The notes beneath the pieces are model-generated. The model ran no database searches. It was not told the origin of the DNA and saw only the letters and a list, made by a program, of their open reading frames with translations. DNA of 39,588 nucleotides from an uncultured bacterium (GTDB taxonomy: Bacteria > Cyanobacteriota > Vampirovibrionia > Gastranaerophilales > Gastranaerophilaceae), in the NCBI GenBank assembly GCA_902801985.1, contig CADCKD010000014.1, forward strand, positions 5,883 through 45,470, read 5' to 3'. A program made the translations under genes and the position numbers. This document shows positions 1 to 39,588 of the stretch, one piece after another (within the stretch, counting starts at the first letter, position 1; the number at the start of each line of letters is the position of its first letter).

Positions 1-543
1 AACACCGTCTACAAAAAATTTGGTATTCGGATTTTTTGATTTGATAATTTGAGAAATTTCTCCGATTGGGTTCAAGACTCCTGTTTCATTATTTGCCCAC
101 ATAACTGATACTAAAGCTGTATCATCTTTTATTGCATTGCGTAATTGGTCTAAATTCAATTCTCCGTTTGAATTTACTCCGATATAATCAACATTGTATC
201 CTTGTTTTTCAAGATATTTATATACATTCAGAACGCAAGGATGTTCAATTTGTGTAGTAATAATATGCTTTTTAGTTTTGTCAGAAGCTAGTACTCCTCG
301 AATGGCTGTATTAGCACTTTCTGAACCGCAGGATGTAAATATAATCTCCTTTTCATCTGCGGCGTTGAAAAAGTCTTTTAATTTGCCACGTGCTTCTTTT
401 ATAGCTTTTGATGATTTCTTACTAAAATCATACATACTCGAAGGATTTGCATATTCTTCTTTAAAATATGGCATCATTTCTTCTAAAACTTTTTCGTCTA
501 CTTTAGTTGTAGCGTTATTATCTAAATATATAAGTTTATTCAT
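1..543 (-). CDS. nifS: Cysteine desulfurase NifS/IscS, C-terminal part outside window
   Basis: This is the PLP-dependent enzyme that takes sulfur from cysteine for Fe-S cluster assembly. Only the first 181 codons are present; the frame is still open at base 1. The start ATG at 543..541 directly follows the nifU TAA with no spacer, so translation is probably coupled. The N-terminus has the family opening YLDNNATT (residues 6-13), the segment FTSCGSESAN (69-78), the PLP-stacking histidine in TTQIEHPCV (H101) and the NNETG motif (151-155). The PLP-binding lysine and the catalytic cysteine loop lie beyond the window, so the NifS versus IscS subtype cannot be settled. The partner is NifU, encoded just upstream in the same operon. 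Confidence 0.93.
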   Translation of the reverse strand, partial: MNKLIYLDNNATTKVDEKVLEEMMPYFKEEYANPSSMYDFSKKSSKAIKEARGKLKDFFNAADEKEIIFTSCGSESANTAIRGVLASDKTKKHIITTQIEHPCVLNVYKYLEKQGYNVDYIGVNSNGELNLDQLRNAIKDDTALVSVMWANNETGVLNPIGEISQIIKSKNPNTKFFVDGV

Positions 544-1386
544 TTATTTTACCTCTATAACTCTTATATCATCGCCTAATGCCTTTTGTAGAGTTGATTC
601 AACAAATACTTTGAGTGTCATTGTTGAATTTTTACATCCGGAGCACATACCTTTCAGTTTTACGTAAATATCTTTGTCTTTGATATCTACAAGTTCAATG
701 TCTCCGCCATCTTTAACCAGCTCAGGTGAAATTTGCGTTTCTATAAGATTATTAACTTTCAGTATAAATTGAGTCGGTGTAAGTTCTTTTGGTTTTTCTT
801 CCTCAACTGTACCGCTGTAATAATTGTCGATAATTTTTTGAATTTCTCCTTTGCATCTGCCGCAAGCTCCGCCGGCTTTTGTATAATTTGTTACTTCTTC
901 TACTGTTTTTAAGCCGTTTGCTTTTATTGCATCAATGATAACTTTATCTGTTACTTGGAAACAGGTGCAAATCATTTTTTCTTTTGTCTCATTTTGAACT
1001 TCTTCCAAAGGCACATATCCATCTGCTCTATAATCTTTTAAAGCGTCTTCTAAAGCTTCATAACCCATAACTGAGCAGTGCATCTTTTCAGGCGGTAAAC
1101 CGTCAAGTTGATCTGCAATATCTTTATTGGTTATTTTGCGTACTTCTTCGATTGTTTTGCCTATTATCATTTCTGTTAAGATGCTTGAGCTTGCGACTGC
1201 ACTTCCGCAGCCAAATGTTTGGAATTTTGCATCTGTAACAATATTATTATCTATTTTTAAATATATTTTTAATTGGTCGCCGCAAACGAGTGATCCTGCT
1301 GTACCTACTGCATCTGCATCTTCAATTGTACCAACGTTTCTTGGATGTCTGTAATGATCCATAACTTTTTCGGAGTAATCCCACAT
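544..1386 (-). CDS. nifU: Iron-sulfur cluster scaffold NifU, three-domain form
   Basis: This scaffold receives sulfur from NifS and iron, and builds clusters for transfer to apoproteins. At 280 residues it has the full three-domain architecture. The IscU-like N-terminal domain carries C35, C60 and C104. The central BFD-like [2Fe-2S] domain carries CTC (C140, C142) and CGRC (C175, C178). The C-terminal Nfu domain carries CSGC (C248, C251). An AAAGGG Shine-Dalgarno lies about 6 bases before the ATG. No nitrogenase genes are visible; in several anaerobes and epsilonproteobacteria this NifU/NifS pair is the general Fe-S system, and that is the likely role here. Local customers include the radical-SAM MtaB-like enzyme at 12.3 kb. 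Confidence 0.95.
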   Translation of the reverse strand: MWDYSEKVMDHYRHPRNVGTIEDADAVGTAGSLVCGDQLKIYLKIDNNIVTDAKFQTFGCGSAVASSSILTEMIIGKTIEEVRKITNKDIADQLDGLPPEKMHCSVMGYEALEDALKDYRADGYVPLEEVQNETKEKMICTCFQVTDKVIIDAIKANGLKTVEEVTNYTKAGGACGRCKGEIQKIIDNYYSGTVEEEKPKELTPTQFILKVNNLIETQISPELVKDGGDIELVDIKDKDIYVKLKGMCSGCKNSTMTLKVFVESTLQKALGDDIRVIEVK

Positions 1387-1461
1387 ATTGTACCCTTTCT
1401 TTATAATATTTCTATGACAACATTATAAATCAAAAATTAATCTATTTAAGATAATTAATTA

Positions 1462-2871
1462 TTATTTAATTATTGATTTTACAAAATTGAGAGCTTCTTC
1501 TTTTGTGTTAACATCACCGTTAATTTGTGCTTCGTGGAGTTTATCGAGTATTTCGCCAAGCATTGGGGATGGGCAAATTTTGAAAACCTTCATAATATCG
1601 TTCCCGTCAAGAAGTTTTGGCAGCGGCTTAATTGTTTCTTGTGCTTTGATGTAAAAATTAAGAAGTTTGTCAAGAAGTGTAAGATTTTCTTCAACCATCT
1701 CTTTTGTTACTTCCGGTCCAAGTGCGGAAAGCCTGTCTGCTTTTGCAATAATTATTGCATCAATTGCGTTGTCTTCCATTTTTCTGACATAGCGCATCAT
1801 AACTTTTTCCGTTAAATCCGGTGCTGAAACAACCATTGACGGATACATATGATTTTTTATCATTAGTTTTATATAGTCAATTTGTTTATTTGAAAACATT
1901 AGTTTTTTTAGTATTGTTGGCGCAATTTTTGCTCCGGCGTCATCGTGTTTAATAAATCTGTGTCTGCCGGTATTTTCTTCGATTGTCCATGTTGAAAATT
2001 TACCGATATCGTGCATAAATGCAGCAAGTTTTAAGTGAGCAAGACGTGAAAAACCGCCAAAATCTGTTTTTAGCAAATGAGATTTTGTATATTCATCAGA
2101 CTCTTCATAAAGTTTTTGCACTTGTTTAACGCTTTCTATCGAGTGGTTAAACAAATCAAGATGATGATGTGCATTTGGAGGAACTTGTTTTAATTCTTTT
2201 GTAAATGGAAAAATGTATTCTAATATTCCTGCTTCATCCATTTTTAACAGGGCCGAGTGTGCGAATTTTCCGCTAAAGAGTTTCATTAACTCATATTCTA
2301 TTCTTTCTTTTGCCGGATTTTGGATAAGTTTAGAATATTTTTTTGAAATATCCATGAGTTCTTGAGAAATTTCAAAGCCTAAAATTGAGTGAAATCTGAA
2401 TATCCTTAAAAGTCTGAGCGGGTCGTCTGTAAAGTTCTCTTCTTGTATTCCATTTAAAACTTTGTTCTCAAAATCTTTTAATCCTTCTGTCGGATCATAA
2501 ATTTCACCGGTTTTTATGTTTACAGCAATTGCATTTACTCTTAAATCTCGGCGCATAATATCTTTTTCCAAAGAATTCTCAACAGGATTTGTAATATCTA
2601 AGTAATTGATTTTATCTTGCAATACTATTCTGTAAATTTTGTTTTCTTCATCAAGCGGAATGAATTTTCCACCCAAAAAATCCGCAGCTTTTTGTGAAAA
2701 AACTCTTGCATCTTCATCTGTGACAATTAAATCTCTGTCAACTGTTATTTTGTCAAGCAAAATATCGCGCACTGCTCCGCCGACAAGGTAGATTTCATTA
2801 TTAAAAAAACTTGCCAAATTATTTAGAATTTCATCTTCTTGTATTCTATTTTTTATAATTTGCGTATTCAT
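1462..2871 (-). CDS. cca: CCA tRNA nucleotidyltransferase / poly(A) polymerase family with HD domain
   Basis: This class II nucleotidyltransferase most likely adds or repairs the 3'-CCA of tRNAs. The 469-residue protein shows the GGAVRD motif (31-36), the metal-binding acidic pair in DRDLIV (45-50), the nucleotide-recognition region RRDLRVNAI (107-115) and PLRLLRIFRF (151-160). A C-terminal HD phosphohydrolase-like domain has HHHLDLFNHS (235-244) and MHDIGK with H287/D288. The tRNA-Leu gene at 22311 does not encode CCA, so this activity is needed. The start at 2871 overlaps the 3' end of the upstream rsmE by 26 bases, consistent with co-transcription. A poly(A) polymerase role cannot be excluded from sequence alone. 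Confidence 0.9.
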   Translation of the reverse strand: MNTQIIKNRIQEDEILNNLASFFNNEIYLVGGAVRDILLDKITVDRDLIVTDEDARVFSQKAADFLGGKFIPLDEENKIYRIVLQDKINYLDITNPVENSLEKDIMRRDLRVNAIAVNIKTGEIYDPTEGLKDFENKVLNGIQEENFTDDPLRLLRIFRFHSILGFEISQELMDISKKYSKLIQNPAKERIEYELMKLFSGKFAHSALLKMDEAGILEYIFPFTKELKQVPPNAHHHLDLFNHSIESVKQVQKLYEESDEYTKSHLLKTDFGGFSRLAHLKLAAFMHDIGKFSTWTIEENTGRHRFIKHDDAGAKIAPTILKKLMFSNKQIDYIKLMIKNHMYPSMVVSAPDLTEKVMMRYVRKMEDNAIDAIIIAKADRLSALGPEVTKEMVEENLTLLDKLLNFYIKAQETIKPLPKLLDGNDIMKVFKICPSPMLGEILDKLHEAQINGDVNTKEEALNFVKSIIK

Positions 2872-3589
2872 AAATTATGTTTCCAAGTGCAACGGTTGTT
2901 GCGGTTTCTGCGCGTAAAATCATATCTCCGAGAGTGAGCATTTCTATGTGATGATTCACAAAAAAATCAAATTCATTTTGTGAAAAACCTCCCTCCGGTC
3001 CAATTATAACAAGAACTTTGTCCCCCTTTTTTATAGGTTTGTCTTTTAATGAATCTCGGATAGTTTTGTTTGCAATTCTTTCACAAAAAGCAATAATTTT
3101 ATCAAAATGATTTTCAGATAAGACTTTTTCTATTGTTGTTCGCAGGTAGCATTTCGGAATTTGAGCTCTTTCGCATTGTTTTGAGCTTTCGTACATTATT
3201 TTTTGCCACTTTTCAATTTTTTTGTCTATCATTTCGTTATTGAGAGCGCAATTATCTGTTTTTACCGGATATATACCTGCTGTGCCAAGTTCTGTTGCTT
3301 TTTCGATTAAAATGTTTTGAGCGTCGCTTCTCAAAGGACTTTGCGCCAAGTATAATTCAAAATCAAGAAATCTTTTAGAGGGGTATGATTTATTAATTTT
3401 TGCCTTAATTTCACTATTTGTTATTGATTCAATAATTGTCTCATATTGGATTTTATTTTCATCTATCAGTAAAAGTTTTTCGCCCGTACGAGAACGCAAA
3501 GAGCGAGCAATATGAGTATAGTTATCTTTATCTGATATTGTAACTATATTATTATCTATTTGATTTGATATGATAAAAAAATGCGGCAT
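2846..3589 (-). CDS. rsmE: 16S rRNA (uracil-1498-N3)-methyltransferase RsmE
   Basis: RsmE is a SPOUT-fold methyltransferase that uses S-adenosylmethionine to methylate N3 of U1498 in the 30S decoding region. The 247-residue protein has the usual length. It shows an N-terminal PUA-like region, EKATELG (96-102), the knot motif GPEGGFS (197-203) and the conserved C-terminal block around LGDMILRAETA (220-230). The start is preceded only by a weak GGA at about -9. A TATTAT-like -10 element lies about 25 bases upstream on the minus strand. The 3' end overlaps the CCA-enzyme start by 26 bases. Confidence 0.93.
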   Translation of the reverse strand: MPHFFIISNQIDNNIVTISDKDNYTHIARSLRSRTGEKLLLIDENKIQYETIIESITNSEIKAKINKSYPSKRFLDFELYLAQSPLRSDAQNILIEKATELGTAGIYPVKTDNCALNNEMIDKKIEKWQKIMYESSKQCERAQIPKCYLRTTIEKVLSENHFDKIIAFCERIANKTIRDSLKDKPIKKGDKVLVIIGPEGGFSQNEFDFFVNHHIEMLTLGDMILRAETATTVALGNIIYEYANYKK

Positions 3590-3652
3590 AATAATTCCAA
3601 TTATTTTTCACGCAAGTATAATACCATAAATATATATTATTTGCCCCTGCCC

Positions 3653-5095
3653 CTAGTCTATAATAATTTCTTTTTCGTTTCGGTATGTTACATATCCTAA
3701 ATTCGCTTTTGGAGGTTTGCGAAGATATTTTCTTTTGGTGTAAATTACCCCAATTTTTGATGATAGTGAACCCGAGGAATATTGTTTTGCAAGTTTAGCG
3801 CATTTTAAAATAAGTTCGTCTGTCAGATTTTGGGTTTTTAATAATACGTGTGAGCCGGGACAATCTTTTGTATGAAACCACAAATCATCTTCTGATGCTA
3901 ATTTTGAAATTATGTAATCGTTTTGTCTATTGTTTTTGCCGATATAAATTATTGATCCGTCCTTTAAATCAATTCTTATTGGCTCAATTGCAGGTCTGAA
4001 ATTTGTCTTTTTATCTTCTTTATTTTCGATTTCTGTAATTGTTTCCAGAAGTTCATCAATATTCTGAGCAATATTTAACGAATATTCTAAGCTTTCTAAG
4101 TATTCCTTTTTATGCTTATATTCTGAGATAAATTCGGATAATTTGATATTTGCAGTTTTTGCTTTGTTATATTTTTTGTAAAATTTGGTTGCATTATCTT
4201 TTATTGTTTTTGATGAATTCAAGTCTATGGTGATTTCTTTATTGTTTTCATAATCATAAAGGCTAACATTTTCGGAATAATCTTTTAGCTGATAAAGATT
4301 TGCCATAAGCAAATCGCCGTATAAACGGTATTTATCTGAGTCAATATTTGATTTTAATTTGTACTCCATTTGAGATAGTGAAGTATTTATTTTTTTTAGT
4401 TTAGTATGTGTGTCTGTGTAATATTTACTTTTTAGTTTTTTGAATTTATCTTTTTCTGTTAAAACGGTATAGTAATTATCAATTATGCGATTAACTTGGT
4501 TTTCAGGAAATATCACAATGTTAGATTTCATTAAAAATGCATAATGGTCTTTTATGTAATTATTATTTTCTTGTTTGGGAGGATAAATGTATGGTATCTG
4601 GCCATAAACTTCTCTTACTTGGCTTTTATCTGCACCGACATTGTGTGCGCATCCGATTATCAAATTAGTGTCTGTATTGTAGAGAATAACATTTGAATGT
4701 TTACCCATAAGCTCTATTGCTAAACATAGGTATATTTTGTCCCCAAGCTCGTTATATGTTTCGACATAAAGCTCTAAAATTCGTTCACCTTCAGGCTGAG
4801 TAATTTTTGATATTTTGGAATTTTCAAGATATTTTCTTAAAAGCATACAAAACATTGGAGGTTTTGCAGGCATTTCTATTCTGCGTTTTTTTTCGTTCGC
4901 TTCTGACAAGAAGCAAATATGATAAAATTTAGGGTCAATATTTATATAAAATTTTCTTGTGAGGCCGTTATTTCTTAATGATAATAAAAGCTCCCGTCTT
5001 GTAGGCTGTTGAATTTTATTTATTCTTGCCCCAATTAAAAAGTCTTTTTCTTCTTTTATAAACTCTTCTAATATCAAACTATCAAATGTAATCAT
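3653..5095 (-). CDS. rqcH: NFACT family protein (RqcH / Rqc2 / FbpA-like), ribosome quality control
   Basis: NFACT proteins bind stalled 50S-peptidyl-tRNA complexes and, in Bacteria such as Bacillus, recruit tRNA-Ala to add alanine tails that mark the nascent chain for degradation. The 480-residue protein has the NFACT-N start with the conserved ARINKIQQPTRRELLLSLR stretch near residue 23. A lysine-rich helical or coiled-coil middle spans about 210-350. The NFACT-R domain carries DLWFHTKDCPGSHVLL from residue 404 and a basic tail KYLRKPPKANLGYV. It is shorter than the roughly 570 residues of the Bacillus protein. Some homologues were named fibronectin-binding proteins, but no secretion signal is visible. 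A weak TAAATT element sits 6 bases before the ATG and there is no clear Shine-Dalgarno. Confidence 0.88.
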   Translation of the reverse strand: MITFDSLILEEFIKEEKDFLIGARINKIQQPTRRELLLSLRNNGLTRKFYINIDPKFYHICFLSEANEKKRRIEMPAKPPMFCMLLRKYLENSKISKITQPEGERILELYVETYNELGDKIYLCLAIELMGKHSNVILYNTDTNLIIGCAHNVGADKSQVREVYGQIPYIYPPKQENNNYIKDHYAFLMKSNIVIFPENQVNRIIDNYYTVLTEKDKFKKLKSKYYTDTHTKLKKINTSLSQMEYKLKSNIDSDKYRLYGDLLMANLYQLKDYSENVSLYDYENNKEITIDLNSSKTIKDNATKFYKKYNKAKTANIKLSEFISEYKHKKEYLESLEYSLNIAQNIDELLETITEIENKEDKKTNFRPAIEPIRIDLKDGSIIYIGKNNRQNDYIISKLASEDDLWFHTKDCPGSHVLLKTQNLTDELILKCAKLAKQYSSGSLSSKIGVIYTKRKYLRKPPKANLGYVTYRNEKEIIID

Positions 5096-5123
5096 AAAGA
5101 AAATTTACCAAAAATGAATATTT

Positions 5124-5154
5124 TTGTCCACGTTTGTTTTGTTCATGTTAAAAT
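5124..5154 (+). promoter_or_regulatory. Candidate aspS promoter
   Basis: TTGTCC at 5124-5129 and TAAAAT at 5149-5154 are separated by 19 bases, with TG just before the -10 box (5146-5147). This would give a leader of roughly 35 bases containing the AAGGAAAG ribosome-binding sequence. The spacer is long, so the assignment is tentative. Confidence 0.35.
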
Positions 5155-5195
5155 TAATAGGCAAATATAAATAGAGTAAAAAGGAAAGTTAAGAG

Positions 5196-6974
5196 ATGAT
5201 TAAAACAAATTACAAAGACCACGAATGCGGAAAGTTGAATTTAAGCAATATTGATCAAACAATTACCCTTTCCGGTTGGGTTTCTACAGTCAGAGATTTG
5301 GGCGGTATTTTATTTATTGAACTTCGTGACAGATCAGGATTTTTCCAGTTAGTTGCAAATCCTCAAATTAACCCTCAAGTTCATGAAGTATTCGGAAAGG
5401 TTAGAAGTGAATATGTAATAAAAGTTTCAGGAAAAGTTACAAGACGTCCTGAAGAAACTTATAATGAAAAATATCCTACAGGTCAGGTTGAAATGTATCC
5501 TGACTCTGTTGAAATTCTTTCTGAAGCTAAAACATTGCCTTTTGTTTTGGATGATGAAAATGTTTCTGAAGATATTCGTTTGAAATACAGATACTTGGAT
5601 TTAAGACGTGAACAAATGTTATCTAAACTTGTTCTTCGTCATAACATTGTTCAAGCAATCAGAAATTATATGAATAACTTGGACTTTTTGGAAGTCGAAA
5701 CACCTATTCTTATCAAAACAACACCTGAAGGAGCAAGAGATTATTTAGTTCCTTCACGTGTACAAGAAGGTAAGTTCTTTGCACTTCCTCAATCTCCTCA
5801 AATCTTTAAGCAACTTTTGATGGTCGGCGGAATTGAAAGATATTACCAAATTGCAAAATGTTTCAGGGATGAAGATTTGCGTGCCGACAGACAGCCTGAA
5901 TTTACTCAAGTTGACATTGAAATGTCTTTTGTTGAACAAAAAGATGTAATCAGTGTTGTTGAAGGTTTGATTGTTGATGCGTTCAAGGCTGCAGGAGTAG
6001 AAGTTAAACCTCCATTTACTCAAATCACTTGGCAGGAAGCTATGGACAGATTCGGTTCTGATAAACCGGATACAAGATTTGGTTTGGAACTTTTTGATAT
6101 AGGTGATATTATTATGCAATCCGAATTCCAAATTGTTAAAAATACATTGGAACAAGGTGGTATTGTTCGTGGTATAAGAATTCCTGGCGGAGCTAAATTC
6201 TCAAGAAAAGAAATTGACGATATTACAAAAATTGCGGTTTCATTTGGAGCAAAAGCTTTAGCAAATATTATTTACCAAGAAGACGGTACGCCAAAATCAC
6301 CTGCTCTTAAGTTTGTTACAGATGAACAGGCAAAAGCTATTCAAGATAGAGCCGGCGCTCAAGCAGGTGATATTATTTTCTTCTTAGCTGATAAACCGAA
6401 ATTGGTTTACGATATTATGGGAAGATTGAGATTACACTTTGGTAAGATGCTTAATTTGATAGATGAATCTAAACATAATCTGCTGTGGGTAGTTGACTTC
6501 CCGATGTTTGAATGGTCTGACGAAGAAGGCAGATATATGGCTATGCACCATCCGTTCACTTCACCTAATTTAAATGATTTAGATAAGTTGAAATCAGGCG
6601 ATTTAGGTAATGTTAAATCTATTGCTTATGATATTGTATATAACGGAACTGAGCTTGGCGGCGGTTCTGTTAGAATACATTCATCAGAAGTTCAACAAGA
6701 AATCTTCAAGGCATTAGGCTTGACTCAAGAAGAAGCTGAAGAAAAATTCGGATTTATGGTAAATGCACTTCAATACGGAACACCACCTCACGCCGGTCTT
6801 GCAATTGGTTTAGACAGACTTGTTGCTCTGCTTGCAAGAACTGATTCTATTCGTGATGTCATTGCATTCCCTAAAAATGCAGGAGCTAAATGTTTGATGT
6901 CTGGTGCTCCTGGAGAAGCATCAATTCAGCAGTTGCGAGAACTTCATATTAAAAGTACGGTAACAAATAAATAA
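5196..6974 (+). CDS. aspS: Aspartyl-tRNA synthetase, bacterial type
   Basis: This class II aminoacyl-tRNA synthetase charges tRNA-Asp. The 592-residue length is normal for the bacterial form with a GAD insertion. An N-terminal OB-fold anticodon-binding domain (about 1-110) contains GWVSTVRDLGGILFIELRDR. The catalytic domain has motif 2 within CFRDEDLRADRQPEFTQ and motif 3 GLAIGLDR at about 534-541. The start is supported by an AAGGAAAG sequence about 10 bases before the ATG. Whether it is discriminating or also charges tRNA-Asn cannot be read from sequence here. A strong terminator follows directly. Confidence 0.97.
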   Translation: MIKTNYKDHECGKLNLSNIDQTITLSGWVSTVRDLGGILFIELRDRSGFFQLVANPQINPQVHEVFGKVRSEYVIKVSGKVTRRPEETYNEKYPTGQVEMYPDSVEILSEAKTLPFVLDDENVSEDIRLKYRYLDLRREQMLSKLVLRHNIVQAIRNYMNNLDFLEVETPILIKTTPEGARDYLVPSRVQEGKFFALPQSPQIFKQLLMVGGIERYYQIAKCFRDEDLRADRQPEFTQVDIEMSFVEQKDVISVVEGLIVDAFKAAGVEVKPPFTQITWQEAMDRFGSDKPDTRFGLELFDIGDIIMQSEFQIVKNTLEQGGIVRGIRIPGGAKFSRKEIDDITKIAVSFGAKALANIIYQEDGTPKSPALKFVTDEQAKAIQDRAGAQAGDIIFFLADKPKLVYDIMGRLRLHFGKMLNLIDESKHNLLWVVDFPMFEWSDEEGRYMAMHHPFTSPNLNDLDKLKSGDLGNVKSIAYDIVYNGTELGGGSVRIHSSEVQQEIFKALGLTQEEAEEKFGFMVNALQYGTPPHAGLAIGLDRLVALLARTDSIRDVIAFPKNAGAKCLMSGAPGEASIQQLRELHIKSTVTNK

Positions 6975-6979
6975 TAAAT

Positions 6980-7010
6980 AAAAAAGCGGTTATTTAAACC
7001 GCTTTTTTTT
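6980..7010. terminator. Bidirectional terminator between aspS and the 7009 gene
   Basis: A 12-base-pair stem (6980-6991 with 6997-7008) and a 5-base loop are flanked by an A-run on the left and a T-run on the right. It can therefore terminate both aspS (+) and the opposing gene (-). The minus-strand gene's stop codon (7011..7009) lies inside the T-run. Confidence 0.88.
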
Positions 7011-7299
7011 ATTTGATATATTTCGTAAAATATTTCGTAAAATTTTTAGGATTAAACTCCTTTATATTCAGCATATTTGAAATTGCTTTTGCATCCATTA
7101 CTTGTGAATTTTTGTTGATTTTAGGATTTATTTCCCAAACACGTGGTCCGTTGTTATAATTGTTGTCAGGAGGAGGCGTTAGTGTTCCAGCTGCAGCAAT
7201 TTTTTTCCCTGATTTTTCAAGGTTTTCTCTTTTTACTCTATTAGACAACATAATGCCGCTTGCAGCTGCTTCCGGCTGGCTAATTCTTACTTTTTCCAT
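7009..7299 (-). CDS. Small hypothetical protein, 96 residues
   Basis: No known family is recognised. The start is supported by an AAGGAT Shine-Dalgarno 5 bases before the ATG (7299). The protein is basic and polar, without membrane segments or a signal peptide. It has a short Pro/Asn stretch (TPPPDNNYNNGP, about 42-53) and ends in a duplicated NFTKYFTKYIK-like tail. The opposite-strand frame at 7160-7375 is hydrophobic but has no ribosome-binding site, so the minus frame is preferred. It shares its terminator with aspS. Confidence 0.6.
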   Translation of the reverse strand: MEKVRISQPEAAASGIMLSNRVKRENLEKSGKKIAAAGTLTPPPDNNYNNGPRVWEINPKINKNSQVMDAKAISNMLNIKEFNPKNFTKYFTKYIK

Positions 7300-7385
7300 T
7301 TTTATATCCTTAAAATTTCTACTTTTTCACTATAACGTATGTGATAATTTAAAATTGCTCAATTATCACAAATAATTACGAAATA

Positions 7386-7673
7386 TTACATAAATTTTTT
7401 AATATAGTTGTGAGCATCAATCACATCATCAGATGTTATTGGAGCGGGACCTTCAATAATTTCCATGGGATTATGTGCATGGGCTTTCACGTTGTAATTG
7501 AATATGATTTCGCCAAAATCTTTATCACATTTTGTGCAACGCAAACTACAAATCATTAAATTCCCTTGCGTTTCAATAATTTTAATGGAATCTTTGTCAA
7601 AATCATTTTTGCATTTAGAGCAGCATAGGTTTGAAAATAAATTTTTAATTTCATTTTGAATGAATTCTTGCAT
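7386..7673 (-). CDS. Small zinc-ribbon-like protein, 95 residues
   Basis: Function unknown. The protein has two cysteine clusters suited to a zinc site: CCSKC (17-21) and CSLRCTKC (42-49). Beyond the finger are a short beta-like stretch and a helical C-terminus (DDVIDAHNYIKKF). It has no membrane segment. A TATAAA element (7687..7682) ends 8 bases before the ATG and there is no strong Shine-Dalgarno, resembling the probable leaderless genes elsewhere in the window. A nucleic-acid-binding or metal-carrying role is possible but not shown. Confidence 0.68.
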   Translation of the reverse strand: MQEFIQNEIKNLFSNLCCSKCKNDFDKDSIKIIETQGNLMICSLRCTKCDKDFGEIIFNYNVKAHAHNPMEIIEGPAPITSDDVIDAHNYIKKFM

Positions 7674-7745
7674 TCTTAGATTTTATACTAAATATATTAA
7701 GTTATAAACTATATTATCTGAAGTTTTTATAATTTTTGACTAATA

Positions 7746-7788
7746 GTTCACTTTTCTTTTTAATTGCGACGCAAAAAGAAAAGCGAAC
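7746..7788. repeat. Long inverted repeat
   Basis: The arms GTTCACTTTTC and GAAAAGCGAAC are complementary except for one base. Inside them lies a second perfect palindrome TTGCG-A-CGCAA. The whole 43 bases can fold into one long hairpin. No U-run follows, so it does not look like an intrinsic terminator. Confidence 0.7.
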
Positions 7789-7868
7789 CGAAAAGAAAAA
7801 CACGCTCATTGCTGCGTTGCCTGCGGCACCGCTCCGCTTATAAGATATAAGTATGATTTGTTCATACG

Positions 7869-7889
7869 TTTTTGCCTTACAGGCAAAAA
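7869..7889. repeat. Perfect 9-base-pair hairpin
   Basis: TTTTTGCCT and AGGCAAAAA flank the loop TAC. A second hairpin (CGAACC / GGTTCG, 8-base loop) follows at 7897-7916. It could act as a terminator on either strand, but no gene ends nearby. Confidence 0.6.
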
Positions 7890-7971
7890 TCCAGGGCGAA
7901 CCTAAATAACGGTTCGTATATAGCCCTTCACTTTTTTCTTCACCAAAGGAGTGATATAATTCCCCACCCTA

Positions 7972-7989
7972 CCTCCCCCACAGGGGAGG
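7972..7989. repeat. GC-rich 7-base-pair hairpin
   Basis: CCTCCCC and GGGGAGG flank a CACA loop. This is a very GC-rich stem in an AT-rich chromosome, and it belongs to the intergenic palindrome cluster. Confidence 0.55.
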
Positions 7990-8004
7990 AGCAATAACTA
8001 TGTC

Positions 8005-8027
8005 ATTGCGAGCGGTAGCGAAGCAAT
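8005..8027. repeat. REP-like palindrome, ATTGC...GCAAT type
   Basis: The 23-base element opens with ATTGC, ends with GCAAT and has an inner GC/GC pair around a GGTA loop. GA dinucleotides face each other between the two helical parts. The related element at 8068-8091 has the same plan. Confidence 0.55.
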
Positions 8028-8067
8028 CCAGCCTATTATTTATATGACTTCTTAAACGTTTTACGTC

Positions 8068-8091
8068 ATTCTGAGGCTTTTGCCGAAGAAT
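8068..8091. repeat. REP-like palindrome, ATTCT...AGAAT type
   Basis: ATTCT-GA-GGC-TTTT-GCC-GA-AGAAT forms a hairpin with tandem GA/GA opposition. It shares its architecture with 8005-8027 but differs in paired positions. Both are preceded by GTC or CGTC. Confidence 0.55.
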
Positions 8092-8177
8092 CTCCAAATA
8101 TGGCTAATCGAACAATCTTGTTCCTCGCCCCTTTAGAGAAAGGATAGTTTCTTTGCAATCAGAGAAATGTGGCATAA

Positions 8178-8210
8178 GGAAGATTTTGGGATTTAATCAC
8201 AAAATCTTCC
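8178..8210. repeat. Perfect 11-base-pair inverted repeat
   Basis: GGAAGATTTTG and CAAAATCTTCC flank an 11-base loop. The next bases are GATAATATAG, with no T-run, so this is not a standard terminator. Confidence 0.6.
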
Positions 8211-8266
8211 GATAATATAGTTTATGTGATGTTATTTTTAGCTAAAAAAAGGGATTAATATACATG

Positions 8267-8281
8267 CGAGAATGTTTCTCG
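8267..8281. repeat. Hairpin upstream of the microprotein gene
   Basis: CGAGAA-TGT-TTCTCG is a perfect 6-base-pair stem about 24 bases before the AAAGGAGG sequence. It could be a leader structure for the 30-residue gene. Confidence 0.45.
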
Positions 8282-8318
8282 TAATTGGAGCATGGATATA
8301 TAACCAAAGGAGGTTATC

Positions 8319-8411
8319 ATGGCTATCAATTTAATCCTATTCGGTTTTATTGTTTATACAGCATTGATTGTTGTTCCAAGTATTTGGGAAGAATTAACCG
8401 CTGAAGGATAG
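8319..8411 (+). CDS. 30-residue single-pass membrane microprotein
   Basis: A 31-codon frame starts at ATG 8319 behind an exceptionally strong Shine-Dalgarno (AAAGGAGG, 8305-8312, 6 bases before the ATG), the best in the window. The peptide is one hydrophobic helix (about residues 4-23, INLILFGFIVYTALIVV and onward) followed by a short acidic tail (WEELTAEG). A perfect 6-base-pair hairpin (8267-8281) lies in its probable leader. Its size and topology resemble the small subunits that stabilise membrane complexes, but no family is recognised. The strong ribosome-binding site is the main reason for calling it a gene. Confidence 0.6.
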   Translation: MAINLILFGFIVYTALIVVPSIWEELTAEG

Positions 8412-8518
8412 ATTCGAAAATTTAAGAAAAAGTGCATGTAGAAGTGGTGTCATTTGTTTTTAGTGTTTAGTTTACATTTATTAGTGTGAGCCTTAGGTTG
8501 TTTTGTGCATGTTTGGAT

Positions 8519-8524
8519 TATAAT
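8519..8524 (+). promoter_or_regulatory. mnmG -10 box, probable leaderless start
   Basis: A consensus TATAAT ends 6 bases before the ATG at 8531, so transcription would begin at or next to the A of the start codon. A TTGTTT at 8498-8503 is a weak -35 candidate with a short 15-base spacer. No Shine-Dalgarno is present for any of the possible starts. Confidence 0.6.
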
Positions 8525-8530
8525 TTGTAT

Positions 8531-10411
8531 ATGAATGCGGATTATATGAATAACAAATTTGATGTAATAGTTGTTGGCGGCGGCCACGCCGGATGTGAAG
8601 CCGTTTTGGCCTGCGCAAAATTGGGCTTGAAAGTTCTTTTGTGTACCTTAAATGTAGATAATATTGCACTTCAACCTTGTAATCCAGCGGTAGGAGGCCC
8701 TGCCAAATCTACTTTAGTCCGTGAAATTGATGCATTGGGCGGTATTATGGGTGAGGTTACTGACGCTACATATCTTCAAATGAAGATGCTCAATTCTTCT
8801 AAAGGCCCTGCTGTTCGAGCATTGCGTGCGCAATCCGATAAAAGAGAATATTCTCATTTTATGCGTAATATATTGGAAAGTAACGATAATATATTTATAA
8901 AACAATGCTGTATAACAGAATTAAAAGTTGAGAATGATCAAATTGTCGGTGCCGTTGATGAATTTGGGGTTGAATATTCTTCTCGTGCGATTGTTTTGAC
9001 GACGGGGACTTCTTTAGAAGGTAAAATATTCATAGGGCTTCGTTCATATAGTGCAGGAAGGCTTGGAGAAAAGGCAGCTATCGGCTTGTCAGATTCTTTG
9101 CACAAGTTGGGTATTGAAACTAAAAAGCTTAAAACCGGCACTCCTGCCCGTATAGATAAGAGAACTATTGATTATTCAAAAATGATTATTCAGCCGGGCG
9201 ATGAAGAGTTAAATTTCTTTTCTTTCAAACCCGATAGACCTATTCGTAAAACTTACCCTTGTTATTTGACAAAAACTAATGAATTAACTCATAAAATAAT
9301 TCGTGATAATCTTGATAAATCTCCGATGTATCAAGGTTTAATTCATGGTGTAGGTCCTCGTTATTGCCCGTCTATTGAGGATAAAATTGTGCGTTTTGCG
9401 TCTAATCCTTCTCATCATATATTTATTGAACCGGAAGGGCTTGGGACTTATGAAACATATATACAAGGATTTTCTACAAGTTTGCCAATTGATGTTCAAA
9501 TTCAAATGATTAGGAGCTTGCCGGGACTGGAAAAAGCACATATGGTAAAACCGGCATATGCCGTTGAGTATGATTATGTCCCGGCAATTCAAACGACTCA
9601 TTCTTTGATGTCTAAGAAGATTAAAGGTTTATTCTTTGGAGGACAAATAAACGGAACAAGCGGTTACGAAGAAGCTGCGGCTCAAGGTTTGATTGCAGGT
9701 ATAAATGCTTTTAATTATTTAAACGGTTCTGAAATGTTGGAGCTTTCAAGAAGTTCTTCCTACATTGGTACTTTAATTGATGATTTAGTTACAAAAGATA
9801 TTCAAGACCCTTATAGAATGCTCACTTCTCGCTCTGAGTACCGCTTGCTCTTAAGGCAGGATAATGCGGATGCAAGATTAACCCCTATAGGGCACAAGGT
9901 TGGTTTAGTTGATGACATTCAGTATGGCAGATTTATTCAAAAACAACAGGCAATTGAAACTGAAAGTAAACGACTTGAAACTTTAAAAATTTCAGCTACT
10001 GAGGAAGTGAATTCTATCCTTGCAAAATATGACCAGCACTTGGAGCGTGGTATAAGGGCTGCTGAGCTTTTGAAACGTCCGGGTGTTGATTATAAAATTC
10101 TAAAAGAGCTTGATAGTGAAACAAAAGAACTAAATATTCCGCGTGATGTATATGAGCAAGTAGATGTTATAATCAAGTATGATGGATATTTGAAGCGCCA
10201 AGAAGAACAAGTCGCTCAAGCAGGTAAACTTGAAAAATTCAAAATACCTGAGGATATAGATTATAATAAGATTGATCATATATCGTCAGAAACAAAAGAT
10301 AAACTTTCAAAAATCAGACCAAAAGATCTGGCTCAGGCATCGCGTATCGGGGGTATTAAACCTGCAGATATTTCAGTTTTGATGGTTATGCTTGATAAGC
10401 ACAAGGTTTAG
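8531..10411 (+). CDS. mnmG: tRNA uridine-34 5-carboxymethylaminomethyl modification enzyme MnmG (GidA)
   Basis: This FAD-dependent enzyme works with MnmE to make the cmnm5 group on wobble uridine 34 of several tRNAs. The dinucleotide-binding motif VVGGGHAGCEA lies near the N-terminus. Family blocks NPAVGGPAKS, LRTGTPAR-like LKTGTPARI, and DLVTKDIQDPYRMLTSRSEYRLLLRQDNAD follow. The C-terminal helical domain ends in RIGGIKPADISVL. The start is uncertain: a GTG at 8486 would add 15 residues, and ATG 8546 would remove 5. I chose ATG 8531 (626 residues) because it lies 6 bases after a TATAAT box and gives a normal length. The 3' end overlaps the convergent formyltransferase by 4 bases. Confidence 0.95.
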   Translation: MNADYMNNKFDVIVVGGGHAGCEAVLACAKLGLKVLLCTLNVDNIALQPCNPAVGGPAKSTLVREIDALGGIMGEVTDATYLQMKMLNSSKGPAVRALRAQSDKREYSHFMRNILESNDNIFIKQCCITELKVENDQIVGAVDEFGVEYSSRAIVLTTGTSLEGKIFIGLRSYSAGRLGEKAAIGLSDSLHKLGIETKKLKTGTPARIDKRTIDYSKMIIQPGDEELNFFSFKPDRPIRKTYPCYLTKTNELTHKIIRDNLDKSPMYQGLIHGVGPRYCPSIEDKIVRFASNPSHHIFIEPEGLGTYETYIQGFSTSLPIDVQIQMIRSLPGLEKAHMVKPAYAVEYDYVPAIQTTHSLMSKKIKGLFFGGQINGTSGYEEAAAQGLIAGINAFNYLNGSEMLELSRSSSYIGTLIDDLVTKDIQDPYRMLTSRSEYRLLLRQDNADARLTPIGHKVGLVDDIQYGRFIQKQQAIETESKRLETLKISATEEVNSILAKYDQHLERGIRAAELLKRPGVDYKILKELDSETKELNIPRDVYEQVDVIIKYDGYLKRQEEQVAQAGKLEKFKIPEDIDYNKIDHISSETKDKLSKIRPKDLAQASRIGGIKPADISVLMVMLDKHKV

Positions 10412-11346
10412 TCAAGGGTTACTTTGTTTTTAATGTATCTTTTTACAAAACGTGATTTGTATAATGACAGTCCCCAAAATACGATTGCTTTTTTATCTTT
10501 GCAAACTATGGTTATTGAAGCTTTTTGTGGATTTTTAGCTATTATATCTCCTGCGTTCCCTGTTGAAATATCCAAAATTTTAAATTTGTACGGATCAACT
10601 TTGAAAAATTTGTCCTTATGTGTGATATAACACGGCAAGAACGGATGCAGAGCTCTAATGGTTCGTGATATTTCATCTGAAGTCTGATCCTCAAAACTCA
10701 ACATCATTTCTTCTCCGGTTATATTCGGAAAATATGATGCATATCTTTCATCTTGATTTACAGGAGTTAAAATTTTGCTGTTTAAATCTTCCAGTAATTC
10801 TCTCACTAATGTGCGAGCTTCTCTGAATGTACGTTCTCTAAGCTCTTTAGATGTGTCATTTTCGTATATTTTTATAGGTTTTTGTTTTAGTATTGCGCCT
10901 GCATCAAATTTTTCGTTCATTAAATGTAATGTAATGCCGGATTCTGTTTCTCCGTTTAGTATTGTCTGTAAATATGGATTCGGGCCCCTGTATCTTGGTA
11001 AAAGTGATGGATGAACGTTTACTGTCGCAATTTTGGGAATATTAAATGTTTCAGGTAAAATCTTTTCTTTCCACGTTCCGACAATCAGCAAGTCTATGTT
11101 TAGCCTAACAAGAAGTCTTTGAAACAATTCACTGTTTGCAGAATTTATTCTTATTTGGCTTAGTTTTAATTCTTTTATTAGGGTTACTTCAGGTGCAGGT
11201 TTAAAAAAATCTTGAAGTAGTAACTTTAATCTTGAAGTGCATGTCTGTTCGTATCTATACACTCCGACGATGTCAGCACCTGCATCTTTTACGCCAAGAA
11301 TAATGTTGGCGAGCATTAACCCTTTTCCTAAAACAACGACCCTCAT
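10408..11346 (-). CDS. Formyltransferase, methionyl-tRNA formyltransferase-like
   Basis: The protein belongs to the family that transfers a formyl group from 10-formyltetrahydrofolate. The 312 residues carry an intact catalytic triad: N110 and H112 in VNVHPSLLPRYRGPNP, and D148 in NEKFDAGAIL. A C-terminal domain of about 100 residues follows, as in Fmt. The N-terminus (MRVVVLGKGLMLAN) lacks the usual Fmt opening with its GTP-like FMGTP segment, so it could be a divergent Fmt or a sugar-amine formyltransferase. No lipopolysaccharide or sugar-nucleotide genes are adjacent. A TATAAT (11359..11354) ends 7 bases before the ATG without a Shine-Dalgarno. Confidence 0.82.
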   Translation of the reverse strand: MRVVVLGKGLMLANIILGVKDAGADIVGVYRYEQTCTSRLKLLLQDFFKPAPEVTLIKELKLSQIRINSANSELFQRLLVRLNIDLLIVGTWKEKILPETFNIPKIATVNVHPSLLPRYRGPNPYLQTILNGETESGITLHLMNEKFDAGAILKQKPIKIYENDTSKELRERTFREARTLVRELLEDLNSKILTPVNQDERYASYFPNITGEEMMLSFEDQTSDEISRTIRALHPFLPCYITHKDKFFKVDPYKFKILDISTGNAGDIIAKNPQKASITIVCKDKKAIVFWGLSLYKSRFVKRYIKNKVTLD

Positions 11347-11353
11347 ATTAGCT

Positions 11354-11359
11354 ATTATA
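11354..11359 (-). promoter_or_regulatory. -10 box of the formyltransferase, probable leaderless start
   Basis: On the minus strand TATAAT lies 7 bases before the ATG at 11346, with no ribosome-binding sequence between. The -35 region would fall in the upstream terminator hairpin. Confidence 0.5.
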
Positions 11360-11364
11360 TTACA

Positions 11365-11397
11365 AAAAAAGGTATCAGTAAATCTGATACCTTTTTT
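11365..11397. terminator. Terminator downstream of the 238-residue gene
   Basis: GGTATCAG and CTGATACC form an 8-base-pair core with a TAAAT loop, extended by A6/T6 pairs. It follows the stop of the minus-strand gene at 11416 and could work in both directions. Confidence 0.85.
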
Positions 11398-11415
11398 ATG
11401 TTTATTAGTTAATTT

Positions 11416-12132
11416 CTAAACTTCTTCATCTCGTGAAAGAGCTTCTCTCACTGCGCTTTGTTGTTCTTTTAAATTATTGTAATTTGTTACATATTCTTTT
11501 GTTTTTGCACTGTTATGTGTAATTGTATGAGTAAGGCTGCTTAATAACAAAGCCCATGGCCCAAAATCAAGGATACTTTTTGAAATATCTTTTACTGATG
11601 ATGGAACTTTTGCAGTTAATTCAGAAGCCTTATTAAGAACTTTACTTGATTCTAAACCTTTAGATAGTTTATCAACCAATGGTCCAAATTTTGATAATAT
11701 CTTTTCTTCATTTTTGATAATGTATTTTGAACCGCCTCTCATCAGTGCAGAGTATCCTGCAAGGCTTAAACCGAGAGTTGCAAGCATTGATACTACCGGA
11801 TGTTTTTCATTAAAGTTTCTTGCAGCTTTAGAATGTTTTTCGATTTTGTTTTTGACTGCTGCAACTGTGTCTACTGCTAAGAACGGAAGAGCCCATGACA
11901 TTGCTCCAAAAACAAAGTTACCTACTCTGCCAATGCGAGGTGCTTTTTTTGCTGCTGCCGCAACACCCGCTGCAAGTGGTATAGAGTAGAATATGGCGTT
12001 ATCAATTCTTTTATGCTTTTTATCTTCAACTGAAGTGGCTGCTTGTTTATATGCAATCCTTTTAATATCTCTATCAGGAAGATTTGCGAATCTATCCATC
12101 ATGTCTCTTGAAGTAACTGAATCAACTATCAT
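11416..12132 (-). CDS. Hypothetical membrane-associated protein, 238 residues
   Basis: No known family is recognised. After a charged N-terminus (MIVDSVTSRDMMDRF) there are three moderately hydrophobic stretches: around 73-92 (FGAMSWALPFLAVDTVAAV), 112-130 (VVSMLATLGLSLAGYSALM) and 190-205 (DFGPWALLLSSL). Lysine-rich helices separate them. There is no signal peptide. A TATAAT-like box on the minus strand about 30 bases upstream would give a short leader containing AGGATT and AGGTGTGG, so this gene appears to have a leader. It has its own terminator at 11365-11397 and is probably monocistronic. Confidence 0.75.
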   Translation of the reverse strand: MIVDSVTSRDMMDRFANLPDRDIKRIAYKQAATSVEDKKHKRIDNAIFYSIPLAAGVAAAAKKAPRIGRVGNFVFGAMSWALPFLAVDTVAAVKNKIEKHSKAARNFNEKHPVVSMLATLGLSLAGYSALMRGGSKYIIKNEEKILSKFGPLVDKLSKGLESSKVLNKASELTAKVPSSVKDISKSILDFGPWALLLSSLTHTITHNSAKTKEYVTNYNNLKEQQSAVREALSRDEEV

Positions 12133-12223
12133 TCCACACCTAATCCTTTCACATTTTTATTATACATGTTTAAACTCTGAAAGTAAATTTTTTTGCTAGT
12201 TATATTAAATATTGACATAAATA

Positions 12224-12252
12224 TTTACAATTATGGTTGTTTTTAATATTAT
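12224..12252 (+). promoter_or_regulatory. mtaB-like gene promoter, probable leaderless start
   Basis: TTTACA (12224-12229) and TATTAT (12247-12252) are exactly 17 bases apart, and the -10 box ends 6 bases before the ATG at 12259. No Shine-Dalgarno is present. An earlier ATG at 12251 is followed after two codons by a stop and cannot be the start. Confidence 0.65.
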
Positions 12253-12258
12253 GCAGAA

Positions 12259-13542
12259 ATGAAGAATTTTTACATTCATACAATGGGTTGTAAATCTAAC
12301 CAATTTGAATCAGCAATTATTAAAGAAAATTTGATTTCTCATCTTTGGAAAGAAGTAAATAAAGTCGAAGATGCGGATTTTTATATTCTAAATTCTTGTT
12401 CTGTTACTCATAAAAGTGATAATGAAGCCTTATACCTGTTAAGGGCTGCTAAACATAAAAAGCCGAAAATTGTAACAGTTTTAACCGGTTGTATTGCCCA
12501 AATAGAAAAAGATAAATTGCTTGAATATGATTTTATTGATTATGTAATCGGTAATGATGAAAAGTTGCATCTGTATAATTATTTAAACAATCATGAGAAA
12601 TATTGTGCTAAAGATGTCATGTCTTTATACGAATTTAATGAAGTTGAGTTAAATGATACTTCCAAAACCCGTATGAGTTTAAAAATTCAAGACGGCTGTG
12701 ACAGCAGATGCTCTTATTGTATTATCTGGAAAGCCAGAGGCAAAAGCCGCAGTGCATCTGTCGAATTTATAATTAACCAGATAAACAAATTTGCCGATAA
12801 CGGATATAAAGAAGTTGTATTGACAGGGATTCATATCGGGCAATGGGGCAAAGATATAGGACTAAAATTAATTGACTTGTTAAAAGAAATAGAAACTAAA
12901 ACAAACATTCCTCGATACCGTTTAGGTTCGTTAAATCCGACAGAAATTGATGATGAACTTTTAGATTTCTTGGCAAAATCCGAAAAATTTTGTCCGCATT
13001 TTCACCTGTCGTTGCAGTCGGCTAATGACAAAACTTTAAAATCAATGAACAGATTTTATTCAACCGAATTTTATTTAAATCAAATTCAGCAGATAAACAA
13101 TATGTTCGATTTGCCGTTTCTTGGGAGTGACATTATCGCAGGGTTTGCAGGTGAAACTGATGAAGATTTTGAAATAACCCGTCAAAACCTCGAAAAATCG
13201 GGTCTGTCTCAAATACATACCTTCCCTTATTCCGTCAGAAAAGGTACAATCGGAGAATCTATGCCAGATCAAAATTCAGATGAGGTTAAAAATCGCCGTG
13301 CATCTGTTATAAAAGAAATTTCAAAACGAAAACTTGAAGCTTTTATAAATTCTAATATCGGAAAAGTCCGCGAAGTTTTAATCGAAAAACATCCCGACAA
13401 ACACTCCGGAAATTTGAAAGGCTTAACACGCAACTATTTATCCGTTCAGATAATTTCTGGCAAAACAGATTTGTTCAACACTCTCCAAAATGTTAAAATC
13501 ACAAAGTACGAAAACGGAATTATTTATGCTGAATTTGTATAA
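12259..13542 (+). CDS. mtaB: Radical-SAM tRNA methylthiotransferase, MtaB type
   Basis: This enzyme likely converts t6A37 to ms2t6A in ANN-decoding tRNAs. The 427-residue protein has the UPF0004 domain cysteines C11 (MGCKSNQFES), C47 (NSCSVTHKSD) and C78 (LTGCIAQ), which hold the auxiliary [4Fe-4S] cluster. The radical-SAM motif C147-x3-C151-x2-C154 (CDSRCSYC) holds the SAM-binding cluster. The usual downstream blocks GDGYKEVVLTGIHIG-like and LSLQSAND follow, and the tail has the TRAM-like GKVREVLIEK stretch. MiaB and RimO are alternatives; NSCSVTHKSD and overall length favour MtaB. Clusters would come from the NifUS system. Confidence 0.88.
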   Translation: MKNFYIHTMGCKSNQFESAIIKENLISHLWKEVNKVEDADFYILNSCSVTHKSDNEALYLLRAAKHKKPKIVTVLTGCIAQIEKDKLLEYDFIDYVIGNDEKLHLYNYLNNHEKYCAKDVMSLYEFNEVELNDTSKTRMSLKIQDGCDSRCSYCIIWKARGKSRSASVEFIINQINKFADNGYKEVVLTGIHIGQWGKDIGLKLIDLLKEIETKTNIPRYRLGSLNPTEIDDELLDFLAKSEKFCPHFHLSLQSANDKTLKSMNRFYSTEFYLNQIQQINNMFDLPFLGSDIIAGFAGETDEDFEITRQNLEKSGLSQIHTFPYSVRKGTIGESMPDQNSDEVKNRRASVIKEISKRKLEAFINSNIGKVREVLIEKHPDKHSGNLKGLTRNYLSVQIISGKTDLFNTLQNVKITKYENGIIYAEFV

Positions 13543-13543
13543 T

Positions 13544-13924
13544 CTATTTTTCGTTAACCCATAAACCGTGTATATTGCAATATTCAAAAGCTTTGAAGTG
13601 TTCGTCTTCTTCATAGATATTTGAAACGGGTTCTTCTGTCGGGTGCAGAAAAGTTGTTATAATTCTCATTTTATCATCTGTTACCGTTTGTATAAAATCT
13701 ATATGATGCTCTACTGTTGCAGGATGAAGTTCTGAACCTATCTGAATTTTATTATCCTGTGTAAAATACGGAACATGTTTTTCCATTTTTTCTTCATCTT
13801 TAGAATGTGGTTCTAGTAATGCCATTGGCTTGTTACAGCATACAAGTTCCCCAAATCCTTCGTTCATAACCTGTACAATATTACCGCAAACTTCACATTT
13901 GTATAACTCAAGATGCTTTGTCAT
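13544..13924 (-). CDS. dfx: Desulfoferrodoxin (superoxide reductase)
   Basis: This non-haem iron enzyme reduces superoxide to hydrogen peroxide, typical of anaerobes. The 126-residue protein has the desulforedoxin-like FeCys4 centre I (C10, C13, C29, C30 in CEVC and VCC). The catalytic centre II ligands are H50 (EKHVPYF), H67 (ELHPAT), H73 (EHHIDF), C116 and H119 (YCNIHGLW). The lysine of the EKHVP motif is K49. A good Shine-Dalgarno (AAGGAG) precedes the ATG. It lies convergent with the mtaB-like gene, one base between stops, and near ferritin, which together handle oxidative stress and iron. Confidence 0.96.
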   Translation of the reverse strand: MTKHLELYKCEVCGNIVQVMNEGFGELVCCNKPMALLEPHSKDEEKMEKHVPYFTQDNKIQIGSELHPATVEHHIDFIQTVTDDKMRIITTFLHPTEEPVSNIYEEDEHFKAFEYCNIHGLWVNEK

Positions 13925-13959
13925 AGAAAACTCCTTCTTATAAAACTAAAATATTTCAA

Positions 13960-14034
13960 CAGTCGCAACGGCGGTGATATACTGCTCGCTGCCTGCTCGT
14001 CTCACTGCCGTGAGCCGACACTGCAGACTTCGCA
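13960..14034. repeat. Structured element, copy 1
   Basis: The copy starts with the 21-base core CAGTCGCAACGGCGGTGATAT (13960-13980; identical in copy 2). A nested hairpin follows: TGC/GCA (13983-13985 with 14032-14034), CTGC/GCAG (13989-13992 with 14023-14026), TCG/CGA (13997-13999 with 14016-14018) and CTCAC/GTGAG (14001-14005 with 14010-14014) around a 4-base loop. A T/C mismatch separates the last two helices, as in copy 2. Confidence 0.75.
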
Positions 14035-14047
14035 CTAAAAGAATTTT

Positions 14048-14076
14048 CCGCCTGTGCAATCAAAGATTGCTCCGCT
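14048..14076. repeat. Spacer hairpin between the two structured copies
   Basis: GCAATC-AAA-GATTGC forms a perfect 6-base-pair hairpin (around 14056-14070), flanked by CCGC-type GC-rich bases. It separates copy 1 and copy 2. Confidence 0.5.
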
Positions 14077-14092
14077 CCTTTTGCTTTCGCTT

Positions 14093-14169
14093 CAGTCGCA
14101 ACGGCGGTGATATTATGCTACGCAACCTGCTTGTCTTACTATTCAGTAAGCCAACCTGTTGCTTCGCAT
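14093..14169. repeat. Structured element, copy 2
   Basis: The same 21-base core lies at 14093-14113, 133 bases after copy 1. The hairpin has ATGC/GCAT (14115-14118 with 14166-14169), GCAAC/GTTGC (14122-14126 with 14158-14162), TTG/CAA (14131-14133 with 14152-14154) and CTTAC/GTAAG (14135-14139 with 14146-14150). Relative to copy 1, four base pairs are changed on both sides so that pairing is kept. This points to selection on the folded form, not on a protein. Confidence 0.75.
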
Positions 14170-14201
14170 CGGCTGACGCAGAATTAATGCCGTGCCACTG
14201 T

Positions 14202-14369
14202 CTATCGAAATATATGAACACAATATCCTTTAATACTTTCTACCTCAATGATTATAACACCCGTAAAGCTTTTCTTAGTGCTGCTGAGTTTCCCCCCTGA
14301 CACGGTTCGAAATTTTACGCCGCCATAACCATTGCTATCAACGATTATATTAAATTCCAATGTCTCCAT
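14202..14369 (-). CDS. 55-residue small protein with structured leader
   Basis: No family is recognised. The frame starts at ATG 14369 behind a TGAGGA Shine-Dalgarno and ends with TAG at 14204..14202. The peptide begins METLEFNIIVDSNGYGG. It has a basic, Ser/Lys-rich middle (KLSSTKKSF), a hydrophobic GVIIIEV strand and ends HIFR. The alternating hydrophobic pattern suggests a small beta-rich, soluble protein. A TATAAT (14455..14450) would give a leader of about 75 bases containing two hairpins. Base composition is richer in G+C than neighbouring genes. The two structured elements lie immediately downstream on this strand. Confidence 0.55.
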   Translation of the reverse strand: METLEFNIIVDSNGYGGVKFRTVSGGKLSSTKKSFTGVIIIEVESIKGYCVHIFR

Positions 14370-14386
14370 AGAGTCCTCACAACAGG

Positions 14387-14442
14387 CTCTGCACCCCGCA
14401 TACGCTTCGGGTCAAGAGTTTGCAACACCCCGTGGAGCACGG
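14387..14442 (-). promoter_or_regulatory. Structured leader of the 55-residue gene
   Basis: Read on the minus strand, CCGTG-CTC-CACGG (14442..14430) is followed by a longer hairpin closed by CTCT/AGAG (14418..14387) with an inner CCCG/CGGG helix. The GC-rich leader sits between a TATAAT box (14455..14450) and the Shine-Dalgarno. It could be a regulatory or riboswitch-like leader, but no known class is recognised. Confidence 0.45.
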
Positions 14443-14496
14443 CAATCTTATTATAACATAATCTTTTTTATTCGCTACTCTCCTGTCGGGGATTTG

Positions 14497-14511
14497 TTAT
14501 AATTTTTAAAA
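14497..14511. promoter_or_regulatory. PerR/Fur-like box over the ferritin -10 region
   Basis: TTATAAT-T-TTTAAAA matches 12 of 14 positions of the PerR consensus TTATAATNATTATAA and overlaps a TATAAT (14498-14503) about 88 bases before the ferritin start. PerR or Fur control of ferritin is common. The AT-rich background makes a chance match quite possible. Confidence 0.3.
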
Positions 14512-14591
14512 TTGTTCTTTCCGTATACTCCAAAAAGAGAATGTTATTTTGTCTAACTTTCTTTATATTTACCCCTGAAAGGAGATTTTAT

Positions 14592-15101
14592 ATGTTAGGT
14601 ACAAAAGTAAAGGAAATTTTAAATGAACAAATTAACAAAGAATTTTATTCCGCTTATTTATACCTTGCGATGTCTGCTCATCTGTCTGAAGTGGGCCTTT
14701 ACGGGTTTTCTCGGTGGTGTGAAATACAGTCTAGAGAGGAAATTGACCATGGAATGATTTTGGTTGAATATTTACTTAAACATAAAGAAAAAATTGATTT
14801 GAAAAATATTAATTCCCCTCAAATGAATTTCAATACTCCTTTAGAAATTTTTGAGCAAATTTATAATCACGAACGTGAAATCACGCGCTCAATTGATTCT
14901 ATCGCTATAAAATCTGATGAAGAATGTGATTTCGCTACTCGGAATTTTATTGATTGGTATTTGAAAGAACAAATTGAGGAAGAAGACCAAGTCCTAAAAA
15001 TTATTTCTAAATTAAAAGCATTTGGGTCCGAAAAATCCTCGCTTTACCTTATGGATAATGAACTTGGGCAAAGAGAATATCACATGTCAGTATATCAATA
15101 A
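14592..15101 (+). CDS. ftnA: Ferritin, prokaryotic non-haem type
   Basis: Ferritin oxidises Fe(II) and stores ferric iron inside a 24-subunit shell. The start at ATG 14592 is chosen because of the GAAAGGAG Shine-Dalgarno; an upstream frame extension to 14541 has no support. The 169-residue protein has all expected ferroxidase ligands: E17 (NKEFYS), E50 and H53 (SREEIDHG), E94 (NHERE), Q127 and E130 (KEQIEE). No haem-binding methionine of bacterioferritin type is evident. It lies between the oxidative-stress gene dfx and a two-component operon. A PerR-like box lies upstream. Confidence 0.95.
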   Translation: MLGTKVKEILNEQINKEFYSAYLYLAMSAHLSEVGLYGFSRWCEIQSREEIDHGMILVEYLLKHKEKIDLKNINSPQMNFNTPLEIFEQIYNHEREITRSIDSIAIKSDEECDFATRNFIDWYLKEQIEEEDQVLKIISKLKAFGSEKSSLYLMDNELGQREYHMSVYQ

Positions 15102-15131
15102 GCTATAAAATATTTCGTTTTTGTAAACAAT

Positions 15132-15160
15132 TTGTCTAATATTGCGAAATAACTTATTAT
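15132..15160 (+). promoter_or_regulatory. Promoter of the kinase-regulator operon, probable leaderless start
   Basis: TTGTCT (15132-15137) and TATTAT (15155-15160) are exactly 17 bases apart, and the -10 box ends 6 bases before the ATG at 15167. The bases between, ATTGGT, contain no Shine-Dalgarno. Confidence 0.65.
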
Positions 15161-15166
15161 ATTGGT

Positions 15167-16747
15167 ATGAATTTAGGGAAGATTTTATACCTTGATGATG
15201 ACAAATTGTTAACATCAACGTTTTCAACGCTTATGAAAGTTGAAGGCTTTGATGATGTTGTTATATTCAACAATCCGCATGAAGCTTTGGAATATCTGCA
15301 GCATGAAGCTCCTGATCTTATTATTTCCGATTTTTTGATGCCGGAAATGAACGGTCTGGAGTTTTTGCGTGAAGCAAAAAAACTTTACCCTGAAGTTAGT
15401 ATGATTTTACTTACTGCGTATGCGGATAAAGAAAATGCAATAAAAACTATAAATGAAATCGGAGTTTATAAATATATCGAAAAACCTTGGGATAATGATG
15501 ATTTGATTATGAATATCAAAAACGGAATAGAAAGAAGTCATCTTATTTCCAAGTTAAATGAAAAGATTGAAGAACTTGAAAAAGCTCAAAATGAATTAAA
15601 AAAATATTCTCAGAATTTGGAAGAACTTGTTAAAGAAAGAACTAAAGAACTTTCTATTGCAAATTCAAAACTTTCAGGTATTATTGAATATTGCGCTGAC
15701 GGGATTATTATAATTGATTCTGTCGGTAATATTGAACAAGTTAATCCTGCTTGTGAAAATATGACAGGACTTTCTGAGACTGCACTTTTGGGTATGAAAA
15801 TTCAAGAAATTGCATACACTGACAAAGAAGAACATAACAGGGCTGATTCTATCAATAATACTATTTTAGGTTTAGCTGATGATCAGTCCGAATTTTTACT
15901 GAGAGATTTGTATATTAGGAATTCTTTGAGTGGAGAATATATACCTGTTGAAATTAATTTTGCATCTTTAAGTGATGATTTAAATGATAAGGAAAAATTT
16001 GTGGGTGTTATTCGTAATTTTACTGCACAAAAAGAAGCAGAACGTTTGAGGGATGACTTTATTGCAACTCTTACTCATGATTTGAGGACCCCTTTGCTTG
16101 CTGCTATTCAAACATTGAATTTCTTTTTGGAAGGCTCTCTTGGGGAAATCGGCGATCAGCAAAGAGTCTTGCTTACAACAATGCGACAGAGCAACGAAGA
16201 TTTATTAGGGTTAGTAAATGCGCTGCTCGAAGTATACAGATTTGAGAGCGGAAAACTTAATATGTGTAAGACTGTATTTAACGTTTCTGATTTGTTAGAC
16301 CAATGTTATAGAGAATTAGAACCTCTTGCACAAAACAAAGATATAACATTTAATATTCATGCAGATTTGAATGAAGAGCTATTAATTGATGCCGATAGAG
16401 CTGAAATTAAACGCGTAATGATGAATTTGTGCGGGAATGCGCTTAATTACACAAATAAACAAGGTACAATAGATGTTTATATGAAATCTCAAAATGGAGA
16501 TTTGCTTTTTTCTGTTGTAGATGACGGGAATGGTATTCCAAAAGAGGATATTCCGCATTTGTTTATGAGGTTTTCTCAAGGGACAAGTAAAAAACGCTCA
16601 ACAGGTACCGGTTTAGGTTTATATTTGTCCAGACAAATTATTGAAGCGCATGGCGGTAAAATTTGGGTAGAAAGTAAAGTTAATAAAGGCAGCGAGTTTT
16701 CATTCATATTGACTAATGCTGTTGCAAGTTCAAGGGTGGAAGTATAA
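15167..16747 (+). CDS. Hybrid sensor histidine kinase: receiver - coiled coil - PAS - kinase
   Basis: The 526-residue soluble protein has an N-terminal receiver domain (1-120) with acidic pocket D10-D12, phosphoacceptor D55 (IISDFLMPEMNG) and K106. A coiled coil covers about 125-165 and a PAS domain about 170-290. The HisKA box has H304 in THDLRTPL. The ATPase domain has the N-box around N424 (NLCGNALNYT), the G1 box DDGNGI (452-457) and the G2 box GTGLGL (480-485). It has no membrane segment, so it probably integrates a cytoplasmic or phosphorelay signal. The stop codon overlaps the next ATG (TAATG), so it is translationally coupled to the NarL-type regulator, its likely partner. Confidence 0.92.
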   Translation: MNLGKILYLDDDKLLTSTFSTLMKVEGFDDVVIFNNPHEALEYLQHEAPDLIISDFLMPEMNGLEFLREAKKLYPEVSMILLTAYADKENAIKTINEIGVYKYIEKPWDNDDLIMNIKNGIERSHLISKLNEKIEELEKAQNELKKYSQNLEELVKERTKELSIANSKLSGIIEYCADGIIIIDSVGNIEQVNPACENMTGLSETALLGMKIQEIAYTDKEEHNRADSINNTILGLADDQSEFLLRDLYIRNSLSGEYIPVEINFASLSDDLNDKEKFVGVIRNFTAQKEAERLRDDFIATLTHDLRTPLLAAIQTLNFFLEGSLGEIGDQQRVLLTTMRQSNEDLLGLVNALLEVYRFESGKLNMCKTVFNVSDLLDQCYRELEPLAQNKDITFNIHADLNEELLIDADRAEIKRVMMNLCGNALNYTNKQGTIDVYMKSQNGDLLFSVVDDGNGIPKEDIPHLFMRFSQGTSKKRSTGTGLGLYLSRQIIEAHGGKIWVESKVNKGSEFSFILTNAVASSRVEV

Positions 16748-17421
16748 TGAATAAAAATATAAAAGTTACTATTGTTGAAGATCATGACATGACAAGAATG
16801 GGGTTGTCATTCGCATTAGGTAATAGTGGTCTTATTGATGTTATCGGGACTTCATCAGATGGTATGGAAGGTGTTGAGCAAGCTCTGAATTTGAAACCGG
16901 ATCTTGTTATAATGGATATCGGTGTTCCTACTATTGACGGTATTGAAGCAACACGCAAAATAAAGAATTCTATTCCTGAAATTAAGGTTTTGATGAATAC
17001 TTCTCGTGATGACGAAGATGATATTTTGGATTCTTTTGCTGCAGGAGCTGATGGATATATTACAAAAGGTGCTACATCTGAACAAACTATTGCCGCGATT
17101 AAGGCTGTTAGTGAAGGTGTAGGCTGGCTTGATCCTGCAATTGCAAGAGTTGTTTTATCGAATATCAGAAAAAGTAATCAGCAGGAAGCAAAGCGAGGGG
17201 AAATTGATTACCAAAAAGGTAAAAATTTGTATGGTTTAACTGAACGAGAAATGGAAGTTTTAGCGCTACTAGTTGAAGGGCTAAACAATCCTCAAATTGC
17301 AAAAAAATTAGTTATTACTATTGCAACAACTAAAACTCACGTTCATAACATCTTGCAAAAACTATATGTTAAAACACGCTCAAAGGCTGTTGCAACTGCT
17401 ATGAAAGATGGATTAGTTTAA
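16747..17421 (+). CDS. NarL/FixJ-family response regulator
   Basis: This DNA-binding transcription regulator is probably phosphorylated by the kinase encoded immediately upstream. The 224-residue protein has a receiver domain with E11/D12, phosphoacceptor D57 (IMDIGVP) and K107. After a linker comes a LuxR-type helix-turn-helix starting LTEREMEVLALLVEGLNNPQIA and ending in KTHVHNILQKLYV. The WLDPAIA segment before the linker resembles cyanobacterial NarL-type regulators, judged from memory. GGTGGAA before the ATG serves as Shine-Dalgarno. Its target genes cannot be read from this window, although the next gene is co-transcribed. Confidence 0.92.
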   Translation: MNKNIKVTIVEDHDMTRMGLSFALGNSGLIDVIGTSSDGMEGVEQALNLKPDLVIMDIGVPTIDGIEATRKIKNSIPEIKVLMNTSRDDEDDILDSFAAGADGYITKGATSEQTIAAIKAVSEGVGWLDPAIARVVLSNIRKSNQQEAKRGEIDYQKGKNLYGLTEREMEVLALLVEGLNNPQIAKKLVITIATTKTHVHNILQKLYVKTRSKAVATAMKDGLV

Positions 17422-17424
17422 ATT

Positions 17425-18885
17425 ATGCGTAAAGGGTTATTGTTATTTATATTGTTCTTGTGCTGTGACAGTGCTTTTGCTTTTGAATTTAATTTTTCAA
17501 ATCCTTTTAAACCTGGATATAAGGCTCAAGAAATTAAATATCAGTATAATGTTTTAAAACAAGATGCGAAATATAATCGTGATCATAAAATTCTTAATAT
17601 GCATCCGTCCGGATATATGACTGTTGATGAATACGAAAAAAGATCTGAATACAAAGATAAATCAACTTTAGATTATTCTATTCCAAAAATTGACAGAGGG
17701 GCAGATTTTAAATATGTTCCACAACCTCTGTATAAAATTGTAAAATATAATGACCCTCCGGGAGGGGTAGAGTTGTCTTTGGGTAAAAAACTTTATTCTC
17801 AACGTCAAATAAACGCCCAAGGAATTGTTTCTCCGGATTATTCAAAATTAGTTTATCCTGCAGTTTATTATTATTCGGATAGCGGTTCAGTTGCGACAGA
17901 TTTGTTTGTTATTCCGTTAACGGGTAATGATTCTAATTTAAATAAAATTTTATCCGCAAATGTGGCAAAACGTGATAGAGATCCTATTTTGTCAACAGAT
18001 AAACGAATTAGTGATTATGCTGCATTTAGAAGTTTAACCCCTGTTGATTTTTCTTCTGACGGTACAAAACTTCTTGTAAAAGAAAAAATAGGCAGCGGAG
18101 AAGACGGAATTTGGCAAACAAATATATATGTTTATGATTTCACTACTGGTACTGACTATGACTTATCTGTTGTAAGAGATGCTATAAGCTATTTTTGGAA
18201 AGAATATATGCATTTAAATCTTGTTGAAAAGATGTGGGATATTGTTCCTTTAGGTTTTGATGCCAATTCTTCTAATAAAGTTATTGTAAAAGCGTATGCA
18301 TATACCGGTAAACGCCCTGTATACTTGGGCGCTTGGAGTATTGATTCTAAAGGCGGACGTTCTCAGCTTGTGTCATTTGAAAAAAATTATATCCCGCCAA
18401 TCTCATCGAACGGTTATAAAGTGGTAAAAGATGGAGTTGAAGAATATCAAACAGTTATTCAAGAGGAAAAAAATCTTAAAGCACAAGATAAAATAAAGGA
18501 AAAGCAGCTTAAAGCTCAAGAAAAAGAAGAAATTAAAAAGATCAATGACGAGTATAAGTATGTTTTAAAAAATTTGAATGCTGATTTTAAAGATGAGTAT
18601 AAGGATAATAAAAAATTACAAACTTTTGCCGGTTCTACCGAAGGAACAGAATTAGAAGAAGCATATAAACAATATCAAAAAGATCAACTTCAAAAAGATA
18701 TTGAAAAAACTCAAAAGAAAATTGATAAACAGCAGAAAAAAATTGACATGTTGGATGAAAAAATTCAAAAAGAAACAGAAGAAACTAAAGAATTATTTAA
18801 ACAAATATATGGTGAGCCCGAATCTCAATCTTTAAATGAATATGAAGACCCGCAATATGAAGATTCAGAAGACATTGAATATTAA
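17425..18885 (+). CDS. Secreted protein with TolB-like motifs and charged coiled-coil tail
   Basis: The family is not firmly recognised. A signal peptide with an AFA cleavage site (after residue 19) predicts export. The middle has repeats of the type SPDYSKLVYPAVYYYSD and DFSSDGTKLLVKEK, reminiscent of TolB/WD40-like beta-propeller blades, though only about two are clear. The C-terminus (about 350-470) is a long Lys/Glu/Gln-rich coiled coil ending in a very acidic tail (YEDPQYEDSEDIEY). It starts 3 bases after the regulator stop without an own Shine-Dalgarno, so it is the third gene of the kinase-regulator operon and may be a sensor or target of that system. Confidence 0.82.
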   Translation: MRKGLLLFILFLCCDSAFAFEFNFSNPFKPGYKAQEIKYQYNVLKQDAKYNRDHKILNMHPSGYMTVDEYEKRSEYKDKSTLDYSIPKIDRGADFKYVPQPLYKIVKYNDPPGGVELSLGKKLYSQRQINAQGIVSPDYSKLVYPAVYYYSDSGSVATDLFVIPLTGNDSNLNKILSANVAKRDRDPILSTDKRISDYAAFRSLTPVDFSSDGTKLLVKEKIGSGEDGIWQTNIYVYDFTTGTDYDLSVVRDAISYFWKEYMHLNLVEKMWDIVPLGFDANSSNKVIVKAYAYTGKRPVYLGAWSIDSKGGRSQLVSFEKNYIPPISSNGYKVVKDGVEEYQTVIQEEKNLKAQDKIKEKQLKAQEKEEIKKINDEYKYVLKNLNADFKDEYKDNKKLQTFAGSTEGTELEEAYKQYQKDQLQKDIEKTQKKIDKQQKKIDMLDEKIQKETEETKELFKQIYGEPESQSLNEYEDPQYEDSEDIEY

Positions 18886-18888
18886 ATC

Positions 18889-19149
18889 TTATTTTGAATT
18901 ATTGTTTATAAGTTCAAGCTTTTGTTTTCTTGTTAGTTTGTGTTTTATGCGGTATTCCTCTTTAAGGGCTTCAGATTTTGTTTTGTACCTGTGTTTGTAT
19001 ACTATTTTTACAGGTTTGAAAGCTCGAGTATATTTTGCACCTTTCCCTGATAGATGCTCTTGAAACCTTTCTTCTACGTTGTCTGTATATCCGCAGTAAA
19101 GGCTTCCGTTTTCTGTTTCTAATATGTATACATAATGGCTTTCACTCAT
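18889..19149 (-). CDS. GIY-YIG domain protein, UPF0213/UvrC-like
   Basis: The 86-residue single-domain protein belongs to the GIY-YIG nuclease superfamily. It has YVYILETENGSLYCGYT, matching the GIY..YIG two-strand motif, then the arginine-containing helix VEERFQEH, and EEYRIKH with the conserved glutamate. Such stand-alone proteins are presumed DNA-acting, but function is mostly unproven. It is convergent with the secreted-protein gene, only 3 bases between stops. TATAAT (19161..19156) ends 6 bases before the ATG with no Shine-Dalgarno. Confidence 0.9.
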   Translation of the reverse strand: MSESHYVYILETENGSLYCGYTDNVEERFQEHLSGKGAKYTRAFKPVKIVYKHRYKTKSEALKEEYRIKHKLTRKQKLELINNNSK

Positions 19150-19155
19150 TCTATC

Positions 19156-19161
19156 ATTATA
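19156..19161 (-). promoter_or_regulatory. -10 box of the GIY-YIG gene, probable leaderless start
   Basis: TATAAT on the minus strand is followed by GATAGA and then the ATG at 19149, a spacing of 6 bases. No ribosome-binding sequence is present. Confidence 0.55.
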
Positions 19162-19212
19162 TTATTTTTATCTGAAAAAATAAATATTTTTGTTTATTTC
19201 TCATATATTTGA

Positions 19213-19218
19213 TATAAA
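19213..19218 (+). promoter_or_regulatory. -10 box of nadK, probable leaderless start
   Basis: TATAAA ends 8 bases before the ATG at 19227. The 8 bases between, CTTATTTT, contain no Shine-Dalgarno. Confidence 0.5.
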
Positions 19219-19226
19219 CTTATTTT

Positions 19227-20024
19227 ATGAGTAAAAAATATGCGATATGTTATAATCCAAAGATCGAAAATGCTTCAACTATAACTAATAAGTTGAAGGA
19301 TTTACTATTGAAAAACAAATTGGAATATGTGCTTTTTGATATTGATAATCCCGGCAGAGATTGTGATTTTGTCTTTGTTGTTGGTGGTGATGGAACGATA
19401 TTAAAGGCGGCAAGATATTATTCAAATTATGATATCCCAATTTTTGGGGTAAATTTGGGGCATTTAGGATTTTTGTCTCAAGCAGGTGCAAATGAAATAG
19501 AAAAAGCTTTAGGCAAAATATTGAATGGTGAATTTTTAGTTGAAGACAGAATGATGCTAAAATCTGCAAAATACAAAGCATTAAATGATTTTGTTATTAA
19601 GGGTGAATTTTCTTCAAGAGCATCAGAATTTATATTGGAAATAGACAATAAACAGGTTTGTAATTATTTTGCGGATGGAATTATTGTGTCTACTCCTACC
19701 GGTTCTACCGCTTATGGAATGGCTGCAGGAGGGCCTGTTATTACTCCTGATGTCGGGGTTATCGTTATTGTTCCGATATGCCCTCATACATTTGCAGCTC
19801 GCCCTATCGTAATCAGTGCAGATTCAAAAATTAAAATTGTCGGTCAAAATAATCAAAATTATATTGTTAGTGCAGATGGTCAAGAAGTCTTTTCATTTAG
19901 CGGTTCTTTGGAAATATCAAAGTCAGAAAAACCTGCAAAACTTGCCTTACTTGGGGAAAATGATTTTTATAAAATTTTGAAAAACAAATTGCATTGGGGA
20001 ATTTCCCCGGAAAGAACTTTATAA
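19227..20024 (+). CDS. nadK: NAD kinase
   Basis: NAD kinase phosphorylates NAD to NADP and sets the cell's NADP pool. The 265-residue protein has the nucleotide-binding GGDGT (53-57), the segment VNLGHLGFLSQ and the second family signature TPTGSTAYGMAAGGPVI. A conserved CPHTFAARPIVI stretch follows in the beta-sandwich domain. Length is usual for the bacterial enzyme. It probably has its own leaderless promoter. The next gene, ftsZ, is 143 bases downstream with its own promoter. Confidence 0.96.
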   Translation: MSKKYAICYNPKIENASTITNKLKDLLLKNKLEYVLFDIDNPGRDCDFVFVVGGDGTILKAARYYSNYDIPIFGVNLGHLGFLSQAGANEIEKALGKILNGEFLVEDRMMLKSAKYKALNDFVIKGEFSSRASEFILEIDNKQVCNYFADGIIVSTPTGSTAYGMAAGGPVITPDVGVIVIVPICPHTFAARPIVISADSKIKIVGQNNQNYIVSADGQEVFSFSGSLEISKSEKPAKLALLGENDFYKILKNKLHWGISPERTL

Positions 20025-20099
20025 TCTATTTTATTAAAATTTGTTCATATTTTAAATCAAAATTCTTGTACTTTTATCCTATTTAACATAGTATATTGT

Positions 20100-20105
20100 T
20101 ATAAT
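20100..20105 (+). promoter_or_regulatory. Candidate ftsZ -10 box
   Basis: A consensus TATAAT lies 62 bases before the GTG start, giving a leader of about 55 bases. A TTATCC about 19 bases upstream is only a weak -35 match. Confidence 0.4.
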
Positions 20106-20135
20106 TACGCAAGGTGTAATTATATGTTTTAGGAA

Positions 20136-20149
20136 TGTAATATATTACA
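20136..20149. promoter_or_regulatory. 14-base perfect palindrome in the ftsZ leader
   Basis: TGTAATATATTACA is a perfect palindrome between the likely -10 box and the Shine-Dalgarno (AGAGGT) of ftsZ. Its form suits a dimeric repressor site or a small leader hairpin. No regulator is identified. Confidence 0.4.
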
Positions 20150-20167
20150 AATAAAGAGGTACTCACA

Positions 20168-21334
20168 GTGGAAAATATCGTTTCAGATATCTTTGCAAGA
20201 AAAGATGAATATGGTAGCAACAGTACAAATCCTACCAAAATTAAAGTAGTTGGTGTTGGCGGCGGCGGCGGTAATGCTGTAAACCGAATGATTAAATCAG
20301 GATTGTCAGGTGTTGAATTTTGGCTTATGAACACTGATTTGCAGGTTTTAGTTAATGGCCAAACTCAAAACAGAATTCAATTAGGTACAAGCTCTACACA
20401 GGGACTTGGTGCAGGCGGAGATCCTTCAGTTGGTGAAAAAGCTGCCCAAGAAGCTGCTCAAGAAATTACAAGAGCATTAGAAGGTTCTGATATGGTATTT
20501 ATTACTGCTGGTATGGGCGGCGGGACAGGTACCGGCGCTGCTCCTGTTGTTGCTAAAATAGCTAAAGAATTAGGTATTTTAACTATAGCAGTTGTAACTA
20601 AACCGTTTAGCTGGGAAGGTAAGAAAAGACAAAGCCAAGCGAATTCTGGTTTAGACAAACTTAGAGAATATGTTGATGCAGTTATTGTTGTTCCTAATGA
20701 TAAATTGCTTCAGGTTGTTGATAGACAGGTTTCTTTGCAAGAATCTTTTGTAATTGTTGATGAAGTATTATTGAGAGGTGTTCAAGGTATTTCTGATATT
20801 ATTACTGTTCCCGGAATTATCAACGTAGACTTTGCGGATGTTAAGTCTGTAATGCAAGCGTCAGGTTCTGCTTTAATGGGTATCGGCAGAGCTCAAGGTG
20901 AAGGCCGCGCAGTGAAAGCTGCTAAACAAGCAATAAATTCACAACTTTTGGAATCTTCAATCAATGGTGCTTCCGGTGTTATTGTTAATATCACAGGTGG
21001 TGCGGATATGGGCATCCACGAAATTAGTGATGCTGCTTCAATTATTCATGATGCTGTACTTGATGATGCTACTGTAATTATCGGTACTGCAGTTGATGAA
21101 AAAATTCAAGGAGAAATCCAAATTACTGTTATTGCAACAGGTTTTGAATTGAAAAGCAACACAACATTATCTCAATTCGGATTTGGTGCAAGTGCAGGAA
21201 CTTCTTCTGAATCAACTTCAGGATTGAATGCTTCAGATTTCTTTGCAGGTGCATTCAATAACACTTCAAAAGTTTTATCTGAATCAAGTAATAATTTCAC
21301 AAATATAGAAATACCTGATTTCTTAAAAAGATAA
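20168..21334 (+). CDS. ftsZ: Cell division protein FtsZ
   Basis: FtsZ is the tubulin-like GTPase that forms the division ring. The gene starts with GTG behind AGAGGT at a good distance. The 388-residue protein has a short variable N-terminus, the nucleotide-binding GGGGGNAVNRM (31-41) and the tubulin signature GGGTGTGAAP (118-127). The T7-loop region lies around NVDFADVKSVM. A Ser/Asn-rich linker follows, then the conserved C-terminal peptide IPDFLKR (382-388), which binds FtsA, SepF or ZipA-type partners. No ftsA or ftsQ is adjacent. A strong shared terminator follows. Confidence 0.98.
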   Translation: MENIVSDIFARKDEYGSNSTNPTKIKVVGVGGGGGNAVNRMIKSGLSGVEFWLMNTDLQVLVNGQTQNRIQLGTSSTQGLGAGGDPSVGEKAAQEAAQEITRALEGSDMVFITAGMGGGTGTGAAPVVAKIAKELGILTIAVVTKPFSWEGKKRQSQANSGLDKLREYVDAVIVVPNDKLLQVVDRQVSLQESFVIVDEVLLRGVQGISDIITVPGIINVDFADVKSVMQASGSALMGIGRAQGEGRAVKAAKQAINSQLLESSINGASGVIVNITGGADMGIHEISDAASIIHDAVLDDATVIIGTAVDEKIQGEIQITVIATGFELKSNTTLSQFGFGASAGTSSESTSGLNASDFFAGAFNNTSKVLSESSNNFTNIEIPDFLKR

Positions 21335-21360
21335 TAAGGTGCTTTAGGGATATGGAATAA

Positions 21361-21392
21361 AAAAGGACAAGTTTATAAAAGCTTGTCCTTTT
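21361..21392. terminator. Bidirectional terminator after ftsZ
   Basis: AAAAGGACAAG (21361-21371) and CTTGTCCTTTT (21382-21392) form an 11-base-pair stem with a 10-base loop. The convergent minus-strand gene has its stop codon at 21393..21391, inside the T-run. Confidence 0.9.
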
Positions 21393-22179
21393 ATTCTGTT
21401 AAAATGGATAAATTCATTATTTCTATATCATCGTAGTCAATGTGATTTGTGGGCCCCATGTTTTCTCCCGTTTTAATTGTAATTTGATTTTTTGCATCAG
21501 CTTTTATGAGAGTGCTTGGGATTTTAATCCTTTGTCCGTCGCCGTTAATTTTTATTTCTCCTATTTTGTTGCCATTAAAATATACTTCTGTTGGGCTTGA
21601 GTATGCACTGGTTTTAATTCTGTTTTGCCCCATTGACTTTGCAAGCTGGGTATCCAGCCCAACAATTGAGCCTATAATAAGATAGTTTGTTGCTCGTTTT
21701 GCACTTTGGGTCATTATAAAATCTTTGGAGTATGACGGACCCATAGATTTTCGTTTAAAATCTGTCGCATTTGCGGAATTTTTTGAAAAACTATTGTCGC
21801 CAAGGTGCAAAATTTCGGTATCTATGGCAATATCAAGAGCTTCGCTTTTTGCAATTTCAATTTTCATAGGATTCCTAAGACTTGAATTGTTATTAATAGT
21901 TATAGAAAAAGGTCTATACCCTTCTTTTTCAACATTTAAAATTAATGGTGATTTTACTGTAATAGGCGGAAGTTCAAAATTGCCGTTTCCGTCAGAATAT
22001 GTTTGAATATTTTTTTGCGGAATTGTTATTTTGGCAAATTCAATACCTTGTTTTGTTTGGGCATCAATAATTTGATTGCTCTCATGCTGCCCAACTTTTG
22101 TGACTTCTCCGATAAAAGTAGTTGCTTTTGTCGGAAGTGATAGCATTAATAAAGATAATATGATAATTTGTTTTTTCAT
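21391..22179 (-). CDS. Secreted protein with carboxypeptidase-regulatory-like domain
   Basis: The 262-residue protein has a signal peptide (residues 1-19, basic then LLMLSLPTKA). Residues about 33-100 look like a CarboxypepD_reg or PEGA-type beta-sandwich: IIDAQTKQGIEFAKITI, then YSDGNGNFELPPI and NVEKEGYRPFSI. The C-terminal part (about 170-262) is rich in beta strands and contains VYFNGNKIGEIKING, possibly a carbohydrate-binding-like fold. Function is unknown; cell-envelope or surface binding is plausible. TATAAC (22191..22186) ends 6 bases before the ATG without a Shine-Dalgarno. Confidence 0.82.
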   Translation of the reverse strand: MKKQIIILSLLMLSLPTKATTFIGEVTKVGQHESNQIIDAQTKQGIEFAKITIPQKNIQTYSDGNGNFELPPITVKSPLILNVEKEGYRPFSITINNNSSLRNPMKIEIAKSEALDIAIDTEILHLGDNSFSKNSANATDFKRKSMGPSYSKDFIMTQSAKRATNYLIIGSIVGLDTQLAKSMGQNRIKTSAYSSPTEVYFNGNKIGEIKINGDGQRIKIPSTLIKADAKNQITIKTGENMGPTNHIDYDDIEIMNLSILTE

Positions 22180-22185
22180 ATCATT

Positions 22186-22191
22186 GTTATA
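22186..22191 (-). promoter_or_regulatory. -10 box of the 262-residue secreted protein, probable leaderless start
   Basis: TATAAC on the minus strand, then AATGAT, then the ATG at 22179: spacing of 6 bases and no Shine-Dalgarno. Confidence 0.5.
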
Positions 22192-22310
22192 TTAGAATTT
22201 ATAATTTTTTCCTATTATTTATTTGAATATAAAATTGGTTAATTCGTATCTTATAAAACTGTTGAAAAATAATATTTTTTTGTTACTATGTAAGTACGGC
22301 GAATAAGTAA

Positions 22311-22396
22311 GCCGGTGTGATGGAATTGGTAGACGTGCCAGACTCAAAATCTGGTGGGGATCACACCCCGTGTCGGTTCGACCCCGACCACCGGCA
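22311..22396 (+). tRNA. tRNA-Leu (anticodon CAA)
   Basis: The 86-base gene folds as a class II tRNA. The acceptor stem is GCCGGTG (22311-22317) with CACCGGC (22389-22395), and the discriminator is A. The D-arm contains the GG of TTGGTAGA. The anticodon stem is CCAGA/TCTGG with loop CTCAAAA (anticodon CAA at 22345-22347). The long variable arm is built from GGGG/CCCC, and the T-arm is GTCGG-TTCGACC-CCGAC. The 3' CCA is not encoded, since AAT follows the discriminator. This CAA tRNA reads UUG codons. Confidence 0.97.
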
Positions 22397-22403
22397 AATA
22401 AAA
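22381..22403 (+). repeat. Direct repeat copy A (tRNA-Leu 3' end)
   Basis: This 23-base sequence begins ACCCCGACCACCGGC. It covers the T-arm 3' side, the acceptor stem and the first bases of the terminator. It is repeated exactly at 22547-22569. Confidence 0.9.
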
Positions 22404-22434
22404 CGAGGTACAGTATGTGCCTCGTTTTATTTGC
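22394..22434 (+). terminator. Terminator of tRNA-Leu
   Basis: An 18-base-pair stem starts inside the tRNA 3' end: GCAAATAAAACGAGGTAC (22394-22411) with GTGCCTCGTTTTATTTGC (22417-22434), including one T-G pair and an AGTAT loop. Confidence 0.88.
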
Positions 22435-22546
22435 TTGTGATACGTGCGAGAAGTGTGTTACGGTTCGAGCGAGGAGTGAGCAGAGGCTGTAAAGACACGA
22501 CAAGGGTCGTGGCTTGAAATGCCGTTTATTGCGAACGACTCAAGAC

Positions 22547-22569
22547 ACCCCGACCACCGGCAAATAAAA
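22547..22569 (+). repeat. Direct repeat copy B, att-like or tRNA remnant
   Basis: An exact 23-base copy of the tRNA-Leu 3' end lies 166 bases downstream. It is followed by a second terminator of the same design. The 5' part of a tRNA is absent. The bases between (about 22435-22546) carry no gene but contain a CACGAC/GTCGTG hairpin at 22496-22511. Confidence 0.85.
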
Positions 22570-22597
22570 AGAGACACTATATGTGCCTCTTTTTATT
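22563..22597. terminator. Second terminator, shared with the CHAP gene
   Basis: AATAAAAAGAG and CTCTTTTTATT plus an inner CAC/GTG (one A/C mismatch) pair around a TATAT loop. It matches the first tRNA terminator in layout. It is also placed to end the minus-strand CHAP gene that stops at 22611. Confidence 0.82.
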
Positions 22598-22610
22598 ATA
22601 TTTATTATAT

Positions 22611-23366
22611 TTATGCGGCAAGTTTTCCGAGGCTTACAAAGCCGTAAATACCTGATGAGTTAATGTTATATTTCGCATTTTTTACTTTCCCGCCGGAATT
22701 TCCGCTTACTGCTTTAATTTCCCCGTTTGAGCCTATAGATTCAACTACGGCGATGTGTTTACCACTATCTCCGGAACCTTTCATGTATATAATATCTCCC
22801 GGTTTTATATTCGCTGAAAGCCATGAGCTTTTATTTGTAGATGGAACCTTTAAGTATGCATCGTGTTTTTCTGCTTTTGCTGCAAGTCCCCCCGGAGATG
22901 AAGTTATCATATCTTTAGGATAATTGCTTCCTAATGTGTCTTTTGCACATGATACTGCAAAGTCACAACACCAGCCCCAACGACCGTATCTTTTGTACCA
23001 ACCCGTATTCTTATACCCTTTTGGAGAGAATAGTGCGTTCCCTTCTGCACTTGAATTTACTTTTCCGACATAGCTTTTTGCTTTTGCAACCATTTGTGCT
23101 CTTACTCCTGAGGCATCTGCCGGTGCTTTTGTTGGATTTGTAACTTCATTACCCTGTGATTTTGCTTCATTTGTTCCATTAGTTTGTGATGCCGGCTGCT
23201 GTGTGCTAAAATTCATTTGCGGAAACATCATCGGCATCATCATTGGCATCATCATCGGCATTGATCCACCAAATATGCTATACGGATTGAAATTAACCCC
23301 CGGATATCCGCTGTATCCGAAGTTTACATATGGATTGTAAGTAAATAGATTAGTGCAATTTATCAT
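22611..23366 (-). CDS. CHAP-domain protein with Met-rich N-terminal region
   Basis: CHAP domains are cysteine peptidase or amidase folds that usually cut peptidoglycan cross-bridges. The 251-residue protein has an N-terminal Tyr/Asn/Pro/Gly-rich stretch (1-34), then a methionine-proline run (36-51, MPMMM repeats) and a Thr/Gln/Asn-rich linker (52-85). The CHAP domain covers about 88-250. Its likely nucleophile is C133 in WCCDFAVS and the histidine is H204 in GKHIAVVES. GDIIYMKG matches the usual GD strand. No typical signal peptide is visible, so export by another route or intracellular action is open. AGGGGAAAA precedes the ATG as ribosome-binding site. Confidence 0.85.
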   Translation of the reverse strand: MINCTNLFTYNPYVNFGYSGYPGVNFNPYSIFGGSMPMMMPMMMPMMFPQMNFSTQQPASQTNGTNEAKSQGNEVTNPTKAPADASGVRAQMVAKAKSYVGKVNSSAEGNALFSPKGYKNTGWYKRYGRWGWCCDFAVSCAKDTLGSNYPKDMITSSPGGLAAKAEKHDAYLKVPSTNKSSWLSANIKPGDIIYMKGSGDSGKHIAVVESIGSNGEIKAVSGNSGGKVKNAKYNINSSGIYGFVSLGKLAA

Positions 23367-23515
23367 TATTTTCCCCTGTTAAATATATAAAGTATATAAA
23401 CAGTGATTAATTGATAAATATAGTTGAAATGATTAAGAAATATTAAGGTGATATTTTGAAAAAAATTGCTATTTTGTCGGATTTATATGTAAATCTATTC
23501 TTTTAATATTTATTT

Positions 23516-23707
23516 ATGAAAAATATTTATCTTATTTTAATTGCTATACTTTTAATAATTTGTTCAATAGATTTAATAGATAGTTGTAATAAACTTGATA
23601 AAATAATTAACAATTCTCTATTGCATAAAACCAAGGTAATAAAGACGATAAATCAAAATTCAAATGAAAAATCATCTAAAGTATATTTAAATTCATTATT
23701 TAAGTGA
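23516..23707 (+). CDS. Possible small membrane-anchored protein, 63 residues
   Basis: The N-terminus is one hydrophobic helix (YLILIAILLIICSIDLI, about 4-20), followed by a Lys/Asn-rich hydrophilic tail. No family is recognised. TAATAT (23504-23509) ends 6 bases before the ATG, the same layout as the probable leaderless genes, and there is no Shine-Dalgarno. Its last 55 bases overlap the 3' end of the convergent gene at 23653 on the other strand. It could be spurious. Confidence 0.4.
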   Translation: MKNIYLILIAILLIICSIDLIDSCNKLDKIINNSLLHKTKVIKTINQNSNEKSSKVYLNSLFK

Positions 23708-24504
23708 TTTTTTTGATATTCTTTTTGAGTTCTTGGATCAGACAAATGATCAAGTGCATTCGGTATGAATTTTTTGGGAGTTTCAGCTTCAGATTTTGAG
23801 TATTTTGAACTTATTTCAAAAGTACGAACGTCTTTTGGGAAAAATCTCATAAATACATTTTGGCTAATTGTTTGTGCTATATTATCTTTTGAGTACTGTT
23901 TAATTTTTTCTAATTGTGACATCGCTTGAGTTTGGCTTAAGGCAAGGAAGTTGTCATTAGAATCGGATATTCTGCGGTTGTATTTCCCGCTCCACATAAC
24001 GATATTATTTACAGAATCTGTTAAAACTGCAGATGTTTTCAGCTCAAACGGGTACGAAGTTTTAAATGCGCTTGTAACTTCCAAAATGTCCCATATATTT
24101 CTTCTTGTTTGAACTTTGTCATTAGTAACGTAACTTGTTATGAGTAAAATTGATTTTACTCCAAATGCATCTGAGATTTCTTTTAGCGTAGGAAAATCTA
24201 TTTTTTCACTTTGTGCATATTGGTATAGAGCATTTTGTGCTTTTGCTTTTAAATTCGGAGATTGCTCAAATTGCTCTCTTGCTTGCGCAAGTGTCCTTAC
24301 GTTAATATTTTGGTGCAGGCTTAATTTTTTTATGACATCATCAGCGAAGATATTTGATGCTTCCGGAAAGCAAAAATAATTATCACATTCCGAAAATATA
24401 TTTGTCGGAAGGACAAGCAAATCAAATTGATAAGCATGGACGCTATTTTGTTGTATAAATAGTGCAAATAATATGAATAAGACATTTAAAATCAGTTTTT
24501 TCAT
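23653..24504 (-). CDS. Secreted hypothetical protein, 283 residues
   Basis: A clear signal peptide (basic MKK, hydrophobic core, cleavage near VHA, about residue 24) predicts export. The body starts with DLLVLPTNIF and contains ADDVIKKL, NVRTLAQAREQF and FGVKSILLITSYVTN. This order is reminiscent of CsgG/LpoB or TolB N-terminal-type folds that assign a named function per cycle of beta-alpha units, but similarity is weak. The C-terminal 60 residues are polar. TATAAT (24516..24511) ends 6 bases before the ATG. It is divergent from the glycosyltransferase gene with only 45 bases between starts. Confidence 0.8.
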   Translation of the reverse strand: MKKLILNVLFILFALFIQQNSVHAYQFDLLVLPTNIFSECDNYFCFPEASNIFADDVIKKLSLHQNINVRTLAQAREQFEQSPNLKAKAQNALYQYAQSEKIDFPTLKEISDAFGVKSILLITSYVTNDKVQTRRNIWDILEVTSAFKTSYPFELKTSAVLTDSVNNIVMWSGKYNRRISDSNDNFLALSQTQAMSQLEKIKQYSKDNIAQTISQNVFMRFFPKDVRTFEISSKYSKSEAETPKKFIPNALDHLSDPRTQKEYQKNHLNNEFKYTLDDFSFEF

Positions 24505-24510
24505 ATTAAG

Positions 24511-24543
24511 ATTATAGCATAATTATTCACAATATGTTATAAT
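24511..24543. promoter_or_regulatory. Divergent pair of -10 boxes, two probable leaderless starts
   Basis: TATAAT for the minus gene (24516..24511) ends 6 bases before ATG 24504. TATAAT for the plus gene (24538-24543) ends 6 bases before ATG 24550. The 45-base intergenic region therefore holds two promoters whose -35 regions would overlap the opposite -10 box, suggesting mutual competition. Confidence 0.6.
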
Positions 24544-24549
24544 ATTCTT

Positions 24550-25266
24550 ATGAGCAAGAGTTCAGTAAAAATATTGGGATATGGAGTTGATGGATATGAT
24601 TTTGAGCAGGCATTGGAATATGCTCAAGATAATGGCGGTCAGGTTGTCACGATCAATCCTGAGATGATTCTTGCGGCGCAAAAATCAACTGAATTCTCTC
24701 AAATTATAAATGATGCGGAGCTTGTTATACCTGATGGGATTGGGGTTCAAATAGGACTTCAAATTCTGGGGCATAAGGTTAAACGTATTCCAGGGATTGA
24801 GTTTGGATATTCTTTGTTAGAAAAGTATTCAATTGCCGGCAAAAGAGTTGCTCTGGTTGGTGCAAAACCGGAAGTAATAGCCTTAGCCGTTAAAAATTTG
24901 AAAGATAAAATGCCAAATTTGAATATAGTATATTCTCATGATGGTTATTTTTCTGATGATAATGAGATTATAAAAGGACTTGTTGAGTCTTCTGCTGATT
25001 TGATTTTAATTGCGTTAGGCTCGCCAAAGCAAGAATTTTTTATAAGCAAATTAAAATCTCATATGCCGAAATCTTTAATGGTCGGCTTAGGCGGAAGTTT
25101 TGATGTCTGGGCAGGTGTTGTCAAACGAGCTCCTAAAATTTATCAAAAGCTTGGACTTGAGTGGCTTTACAGAACAGTAAAAGAGCCACAAAGGTTTAAG
25201 AGAATTTTCCCGACACTGCCGTTATTTTTGCTAAAAGTTCTAAAAGAAAGAGTATCAAGAGGATAA
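24550..25266 (+). CDS. WecG/TagA/CpsF family glycosyltransferase (GT26)
   Basis: Members transfer N-acetylmannosamine(uronate) or glucose from UDP-sugars to lipid-linked intermediates of teichoic acid, enterobacterial common antigen or capsule. The 238-residue protein has family blocks TINPEMILAAQ (near 35), DAELVIPDGIGVQ, KRIPGIEF and the LIALGSPKQEFF motif. A C-terminal RAPKIYQKLGLEWLYR stretch follows. The membrane-associated C-terminal helix is amphipathic. No polysaccharide cluster surrounds it, so the acceptor is unknown. It starts without a Shine-Dalgarno, 6 bases after a TATAAT, and leads the operon with the transketolase half-protein 2 bases downstream. Confidence 0.92.
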   Translation: MSKSSVKILGYGVDGYDFEQALEYAQDNGGQVVTINPEMILAAQKSTEFSQIINDAELVIPDGIGVQIGLQILGHKVKRIPGIEFGYSLLEKYSIAGKRVALVGAKPEVIALAVKNLKDKMPNLNIVYSHDGYFSDDNEIIKGLVESSADLILIALGSPKQEFFISKLKSHMPKSLMVGLGGSFDVWAGVVKRAPKIYQKLGLEWLYRTVKEPQRFKRIFPTLPLFLLKVLKERVSRG

Positions 25267-25268
25267 AA

Positions 25269-26075
25269 ATGTTATCAGAGTCTGAAATCAAAAAATTGAA
25301 AGATTTATCAAAAGAAAATCGTATAAATATTTTAAAGATGGTTCATAATGCAAAGTCCGGTCATATAGGCGGGTCATTATCGTCATGTGATGTTTTGACT
25401 GTTCTTTTTAATAAATGTATGAACGTTTCAACACGAGTTGATAGAGACAGATTTGTTCTGTCAAAGGGCCATGTTTCTCCACTTTATTATTCTGTTCTTT
25501 CTCAAGTGGGAATGATTGACAAGGAAGAGCTTATGACATTTAGAAAGTTAGGCTCAAGACTTCAGGGGCATCCATGTTTGAAGTGCCCTGGGGTTGAAGT
25601 TGCGACAGGTTCTTTAGGGCAAGGACTTGCGATTGCTTGTGGCAAAGCTATTGCGTTAAAACTTGATAAAAATAATGCAAATGTTTTTGTGTTACTGGGT
25701 GATGGTGAGCTCCAAGAAGGCAGCGTTTGGGAAGCTTTTATGGGCGCTCCATTAAGAGGTTTGGATAATCTTGTTGCGATTATTGACCGTAACGGGTTAC
25801 AGATAGACGGTTCAACCGAAAAAATAAAACCGTTAGATGATTTGGGAGCGAAATTAAAGGCTTTCAATTGGAATGTAATTGAAATTGACGGTCATAATAT
25901 CCAAGAAATTTATGATGCGATTGAAAATGCTAAAAAATCAAACAAGCCTACTGCCATAATTGCAAATACAATTAAAGGCAAGGGTGTAAGTTTTATGGAA
26001 AATAACGCAGGTTGGCACGGTAAAGCGCCGTCTGATGAGGAATATAATATAGCTATAAAGGAATTAATGATATAA
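25269..26075 (+). CDS. Transketolase, N-terminal (TPP-binding) subunit
   Basis: This protein provides the thiamine-diphosphate-binding half of a split transketolase in the non-oxidative pentose phosphate pathway. The 268-residue length equals the N-terminal subunit. Conserved parts are AKSGHIGGSLSSCD, SKGHVSPLYY, GSLGQGL and the TPP motif GDGELQEGSVWEA (144-156) continuing to NGLQIDG. It ends before the pyrimidine domain, which normally lies in a second gene directly downstream. Here the next gene is a prepilin, so the partner must be elsewhere. AGAGGATAAAA precedes the ATG as ribosome-binding site. Confidence 0.93.
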   Translation: MLSESEIKKLKDLSKENRINILKMVHNAKSGHIGGSLSSCDVLTVLFNKCMNVSTRVDRDRFVLSKGHVSPLYYSVLSQVGMIDKEELMTFRKLGSRLQGHPCLKCPGVEVATGSLGQGLAIACGKAIALKLDKNNANVFVLLGDGELQEGSVWEAFMGAPLRGLDNLVAIIDRNGLQIDGSTEKIKPLDDLGAKLKAFNWNVIEIDGHNIQEIYDAIENAKKSNKPTAIIANTIKGKGVSFMENNAGWHGKAPSDEEYNIAIKELMI

Positions 26076-26084
26076 GGGGGCATA

Positions 26085-28784
26085 ATGGGCATATTTGGAA
26101 ATAAAAAACGAGGATTTACTGTTGCTGAAATGGCTGTTGCTGTTGCAATTATCGGCTTGCTTGCAGCTCTTCTTATCCCTATGGCTGTAAGTCAATTTAA
26201 ACGCGGAGATGAATACTACTATTTTATGACTTATAAGACATTGGAAAAGATCTCGGGGCAAATAGTAAATGTTCCGACAATAGAAGATTATGAAGAAGAA
26301 AGTGCAAGTATATCACCTAAAGATGATTCAAGAATAGTTTATGAAACTCCAAAAGATGGATTAAATGATGCTTTATACTCATTTAAGGATATAATTGCGG
26401 ACATATTAAACGCTCCTGCGTATGCAGAGGATGCATATGACCTTAATTCAGACACCGGTATTGTATATTCTTATCCGCTTTCATCATATCCGGAGATGCT
26501 TGAATTGATTGGTTATGAATGCGTGTGCCACCAAAGATGTTTCGCAGATGCTTTAAATGGTCATACTGTGGGTGGCGGCGATAGATGCCCAAAATTCGAA
26601 GGTAAATCTATGGCTGATATTTCTAATGCTGAGACAGGAAATAAATATTATTATGAAACTTGTCCTAACCCTGATCCTTATGATGTAAATGTCGATACCG
26701 TTTATAACTCACCTACTTATCAAGGTTTTAGAAATCGCTTTATATCTTTGATAGCTCCGGCTTTGCCTTATATCCAATTAGGCGGAGAGGTGACTCCGGA
26801 GAATAGCATGTGGAATAAAGAATGGGCTTGTAGGTCTCCCTGGAACGATACTAATAGTGATAGACCAACGTATGGTATAACCAAGTCTACGCAAGAGAAT
26901 TGCGGTGAAGGCCCGTATGATACCAGTGAAGGTATTCGTAAACTTGCTCAAACGGATGCGTTTAAGGAGAGCTTCGAAGCACGATTATATACTTATTACA
27001 ATCTGAGGTATAAAAGGAGGCATCATGCCCATAATACCGCGGCTCATATATGTAATCCGGTTTTTGATTATTCAAGTAAAGCACCTGTTGCAGTAACAAA
27101 TTTATCTAGTGGTTCTACTGCCCCGAACGAAGCTATGCAATCATATACTCGTTTTACTAATAATGGTGTTTATACAGGTGATCCAAACTATGATGCTAAT
27201 ATTACGACATATGATGATGGCACTGGTTATAAACAATTTATGATTCCGGAAATTCGTCTGATAAGAGCTGCAAATCCGAGTGAAAGAATTAAGTTTAGTT
27301 ATGATAGAATAGTTAAGGACCCAAAAATAGGTGAATTACCTGAAGCGTTTAAGTTGTTTTTTGATTACATAAAGTCGTATGAAAGGAATATTACGGAAGA
27401 GGTTGTTCCTGCAAAATTTGAGACAGATCCTCCGAAATCGAAATGTGAATCTTTCCCATATAGACATATGAGAGAAGAATCAGGAAAGTGCGTATGTGAA
27501 GCTTTTAATTATTCTCCGTCAATAAACGATCCTCTTGCATGTGTTAAGTATAATGCTGCGGAATCAAAAGCAGGAAAAGTTCCATATTTTTCAAGAATAA
27601 AAGATAACGAATCTCCAACGTCGTATGACGGAATATATTGTTTCTTAGGCAAGTTTAATGTTGTAACCGGCGAATGTTGTAAACTGGATCAGGTATACAA
27701 TGCTTCCACCGGTTCGTGTGTTAATGCCGGTGCTAAGCCATATCAATTATCATTCTTCATAAATGATGCAAAACAATTATGTAATGCAATAAAAGACAAC
27801 TGGCATGTAAAAGGGGCTAATTGCTCTACATTTGAGAAACAGAAGGATGGTAAGGCTCCGTCGGTTTATAAAGCTTTGTTTGAGTCCGTAAAATTTAAAT
27901 CTAACTATAACTCAAGTAAGTCATACTCTATAAATTCTATCAGATCTCTTATTGAAAAGAGAGGTGCCTTTAATACTCTCACACCAAATATTGTGTTTAC
28001 AAACGGTGTAAAACTTTGGATTTCCGGTGATAGGGCTGCTTCTATACCGGGATTGACATATAATTCCGATGGTGTTTCTTCTACTCAAAATATGTGCGTT
28101 GATGTCGGTAAAAATTCAAATTTAACGGTAAAGGATGCCGATTCATTGGCTAAATTAATAGAGAAATGCTCAGAAACTTCAGTAAAAAATCAAGGCGGCT
28201 ATTTCTGCGCAAGTGACAGACTTTGTTACTCTTTTAACCACAATATTGCAAAAGACGCTCAAGCTTTAGATGCTCGTAGTTGTTGTTTGTCAAATCCTGC
28301 AGCTGCACAGTCAGGCCAAAACTCATCTTCAATTAGTGGATTTACTGTATATGCTGATATTAACGGAGCGGATAAAGGTACCGGCACATTGTGGGATGAT
28401 GTTTTCCCATTCTATATCACAACTAACGGCAAAGTTATACCGGCATATCCTTTAGATGCATCTAAAAAAATAGAAGAAGCAGATTCTATGACAACTGTAT
28501 TCAGAGGAGGTAATGATTCTTCCTACTTATCTGTTGATGTATACTATCATCAACTTGATAGTGTCCACAGCACAAAAAGAAGAGTTCTTGTATCCTCTAA
28601 TATTTCATACGCACGCGGAGTCTGTGTTGCAGGTATAGTTCCAAATAATTCTCCTTATTGTAAGAATTTATTTTATGCAGATTCTGATGCTTTGAAAAAT
28701 ATGTATGCAAATGAACGAAATGAGTGTATTGTTCCGGGCAGAAAGTGCTATGTAACGGTAAGAAATAAAACGAAAATATTCTAA
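26085..28784 (+). CDS. Giant prepilin-like protein with cysteine-rich ectodomain
   Basis: The N-terminus is a type IV pilin/type II secretion signal: a basic leader KKRG (processing after G10), then FTVAE with the conserved glutamate at mature position 5 and a hydrophobic helix to about P32. The remaining roughly 860 residues have no recognised domain and contain 28 cysteines, often in pairs (CVCHQRC near 146, KCVCEAF, ECCKLD, SCCLSN), indicating disulfide bonding outside the cytoplasm. Aromatic, Asn/Ser/Gly-rich segments are common. GGGGG precedes the ATG. Typical pilins have 130-200 residues, so this is a very long minor-pilin or pilus-tip-like protein. Its assembly machinery is not in the window. 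Confidence 0.85.
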   Translation: MGIFGNKKRGFTVAEMAVAVAIIGLLAALLIPMAVSQFKRGDEYYYFMTYKTLEKISGQIVNVPTIEDYEEESASISPKDDSRIVYETPKDGLNDALYSFKDIIADILNAPAYAEDAYDLNSDTGIVYSYPLSSYPEMLELIGYECVCHQRCFADALNGHTVGGGDRCPKFEGKSMADISNAETGNKYYYETCPNPDPYDVNVDTVYNSPTYQGFRNRFISLIAPALPYIQLGGEVTPENSMWNKEWACRSPWNDTNSDRPTYGITKSTQENCGEGPYDTSEGIRKLAQTDAFKESFEARLYTYYNLRYKRRHHAHNTAAHICNPVFDYSSKAPVAVTNLSSGSTAPNEAMQSYTRFTNNGVYTGDPNYDANITTYDDGTGYKQFMIPEIRLIRAANPSERIKFSYDRIVKDPKIGELPEAFKLFFDYIKSYERNITEEVVPAKFETDPPKSKCESFPYRHMREESGKCVCEAFNYSPSINDPLACVKYNAAESKAGKVPYFSRIKDNESPTSYDGIYCFLGKFNVVTGECCKLDQVYNASTGSCVNAGAKPYQLSFFINDAKQLCNAIKDNWHVKGANCSTFEKQKDGKAPSVYKALFESVKFKSNYNSSKSYSINSIRSLIEKRGAFNTLTPNIVFTNGVKLWISGDRAASIPGLTYNSDGVSSTQNMCVDVGKNSNLTVKDADSLAKLIEKCSETSVKNQGGYFCASDRLCYSFNHNIAKDAQALDARSCCLSNPAAAQSGQNSSSISGFTVYADINGADKGTGTLWDDVFPFYITTNGKVIPAYPLDASKKIEEADSMTTVFRGGNDSSYLSVDVYYHQLDSVHSTKRRVLVSSNISYARGVCVAGIVPNNSPYCKNLFYADSDALKNMYANERNECIVPGRKCYVTVRNKTKIF

Positions 28785-28786
28785 TA

Positions 28787-29227
28787 ATGATATTTGATAA
28801 ACTTGAAAATCTAAAGTTATATGATGTAATACCTCATGAAGCCATAGAGTTTATGGCTTCTGAGGATATTGCCTGCGGAAAATATATTCTATCAGATAAA
28901 GTCTATATAAATGTTGAAGAATATAATACTAAAATGATAAAGGATGCTCGTTTTGAAGCTCATAAAGATTATATAGATGTCCAAATTGTACTCTTTGGCA
29001 AAGAAGAACTTTATTATACGAATATTACGGATTTAACTGTGGAAGTTCCATATTCAAAAGAACGAGATATTATGTTTTATTCAAATAGTGTAGAAGGGGC
29101 AAATCGTGTTGTATTAGATGGAACGAATTTTATAATCTTATACCCGCAAGATGCTCACGCTCCGCAAGTTGCATACGAGAATAATTCCGGCAAAGTTAAA
29201 AAAGCTGTTATAAAAATCAGAATGTGA
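28787..29227 (+). CDS. YhcH/YjgK/YiaL family protein (DUF386)
   Basis: This family has a cupin-like beta-sandwich; members include TabA/EbgC-like proteins linked to sugar metabolism and biofilm dispersal, with unclear chemistry. The 146-residue protein has ARFEAHKDYIDVQIVLFGKEEL, with a likely metal-ligand histidine at H60, and DAHAPQVA near the C-terminus, a second histidine site. It starts 2 bases after the prepilin stop and has no clear Shine-Dalgarno, so it is probably translated by coupling. It is convergent with miaA, one base between stops. Confidence 0.9.
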   Translation: MIFDKLENLKLYDVIPHEAIEFMASEDIACGKYILSDKVYINVEEYNTKMIKDARFEAHKDYIDVQIVLFGKEELYYTNITDLTVEVPYSKERDIMFYSNSVEGANRVVLDGTNFIILYPQDAHAPQVAYENNSGKVKKAVIKIRM

Positions 29228-29228
29228 T

Positions 29229-30113
29229 TTATTTTTTTAAAGTTTGCGGATAAGTATCCCATTTAATGTCTTGATTTTTTCTAAACCATGTAAGTTGTCT
29301 TTTTGCGTAGTTGCGAGTATTTTTTTTGAGTAATTCCTTTGCTTCTTCAAGAGAGTATGAATTGTCCAAATATCCTATTATTTCTCTATAACCAATTGTG
29401 TCTGTCAAATTCGGTATTCTGCCGTGCACAGAAAGCAGATGTTTTGTTTCTTCTACTAATCCGGTTTCTATCATTATATCTACTCTTTCATTTATGCGCT
29501 GATATAAGATATCTCTTGGAAAATTTTTACCTATCCACTCTATTTCATAAGGGGAATTATCTATTCCTCTTGCCTTAGAAAGAGGCTTTCCTGTTGTGTA
29601 TATTATCTCTAAGGCACGTATAATTTTTTTCTTATCATTTGAATCTATTTGTTGTGCTCCAATTGTATCTTTATTTAGGAGCTCATCGTATAATTCTTGA
29701 GTATTTTTATTCCGCAATTCTTTTCTTAATTCATTATTTGCTTCAATGTGCGGGAGCTGATAATTTTTTAAAAGTATATCAATGTATAATCCGGTACCGC
29801 CTACTATAATAGGTGTTTTATTTTTAGAATGTATTTGTTTAATAATTTCACCAGCTTGTTGTTGGTACAGCCCCGCAGAATAATTAAATTCCGGTTCTAC
29901 TATATCAATCATATAATGCGGAATTCCTTGCATCTCTTTTTTGGTCGGTTTTGCAGTGCCAATATCAAATCCCTTGTACACTAGGCGTGAATCTGCAGAG
30001 ATAATTTCAGCGTCAATCTTTTTAGCAAGCTCTATTGAATAAGAAGTCTTGCCGCTTGCTGTTGCTCCAACTATAGCTATTACTTTAATCTTCTTTGAGG
30101 AAGCTCCATTCAT
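29229..30113 (-). CDS. miaA: tRNA dimethylallyltransferase MiaA
   Basis: MiaA adds a dimethylallyl group to A37 of UNN-decoding tRNAs, the step before MiaB thiolation. The P-loop GATASGKTS lies near the N-terminus, followed by ADSRLVYKGFDIGTAKP, GIPHYMIDI, VGGTGLYID and the C-terminal YAKRQLTWFRKN. I chose ATG 30113 (294 residues) because it puts the P-loop at the usual distance; ATG 30134 would add MYYYILI. The 5' end overlaps the upstream membrane-protein gene by 29 bases on the same strand. Together with MnmG and the MtaB-like enzyme it forms a tRNA-modification theme. Confidence 0.95.
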   Translation of the reverse strand: MNGASSKKIKVIAIVGATASGKTSYSIELAKKIDAEIISADSRLVYKGFDIGTAKPTKKEMQGIPHYMIDIVEPEFNYSAGLYQQQAGEIIKQIHSKNKTPIIVGGTGLYIDILLKNYQLPHIEANNELRKELRNKNTQELYDELLNKDTIGAQQIDSNDKKKIIRALEIIYTTGKPLSKARGIDNSPYEIEWIGKNFPRDILYQRINERVDIMIETGLVEETKHLLSVHGRIPNLTDTIGYREIIGYLDNSYSLEEAKELLKKNTRNYAKRQLTWFRKNQDIKWDTYPQTLKK

Positions 30114-30912
30114 AATAAGTATATAGTAATACAACTATGTATATAAATAAATAGTAAAATAATAAGATTGCCAAAAAGTATAAATATATATTATCCATGC
30201 ATATTACGCTAATTATTGCGCATATAAATAACAAAACTTCTATGAAAATAAAAAGTAATAGCGATTTAGGCAATGTTATTATTAATTTTGATATACAGTT
30301 AAATAAACATAATAAAACGTTCTTTTTTGAGTATACAATTTCCGGTATCCATAACATTGTAACAAATGAAATTATGGTAGAACCTATTCCCATAAGAACC
30401 ATCCAATAACTTAACGGCAATTCTTGACCTTTAGATAGGTTTATAATTTCGTCGTGTAATTCAAGCGGATTGAGTAAAATACCGAAACTAAGCCATTCAT
30501 AATTAATAGATCCTAAGTGTTTTATAATTATAACGCTGACTGCAATATGCATAATATAATATATTCCAACCATTATGCATGTGTACCCTAAAAAAGGCAG
30601 GAAAAGTTTGCCAATCCCGTTGAGTAAACTTAACAAAAGTTCTGTGTTTGCTTTCCCTCTATCGTTTTCAAATACAAATATTCGGTCAGTTAATGCAAGT
30701 GTTTTTTTTGTGATATAAAACCACGAAGCCATAAAGCCACTTATAAAAACTATTACTGTTGCTATTGCTATCAACATTTGCGCAATATCAGAAATTACAT
30801 TTTTCGCGTAGCTAAAATATAACTCAGCAAGTAAAACAAATATAACCAGAGGAACTGCTAATATGATACTTTTATTTGTTCTTTTAAAACTCTCTTTTAA
30901 TAGTTTAAACAT
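30085..30912 (-). CDS. Integral membrane protein, about six helices
   Basis: No family is recognised. The 275-residue protein has about six hydrophobic segments: around 18-38, 42-68, 100-130, 165-190, 210-235 and 240-268. A basic N-terminus (MFKLLKESFKRTNKS) is likely cytoplasmic. No catalytic motif is seen. AGGA lies about 8 bases before the ATG. It begins 4 bases after the dehydratase-like gene's stop and runs into miaA by 29 bases, so the three form one minus-strand transcript. Confidence 0.82.
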   Translation of the reverse strand: MFKLLKESFKRTNKSIILAVPLVIFVLLAELYFSYAKNVISDIAQMLIAIATVIVFISGFMASWFYITKKTLALTDRIFVFENDRGKANTELLLSLLNGIGKLFLPFLGYTCIMVGIYYIMHIAVSVIIIKHLGSINYEWLSFGILLNPLELHDEIINLSKGQELPLSYWMVLMGIGSTIISFVTMLWIPEIVYSKKNVLLCLFNCISKLIITLPKSLLLFIFIEVLLFICAIISVICMDNIYLYFLAILLFYYLFIYIVVLLYTYYEWSFLKED

Positions 30913-30916
30913 ATAT

Positions 30917-32071
30917 TTATCCTACATTTACCGGCTCTTTTTTATTTTCATTATTTGGGCTTTGTATTTGAAGTTTTCTTTTCTTTCTTCTCATCAGGTC
31001 AACAAAGGCCTCTAATCTTGTTATATATCCTGCTCTGCCTGTTTGTTCATCCATAATGAGCGCAAGAATTGGAATATCACAATCTTCTCTCATTGCAGGG
31101 AAGATGTTTTGTGACATAATTTCAGGCATGCAAGTGAATGGACTTAAATGGATTATCCCGTCAGCCCCTCGTTCTTGCGCATAAACAACGTCAGAAACGC
31201 ATTCTAACGAGTCTCCGCCGATATCTCTTTTTAAATATGGAGCGGCAAGGCGTACGGCTCTTTGAAGGTGTGTTTCTCCTTTCCTTAGAATTTTAGGGAT
31301 GATAGCATCTTTCAAAAAGCTTGTAAGTGTTAAACTTCTTCTTACTTGAACGCCCATTTTGCCTAGTTCTTTCTCAATACTCTGGTTTGAAAATTCGTCA
31401 TTTACGACATAAATTTCTCCCGTAATATCCACGTAAAGAATCTCTTTATTTTTATCAAGCTCGACTTTGCTCATTTCTTCGAGAATTTGTTTTTTAGCTT
31501 TTTTTAAACCGCTTAATGTGTCGTTTTCGTCAATATATTTTAATGCTTTGTGATAGTGTTTTTCAGCATCTCCAAAGTGAATTTCTCTTGCTCTGCAATA
31601 TGAAAGTTTTGTTTCCAGCGAATCAAGCATAAAAGCTTTTACTATTGCAATTATTATGGCTCTTATAAATAGATAAGGATTATTTTTACCGCTGACTGTT
31701 TTTAAGAAATTATACATCCCTTTAATACCGTCATAAAGCTGCATCTCTACGTATTTTGCTTCATAACCCAGATCCGTAAGAGCGTTATTTATGCATTTGC
31801 CGTATTCTCCCAAGCGGCAGCATCCTGGAGATGTAATCATACATACATAATCTGCTCCGCCTTCAATAGCTTCTATAAAATTCCCTAATATTAGCTTATA
31901 TGGAATACATATAGCTTCAGGAGAATGCTTTGTACCTAAAGAGAGTGTTCTTTTACTTGTGTAAGGTTCAATGTATGGCTCGCACCCAATAATTCTTAAT
32001 GCTGCTGACCAAGCTATACTTATTGTTCCCATATGAGGAAATGATACTTTTTTCTTTTTATTTTCAGTCAT
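30917..32071 (-). CDS. 2-hydroxyacyl-CoA dehydratase-like protein (DUF2229 / BcrC-HgdB superfamily)
   Basis: The 384-residue protein resembles the CoA-dehydratase subunit superfamily that carries cysteine-ligated iron-sulfur clusters. Conserved parts are FPHMGTISIAWSA (11-23), KHSPEAICIPYKLILGNF (C55), YVCMITSPGCCRLGEYGKC (C77, C84, C85, C93) and SPFTCMPEIMSQ near the end. Stand-alone members are often called acyl-CoA dehydratase-activase-related and have unknown substrates. No HgdC-type activator ATPase is encoded nearby. AAGGAT before the ATG is its Shine-Dalgarno. It is the first gene of the transcript with the membrane protein and miaA. Confidence 0.8.
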   Translation of the reverse strand: MTENKKKKVSFPHMGTISIAWSAALRIIGCEPYIEPYTSKRTLSLGTKHSPEAICIPYKLILGNFIEAIEGGADYVCMITSPGCCRLGEYGKCINNALTDLGYEAKYVEMQLYDGIKGMYNFLKTVSGKNNPYLFIRAIIIAIVKAFMLDSLETKLSYCRAREIHFGDAEKHYHKALKYIDENDTLSGLKKAKKQILEEMSKVELDKNKEILYVDITGEIYVVNDEFSNQSIEKELGKMGVQVRRSLTLTSFLKDAIIPKILRKGETHLQRAVRLAAPYLKRDIGGDSLECVSDVVYAQERGADGIIHLSPFTCMPEIMSQNIFPAMREDCDIPILALIMDEQTGRAGYITRLEAFVDLMRRKKRKLQIQSPNNENKKEPVNVG

Positions 32072-32202
32072 AATAATCCTTAGTACTTTTGATACTGAGC
32101 AATATATCTCTTGCTCTCACGTATCATATATTTTAGCATAAATTATCTTCCGTCGTAACAAAATGTAAAATATTGTGACTATTTTTAATTAATGAGGGGG
32201 TT

Positions 32203-32229
32203 AATTTCAAAGTGTTATTCTTTGAAATT
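32203..32229. repeat. Hairpin over the gcvPB stop codon
   Basis: AATTTCAAAG (32203-32212) and CTTTGAAATT (32220-32229) form a 10-base-pair stem; the gcvPB stop codon lies in its 7-base loop. No clear U-run follows on the minus strand, so it is more likely an mRNA 3' stability structure than a strong terminator. Confidence 0.5.
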
Positions 32230-33636
32230 TAAGTCAGGATGGCGAGCAGCTGTAACTTCGTCAATCTTTTTAACAGGTGTTGTGTGCGGAGAAGATAGAA
32301 CCTTTTGCGGATCAGACTTGCATTCTTCTGCTATTTGGATCATAGTTTGAACAAATTCGTCAAGTCTTTCCTTATTTTCTGATTCTGTTGGTTCTATCAT
32401 CAATGCTTCGTGAACAATAAGAGGGAAATATACTGTTGGTGGGTGCGTATTCCCATCCATTAGGGCTTTTGCTATGTGAAGTGTTGATACTCCGTTTTCC
32501 TCTTTTTGCTTCTCTCCCGTAATAACAAACTCATGCATACAAGGCTCATCATAAGGAAGATTGTAATATTTTTTAAGTTTTTCTTTTAGGTAATTTGCAT
32601 TCAAAACTGCATTTTCAGACACATGTTTTAAATTTTTCCCCATCATAAGGATATAAGCGTATGCTCTTACAAGTACCGAAAAATTTCCAAAGAAATCTTT
32701 CACGTTGCCAATTGAATTTTGTAAATTGTATTCTCTGTAATATTTTTTGCCGTTAAATTTTATTATAGGAACCGGCAATATGTCTTTAAGTTTATCTGTA
32801 ACAGCGACAACTCCTGCCCCCGGACCGCCTCCTCCGTGCGGAGTTGAGAAGGTCTTGTGCAGGTTCAAATGCACAACATCAAATCCCATAAGTTTGGGGT
32901 TTGTGTACCCCATTATGGCGTTGAAATTTGCTCCGTCATAGTATAAAAGAGAGCCATTTTTGTGCATTAGCTCAGATATTTCCAATACTTTTTCTTCAAA
33001 TATGCCCAAAGTATTTGGATTTGTCATCATTATAGCTGCTACATCAGAATTTAAAACTTGTTTAAGGGCTTCAATATCTATTTGGCCTTTATCGTTTGAT
33101 TTAATTTCAACTACATCAAAACCTGCCATTTTTGCACTCGCCGGATTTGTACCATGGGCGGAATCAGGTATAATAACTTTTGTTCTGTTTTGTCCTATTG
33201 TTTCAAAATATTTTTTTATTATCATCATTCCTGTCATTTCGCCGTGTGCTCCTGCTGAAGGTTGTAGTGTCACAGCGTCCATGCCGGTGATTTCTAATAA
33301 AACATTTTGCAAGTTATACATAAGTTCCAAACACCCTTGAGCATCATCATCTTCAGTGTTTGGGTGGATATTAAAACCGTCCAAATTTGCTAAAAGTTCA
33401 TTTACTTTTGGGTTGTATTTCATAGTGCATGAACCCAAAGGATAAAAACCTTTTTCTATGCAAAAATTCATATCTGAAAGCTTTTTATAGTGGCGCATAA
33501 CTTCCAGCTCTGATAATTGAGGGAGCCCTAATTTGTCTTGCCTTAAAATTTCCTTTGGCAAAAATGTTATATCTGCGACACTATCGGTAAGATTTATGCC
33601 ATCATTACCGTTGCTTTTTTCAAAAATTGTTTTCAT
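32215..33636 (-). CDS. gcvPB: Glycine dehydrogenase (decarboxylating) subunit 2, GcvPB
   Basis: This is the PLP-carrying half of the split P-protein of the glycine cleavage system. The 473-residue protein has GSCTMKYNPKVNE (68-80), PSAGAHGEMTG, DSAHGTNPAS and the PLP lysine K261 in HLNLHKTFSTPHGGGGPG. The partner GcvPA and the T- and H-proteins are not in this window. The ATG lies 2 bases after the stop of the sigma-factor gene upstream, and its likely Shine-Dalgarno (AGGGGAT) is inside that gene's last codons, so translation is coupled to the sigma gene. Confidence 0.95.
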   Translation of the reverse strand: MKTIFEKSNGNDGINLTDSVADITFLPKEILRQDKLGLPQLSELEVMRHYKKLSDMNFCIEKGFYPLGSCTMKYNPKVNELLANLDGFNIHPNTEDDDAQGCLELMYNLQNVLLEITGMDAVTLQPSAGAHGEMTGMMIIKKYFETIGQNRTKVIIPDSAHGTNPASAKMAGFDVVEIKSNDKGQIDIEALKQVLNSDVAAIMMTNPNTLGIFEEKVLEISELMHKNGSLLYYDGANFNAIMGYTNPKLMGFDVVHLNLHKTFSTPHGGGGPGAGVVAVTDKLKDILPVPIIKFNGKKYYREYNLQNSIGNVKDFFGNFSVLVRAYAYILMMGKNLKHVSENAVLNANYLKEKLKKYYNLPYDEPCMHEFVITGEKQKEENGVSTLHIAKALMDGNTHPPTVYFPLIVHEALMIEPTESENKERLDEFVQTMIQIAEECKSDPQKVLSSPHTTPVKKIDEVTAARHPDLNFKE

Positions 33637-33638
33637 GT

Positions 33639-34256
33639 TTAGATTATCCCCTGTTTAGCCAAGTCTTTTTTTATTCTGTCAAGTCCTGTTTGAATAATTC
33701 TTGATATTCTGGACTGAGAAATATTAAACTCGTCAGCAATCTCTCTTAGTTTTTTGTCTTTGAAGAATTTATATTCAATGAATTCTTTTTCTCTTGGAGG
33801 AAGTTTTTGCATCGCAACTAAAATTCCTTTTTTGAGTTCTGTAAATTCAACATTCTCTTCCGGATTTCTGTCGTTTGATTTGATTTGAGTAGGTACTTCT
33901 GCTTCTTGAAGTTCGTCAATTGATAATATGTTTTTATAAACTTCTGCTCTTATTTCAACAGAATTGCTCTCATCTTCGTCAGTTGTTTCGTCAGTTGGTT
34001 TATTTTTTAAGGTATACCATTTGTACCTTCTTCTGACTTCATTACGAATAGCCCACTTTATAGCTGTCGACAAGTAGGTATTGTTGTATGTCCTGGATGA
34101 ATTATTTTTAAAAAGAATATAAAGCGCATGAGTGCCTATATTGACAAGTTCCGGCAACTCAATAAGATGCGATGTAGAGAACTTTTGATATTCGACTTTT
34201 GCGATAACCTCTATAAGTTCTTTGTATTCTTTTAGCTTGATATCTTCAACTGACAT
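33639..34256 (-). CDS. Alternative sigma factor, SigB/SigF/FliA-like
   Basis: The protein directs RNA polymerase to a subset of promoters. I chose ATG 34256 (205 residues), which lies 7 bases after a TATACA box; an upstream ATG (34301) would add 15 residues. Region 2 covers about 35-80, with ELVNIGTHALY and YLSTAIKWAIRNEVRRR (DNA melting and -10 recognition). A variable acidic linker (about 88-140) replaces much of region 3. Region 4 (about 150-199) has LPPREKEFIEYKFF and the helix-turn-helix LREIADEFNISQSRISRI. No anti-sigma gene is adjacent. It is co-transcribed with gcvPB. Confidence 0.88.
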   Translation of the reverse strand: MSVEDIKLKEYKELIEVIAKVEYQKFSTSHLIELPELVNIGTHALYILFKNNSSRTYNNTYLSTAIKWAIRNEVRRRYKWYTLKNKPTDETTDEDESNSVEIRAEVYKNILSIDELQEAEVPTQIKSNDRNPEENVEFTELKKGILVAMQKLPPREKEFIEYKFFKDKKLREIADEFNISQSRISRIIQTGLDRIKKDLAKQGII

Positions 34257-34263
34257 TATTAAA

Positions 34264-34269
34264 TGTATA
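34264..34269 (-). promoter_or_regulatory. -10 box of the sigma-factor gene, probable leaderless start
   Basis: TATACA on the minus strand lies 7 bases before the ATG at 34256. An A10 tract (34300-34309) about 8 bases beyond the expected -35 position could act as an UP element. Confidence 0.4.
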
Positions 34270-34373
34270 ACCTTAAAAATACTACAATTTAATAATAGCA
34301 AAAAAAAAATATATTACCAGCTAATGTAATTTTCCTTAACATATTTTATCTTTGTTTTAAAAGGAGAAATTAA

Positions 34374-35228
34374 ATGAAAGCATTATTTTGTACTGATGGT
34401 TCTCAAATAAGTTATGGAGCAATAGTAAATTTTTCACAATGGTTTAAAAATTACACGGCAGATATTTTGACTGTTGCAGATTGGAGTTGTCTTTCGGATG
34501 TTGTTTTATCTGAAGTCTCAAGTATCAGCTCAAAATGTTCTAATAATGCAAATTCAATATTAGATTACAGCCAGCATTTTTTTTATGAAAATAATATAAA
34601 TTTCGGAAGAAAAATAAAAAGCTGCGGCTCTGCTGTGGATGTGATATTGTCGAATGAAAAGGATGAAGAATACGAATATTTGATAATGGGTTCTAATGGC
34701 AAAAAGGGTTTGCAAAAGTGGCTTGGGTCTGTATCTCAAGAGGTCGCATCATTTTCAAAATCATCTGTTTATATTTCCAAAAGTTCCAATTATTCAAATA
34801 AGGTTGTTTTTGCGTTAGATGATTCGTTAATTTCTTCCCGCCGCTTCATAAGTACTCTAAAGAATATGAATTTAGAGGGTAAAGACATTCATATTTTAAC
34901 GGTGTACCAGACTCCTGAGTATTTGTTTTTAGAGGGTAATATGGATTCAAATTGGGTTGTTGACATTGATGAAAAACAAAAACGAGAGGGGCTTATGCTT
35001 CTTAGTCAGTATGAAGAAATTTTTAATGATTTTGGGTATGATAATTTGCATAAATCTGTATTATCCGGTAACAATGCTGAAGCAATTATAAAATATTGTG
35101 ATGAAAACAAGGCTGATTTGGTTGTTTGCGGTATGAGAACAAGAAATGCAATTTCCAAAATTCTTCCCGGTTCTGTAAGCCGGAGGATTTTAGAGAATGT
35201 CGCTGCGGATGTACTTATAATGAAATAA
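34374..35228 (+). CDS. Universal stress protein, tandem UspA domains
   Basis: The 284-residue protein has two UspA domains. The first (about 1-137) ends with the ATP-binding signature GSNGKKGLQKWLGSVS (106-121). The second (about 142-284) has FALDDSLISSRRF and ends with GMRTRNAISKILPGSVSRR. Both keep the G-x2-G-x9-G(S/T) spacing, so ATP binding is likely in both. Such proteins help with stress or starvation survival, with uncertain mechanism. AAAAGGAG precedes the ATG. It is transcribed away from the sigma-factor gene, sharing a 117-base divergent region. Confidence 0.92.
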   Translation: MKALFCTDGSQISYGAIVNFSQWFKNYTADILTVADWSCLSDVVLSEVSSISSKCSNNANSILDYSQHFFYENNINFGRKIKSCGSAVDVILSNEKDEEYEYLIMGSNGKKGLQKWLGSVSQEVASFSKSSVYISKSSNYSNKVVFALDDSLISSRRFISTLKNMNLEGKDIHILTVYQTPEYLFLEGNMDSNWVVDIDEKQKREGLMLLSQYEEIFNDFGYDNLHKSVLSGNNAEAIIKYCDENKADLVVCGMRTRNAISKILPGSVSRRILENVAADVLIMK

Positions 35229-35230
35229 AT

Positions 35231-36121
35231 TTATAATTTTATAATGATTTCTTTTTCGTCAAGTTTTGCACTCGCACCAATCGGAATTGTTAACTTTTGT
35301 CCTGCATGTGATATCTTGTACCCCCCAATTACAGGGATGTCCATTTCTTTTGCGATTTCATAAAATAGCTCATCAAGATATTCATAGTTGTCGCAATCTA
35401 AAAATTCTCCAAGTATAATCCCTTTCAGATTTTCTTTAAATGCTTGACTATTTAGAAGCTGCCTAAAATATCGATCAATTTTGTATGCAGGTTCATTTAA
35501 ATCTTCAGTAAATAATATAAAATCGTTGTTTGGCAGAAGATCTGTACCGCATAATGATGCTAAAGTCGCAAGATTCCCTCCCCAAAGTATCCCTTCAGCC
35601 TCTCCGCTTTTGTATATTTTGTCTTCTTTCGGTTTGATGGTAATATCTTCACTACTTAATACGTTAAAAAAGTTTGTGAGTGTGAACTCTTCAATACTAG
35701 CGGGTTGAAAGTCTGTCTGAAGCATTGGACCCGAATACGTAATTAACCCTGTATTTTTAAATATTGCTGCCGATAAGGCGCTAATGTCAGAATATCCGCA
35801 AAATATTTTGGGATTATTTTTAATTATTTCGTAGTTTATTTTGTTGACAATTCTAATAGCCCCGTATCCGCCTCTTGCACAAATTATTGCATCTATATCT
35901 TTGTCTGCAAAAGCCTCTTCTAAATCTTTTATTCTTTCTTCGTCGCTCCCTGCCAAATACCTGTCTGCCTTAAATATATTTTCCCCAAGGCTAACTTTGT
36001 ATCCAAGTGTTTCAAGATAAGTTTTCCCTTGTGTAATTTTATCTTTTTCAATTTCTCCGCATGGCGCAATTATTCTGATAGATGAGCCTTTTGTTAATTT
36101 TTTAGGTTTAATAATGTTCAT
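35231..36121 (-). CDS. ldcA: LD-carboxypeptidase, family S66 (LdcA/MccF-like)
   Basis: This serine peptidase probably removes the terminal D-alanine from murein tetrapeptides during peptidoglycan recycling. The 296-residue protein has CARGGYGAIRI (81-91), the nucleophile S111 in CGYSDIS, the glutamate E206 in FTEDLNEP and the histidine H272 in SHAGQKL, a complete Ser-Glu-His triad. IEGTLWGGNL-like GILWGGNLATL is conserved. No signal peptide is present, so it is cytoplasmic. MccF-like immunity proteins are close relatives. It is divergent from dnaX with 42 bases between starts. Confidence 0.92.
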   Translation of the reverse strand: MNIIKPKKLTKGSSIRIIAPCGEIEKDKITQGKTYLETLGYKVSLGENIFKADRYLAGSDEERIKDLEEAFADKDIDAIICARGGYGAIRIVNKINYEIIKNNPKIFCGYSDISALSAAIFKNTGLITYSGPMLQTDFQPASIEEFTLTNFFNVLSSEDITIKPKEDKIYKSGEAEGILWGGNLATLASLCGTDLLPNNDFILFTEDLNEPAYKIDRYFRQLLNSQAFKENLKGIILGEFLDCDNYEYLDELFYEIAKEMDIPVIGGYKISHAGQKLTIPIGASAKLDEKEIIIKL

Positions 36122-36148
36122 AATAAGTCCATTTATTTTATTATTTGA

Positions 36149-36154
36149 TATAAT
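36149..36154 (+). promoter_or_regulatory. -10 box of dnaX, probable near-leaderless start
   Basis: TATAAT ends 9 bases before the ATG at 36164 with no Shine-Dalgarno between, so the leader would be only about 2-3 bases. Confidence 0.5.
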
Positions 36155-36163
36155 AACTTTATC

Positions 36164-38032
36164 ATGAATAAAAATTATGTCCCTTTATACAGAAAATATC
36201 GTCCGCAGACACTTGAACAAGTTGTAGGGCAGGAACATATTAAAAAGGCTTTAGCAAATGCAATAGAGACTGATAGAATTTCTCATGCTTACCTTTTTAC
36301 CGGTCCTCGCGGCACAGGAAAAACTTCTACTGCTCGAATATTTGCGAAATCTTTAAATTGCGAAAAGGGACCTACCATTTCACCTTGCAATGAGTGCGAA
36401 AATTGTAAAAACATTACAAACTCTATTCCGATTGATGTTATTGAAATAGACGCAGCAAGTAATCGTTCTGTTAGTGATGCGGAAGAAATTATCCAAAATG
36501 TTGCGATGTCTCCTGTTCACAGCAGATACAAAATATATATTATTGACGAAGTTCATATGCTTTCAACAACGGCTTTCAATGCTTTGTTAAAAACATTGGA
36601 GGAACCGCCAGAAAATGTTATATTTATACTTGCAACAACAGAAGTTCATAAGGTGCTTGATACGATAAAAAGCCGTTGTCAAAGGTTCGATTTCAAACGT
36701 ATTACGACAGATGATATTGCTAAACATTTAAGATATATTTCTGATCAGGAAAATATAAATATCGATGAGGATGCACTAAGGTATATTGCTCAAAATTCTG
36801 CCGGTGGTATGAGAGATAGTATTGCTCTTTTAGATCAACTTAGTGTCTTGAATTCTGCGGATAGTCAAATTACCGTAGATGATATAAACAGGCTTTTAGG
36901 GCGTTTGTCTTTTGATTCTTTGACTTCACTTTTTGAAGCTGTATCTGTGTCAGATCAGAATGATGCTATTGAAAAATTGAATGAAATTTATGACTCAGGT
37001 AATGAACCTTCTCAAATTCTATCAAATTTTTTGGATTATTTAAGGAACGCTCTTATTGTTAAAAGTGTAGAGAATTCCCCTGAAAATATTGTTCAGCTCA
37101 ATTCTGAACAGTTGAATATATTGAAAGAAAAAGTGATGAATATTGAAACTCATCAAATTGTTTCTTTGATTGATAAGTGTGCTGAGTATATTAAAGAATT
37201 AAAATTATCTTCAAATCCAAAGTTGTGGTTGGATATTGCAATATTGGATATGTCTAATTTGACTCAAAATACAAAATTAGAAGATTTAAGCAAGAGAATT
37301 TCGGCTCTGGAGTCCGGGAGTTCTCGCCCAATGAATGTTTCTTCATACAATACTCCTCCGTCTCCTGTTATGAAGCCTGAGGTCAAAAGAGTTGCAAAAA
37401 CTATGACTCAAAAAAATGAAAATACAGACGAGGCACCAAAAACTTCTCAAAAAGAAACCCCAATCCCTCAGCCTGCCAAAATGCAAGCTTCTGCGAATTC
37501 CGCCTCTAGTGATTTATGGGTACAATTTTTGAATGGAGTTTCAAGTTTTCCGTCAAGAGCTATTCTTAAACAACAGGCAATACCTGTTAAATTGTCAGCA
37601 GATGAGATAATAATCGCGATTAAGACTCCTACTTGGCTTTCAAATTTCGGGCCTGAGGGTGAAAGGCACGCATTTTTGGTAGAATCTGCGCAAAAACTTT
37701 TTGGCACCGCCCCAAAAATTATTGTTCGTTCTCCTCAGCCGGGTGATGATAAATTGAGATCTGAAGCTCAAGCTCAAAATGTAAATCCTGAGCCTAAAAA
37801 GCCTCTAATTGTAGAAAATAATGCTCCGGGAAAAGAAGTTGTTGAGGATGCAATATCTCAGGCGGAAGACTCAGAAGACGATTTAGATTTTTCAGAAGAT
37901 GAAGAAATTTCAGAAGATCAAACTCTTGATGATAAAAAAAAAATAGAAGTTAATCCAAAATCTGATTCAACGTTTCATTCTGACAATGTGAATATGGTTA
38001 TGGATTTGTTTGAAGGGAAATTAATTGAATAA
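36164..38032 (+). CDS. dnaX: DNA polymerase III subunit gamma/tau
   Basis: DnaX is the ATPase of the sliding-clamp loader. The 622-residue protein has the Walker A motif GPRGTGKTS (47-55), the zinc module cysteines C66, C75, C78 and C81, the DEVH Walker B (128-131), LKTLEEPPE (142-150) and the sensor SRCQRFDF (170-177). Domain III follows. A Pro/Thr/Lys-rich linker (about 400-445) leads to a tau-like C-terminal domain (about 455-540), then an acidic stretch and a final NVNMVMDLFEGKLIE. An A10 run (37934-37943, codons 591-593) is slippery: one base lost or gained meets a stop within a few codons. Confidence 0.96.
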   Translation: MNKNYVPLYRKYRPQTLEQVVGQEHIKKALANAIETDRISHAYLFTGPRGTGKTSTARIFAKSLNCEKGPTISPCNECENCKNITNSIPIDVIEIDAASNRSVSDAEEIIQNVAMSPVHSRYKIYIIDEVHMLSTTAFNALLKTLEEPPENVIFILATTEVHKVLDTIKSRCQRFDFKRITTDDIAKHLRYISDQENINIDEDALRYIAQNSAGGMRDSIALLDQLSVLNSADSQITVDDINRLLGRLSFDSLTSLFEAVSVSDQNDAIEKLNEIYDSGNEPSQILSNFLDYLRNALIVKSVENSPENIVQLNSEQLNILKEKVMNIETHQIVSLIDKCAEYIKELKLSSNPKLWLDIAILDMSNLTQNTKLEDLSKRISALESGSSRPMNVSSYNTPPSPVMKPEVKRVAKTMTQKNENTDEAPKTSQKETPIPQPAKMQASANSASSDLWVQFLNGVSSFPSRAILKQQAIPVKLSADEIIIAIKTPTWLSNFGPEGERHAFLVESAQKLFGTAPKIIVRSPQPGDDKLRSEAQAQNVNPEPKKPLIVENNAPGKEVVEDAISQAEDSEDDLDFSEDEEISEDQTLDDKKKIEVNPKSDSTFHSDNVNMVMDLFEGKLIE

Positions 38033-38060
38033 AAAAAGGAAGTTTTAAACTTCCTTTTTT
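38032..38060. terminator. Bidirectional terminator between dnaX and typA
   Basis: An A-run, GGAAG, a short loop, CTTCC and a T6 run form a stem of about 12 base pairs. It serves dnaX (+) and typA (-), whose stop codon lies at 38064..38062. Confidence 0.88.
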
Positions 38061-38061
38061 A

Positions 38062-39588
38062 TTAGCTATATATCTTTCTATTTAAATCAGCTTTTCTTAG
38101 TCTGATATTTTCAGGAGTAATTTCAACCAGTTCATCATCTGTGATGTATTCCAGTGCTTCTTCCAAAGATAAAATTCTTGGGGCTTGCAAAGTTACCATA
38201 ACATCTGCTGTTGAACTTCTCATATTTGTTAATTTTTTAGTCTTGCAAATATTAACAACGATATCTTGAGGTCTGTTGCCTTCTCCTATTATCATTCCGC
38301 GATATACTTTGGTTTTTGGCGTAACAAAGAACACTCCTCTGTCTTCAAATTGCGCGAGTGCATACGGTATTGCTTCTCCTTGTTCGTGTGCTATTATTGA
38401 ACCGCATCTTTGACGACCAATTTCTCCGGCAAATGGTCTGTAATGCAAGAATGTGTGGTACATAATACCTTCACCTCTTGTCATACGGATGAATTCATTC
38501 CTAAATCCTATTAAACCTCTTGCAGGAATGTGGAATGTTAAATGTGTGCGGCCTTTAGCTGATTTCATATCTTTCATTTCACCCTTACGGTTGGAAAGAC
38601 GTTCAATAGCCGAACCTGCGTATTCATCAGGAACATCAACCATTAAGTTTTCATATGGCTCGCATAATTCGCCATTAATATTCTTTAGAATAACTTCCGG
38701 TTTTGATACTGCAAATTCATATCCTTCACGGCGCATTGTTTCAATCAGAATACTTAAATGTAGTTCTCCACGACCTGAAACTTTGAAACAATCTGTTGAA
38801 TCCGTGTCTTCAACTCTTAAACTTACGTTCTTTTCAAGTTCGGTATATAGTCTTTTGCGAAGTTGTCTGGAAGTTACAAATTTCCCTTCTTGTCCTGCAA
38901 ACGGGCTGTCATTTACTGAGAAATTCATCTGTAGTGTAGGCTCATCAACTTTTATTAAAGGTAGTGCTTGCGGATTTTCAGGATCACATAATGTTTCACC
39001 TATTTGAATATCAGAAAAACCTGCGATACCTACGATATCTCCTGCACTTGCTTCTTGTATTTCCTGTCTTCCGAGGTCGTGAAATCCAAATAGTTTTGTA
39101 ATTTTTCCTTTTGACTGAGTTCCGTCTGCTTGAATCCAGCATACTGTATCTTGAGAATGTACTACACCTTGAGCGATTCGTCCTATTACAATTCTTCCTA
39201 CATATTCGTTATAATCAAGTGTTGTTGCTCTAAATTGGAAAGGTTTATTTGCATCTCCTTCCGGCGGCGCGATATTTTCAAGTATACTGTCAAGCAAAGG
39301 TACCATATCTTTTCTTTCATCTTCTAATTCTTTTATCGCAAATCCGTTTAAACTGCTTGCAAAGATGAACGGAAAATCTATCAAATCCTCTCTGTCTGTT
39401 AGTTCTGTAAATAAATCAAAAACTTTGTCCAAAGCTGTTAAAGGTTCTGCTGCCGGTTTATCGATTTTGTTTATAACAACTATTATTTTCAGCCCCAATT
39501 CCAATGCCTTTGACAAGACAAATCTCGTTTGTGGCATTGGACCTTCAGCAGCATCAACAATTAAAAGTGCGCCATCTACCATTCCTAA
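38062..39588 (-). CDS. typA: GTP-binding translation factor TypA/BipA, N-terminus outside window
   Basis: TypA is a ribosome-associated GTPase of the EF-G type, needed for 50S assembly under stress and low temperature. About 508 codons are visible and the frame is open at the window edge. The sequence enters at the G3 region, with LGMVDGALLIVDAAEGPMPQTRFVL-like residues, followed by the G4 motif NKIDKPAAEP (in VVINKIDKP). Domains II, III, V and the BipA C-terminal domain (GRGELHLSILIETMRREG, FRNEFIRMTRGEG) follow. The roughly 90 N-terminal residues with the P-loop are missing. The internal ATG at 39582 is not the true start. Confidence 0.95.
   Translation of the reverse strand, partial: LGMVDGALLIVDAAEGPMPQTRFVLSKALELGLKIIVVINKIDKPAAEPLTALDKVFDLFTELTDREDLIDFPFIFASSLNGFAIKELEDERKDMVPLLDSILENIAPPEGDANKPFQFRATTLDYNEYVGRIVIGRIAQGVVHSQDTVCWIQADGTQSKGKITKLFGFHDLGRQEIQEASAGDIVGIAGFSDIQIGETLCDPENPQALPLIKVDEPTLQMNFSVNDSPFAGQEGKFVTSRQLRKRLYTELEKNVSLRVEDTDSTDCFKVSGRGELHLSILIETMRREGYEFAVSKPEVILKNINGELCEPYENLMVDVPDEYAGSAIERLSNRKGEMKDMKSAKGRTHLTFHIPARGLIGFRNEFIRMTRGEGIMYHTFLHYRPFAGEIGRQRCGSIIAHEQGEAIPYALAQFEDRGVFFVTPKTKVYRGMIIGEGNRPQDIVVNICKTKKLTNMRSSTADVMVTLQAPRILSLEEALEYITDDELVEITPENIRLRKADLNRKIYS

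What the first reader, a model, noticed from the sequence alone, without database searches (positions are those of the whole stretch)
13960..14169. Two diverged copies of a folded element with compensatory base changes
Two copies, 133 bases apart, begin with the same 21-base core and then fold into the same nested hairpin. Between copies, four base pairs differ on both strands while pairing is kept: C-G to T-A in the innermost helix, C-G to T-A in the next, and T-A to A-T plus G-C to A-T in the third. A T/C mismatch is kept in both. The region is richer in G+C than the neighbouring genes. This covariation suggests selection on RNA or single-stranded DNA structure, for example a non-coding RNA family, a mobile palindromic element or a binding site for a structure-specific protein. 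I do not recognise it as a known class.
Basis: seen in the sequence. Interest (0 to 1): 0.75.

Follow-up and report, generated by a model that had tools for sequence, protein, structure and literature searches.

The report
Structured repeat family capping gene ends
The two hairpins belong to a previously unlisted family of about 130-base repeats, scattered over one family of bacteria, that fold into a conserved two-part shape and sit, in one fixed orientation, right behind the stop codons or terminators of genes such as those for ribosomal proteins.

Summary
In detail: two copies, a shared 21-base core, four compensated base pairs. It is the edge of something larger. Read on the minus strand, the repeat is a ~132-nt two-domain unit: long nested hairpin A, then domain B, closed by CCGCC/GGCGG. 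The window holds A-B-A between the SRP RNA gene and a desulfoferrodoxin-like gene. A covariance model finds it in 79 of 146 genomes of the order; in a phylum-wide sample every hit fell in one family. Over 107 distinct copies 90.7% of pair cells hold, 34 of 38 pairs change on both sides, and 14 are significant in a tree-aware test. Rfam has no match. It behaves as a dispersed, variably present, tandem-forming chromosomal repeat. Of 103 sites, 57 lie at a sense-strand gene's stop codon, mostly 0-3 nt behind it, and 11 behind a T-run; many hosts are ribosomal-protein genes. No terminal inverted repeats, no target-site duplication, no linked RAYT transposase, no phage or plasmid copies found. Best reading: a new REP/ERIC-like repeat family acting, if at all, as a structured 3' RNA segment beside stop codons; how it spreads is unknown. 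No transcript data were available.

The parts
14048..14179 (-). complete repeat unit (copy 2), domains A and B
   Evidence: covariance model R1, 136.7 bits, E 4e-33
14108..14179 (-). domain A of copy 2: nested hairpin ending in CATAATATCA
   Evidence: model positions 1-72 in the printed alignment; pair counts
14048..14107 (-). domain B: closing helix CCGCC/GGCGG, a variable hairpin and the GCAATC-TTT-GATTGC hairpin
   Evidence: model positions 73-132; pair counts
13960..14036 (-). partial unit (copy 1): diverged domain A plus the first ~15 bases of domain B
   Evidence: direct repeat; model 31.5 bits
13960..13980 (.). 21-base core, first copy
14093..14113 (.). 21-base core, second copy; recombination between the cores explains the single-copy relative G005
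14186..14444 (-). host RNA gene: SRP RNA, apparently of the large type, directly upstream of the repeat on its strand (ends approximate)
   Evidence: RF00169 at 14241-14336; 14190-14461 conserved over the genus; ends pair in the fold
13544..13924 (-). downstream neighbour: desulfoferrodoxin-like gene
   Evidence: ORF; NCBIfam TIGR00320 2e-33 but below its cut-off, FeS4 domain above cut-off

Best explanation
The region is a small array (A-B-A) of a lineage-specific family of dispersed, structured intergenic repeats. Shown: a ~132-nt unit with two covarying domains; copy number differs between species, and the same site is occupied in some and empty in others; copies sit in sense orientation directly at gene 3' ends or behind T-runs; an array lost or gained a unit between the direct core repeats. 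Inferred: the repeat is transcribed with its host gene and works as a folded 3' segment, as reported for REP and ERIC RNA, by changing ribosome release or mRNA stability next to the stop codon; it was spread by an unidentified activity acting in trans, and selection kept copies lying just behind stop codons and terminators in the transcribed orientation.
For: Covariation: 64 double-change cells against 20 shuffled and at most 11 slid on 13 units; 633 against 169 and at most 96 on 107 rows; 14 of 38 pairs E<0.05 in a tree-aware simulation with only 2 outside pairs, both in neighbouring columns of one helix. Spread. Placement: 57 of 103 at a sense stop codon against 8% of random points, 11 behind a T-run; 19 chosen host genes all sense and within 6 nt. 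Hosts confirmed by Pfam. Occupied and empty orthologous sites. Precedents: REP within 15 nt of stop codons (PMC12306157); orientation-dependent ERIC effect on mRNA (PMC2229807).
Against: No transcript or expression data. No mobilising enzyme found; no target duplication or inverted repeats. The G-U against A-C test for the RNA sense strand is only weak (43 against 29). 19 of 103 sites have no assigned context. The alignment was fitted to the model. A function at the RNA level is by analogy only.
Confidence: 0.6

Rival explanations
1. Purely selfish non-autonomous DNA repeat: the fold is needed as single-stranded DNA for transposition, and gene-end placement only reflects where insertions do no harm.
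For: Patchy presence and variable copy number; decayed remnants; other repeats occupy the same spot behind rplF.
Against: Harmless-site filtering does not by itself explain a one-sided orientation or the 0-3 nt spacing where spacers of 30-120 nt exist. No transposase linked.
Confidence: 0.25
2. A regulatory or processing RNA element belonging to ribosomal-protein operons, vertically inherited and lost in many species.
For: Same gene ends occupied across genera (rplC, rpsK, fba); many hosts are ribosomal-protein genes.
Against: Hosts are many unrelated genes and RNAs; empty sites are common and copy number varies from 0 to over 20; tandem arrays; other repeats in the same place.
Confidence: 0.1
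3. Chance local duplication with coincidental pairing.
For: The two cores are direct repeats, and a relative has exactly one copy.
Against: Dozens of genomes carry covarying copies.
Confidence: 0.01

Closest known systems
REP / BIME sequences (GTAG and CGTC super-families)
   Same: Dispersed chromosomal palindromic repeats, often downstream of coding regions and probably transcribed; some E. coli copies lie within 15 nt of a stop codon; CGTC types lack a known transposase (PMC3733652, PMC12306157).
   Different: REPs are 20-40 bp; this unit is ~132 nt with two domains. The RAYT genes of these bacteria carry another, short palindrome and not this unit. Gene-end placement is far more frequent here (57 of 103) than the 11% given for E. 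coli REP.
ERIC (127-bp enterobacterial repeat)
   Same: Similar size, folded, intergenic, transcribed between genes of operons, orientation matters (PMC2229807).
   Different: ERIC has terminal inverted repeats and a target duplication; neither was found here. No sequence relation was tested.
Rickettsia palindromic elements (RPE)
   Same: 105-146 bp folded repeats, found also in RNA genes such as tmRNA (PMC2229807).
   Different: RPEs insert in frame inside proteins; here copies lie behind stop codons or supply the stop codon.
MIRU and BOX elements (from memory, not tested)
   Same: Modular or tandem repeats in spacers of operons; MIRU are described at stop/start codons.
   Different: Different lineages, no sequence relation tested; this repeat sits directly behind stop codons and also behind terminators and RNA genes.

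Membership tests
REP (RAYT-associated, GTAG type) | linked to or flanking a RAYT / Y1 transposase | tested here: not met
   No PF01797 in own genome; found in 46 of 146 genomes, but the 8 RAYT-type loci examined hold no unit
REP (RAYT-associated, GTAG type) | short 20-40 bp palindrome with unpaired GTAG tag | tested here: not met
   Unit of ~132 nt; a G-N-A-G motif precedes the hairpin, but its last G is paired
MITE / ERIC-like | terminal inverted repeats | tested here: not met
   End-to-end score 5.1 against 4.9 shuffled
MITE / ERIC-like | target-site duplication | tested here: not met
   Flank identity at shuffled level for lengths 2-9 over 102 copies; empty sites show none clearly
Any Rfam family | match to a curated model | tested here: not met
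   Only SRP RNA and two chance hits in 13925-14540, even at E up to 5
Dispersed structured intergenic repeat (general kind) | multiple chromosomal copies at unrelated sites, variably present between relatives | tested here: met
Dispersed structured intergenic repeat (general kind) | conserved fold shown by compensatory change | tested here: met
Dispersed structured intergenic repeat (general kind) | transcribed with neighbouring genes | not testable with these tools
   Position in operon spacers implies it; no RNA data

The most novel reading that the evidence does not exclude
The repeat spreads by an RNA- or transcription-coupled route: its placement exactly at transcript and reading-frame ends, in sense orientation, at strongly used genes, without inverted repeats or target duplication, reflects the insertion mechanism itself (for example joining to 3' ends of abundant transcripts followed by copying into the chromosome) rather than later selection.
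Probability: 0.1. Interest if true: 0.85.

Novelty: new variant of a known kind. Interest (0 to 1): 0.55.

Why it matters
It gives a clean natural experiment: the same structured segment is present or absent behind the same ribosomal-protein genes in related species, so its effect on translation termination, operon stoichiometry and mRNA stability can be measured. It also adds a repeat family whose placement is unusually precise, with no known mobiliser, and for which my searches of Rfam and of the paper library found no description.

Tried and rejected
RAYT as mobiliser: absent in own genome and not linked elsewhere. MITE reading: no inverted repeats or duplication. Phage or plasmid origin: no match in viral contigs by pattern, nor in phages and plasmids by blastn. 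Rfam family: none. Exact insertion boundaries from joined-flank queries: empty sites were found, but the flanks are too AT-rich and diverged to show a duplication; one locus before tmRNA (L056) has a ~30-base flanking duplicate, a single case. Strand choice from G-U against A-C: only a weak lean. Naming the organism was not possible with the tools; a Gastranaerophilales-like gut bacterium is only a guess from memory. Literature searches on that group and on such repeats found nothing relevant.

Full report
What was checked. The 21-base core occurs at 13960 and 14093 and nowhere else in the window. Folding energy alone is unremarkable.

What it is. Searching the own genome with the core and with the whole region found diverged relatives on other contigs, and the genus gave many more. 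Domain B is closed by a nearly invariant CCGCC/GGCGG helix. Its inner hairpin is in most copies a short stem with an internal loop, but in some a full stem (CTATCAC-GAA-GTGATAG in the own genome; CTACGG..CCGTAG in L029). Units follow head to tail with a spacing of about 134 bases. In the window the minus strand reads SRP RNA, A (copy 2), B, A (copy 1), desulfoferrodoxin-like gene.

Structure evidence. On 13 hand-picked units the 38-pair structure keeps 92.4% of cells with 64 double-change cells, against 20 in shuffles and at most 11 when partners are slid. A covariance model collected 114 matches; on 107 distinct rows 34 of 38 pairs change on both sides somewhere, and the covariation score is 0.420 against 0.142 shuffled and at most 0.085 slid. 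Because related sequences inflate such counts, I simulated columns independently along a FastTree phylogeny with matched numbers of changes: 14 of 38 pairs reach E<0.05, and only two pairs outside the structure do, both between neighbouring columns of helix 6. Caveats: the alignment was fitted to the model, the null is home-made with 30 replicates, and R-scape was not available.

Distribution. The own genome has eight matches below E 1e-4 at six loci. In a phylum-wide draw all 42 positive genomes belong to the window's family; one genome of another family of the order was positive. No copy was found in viral contigs, phages or plasmids.

Placement. For 103 distinct sites with enough flank, 57 start at the stop codon of a sense-strand reading frame (random points in the same loci: 8%), most often 0, 2 or 3 bases behind it. 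A few of these frames are spurious (three are the SRP locus). Eleven start behind a run of T, in several cases clearly that of a hairpin terminator; 16 follow another unit; 19 are unassigned. In some cases the repeat supplies the stop codon: rplK ends GAG|GCG TAA and rpsI ends AGA TA|G. Pfam confirmed as hosts L6, L3, S11, L2, S13, L23, L18, S9, S8, L11, GroEL, RNA polymerase alpha, SSB and class-II aldolase. Other copies lie behind the 3' end of 23S rRNA (L120) or beside tmRNA and SRP RNA. For 19 host genes chosen as gene-end cases all copies are sense and within 6 nt; uniform insertion in the spacers would give this with log10 P about -20, or about -9 if only 20 nt were tolerated. That test is conditional on having chosen gene-end cases.

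Dynamics. At the SRP locus the repeat is present in the own genome, G005, G016, G004 and G002 and absent from the other genus members inspected, where the SRP RNA is followed by a T-run. The near relative G005 has a single domain A whose left part is copy 2 and whose right flank is that of copy 1, the product expected from recombination between the two cores. Behind rplF, occupied and empty spacers alternate, and some hold a different repeat at the same spot; behind rplC remnants are seen, and a deletion remnant was seen at another site (L234).

How it works. Shown: a dispersed, covarying, sense-oriented repeat at gene ends. Inferred: it is part of the transcript and acts on ribosome release or mRNA 3' ends. 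The precedents are E. coli REP, where copies within 15 nt of a stop codon are reported to stall ribosomes (PMC12306157), and ERIC, whose effect on mRNA stability depends on orientation (PMC2229807). The spreading enzyme is unknown; CGTC-type REPs are likewise reported without a transposase (PMC3733652).

Membership. It is not a RAYT-linked REP, and not a MITE by the tests done. It is best filed as a new family of the general kind 'dispersed structured intergenic repeat', a new variant because of its two-domain unit and exact gene-end placement. The preference for translation genes rests on six loci in the own genome, and elsewhere the sample favoured high-scoring copies, so it is suggestive rather than measured.

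Noticed in passing
window 14186-14444 (-): The SRP RNA looks like the large type with paired 5' and 3' ends, though Rfam matched only the small core. In the own genome and G005 the T-run that follows it in other species is replaced by CATTAATTCT before the repeat.
   Followed up: partly
L203-L232, spacer behind rplC: A conserved segment (CTGCCATATAAA...GGGGTA and variants with paired changes) precedes the gene that follows rplC in all genomes read; possibly an autoregulatory leader of that gene.
   Followed up: no
L106, L107 behind rpsK: A similar conserved GCGGGGGCTTG...TAGTCCA...AAACCA.AGATGCCCCGC element follows, possibly a leader of the next gene.
   Followed up: no
L179, L183, L193, L194, L196, L197 behind rplF: A second repeat family (GATAATCGTT...GAGTATCTTATCC and relatives) sits at the same position, directly behind the rplF stop codon, including in the own genome.
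   Followed up: no
L138, L140, L141, L142: RAYT-type transposase genes of these bacteria have a short REP-like palindrome nearby (GTTGGGCATACTTGCCCAAC), unrelated to the unit studied.
   Followed up: partly
L056 around 1366-1630 (own genome contig C6): The array next to tmRNA is flanked by a ~30-base direct duplicate that includes the start of tmRNA.
   Followed up: no
L007, L010, L083: An alternative second domain (GTCGC...AGGAGC...CCACAGGAGCT, read on the repeat's strand) replaces domain B in some copies, so the family is modular.
   Followed up: no
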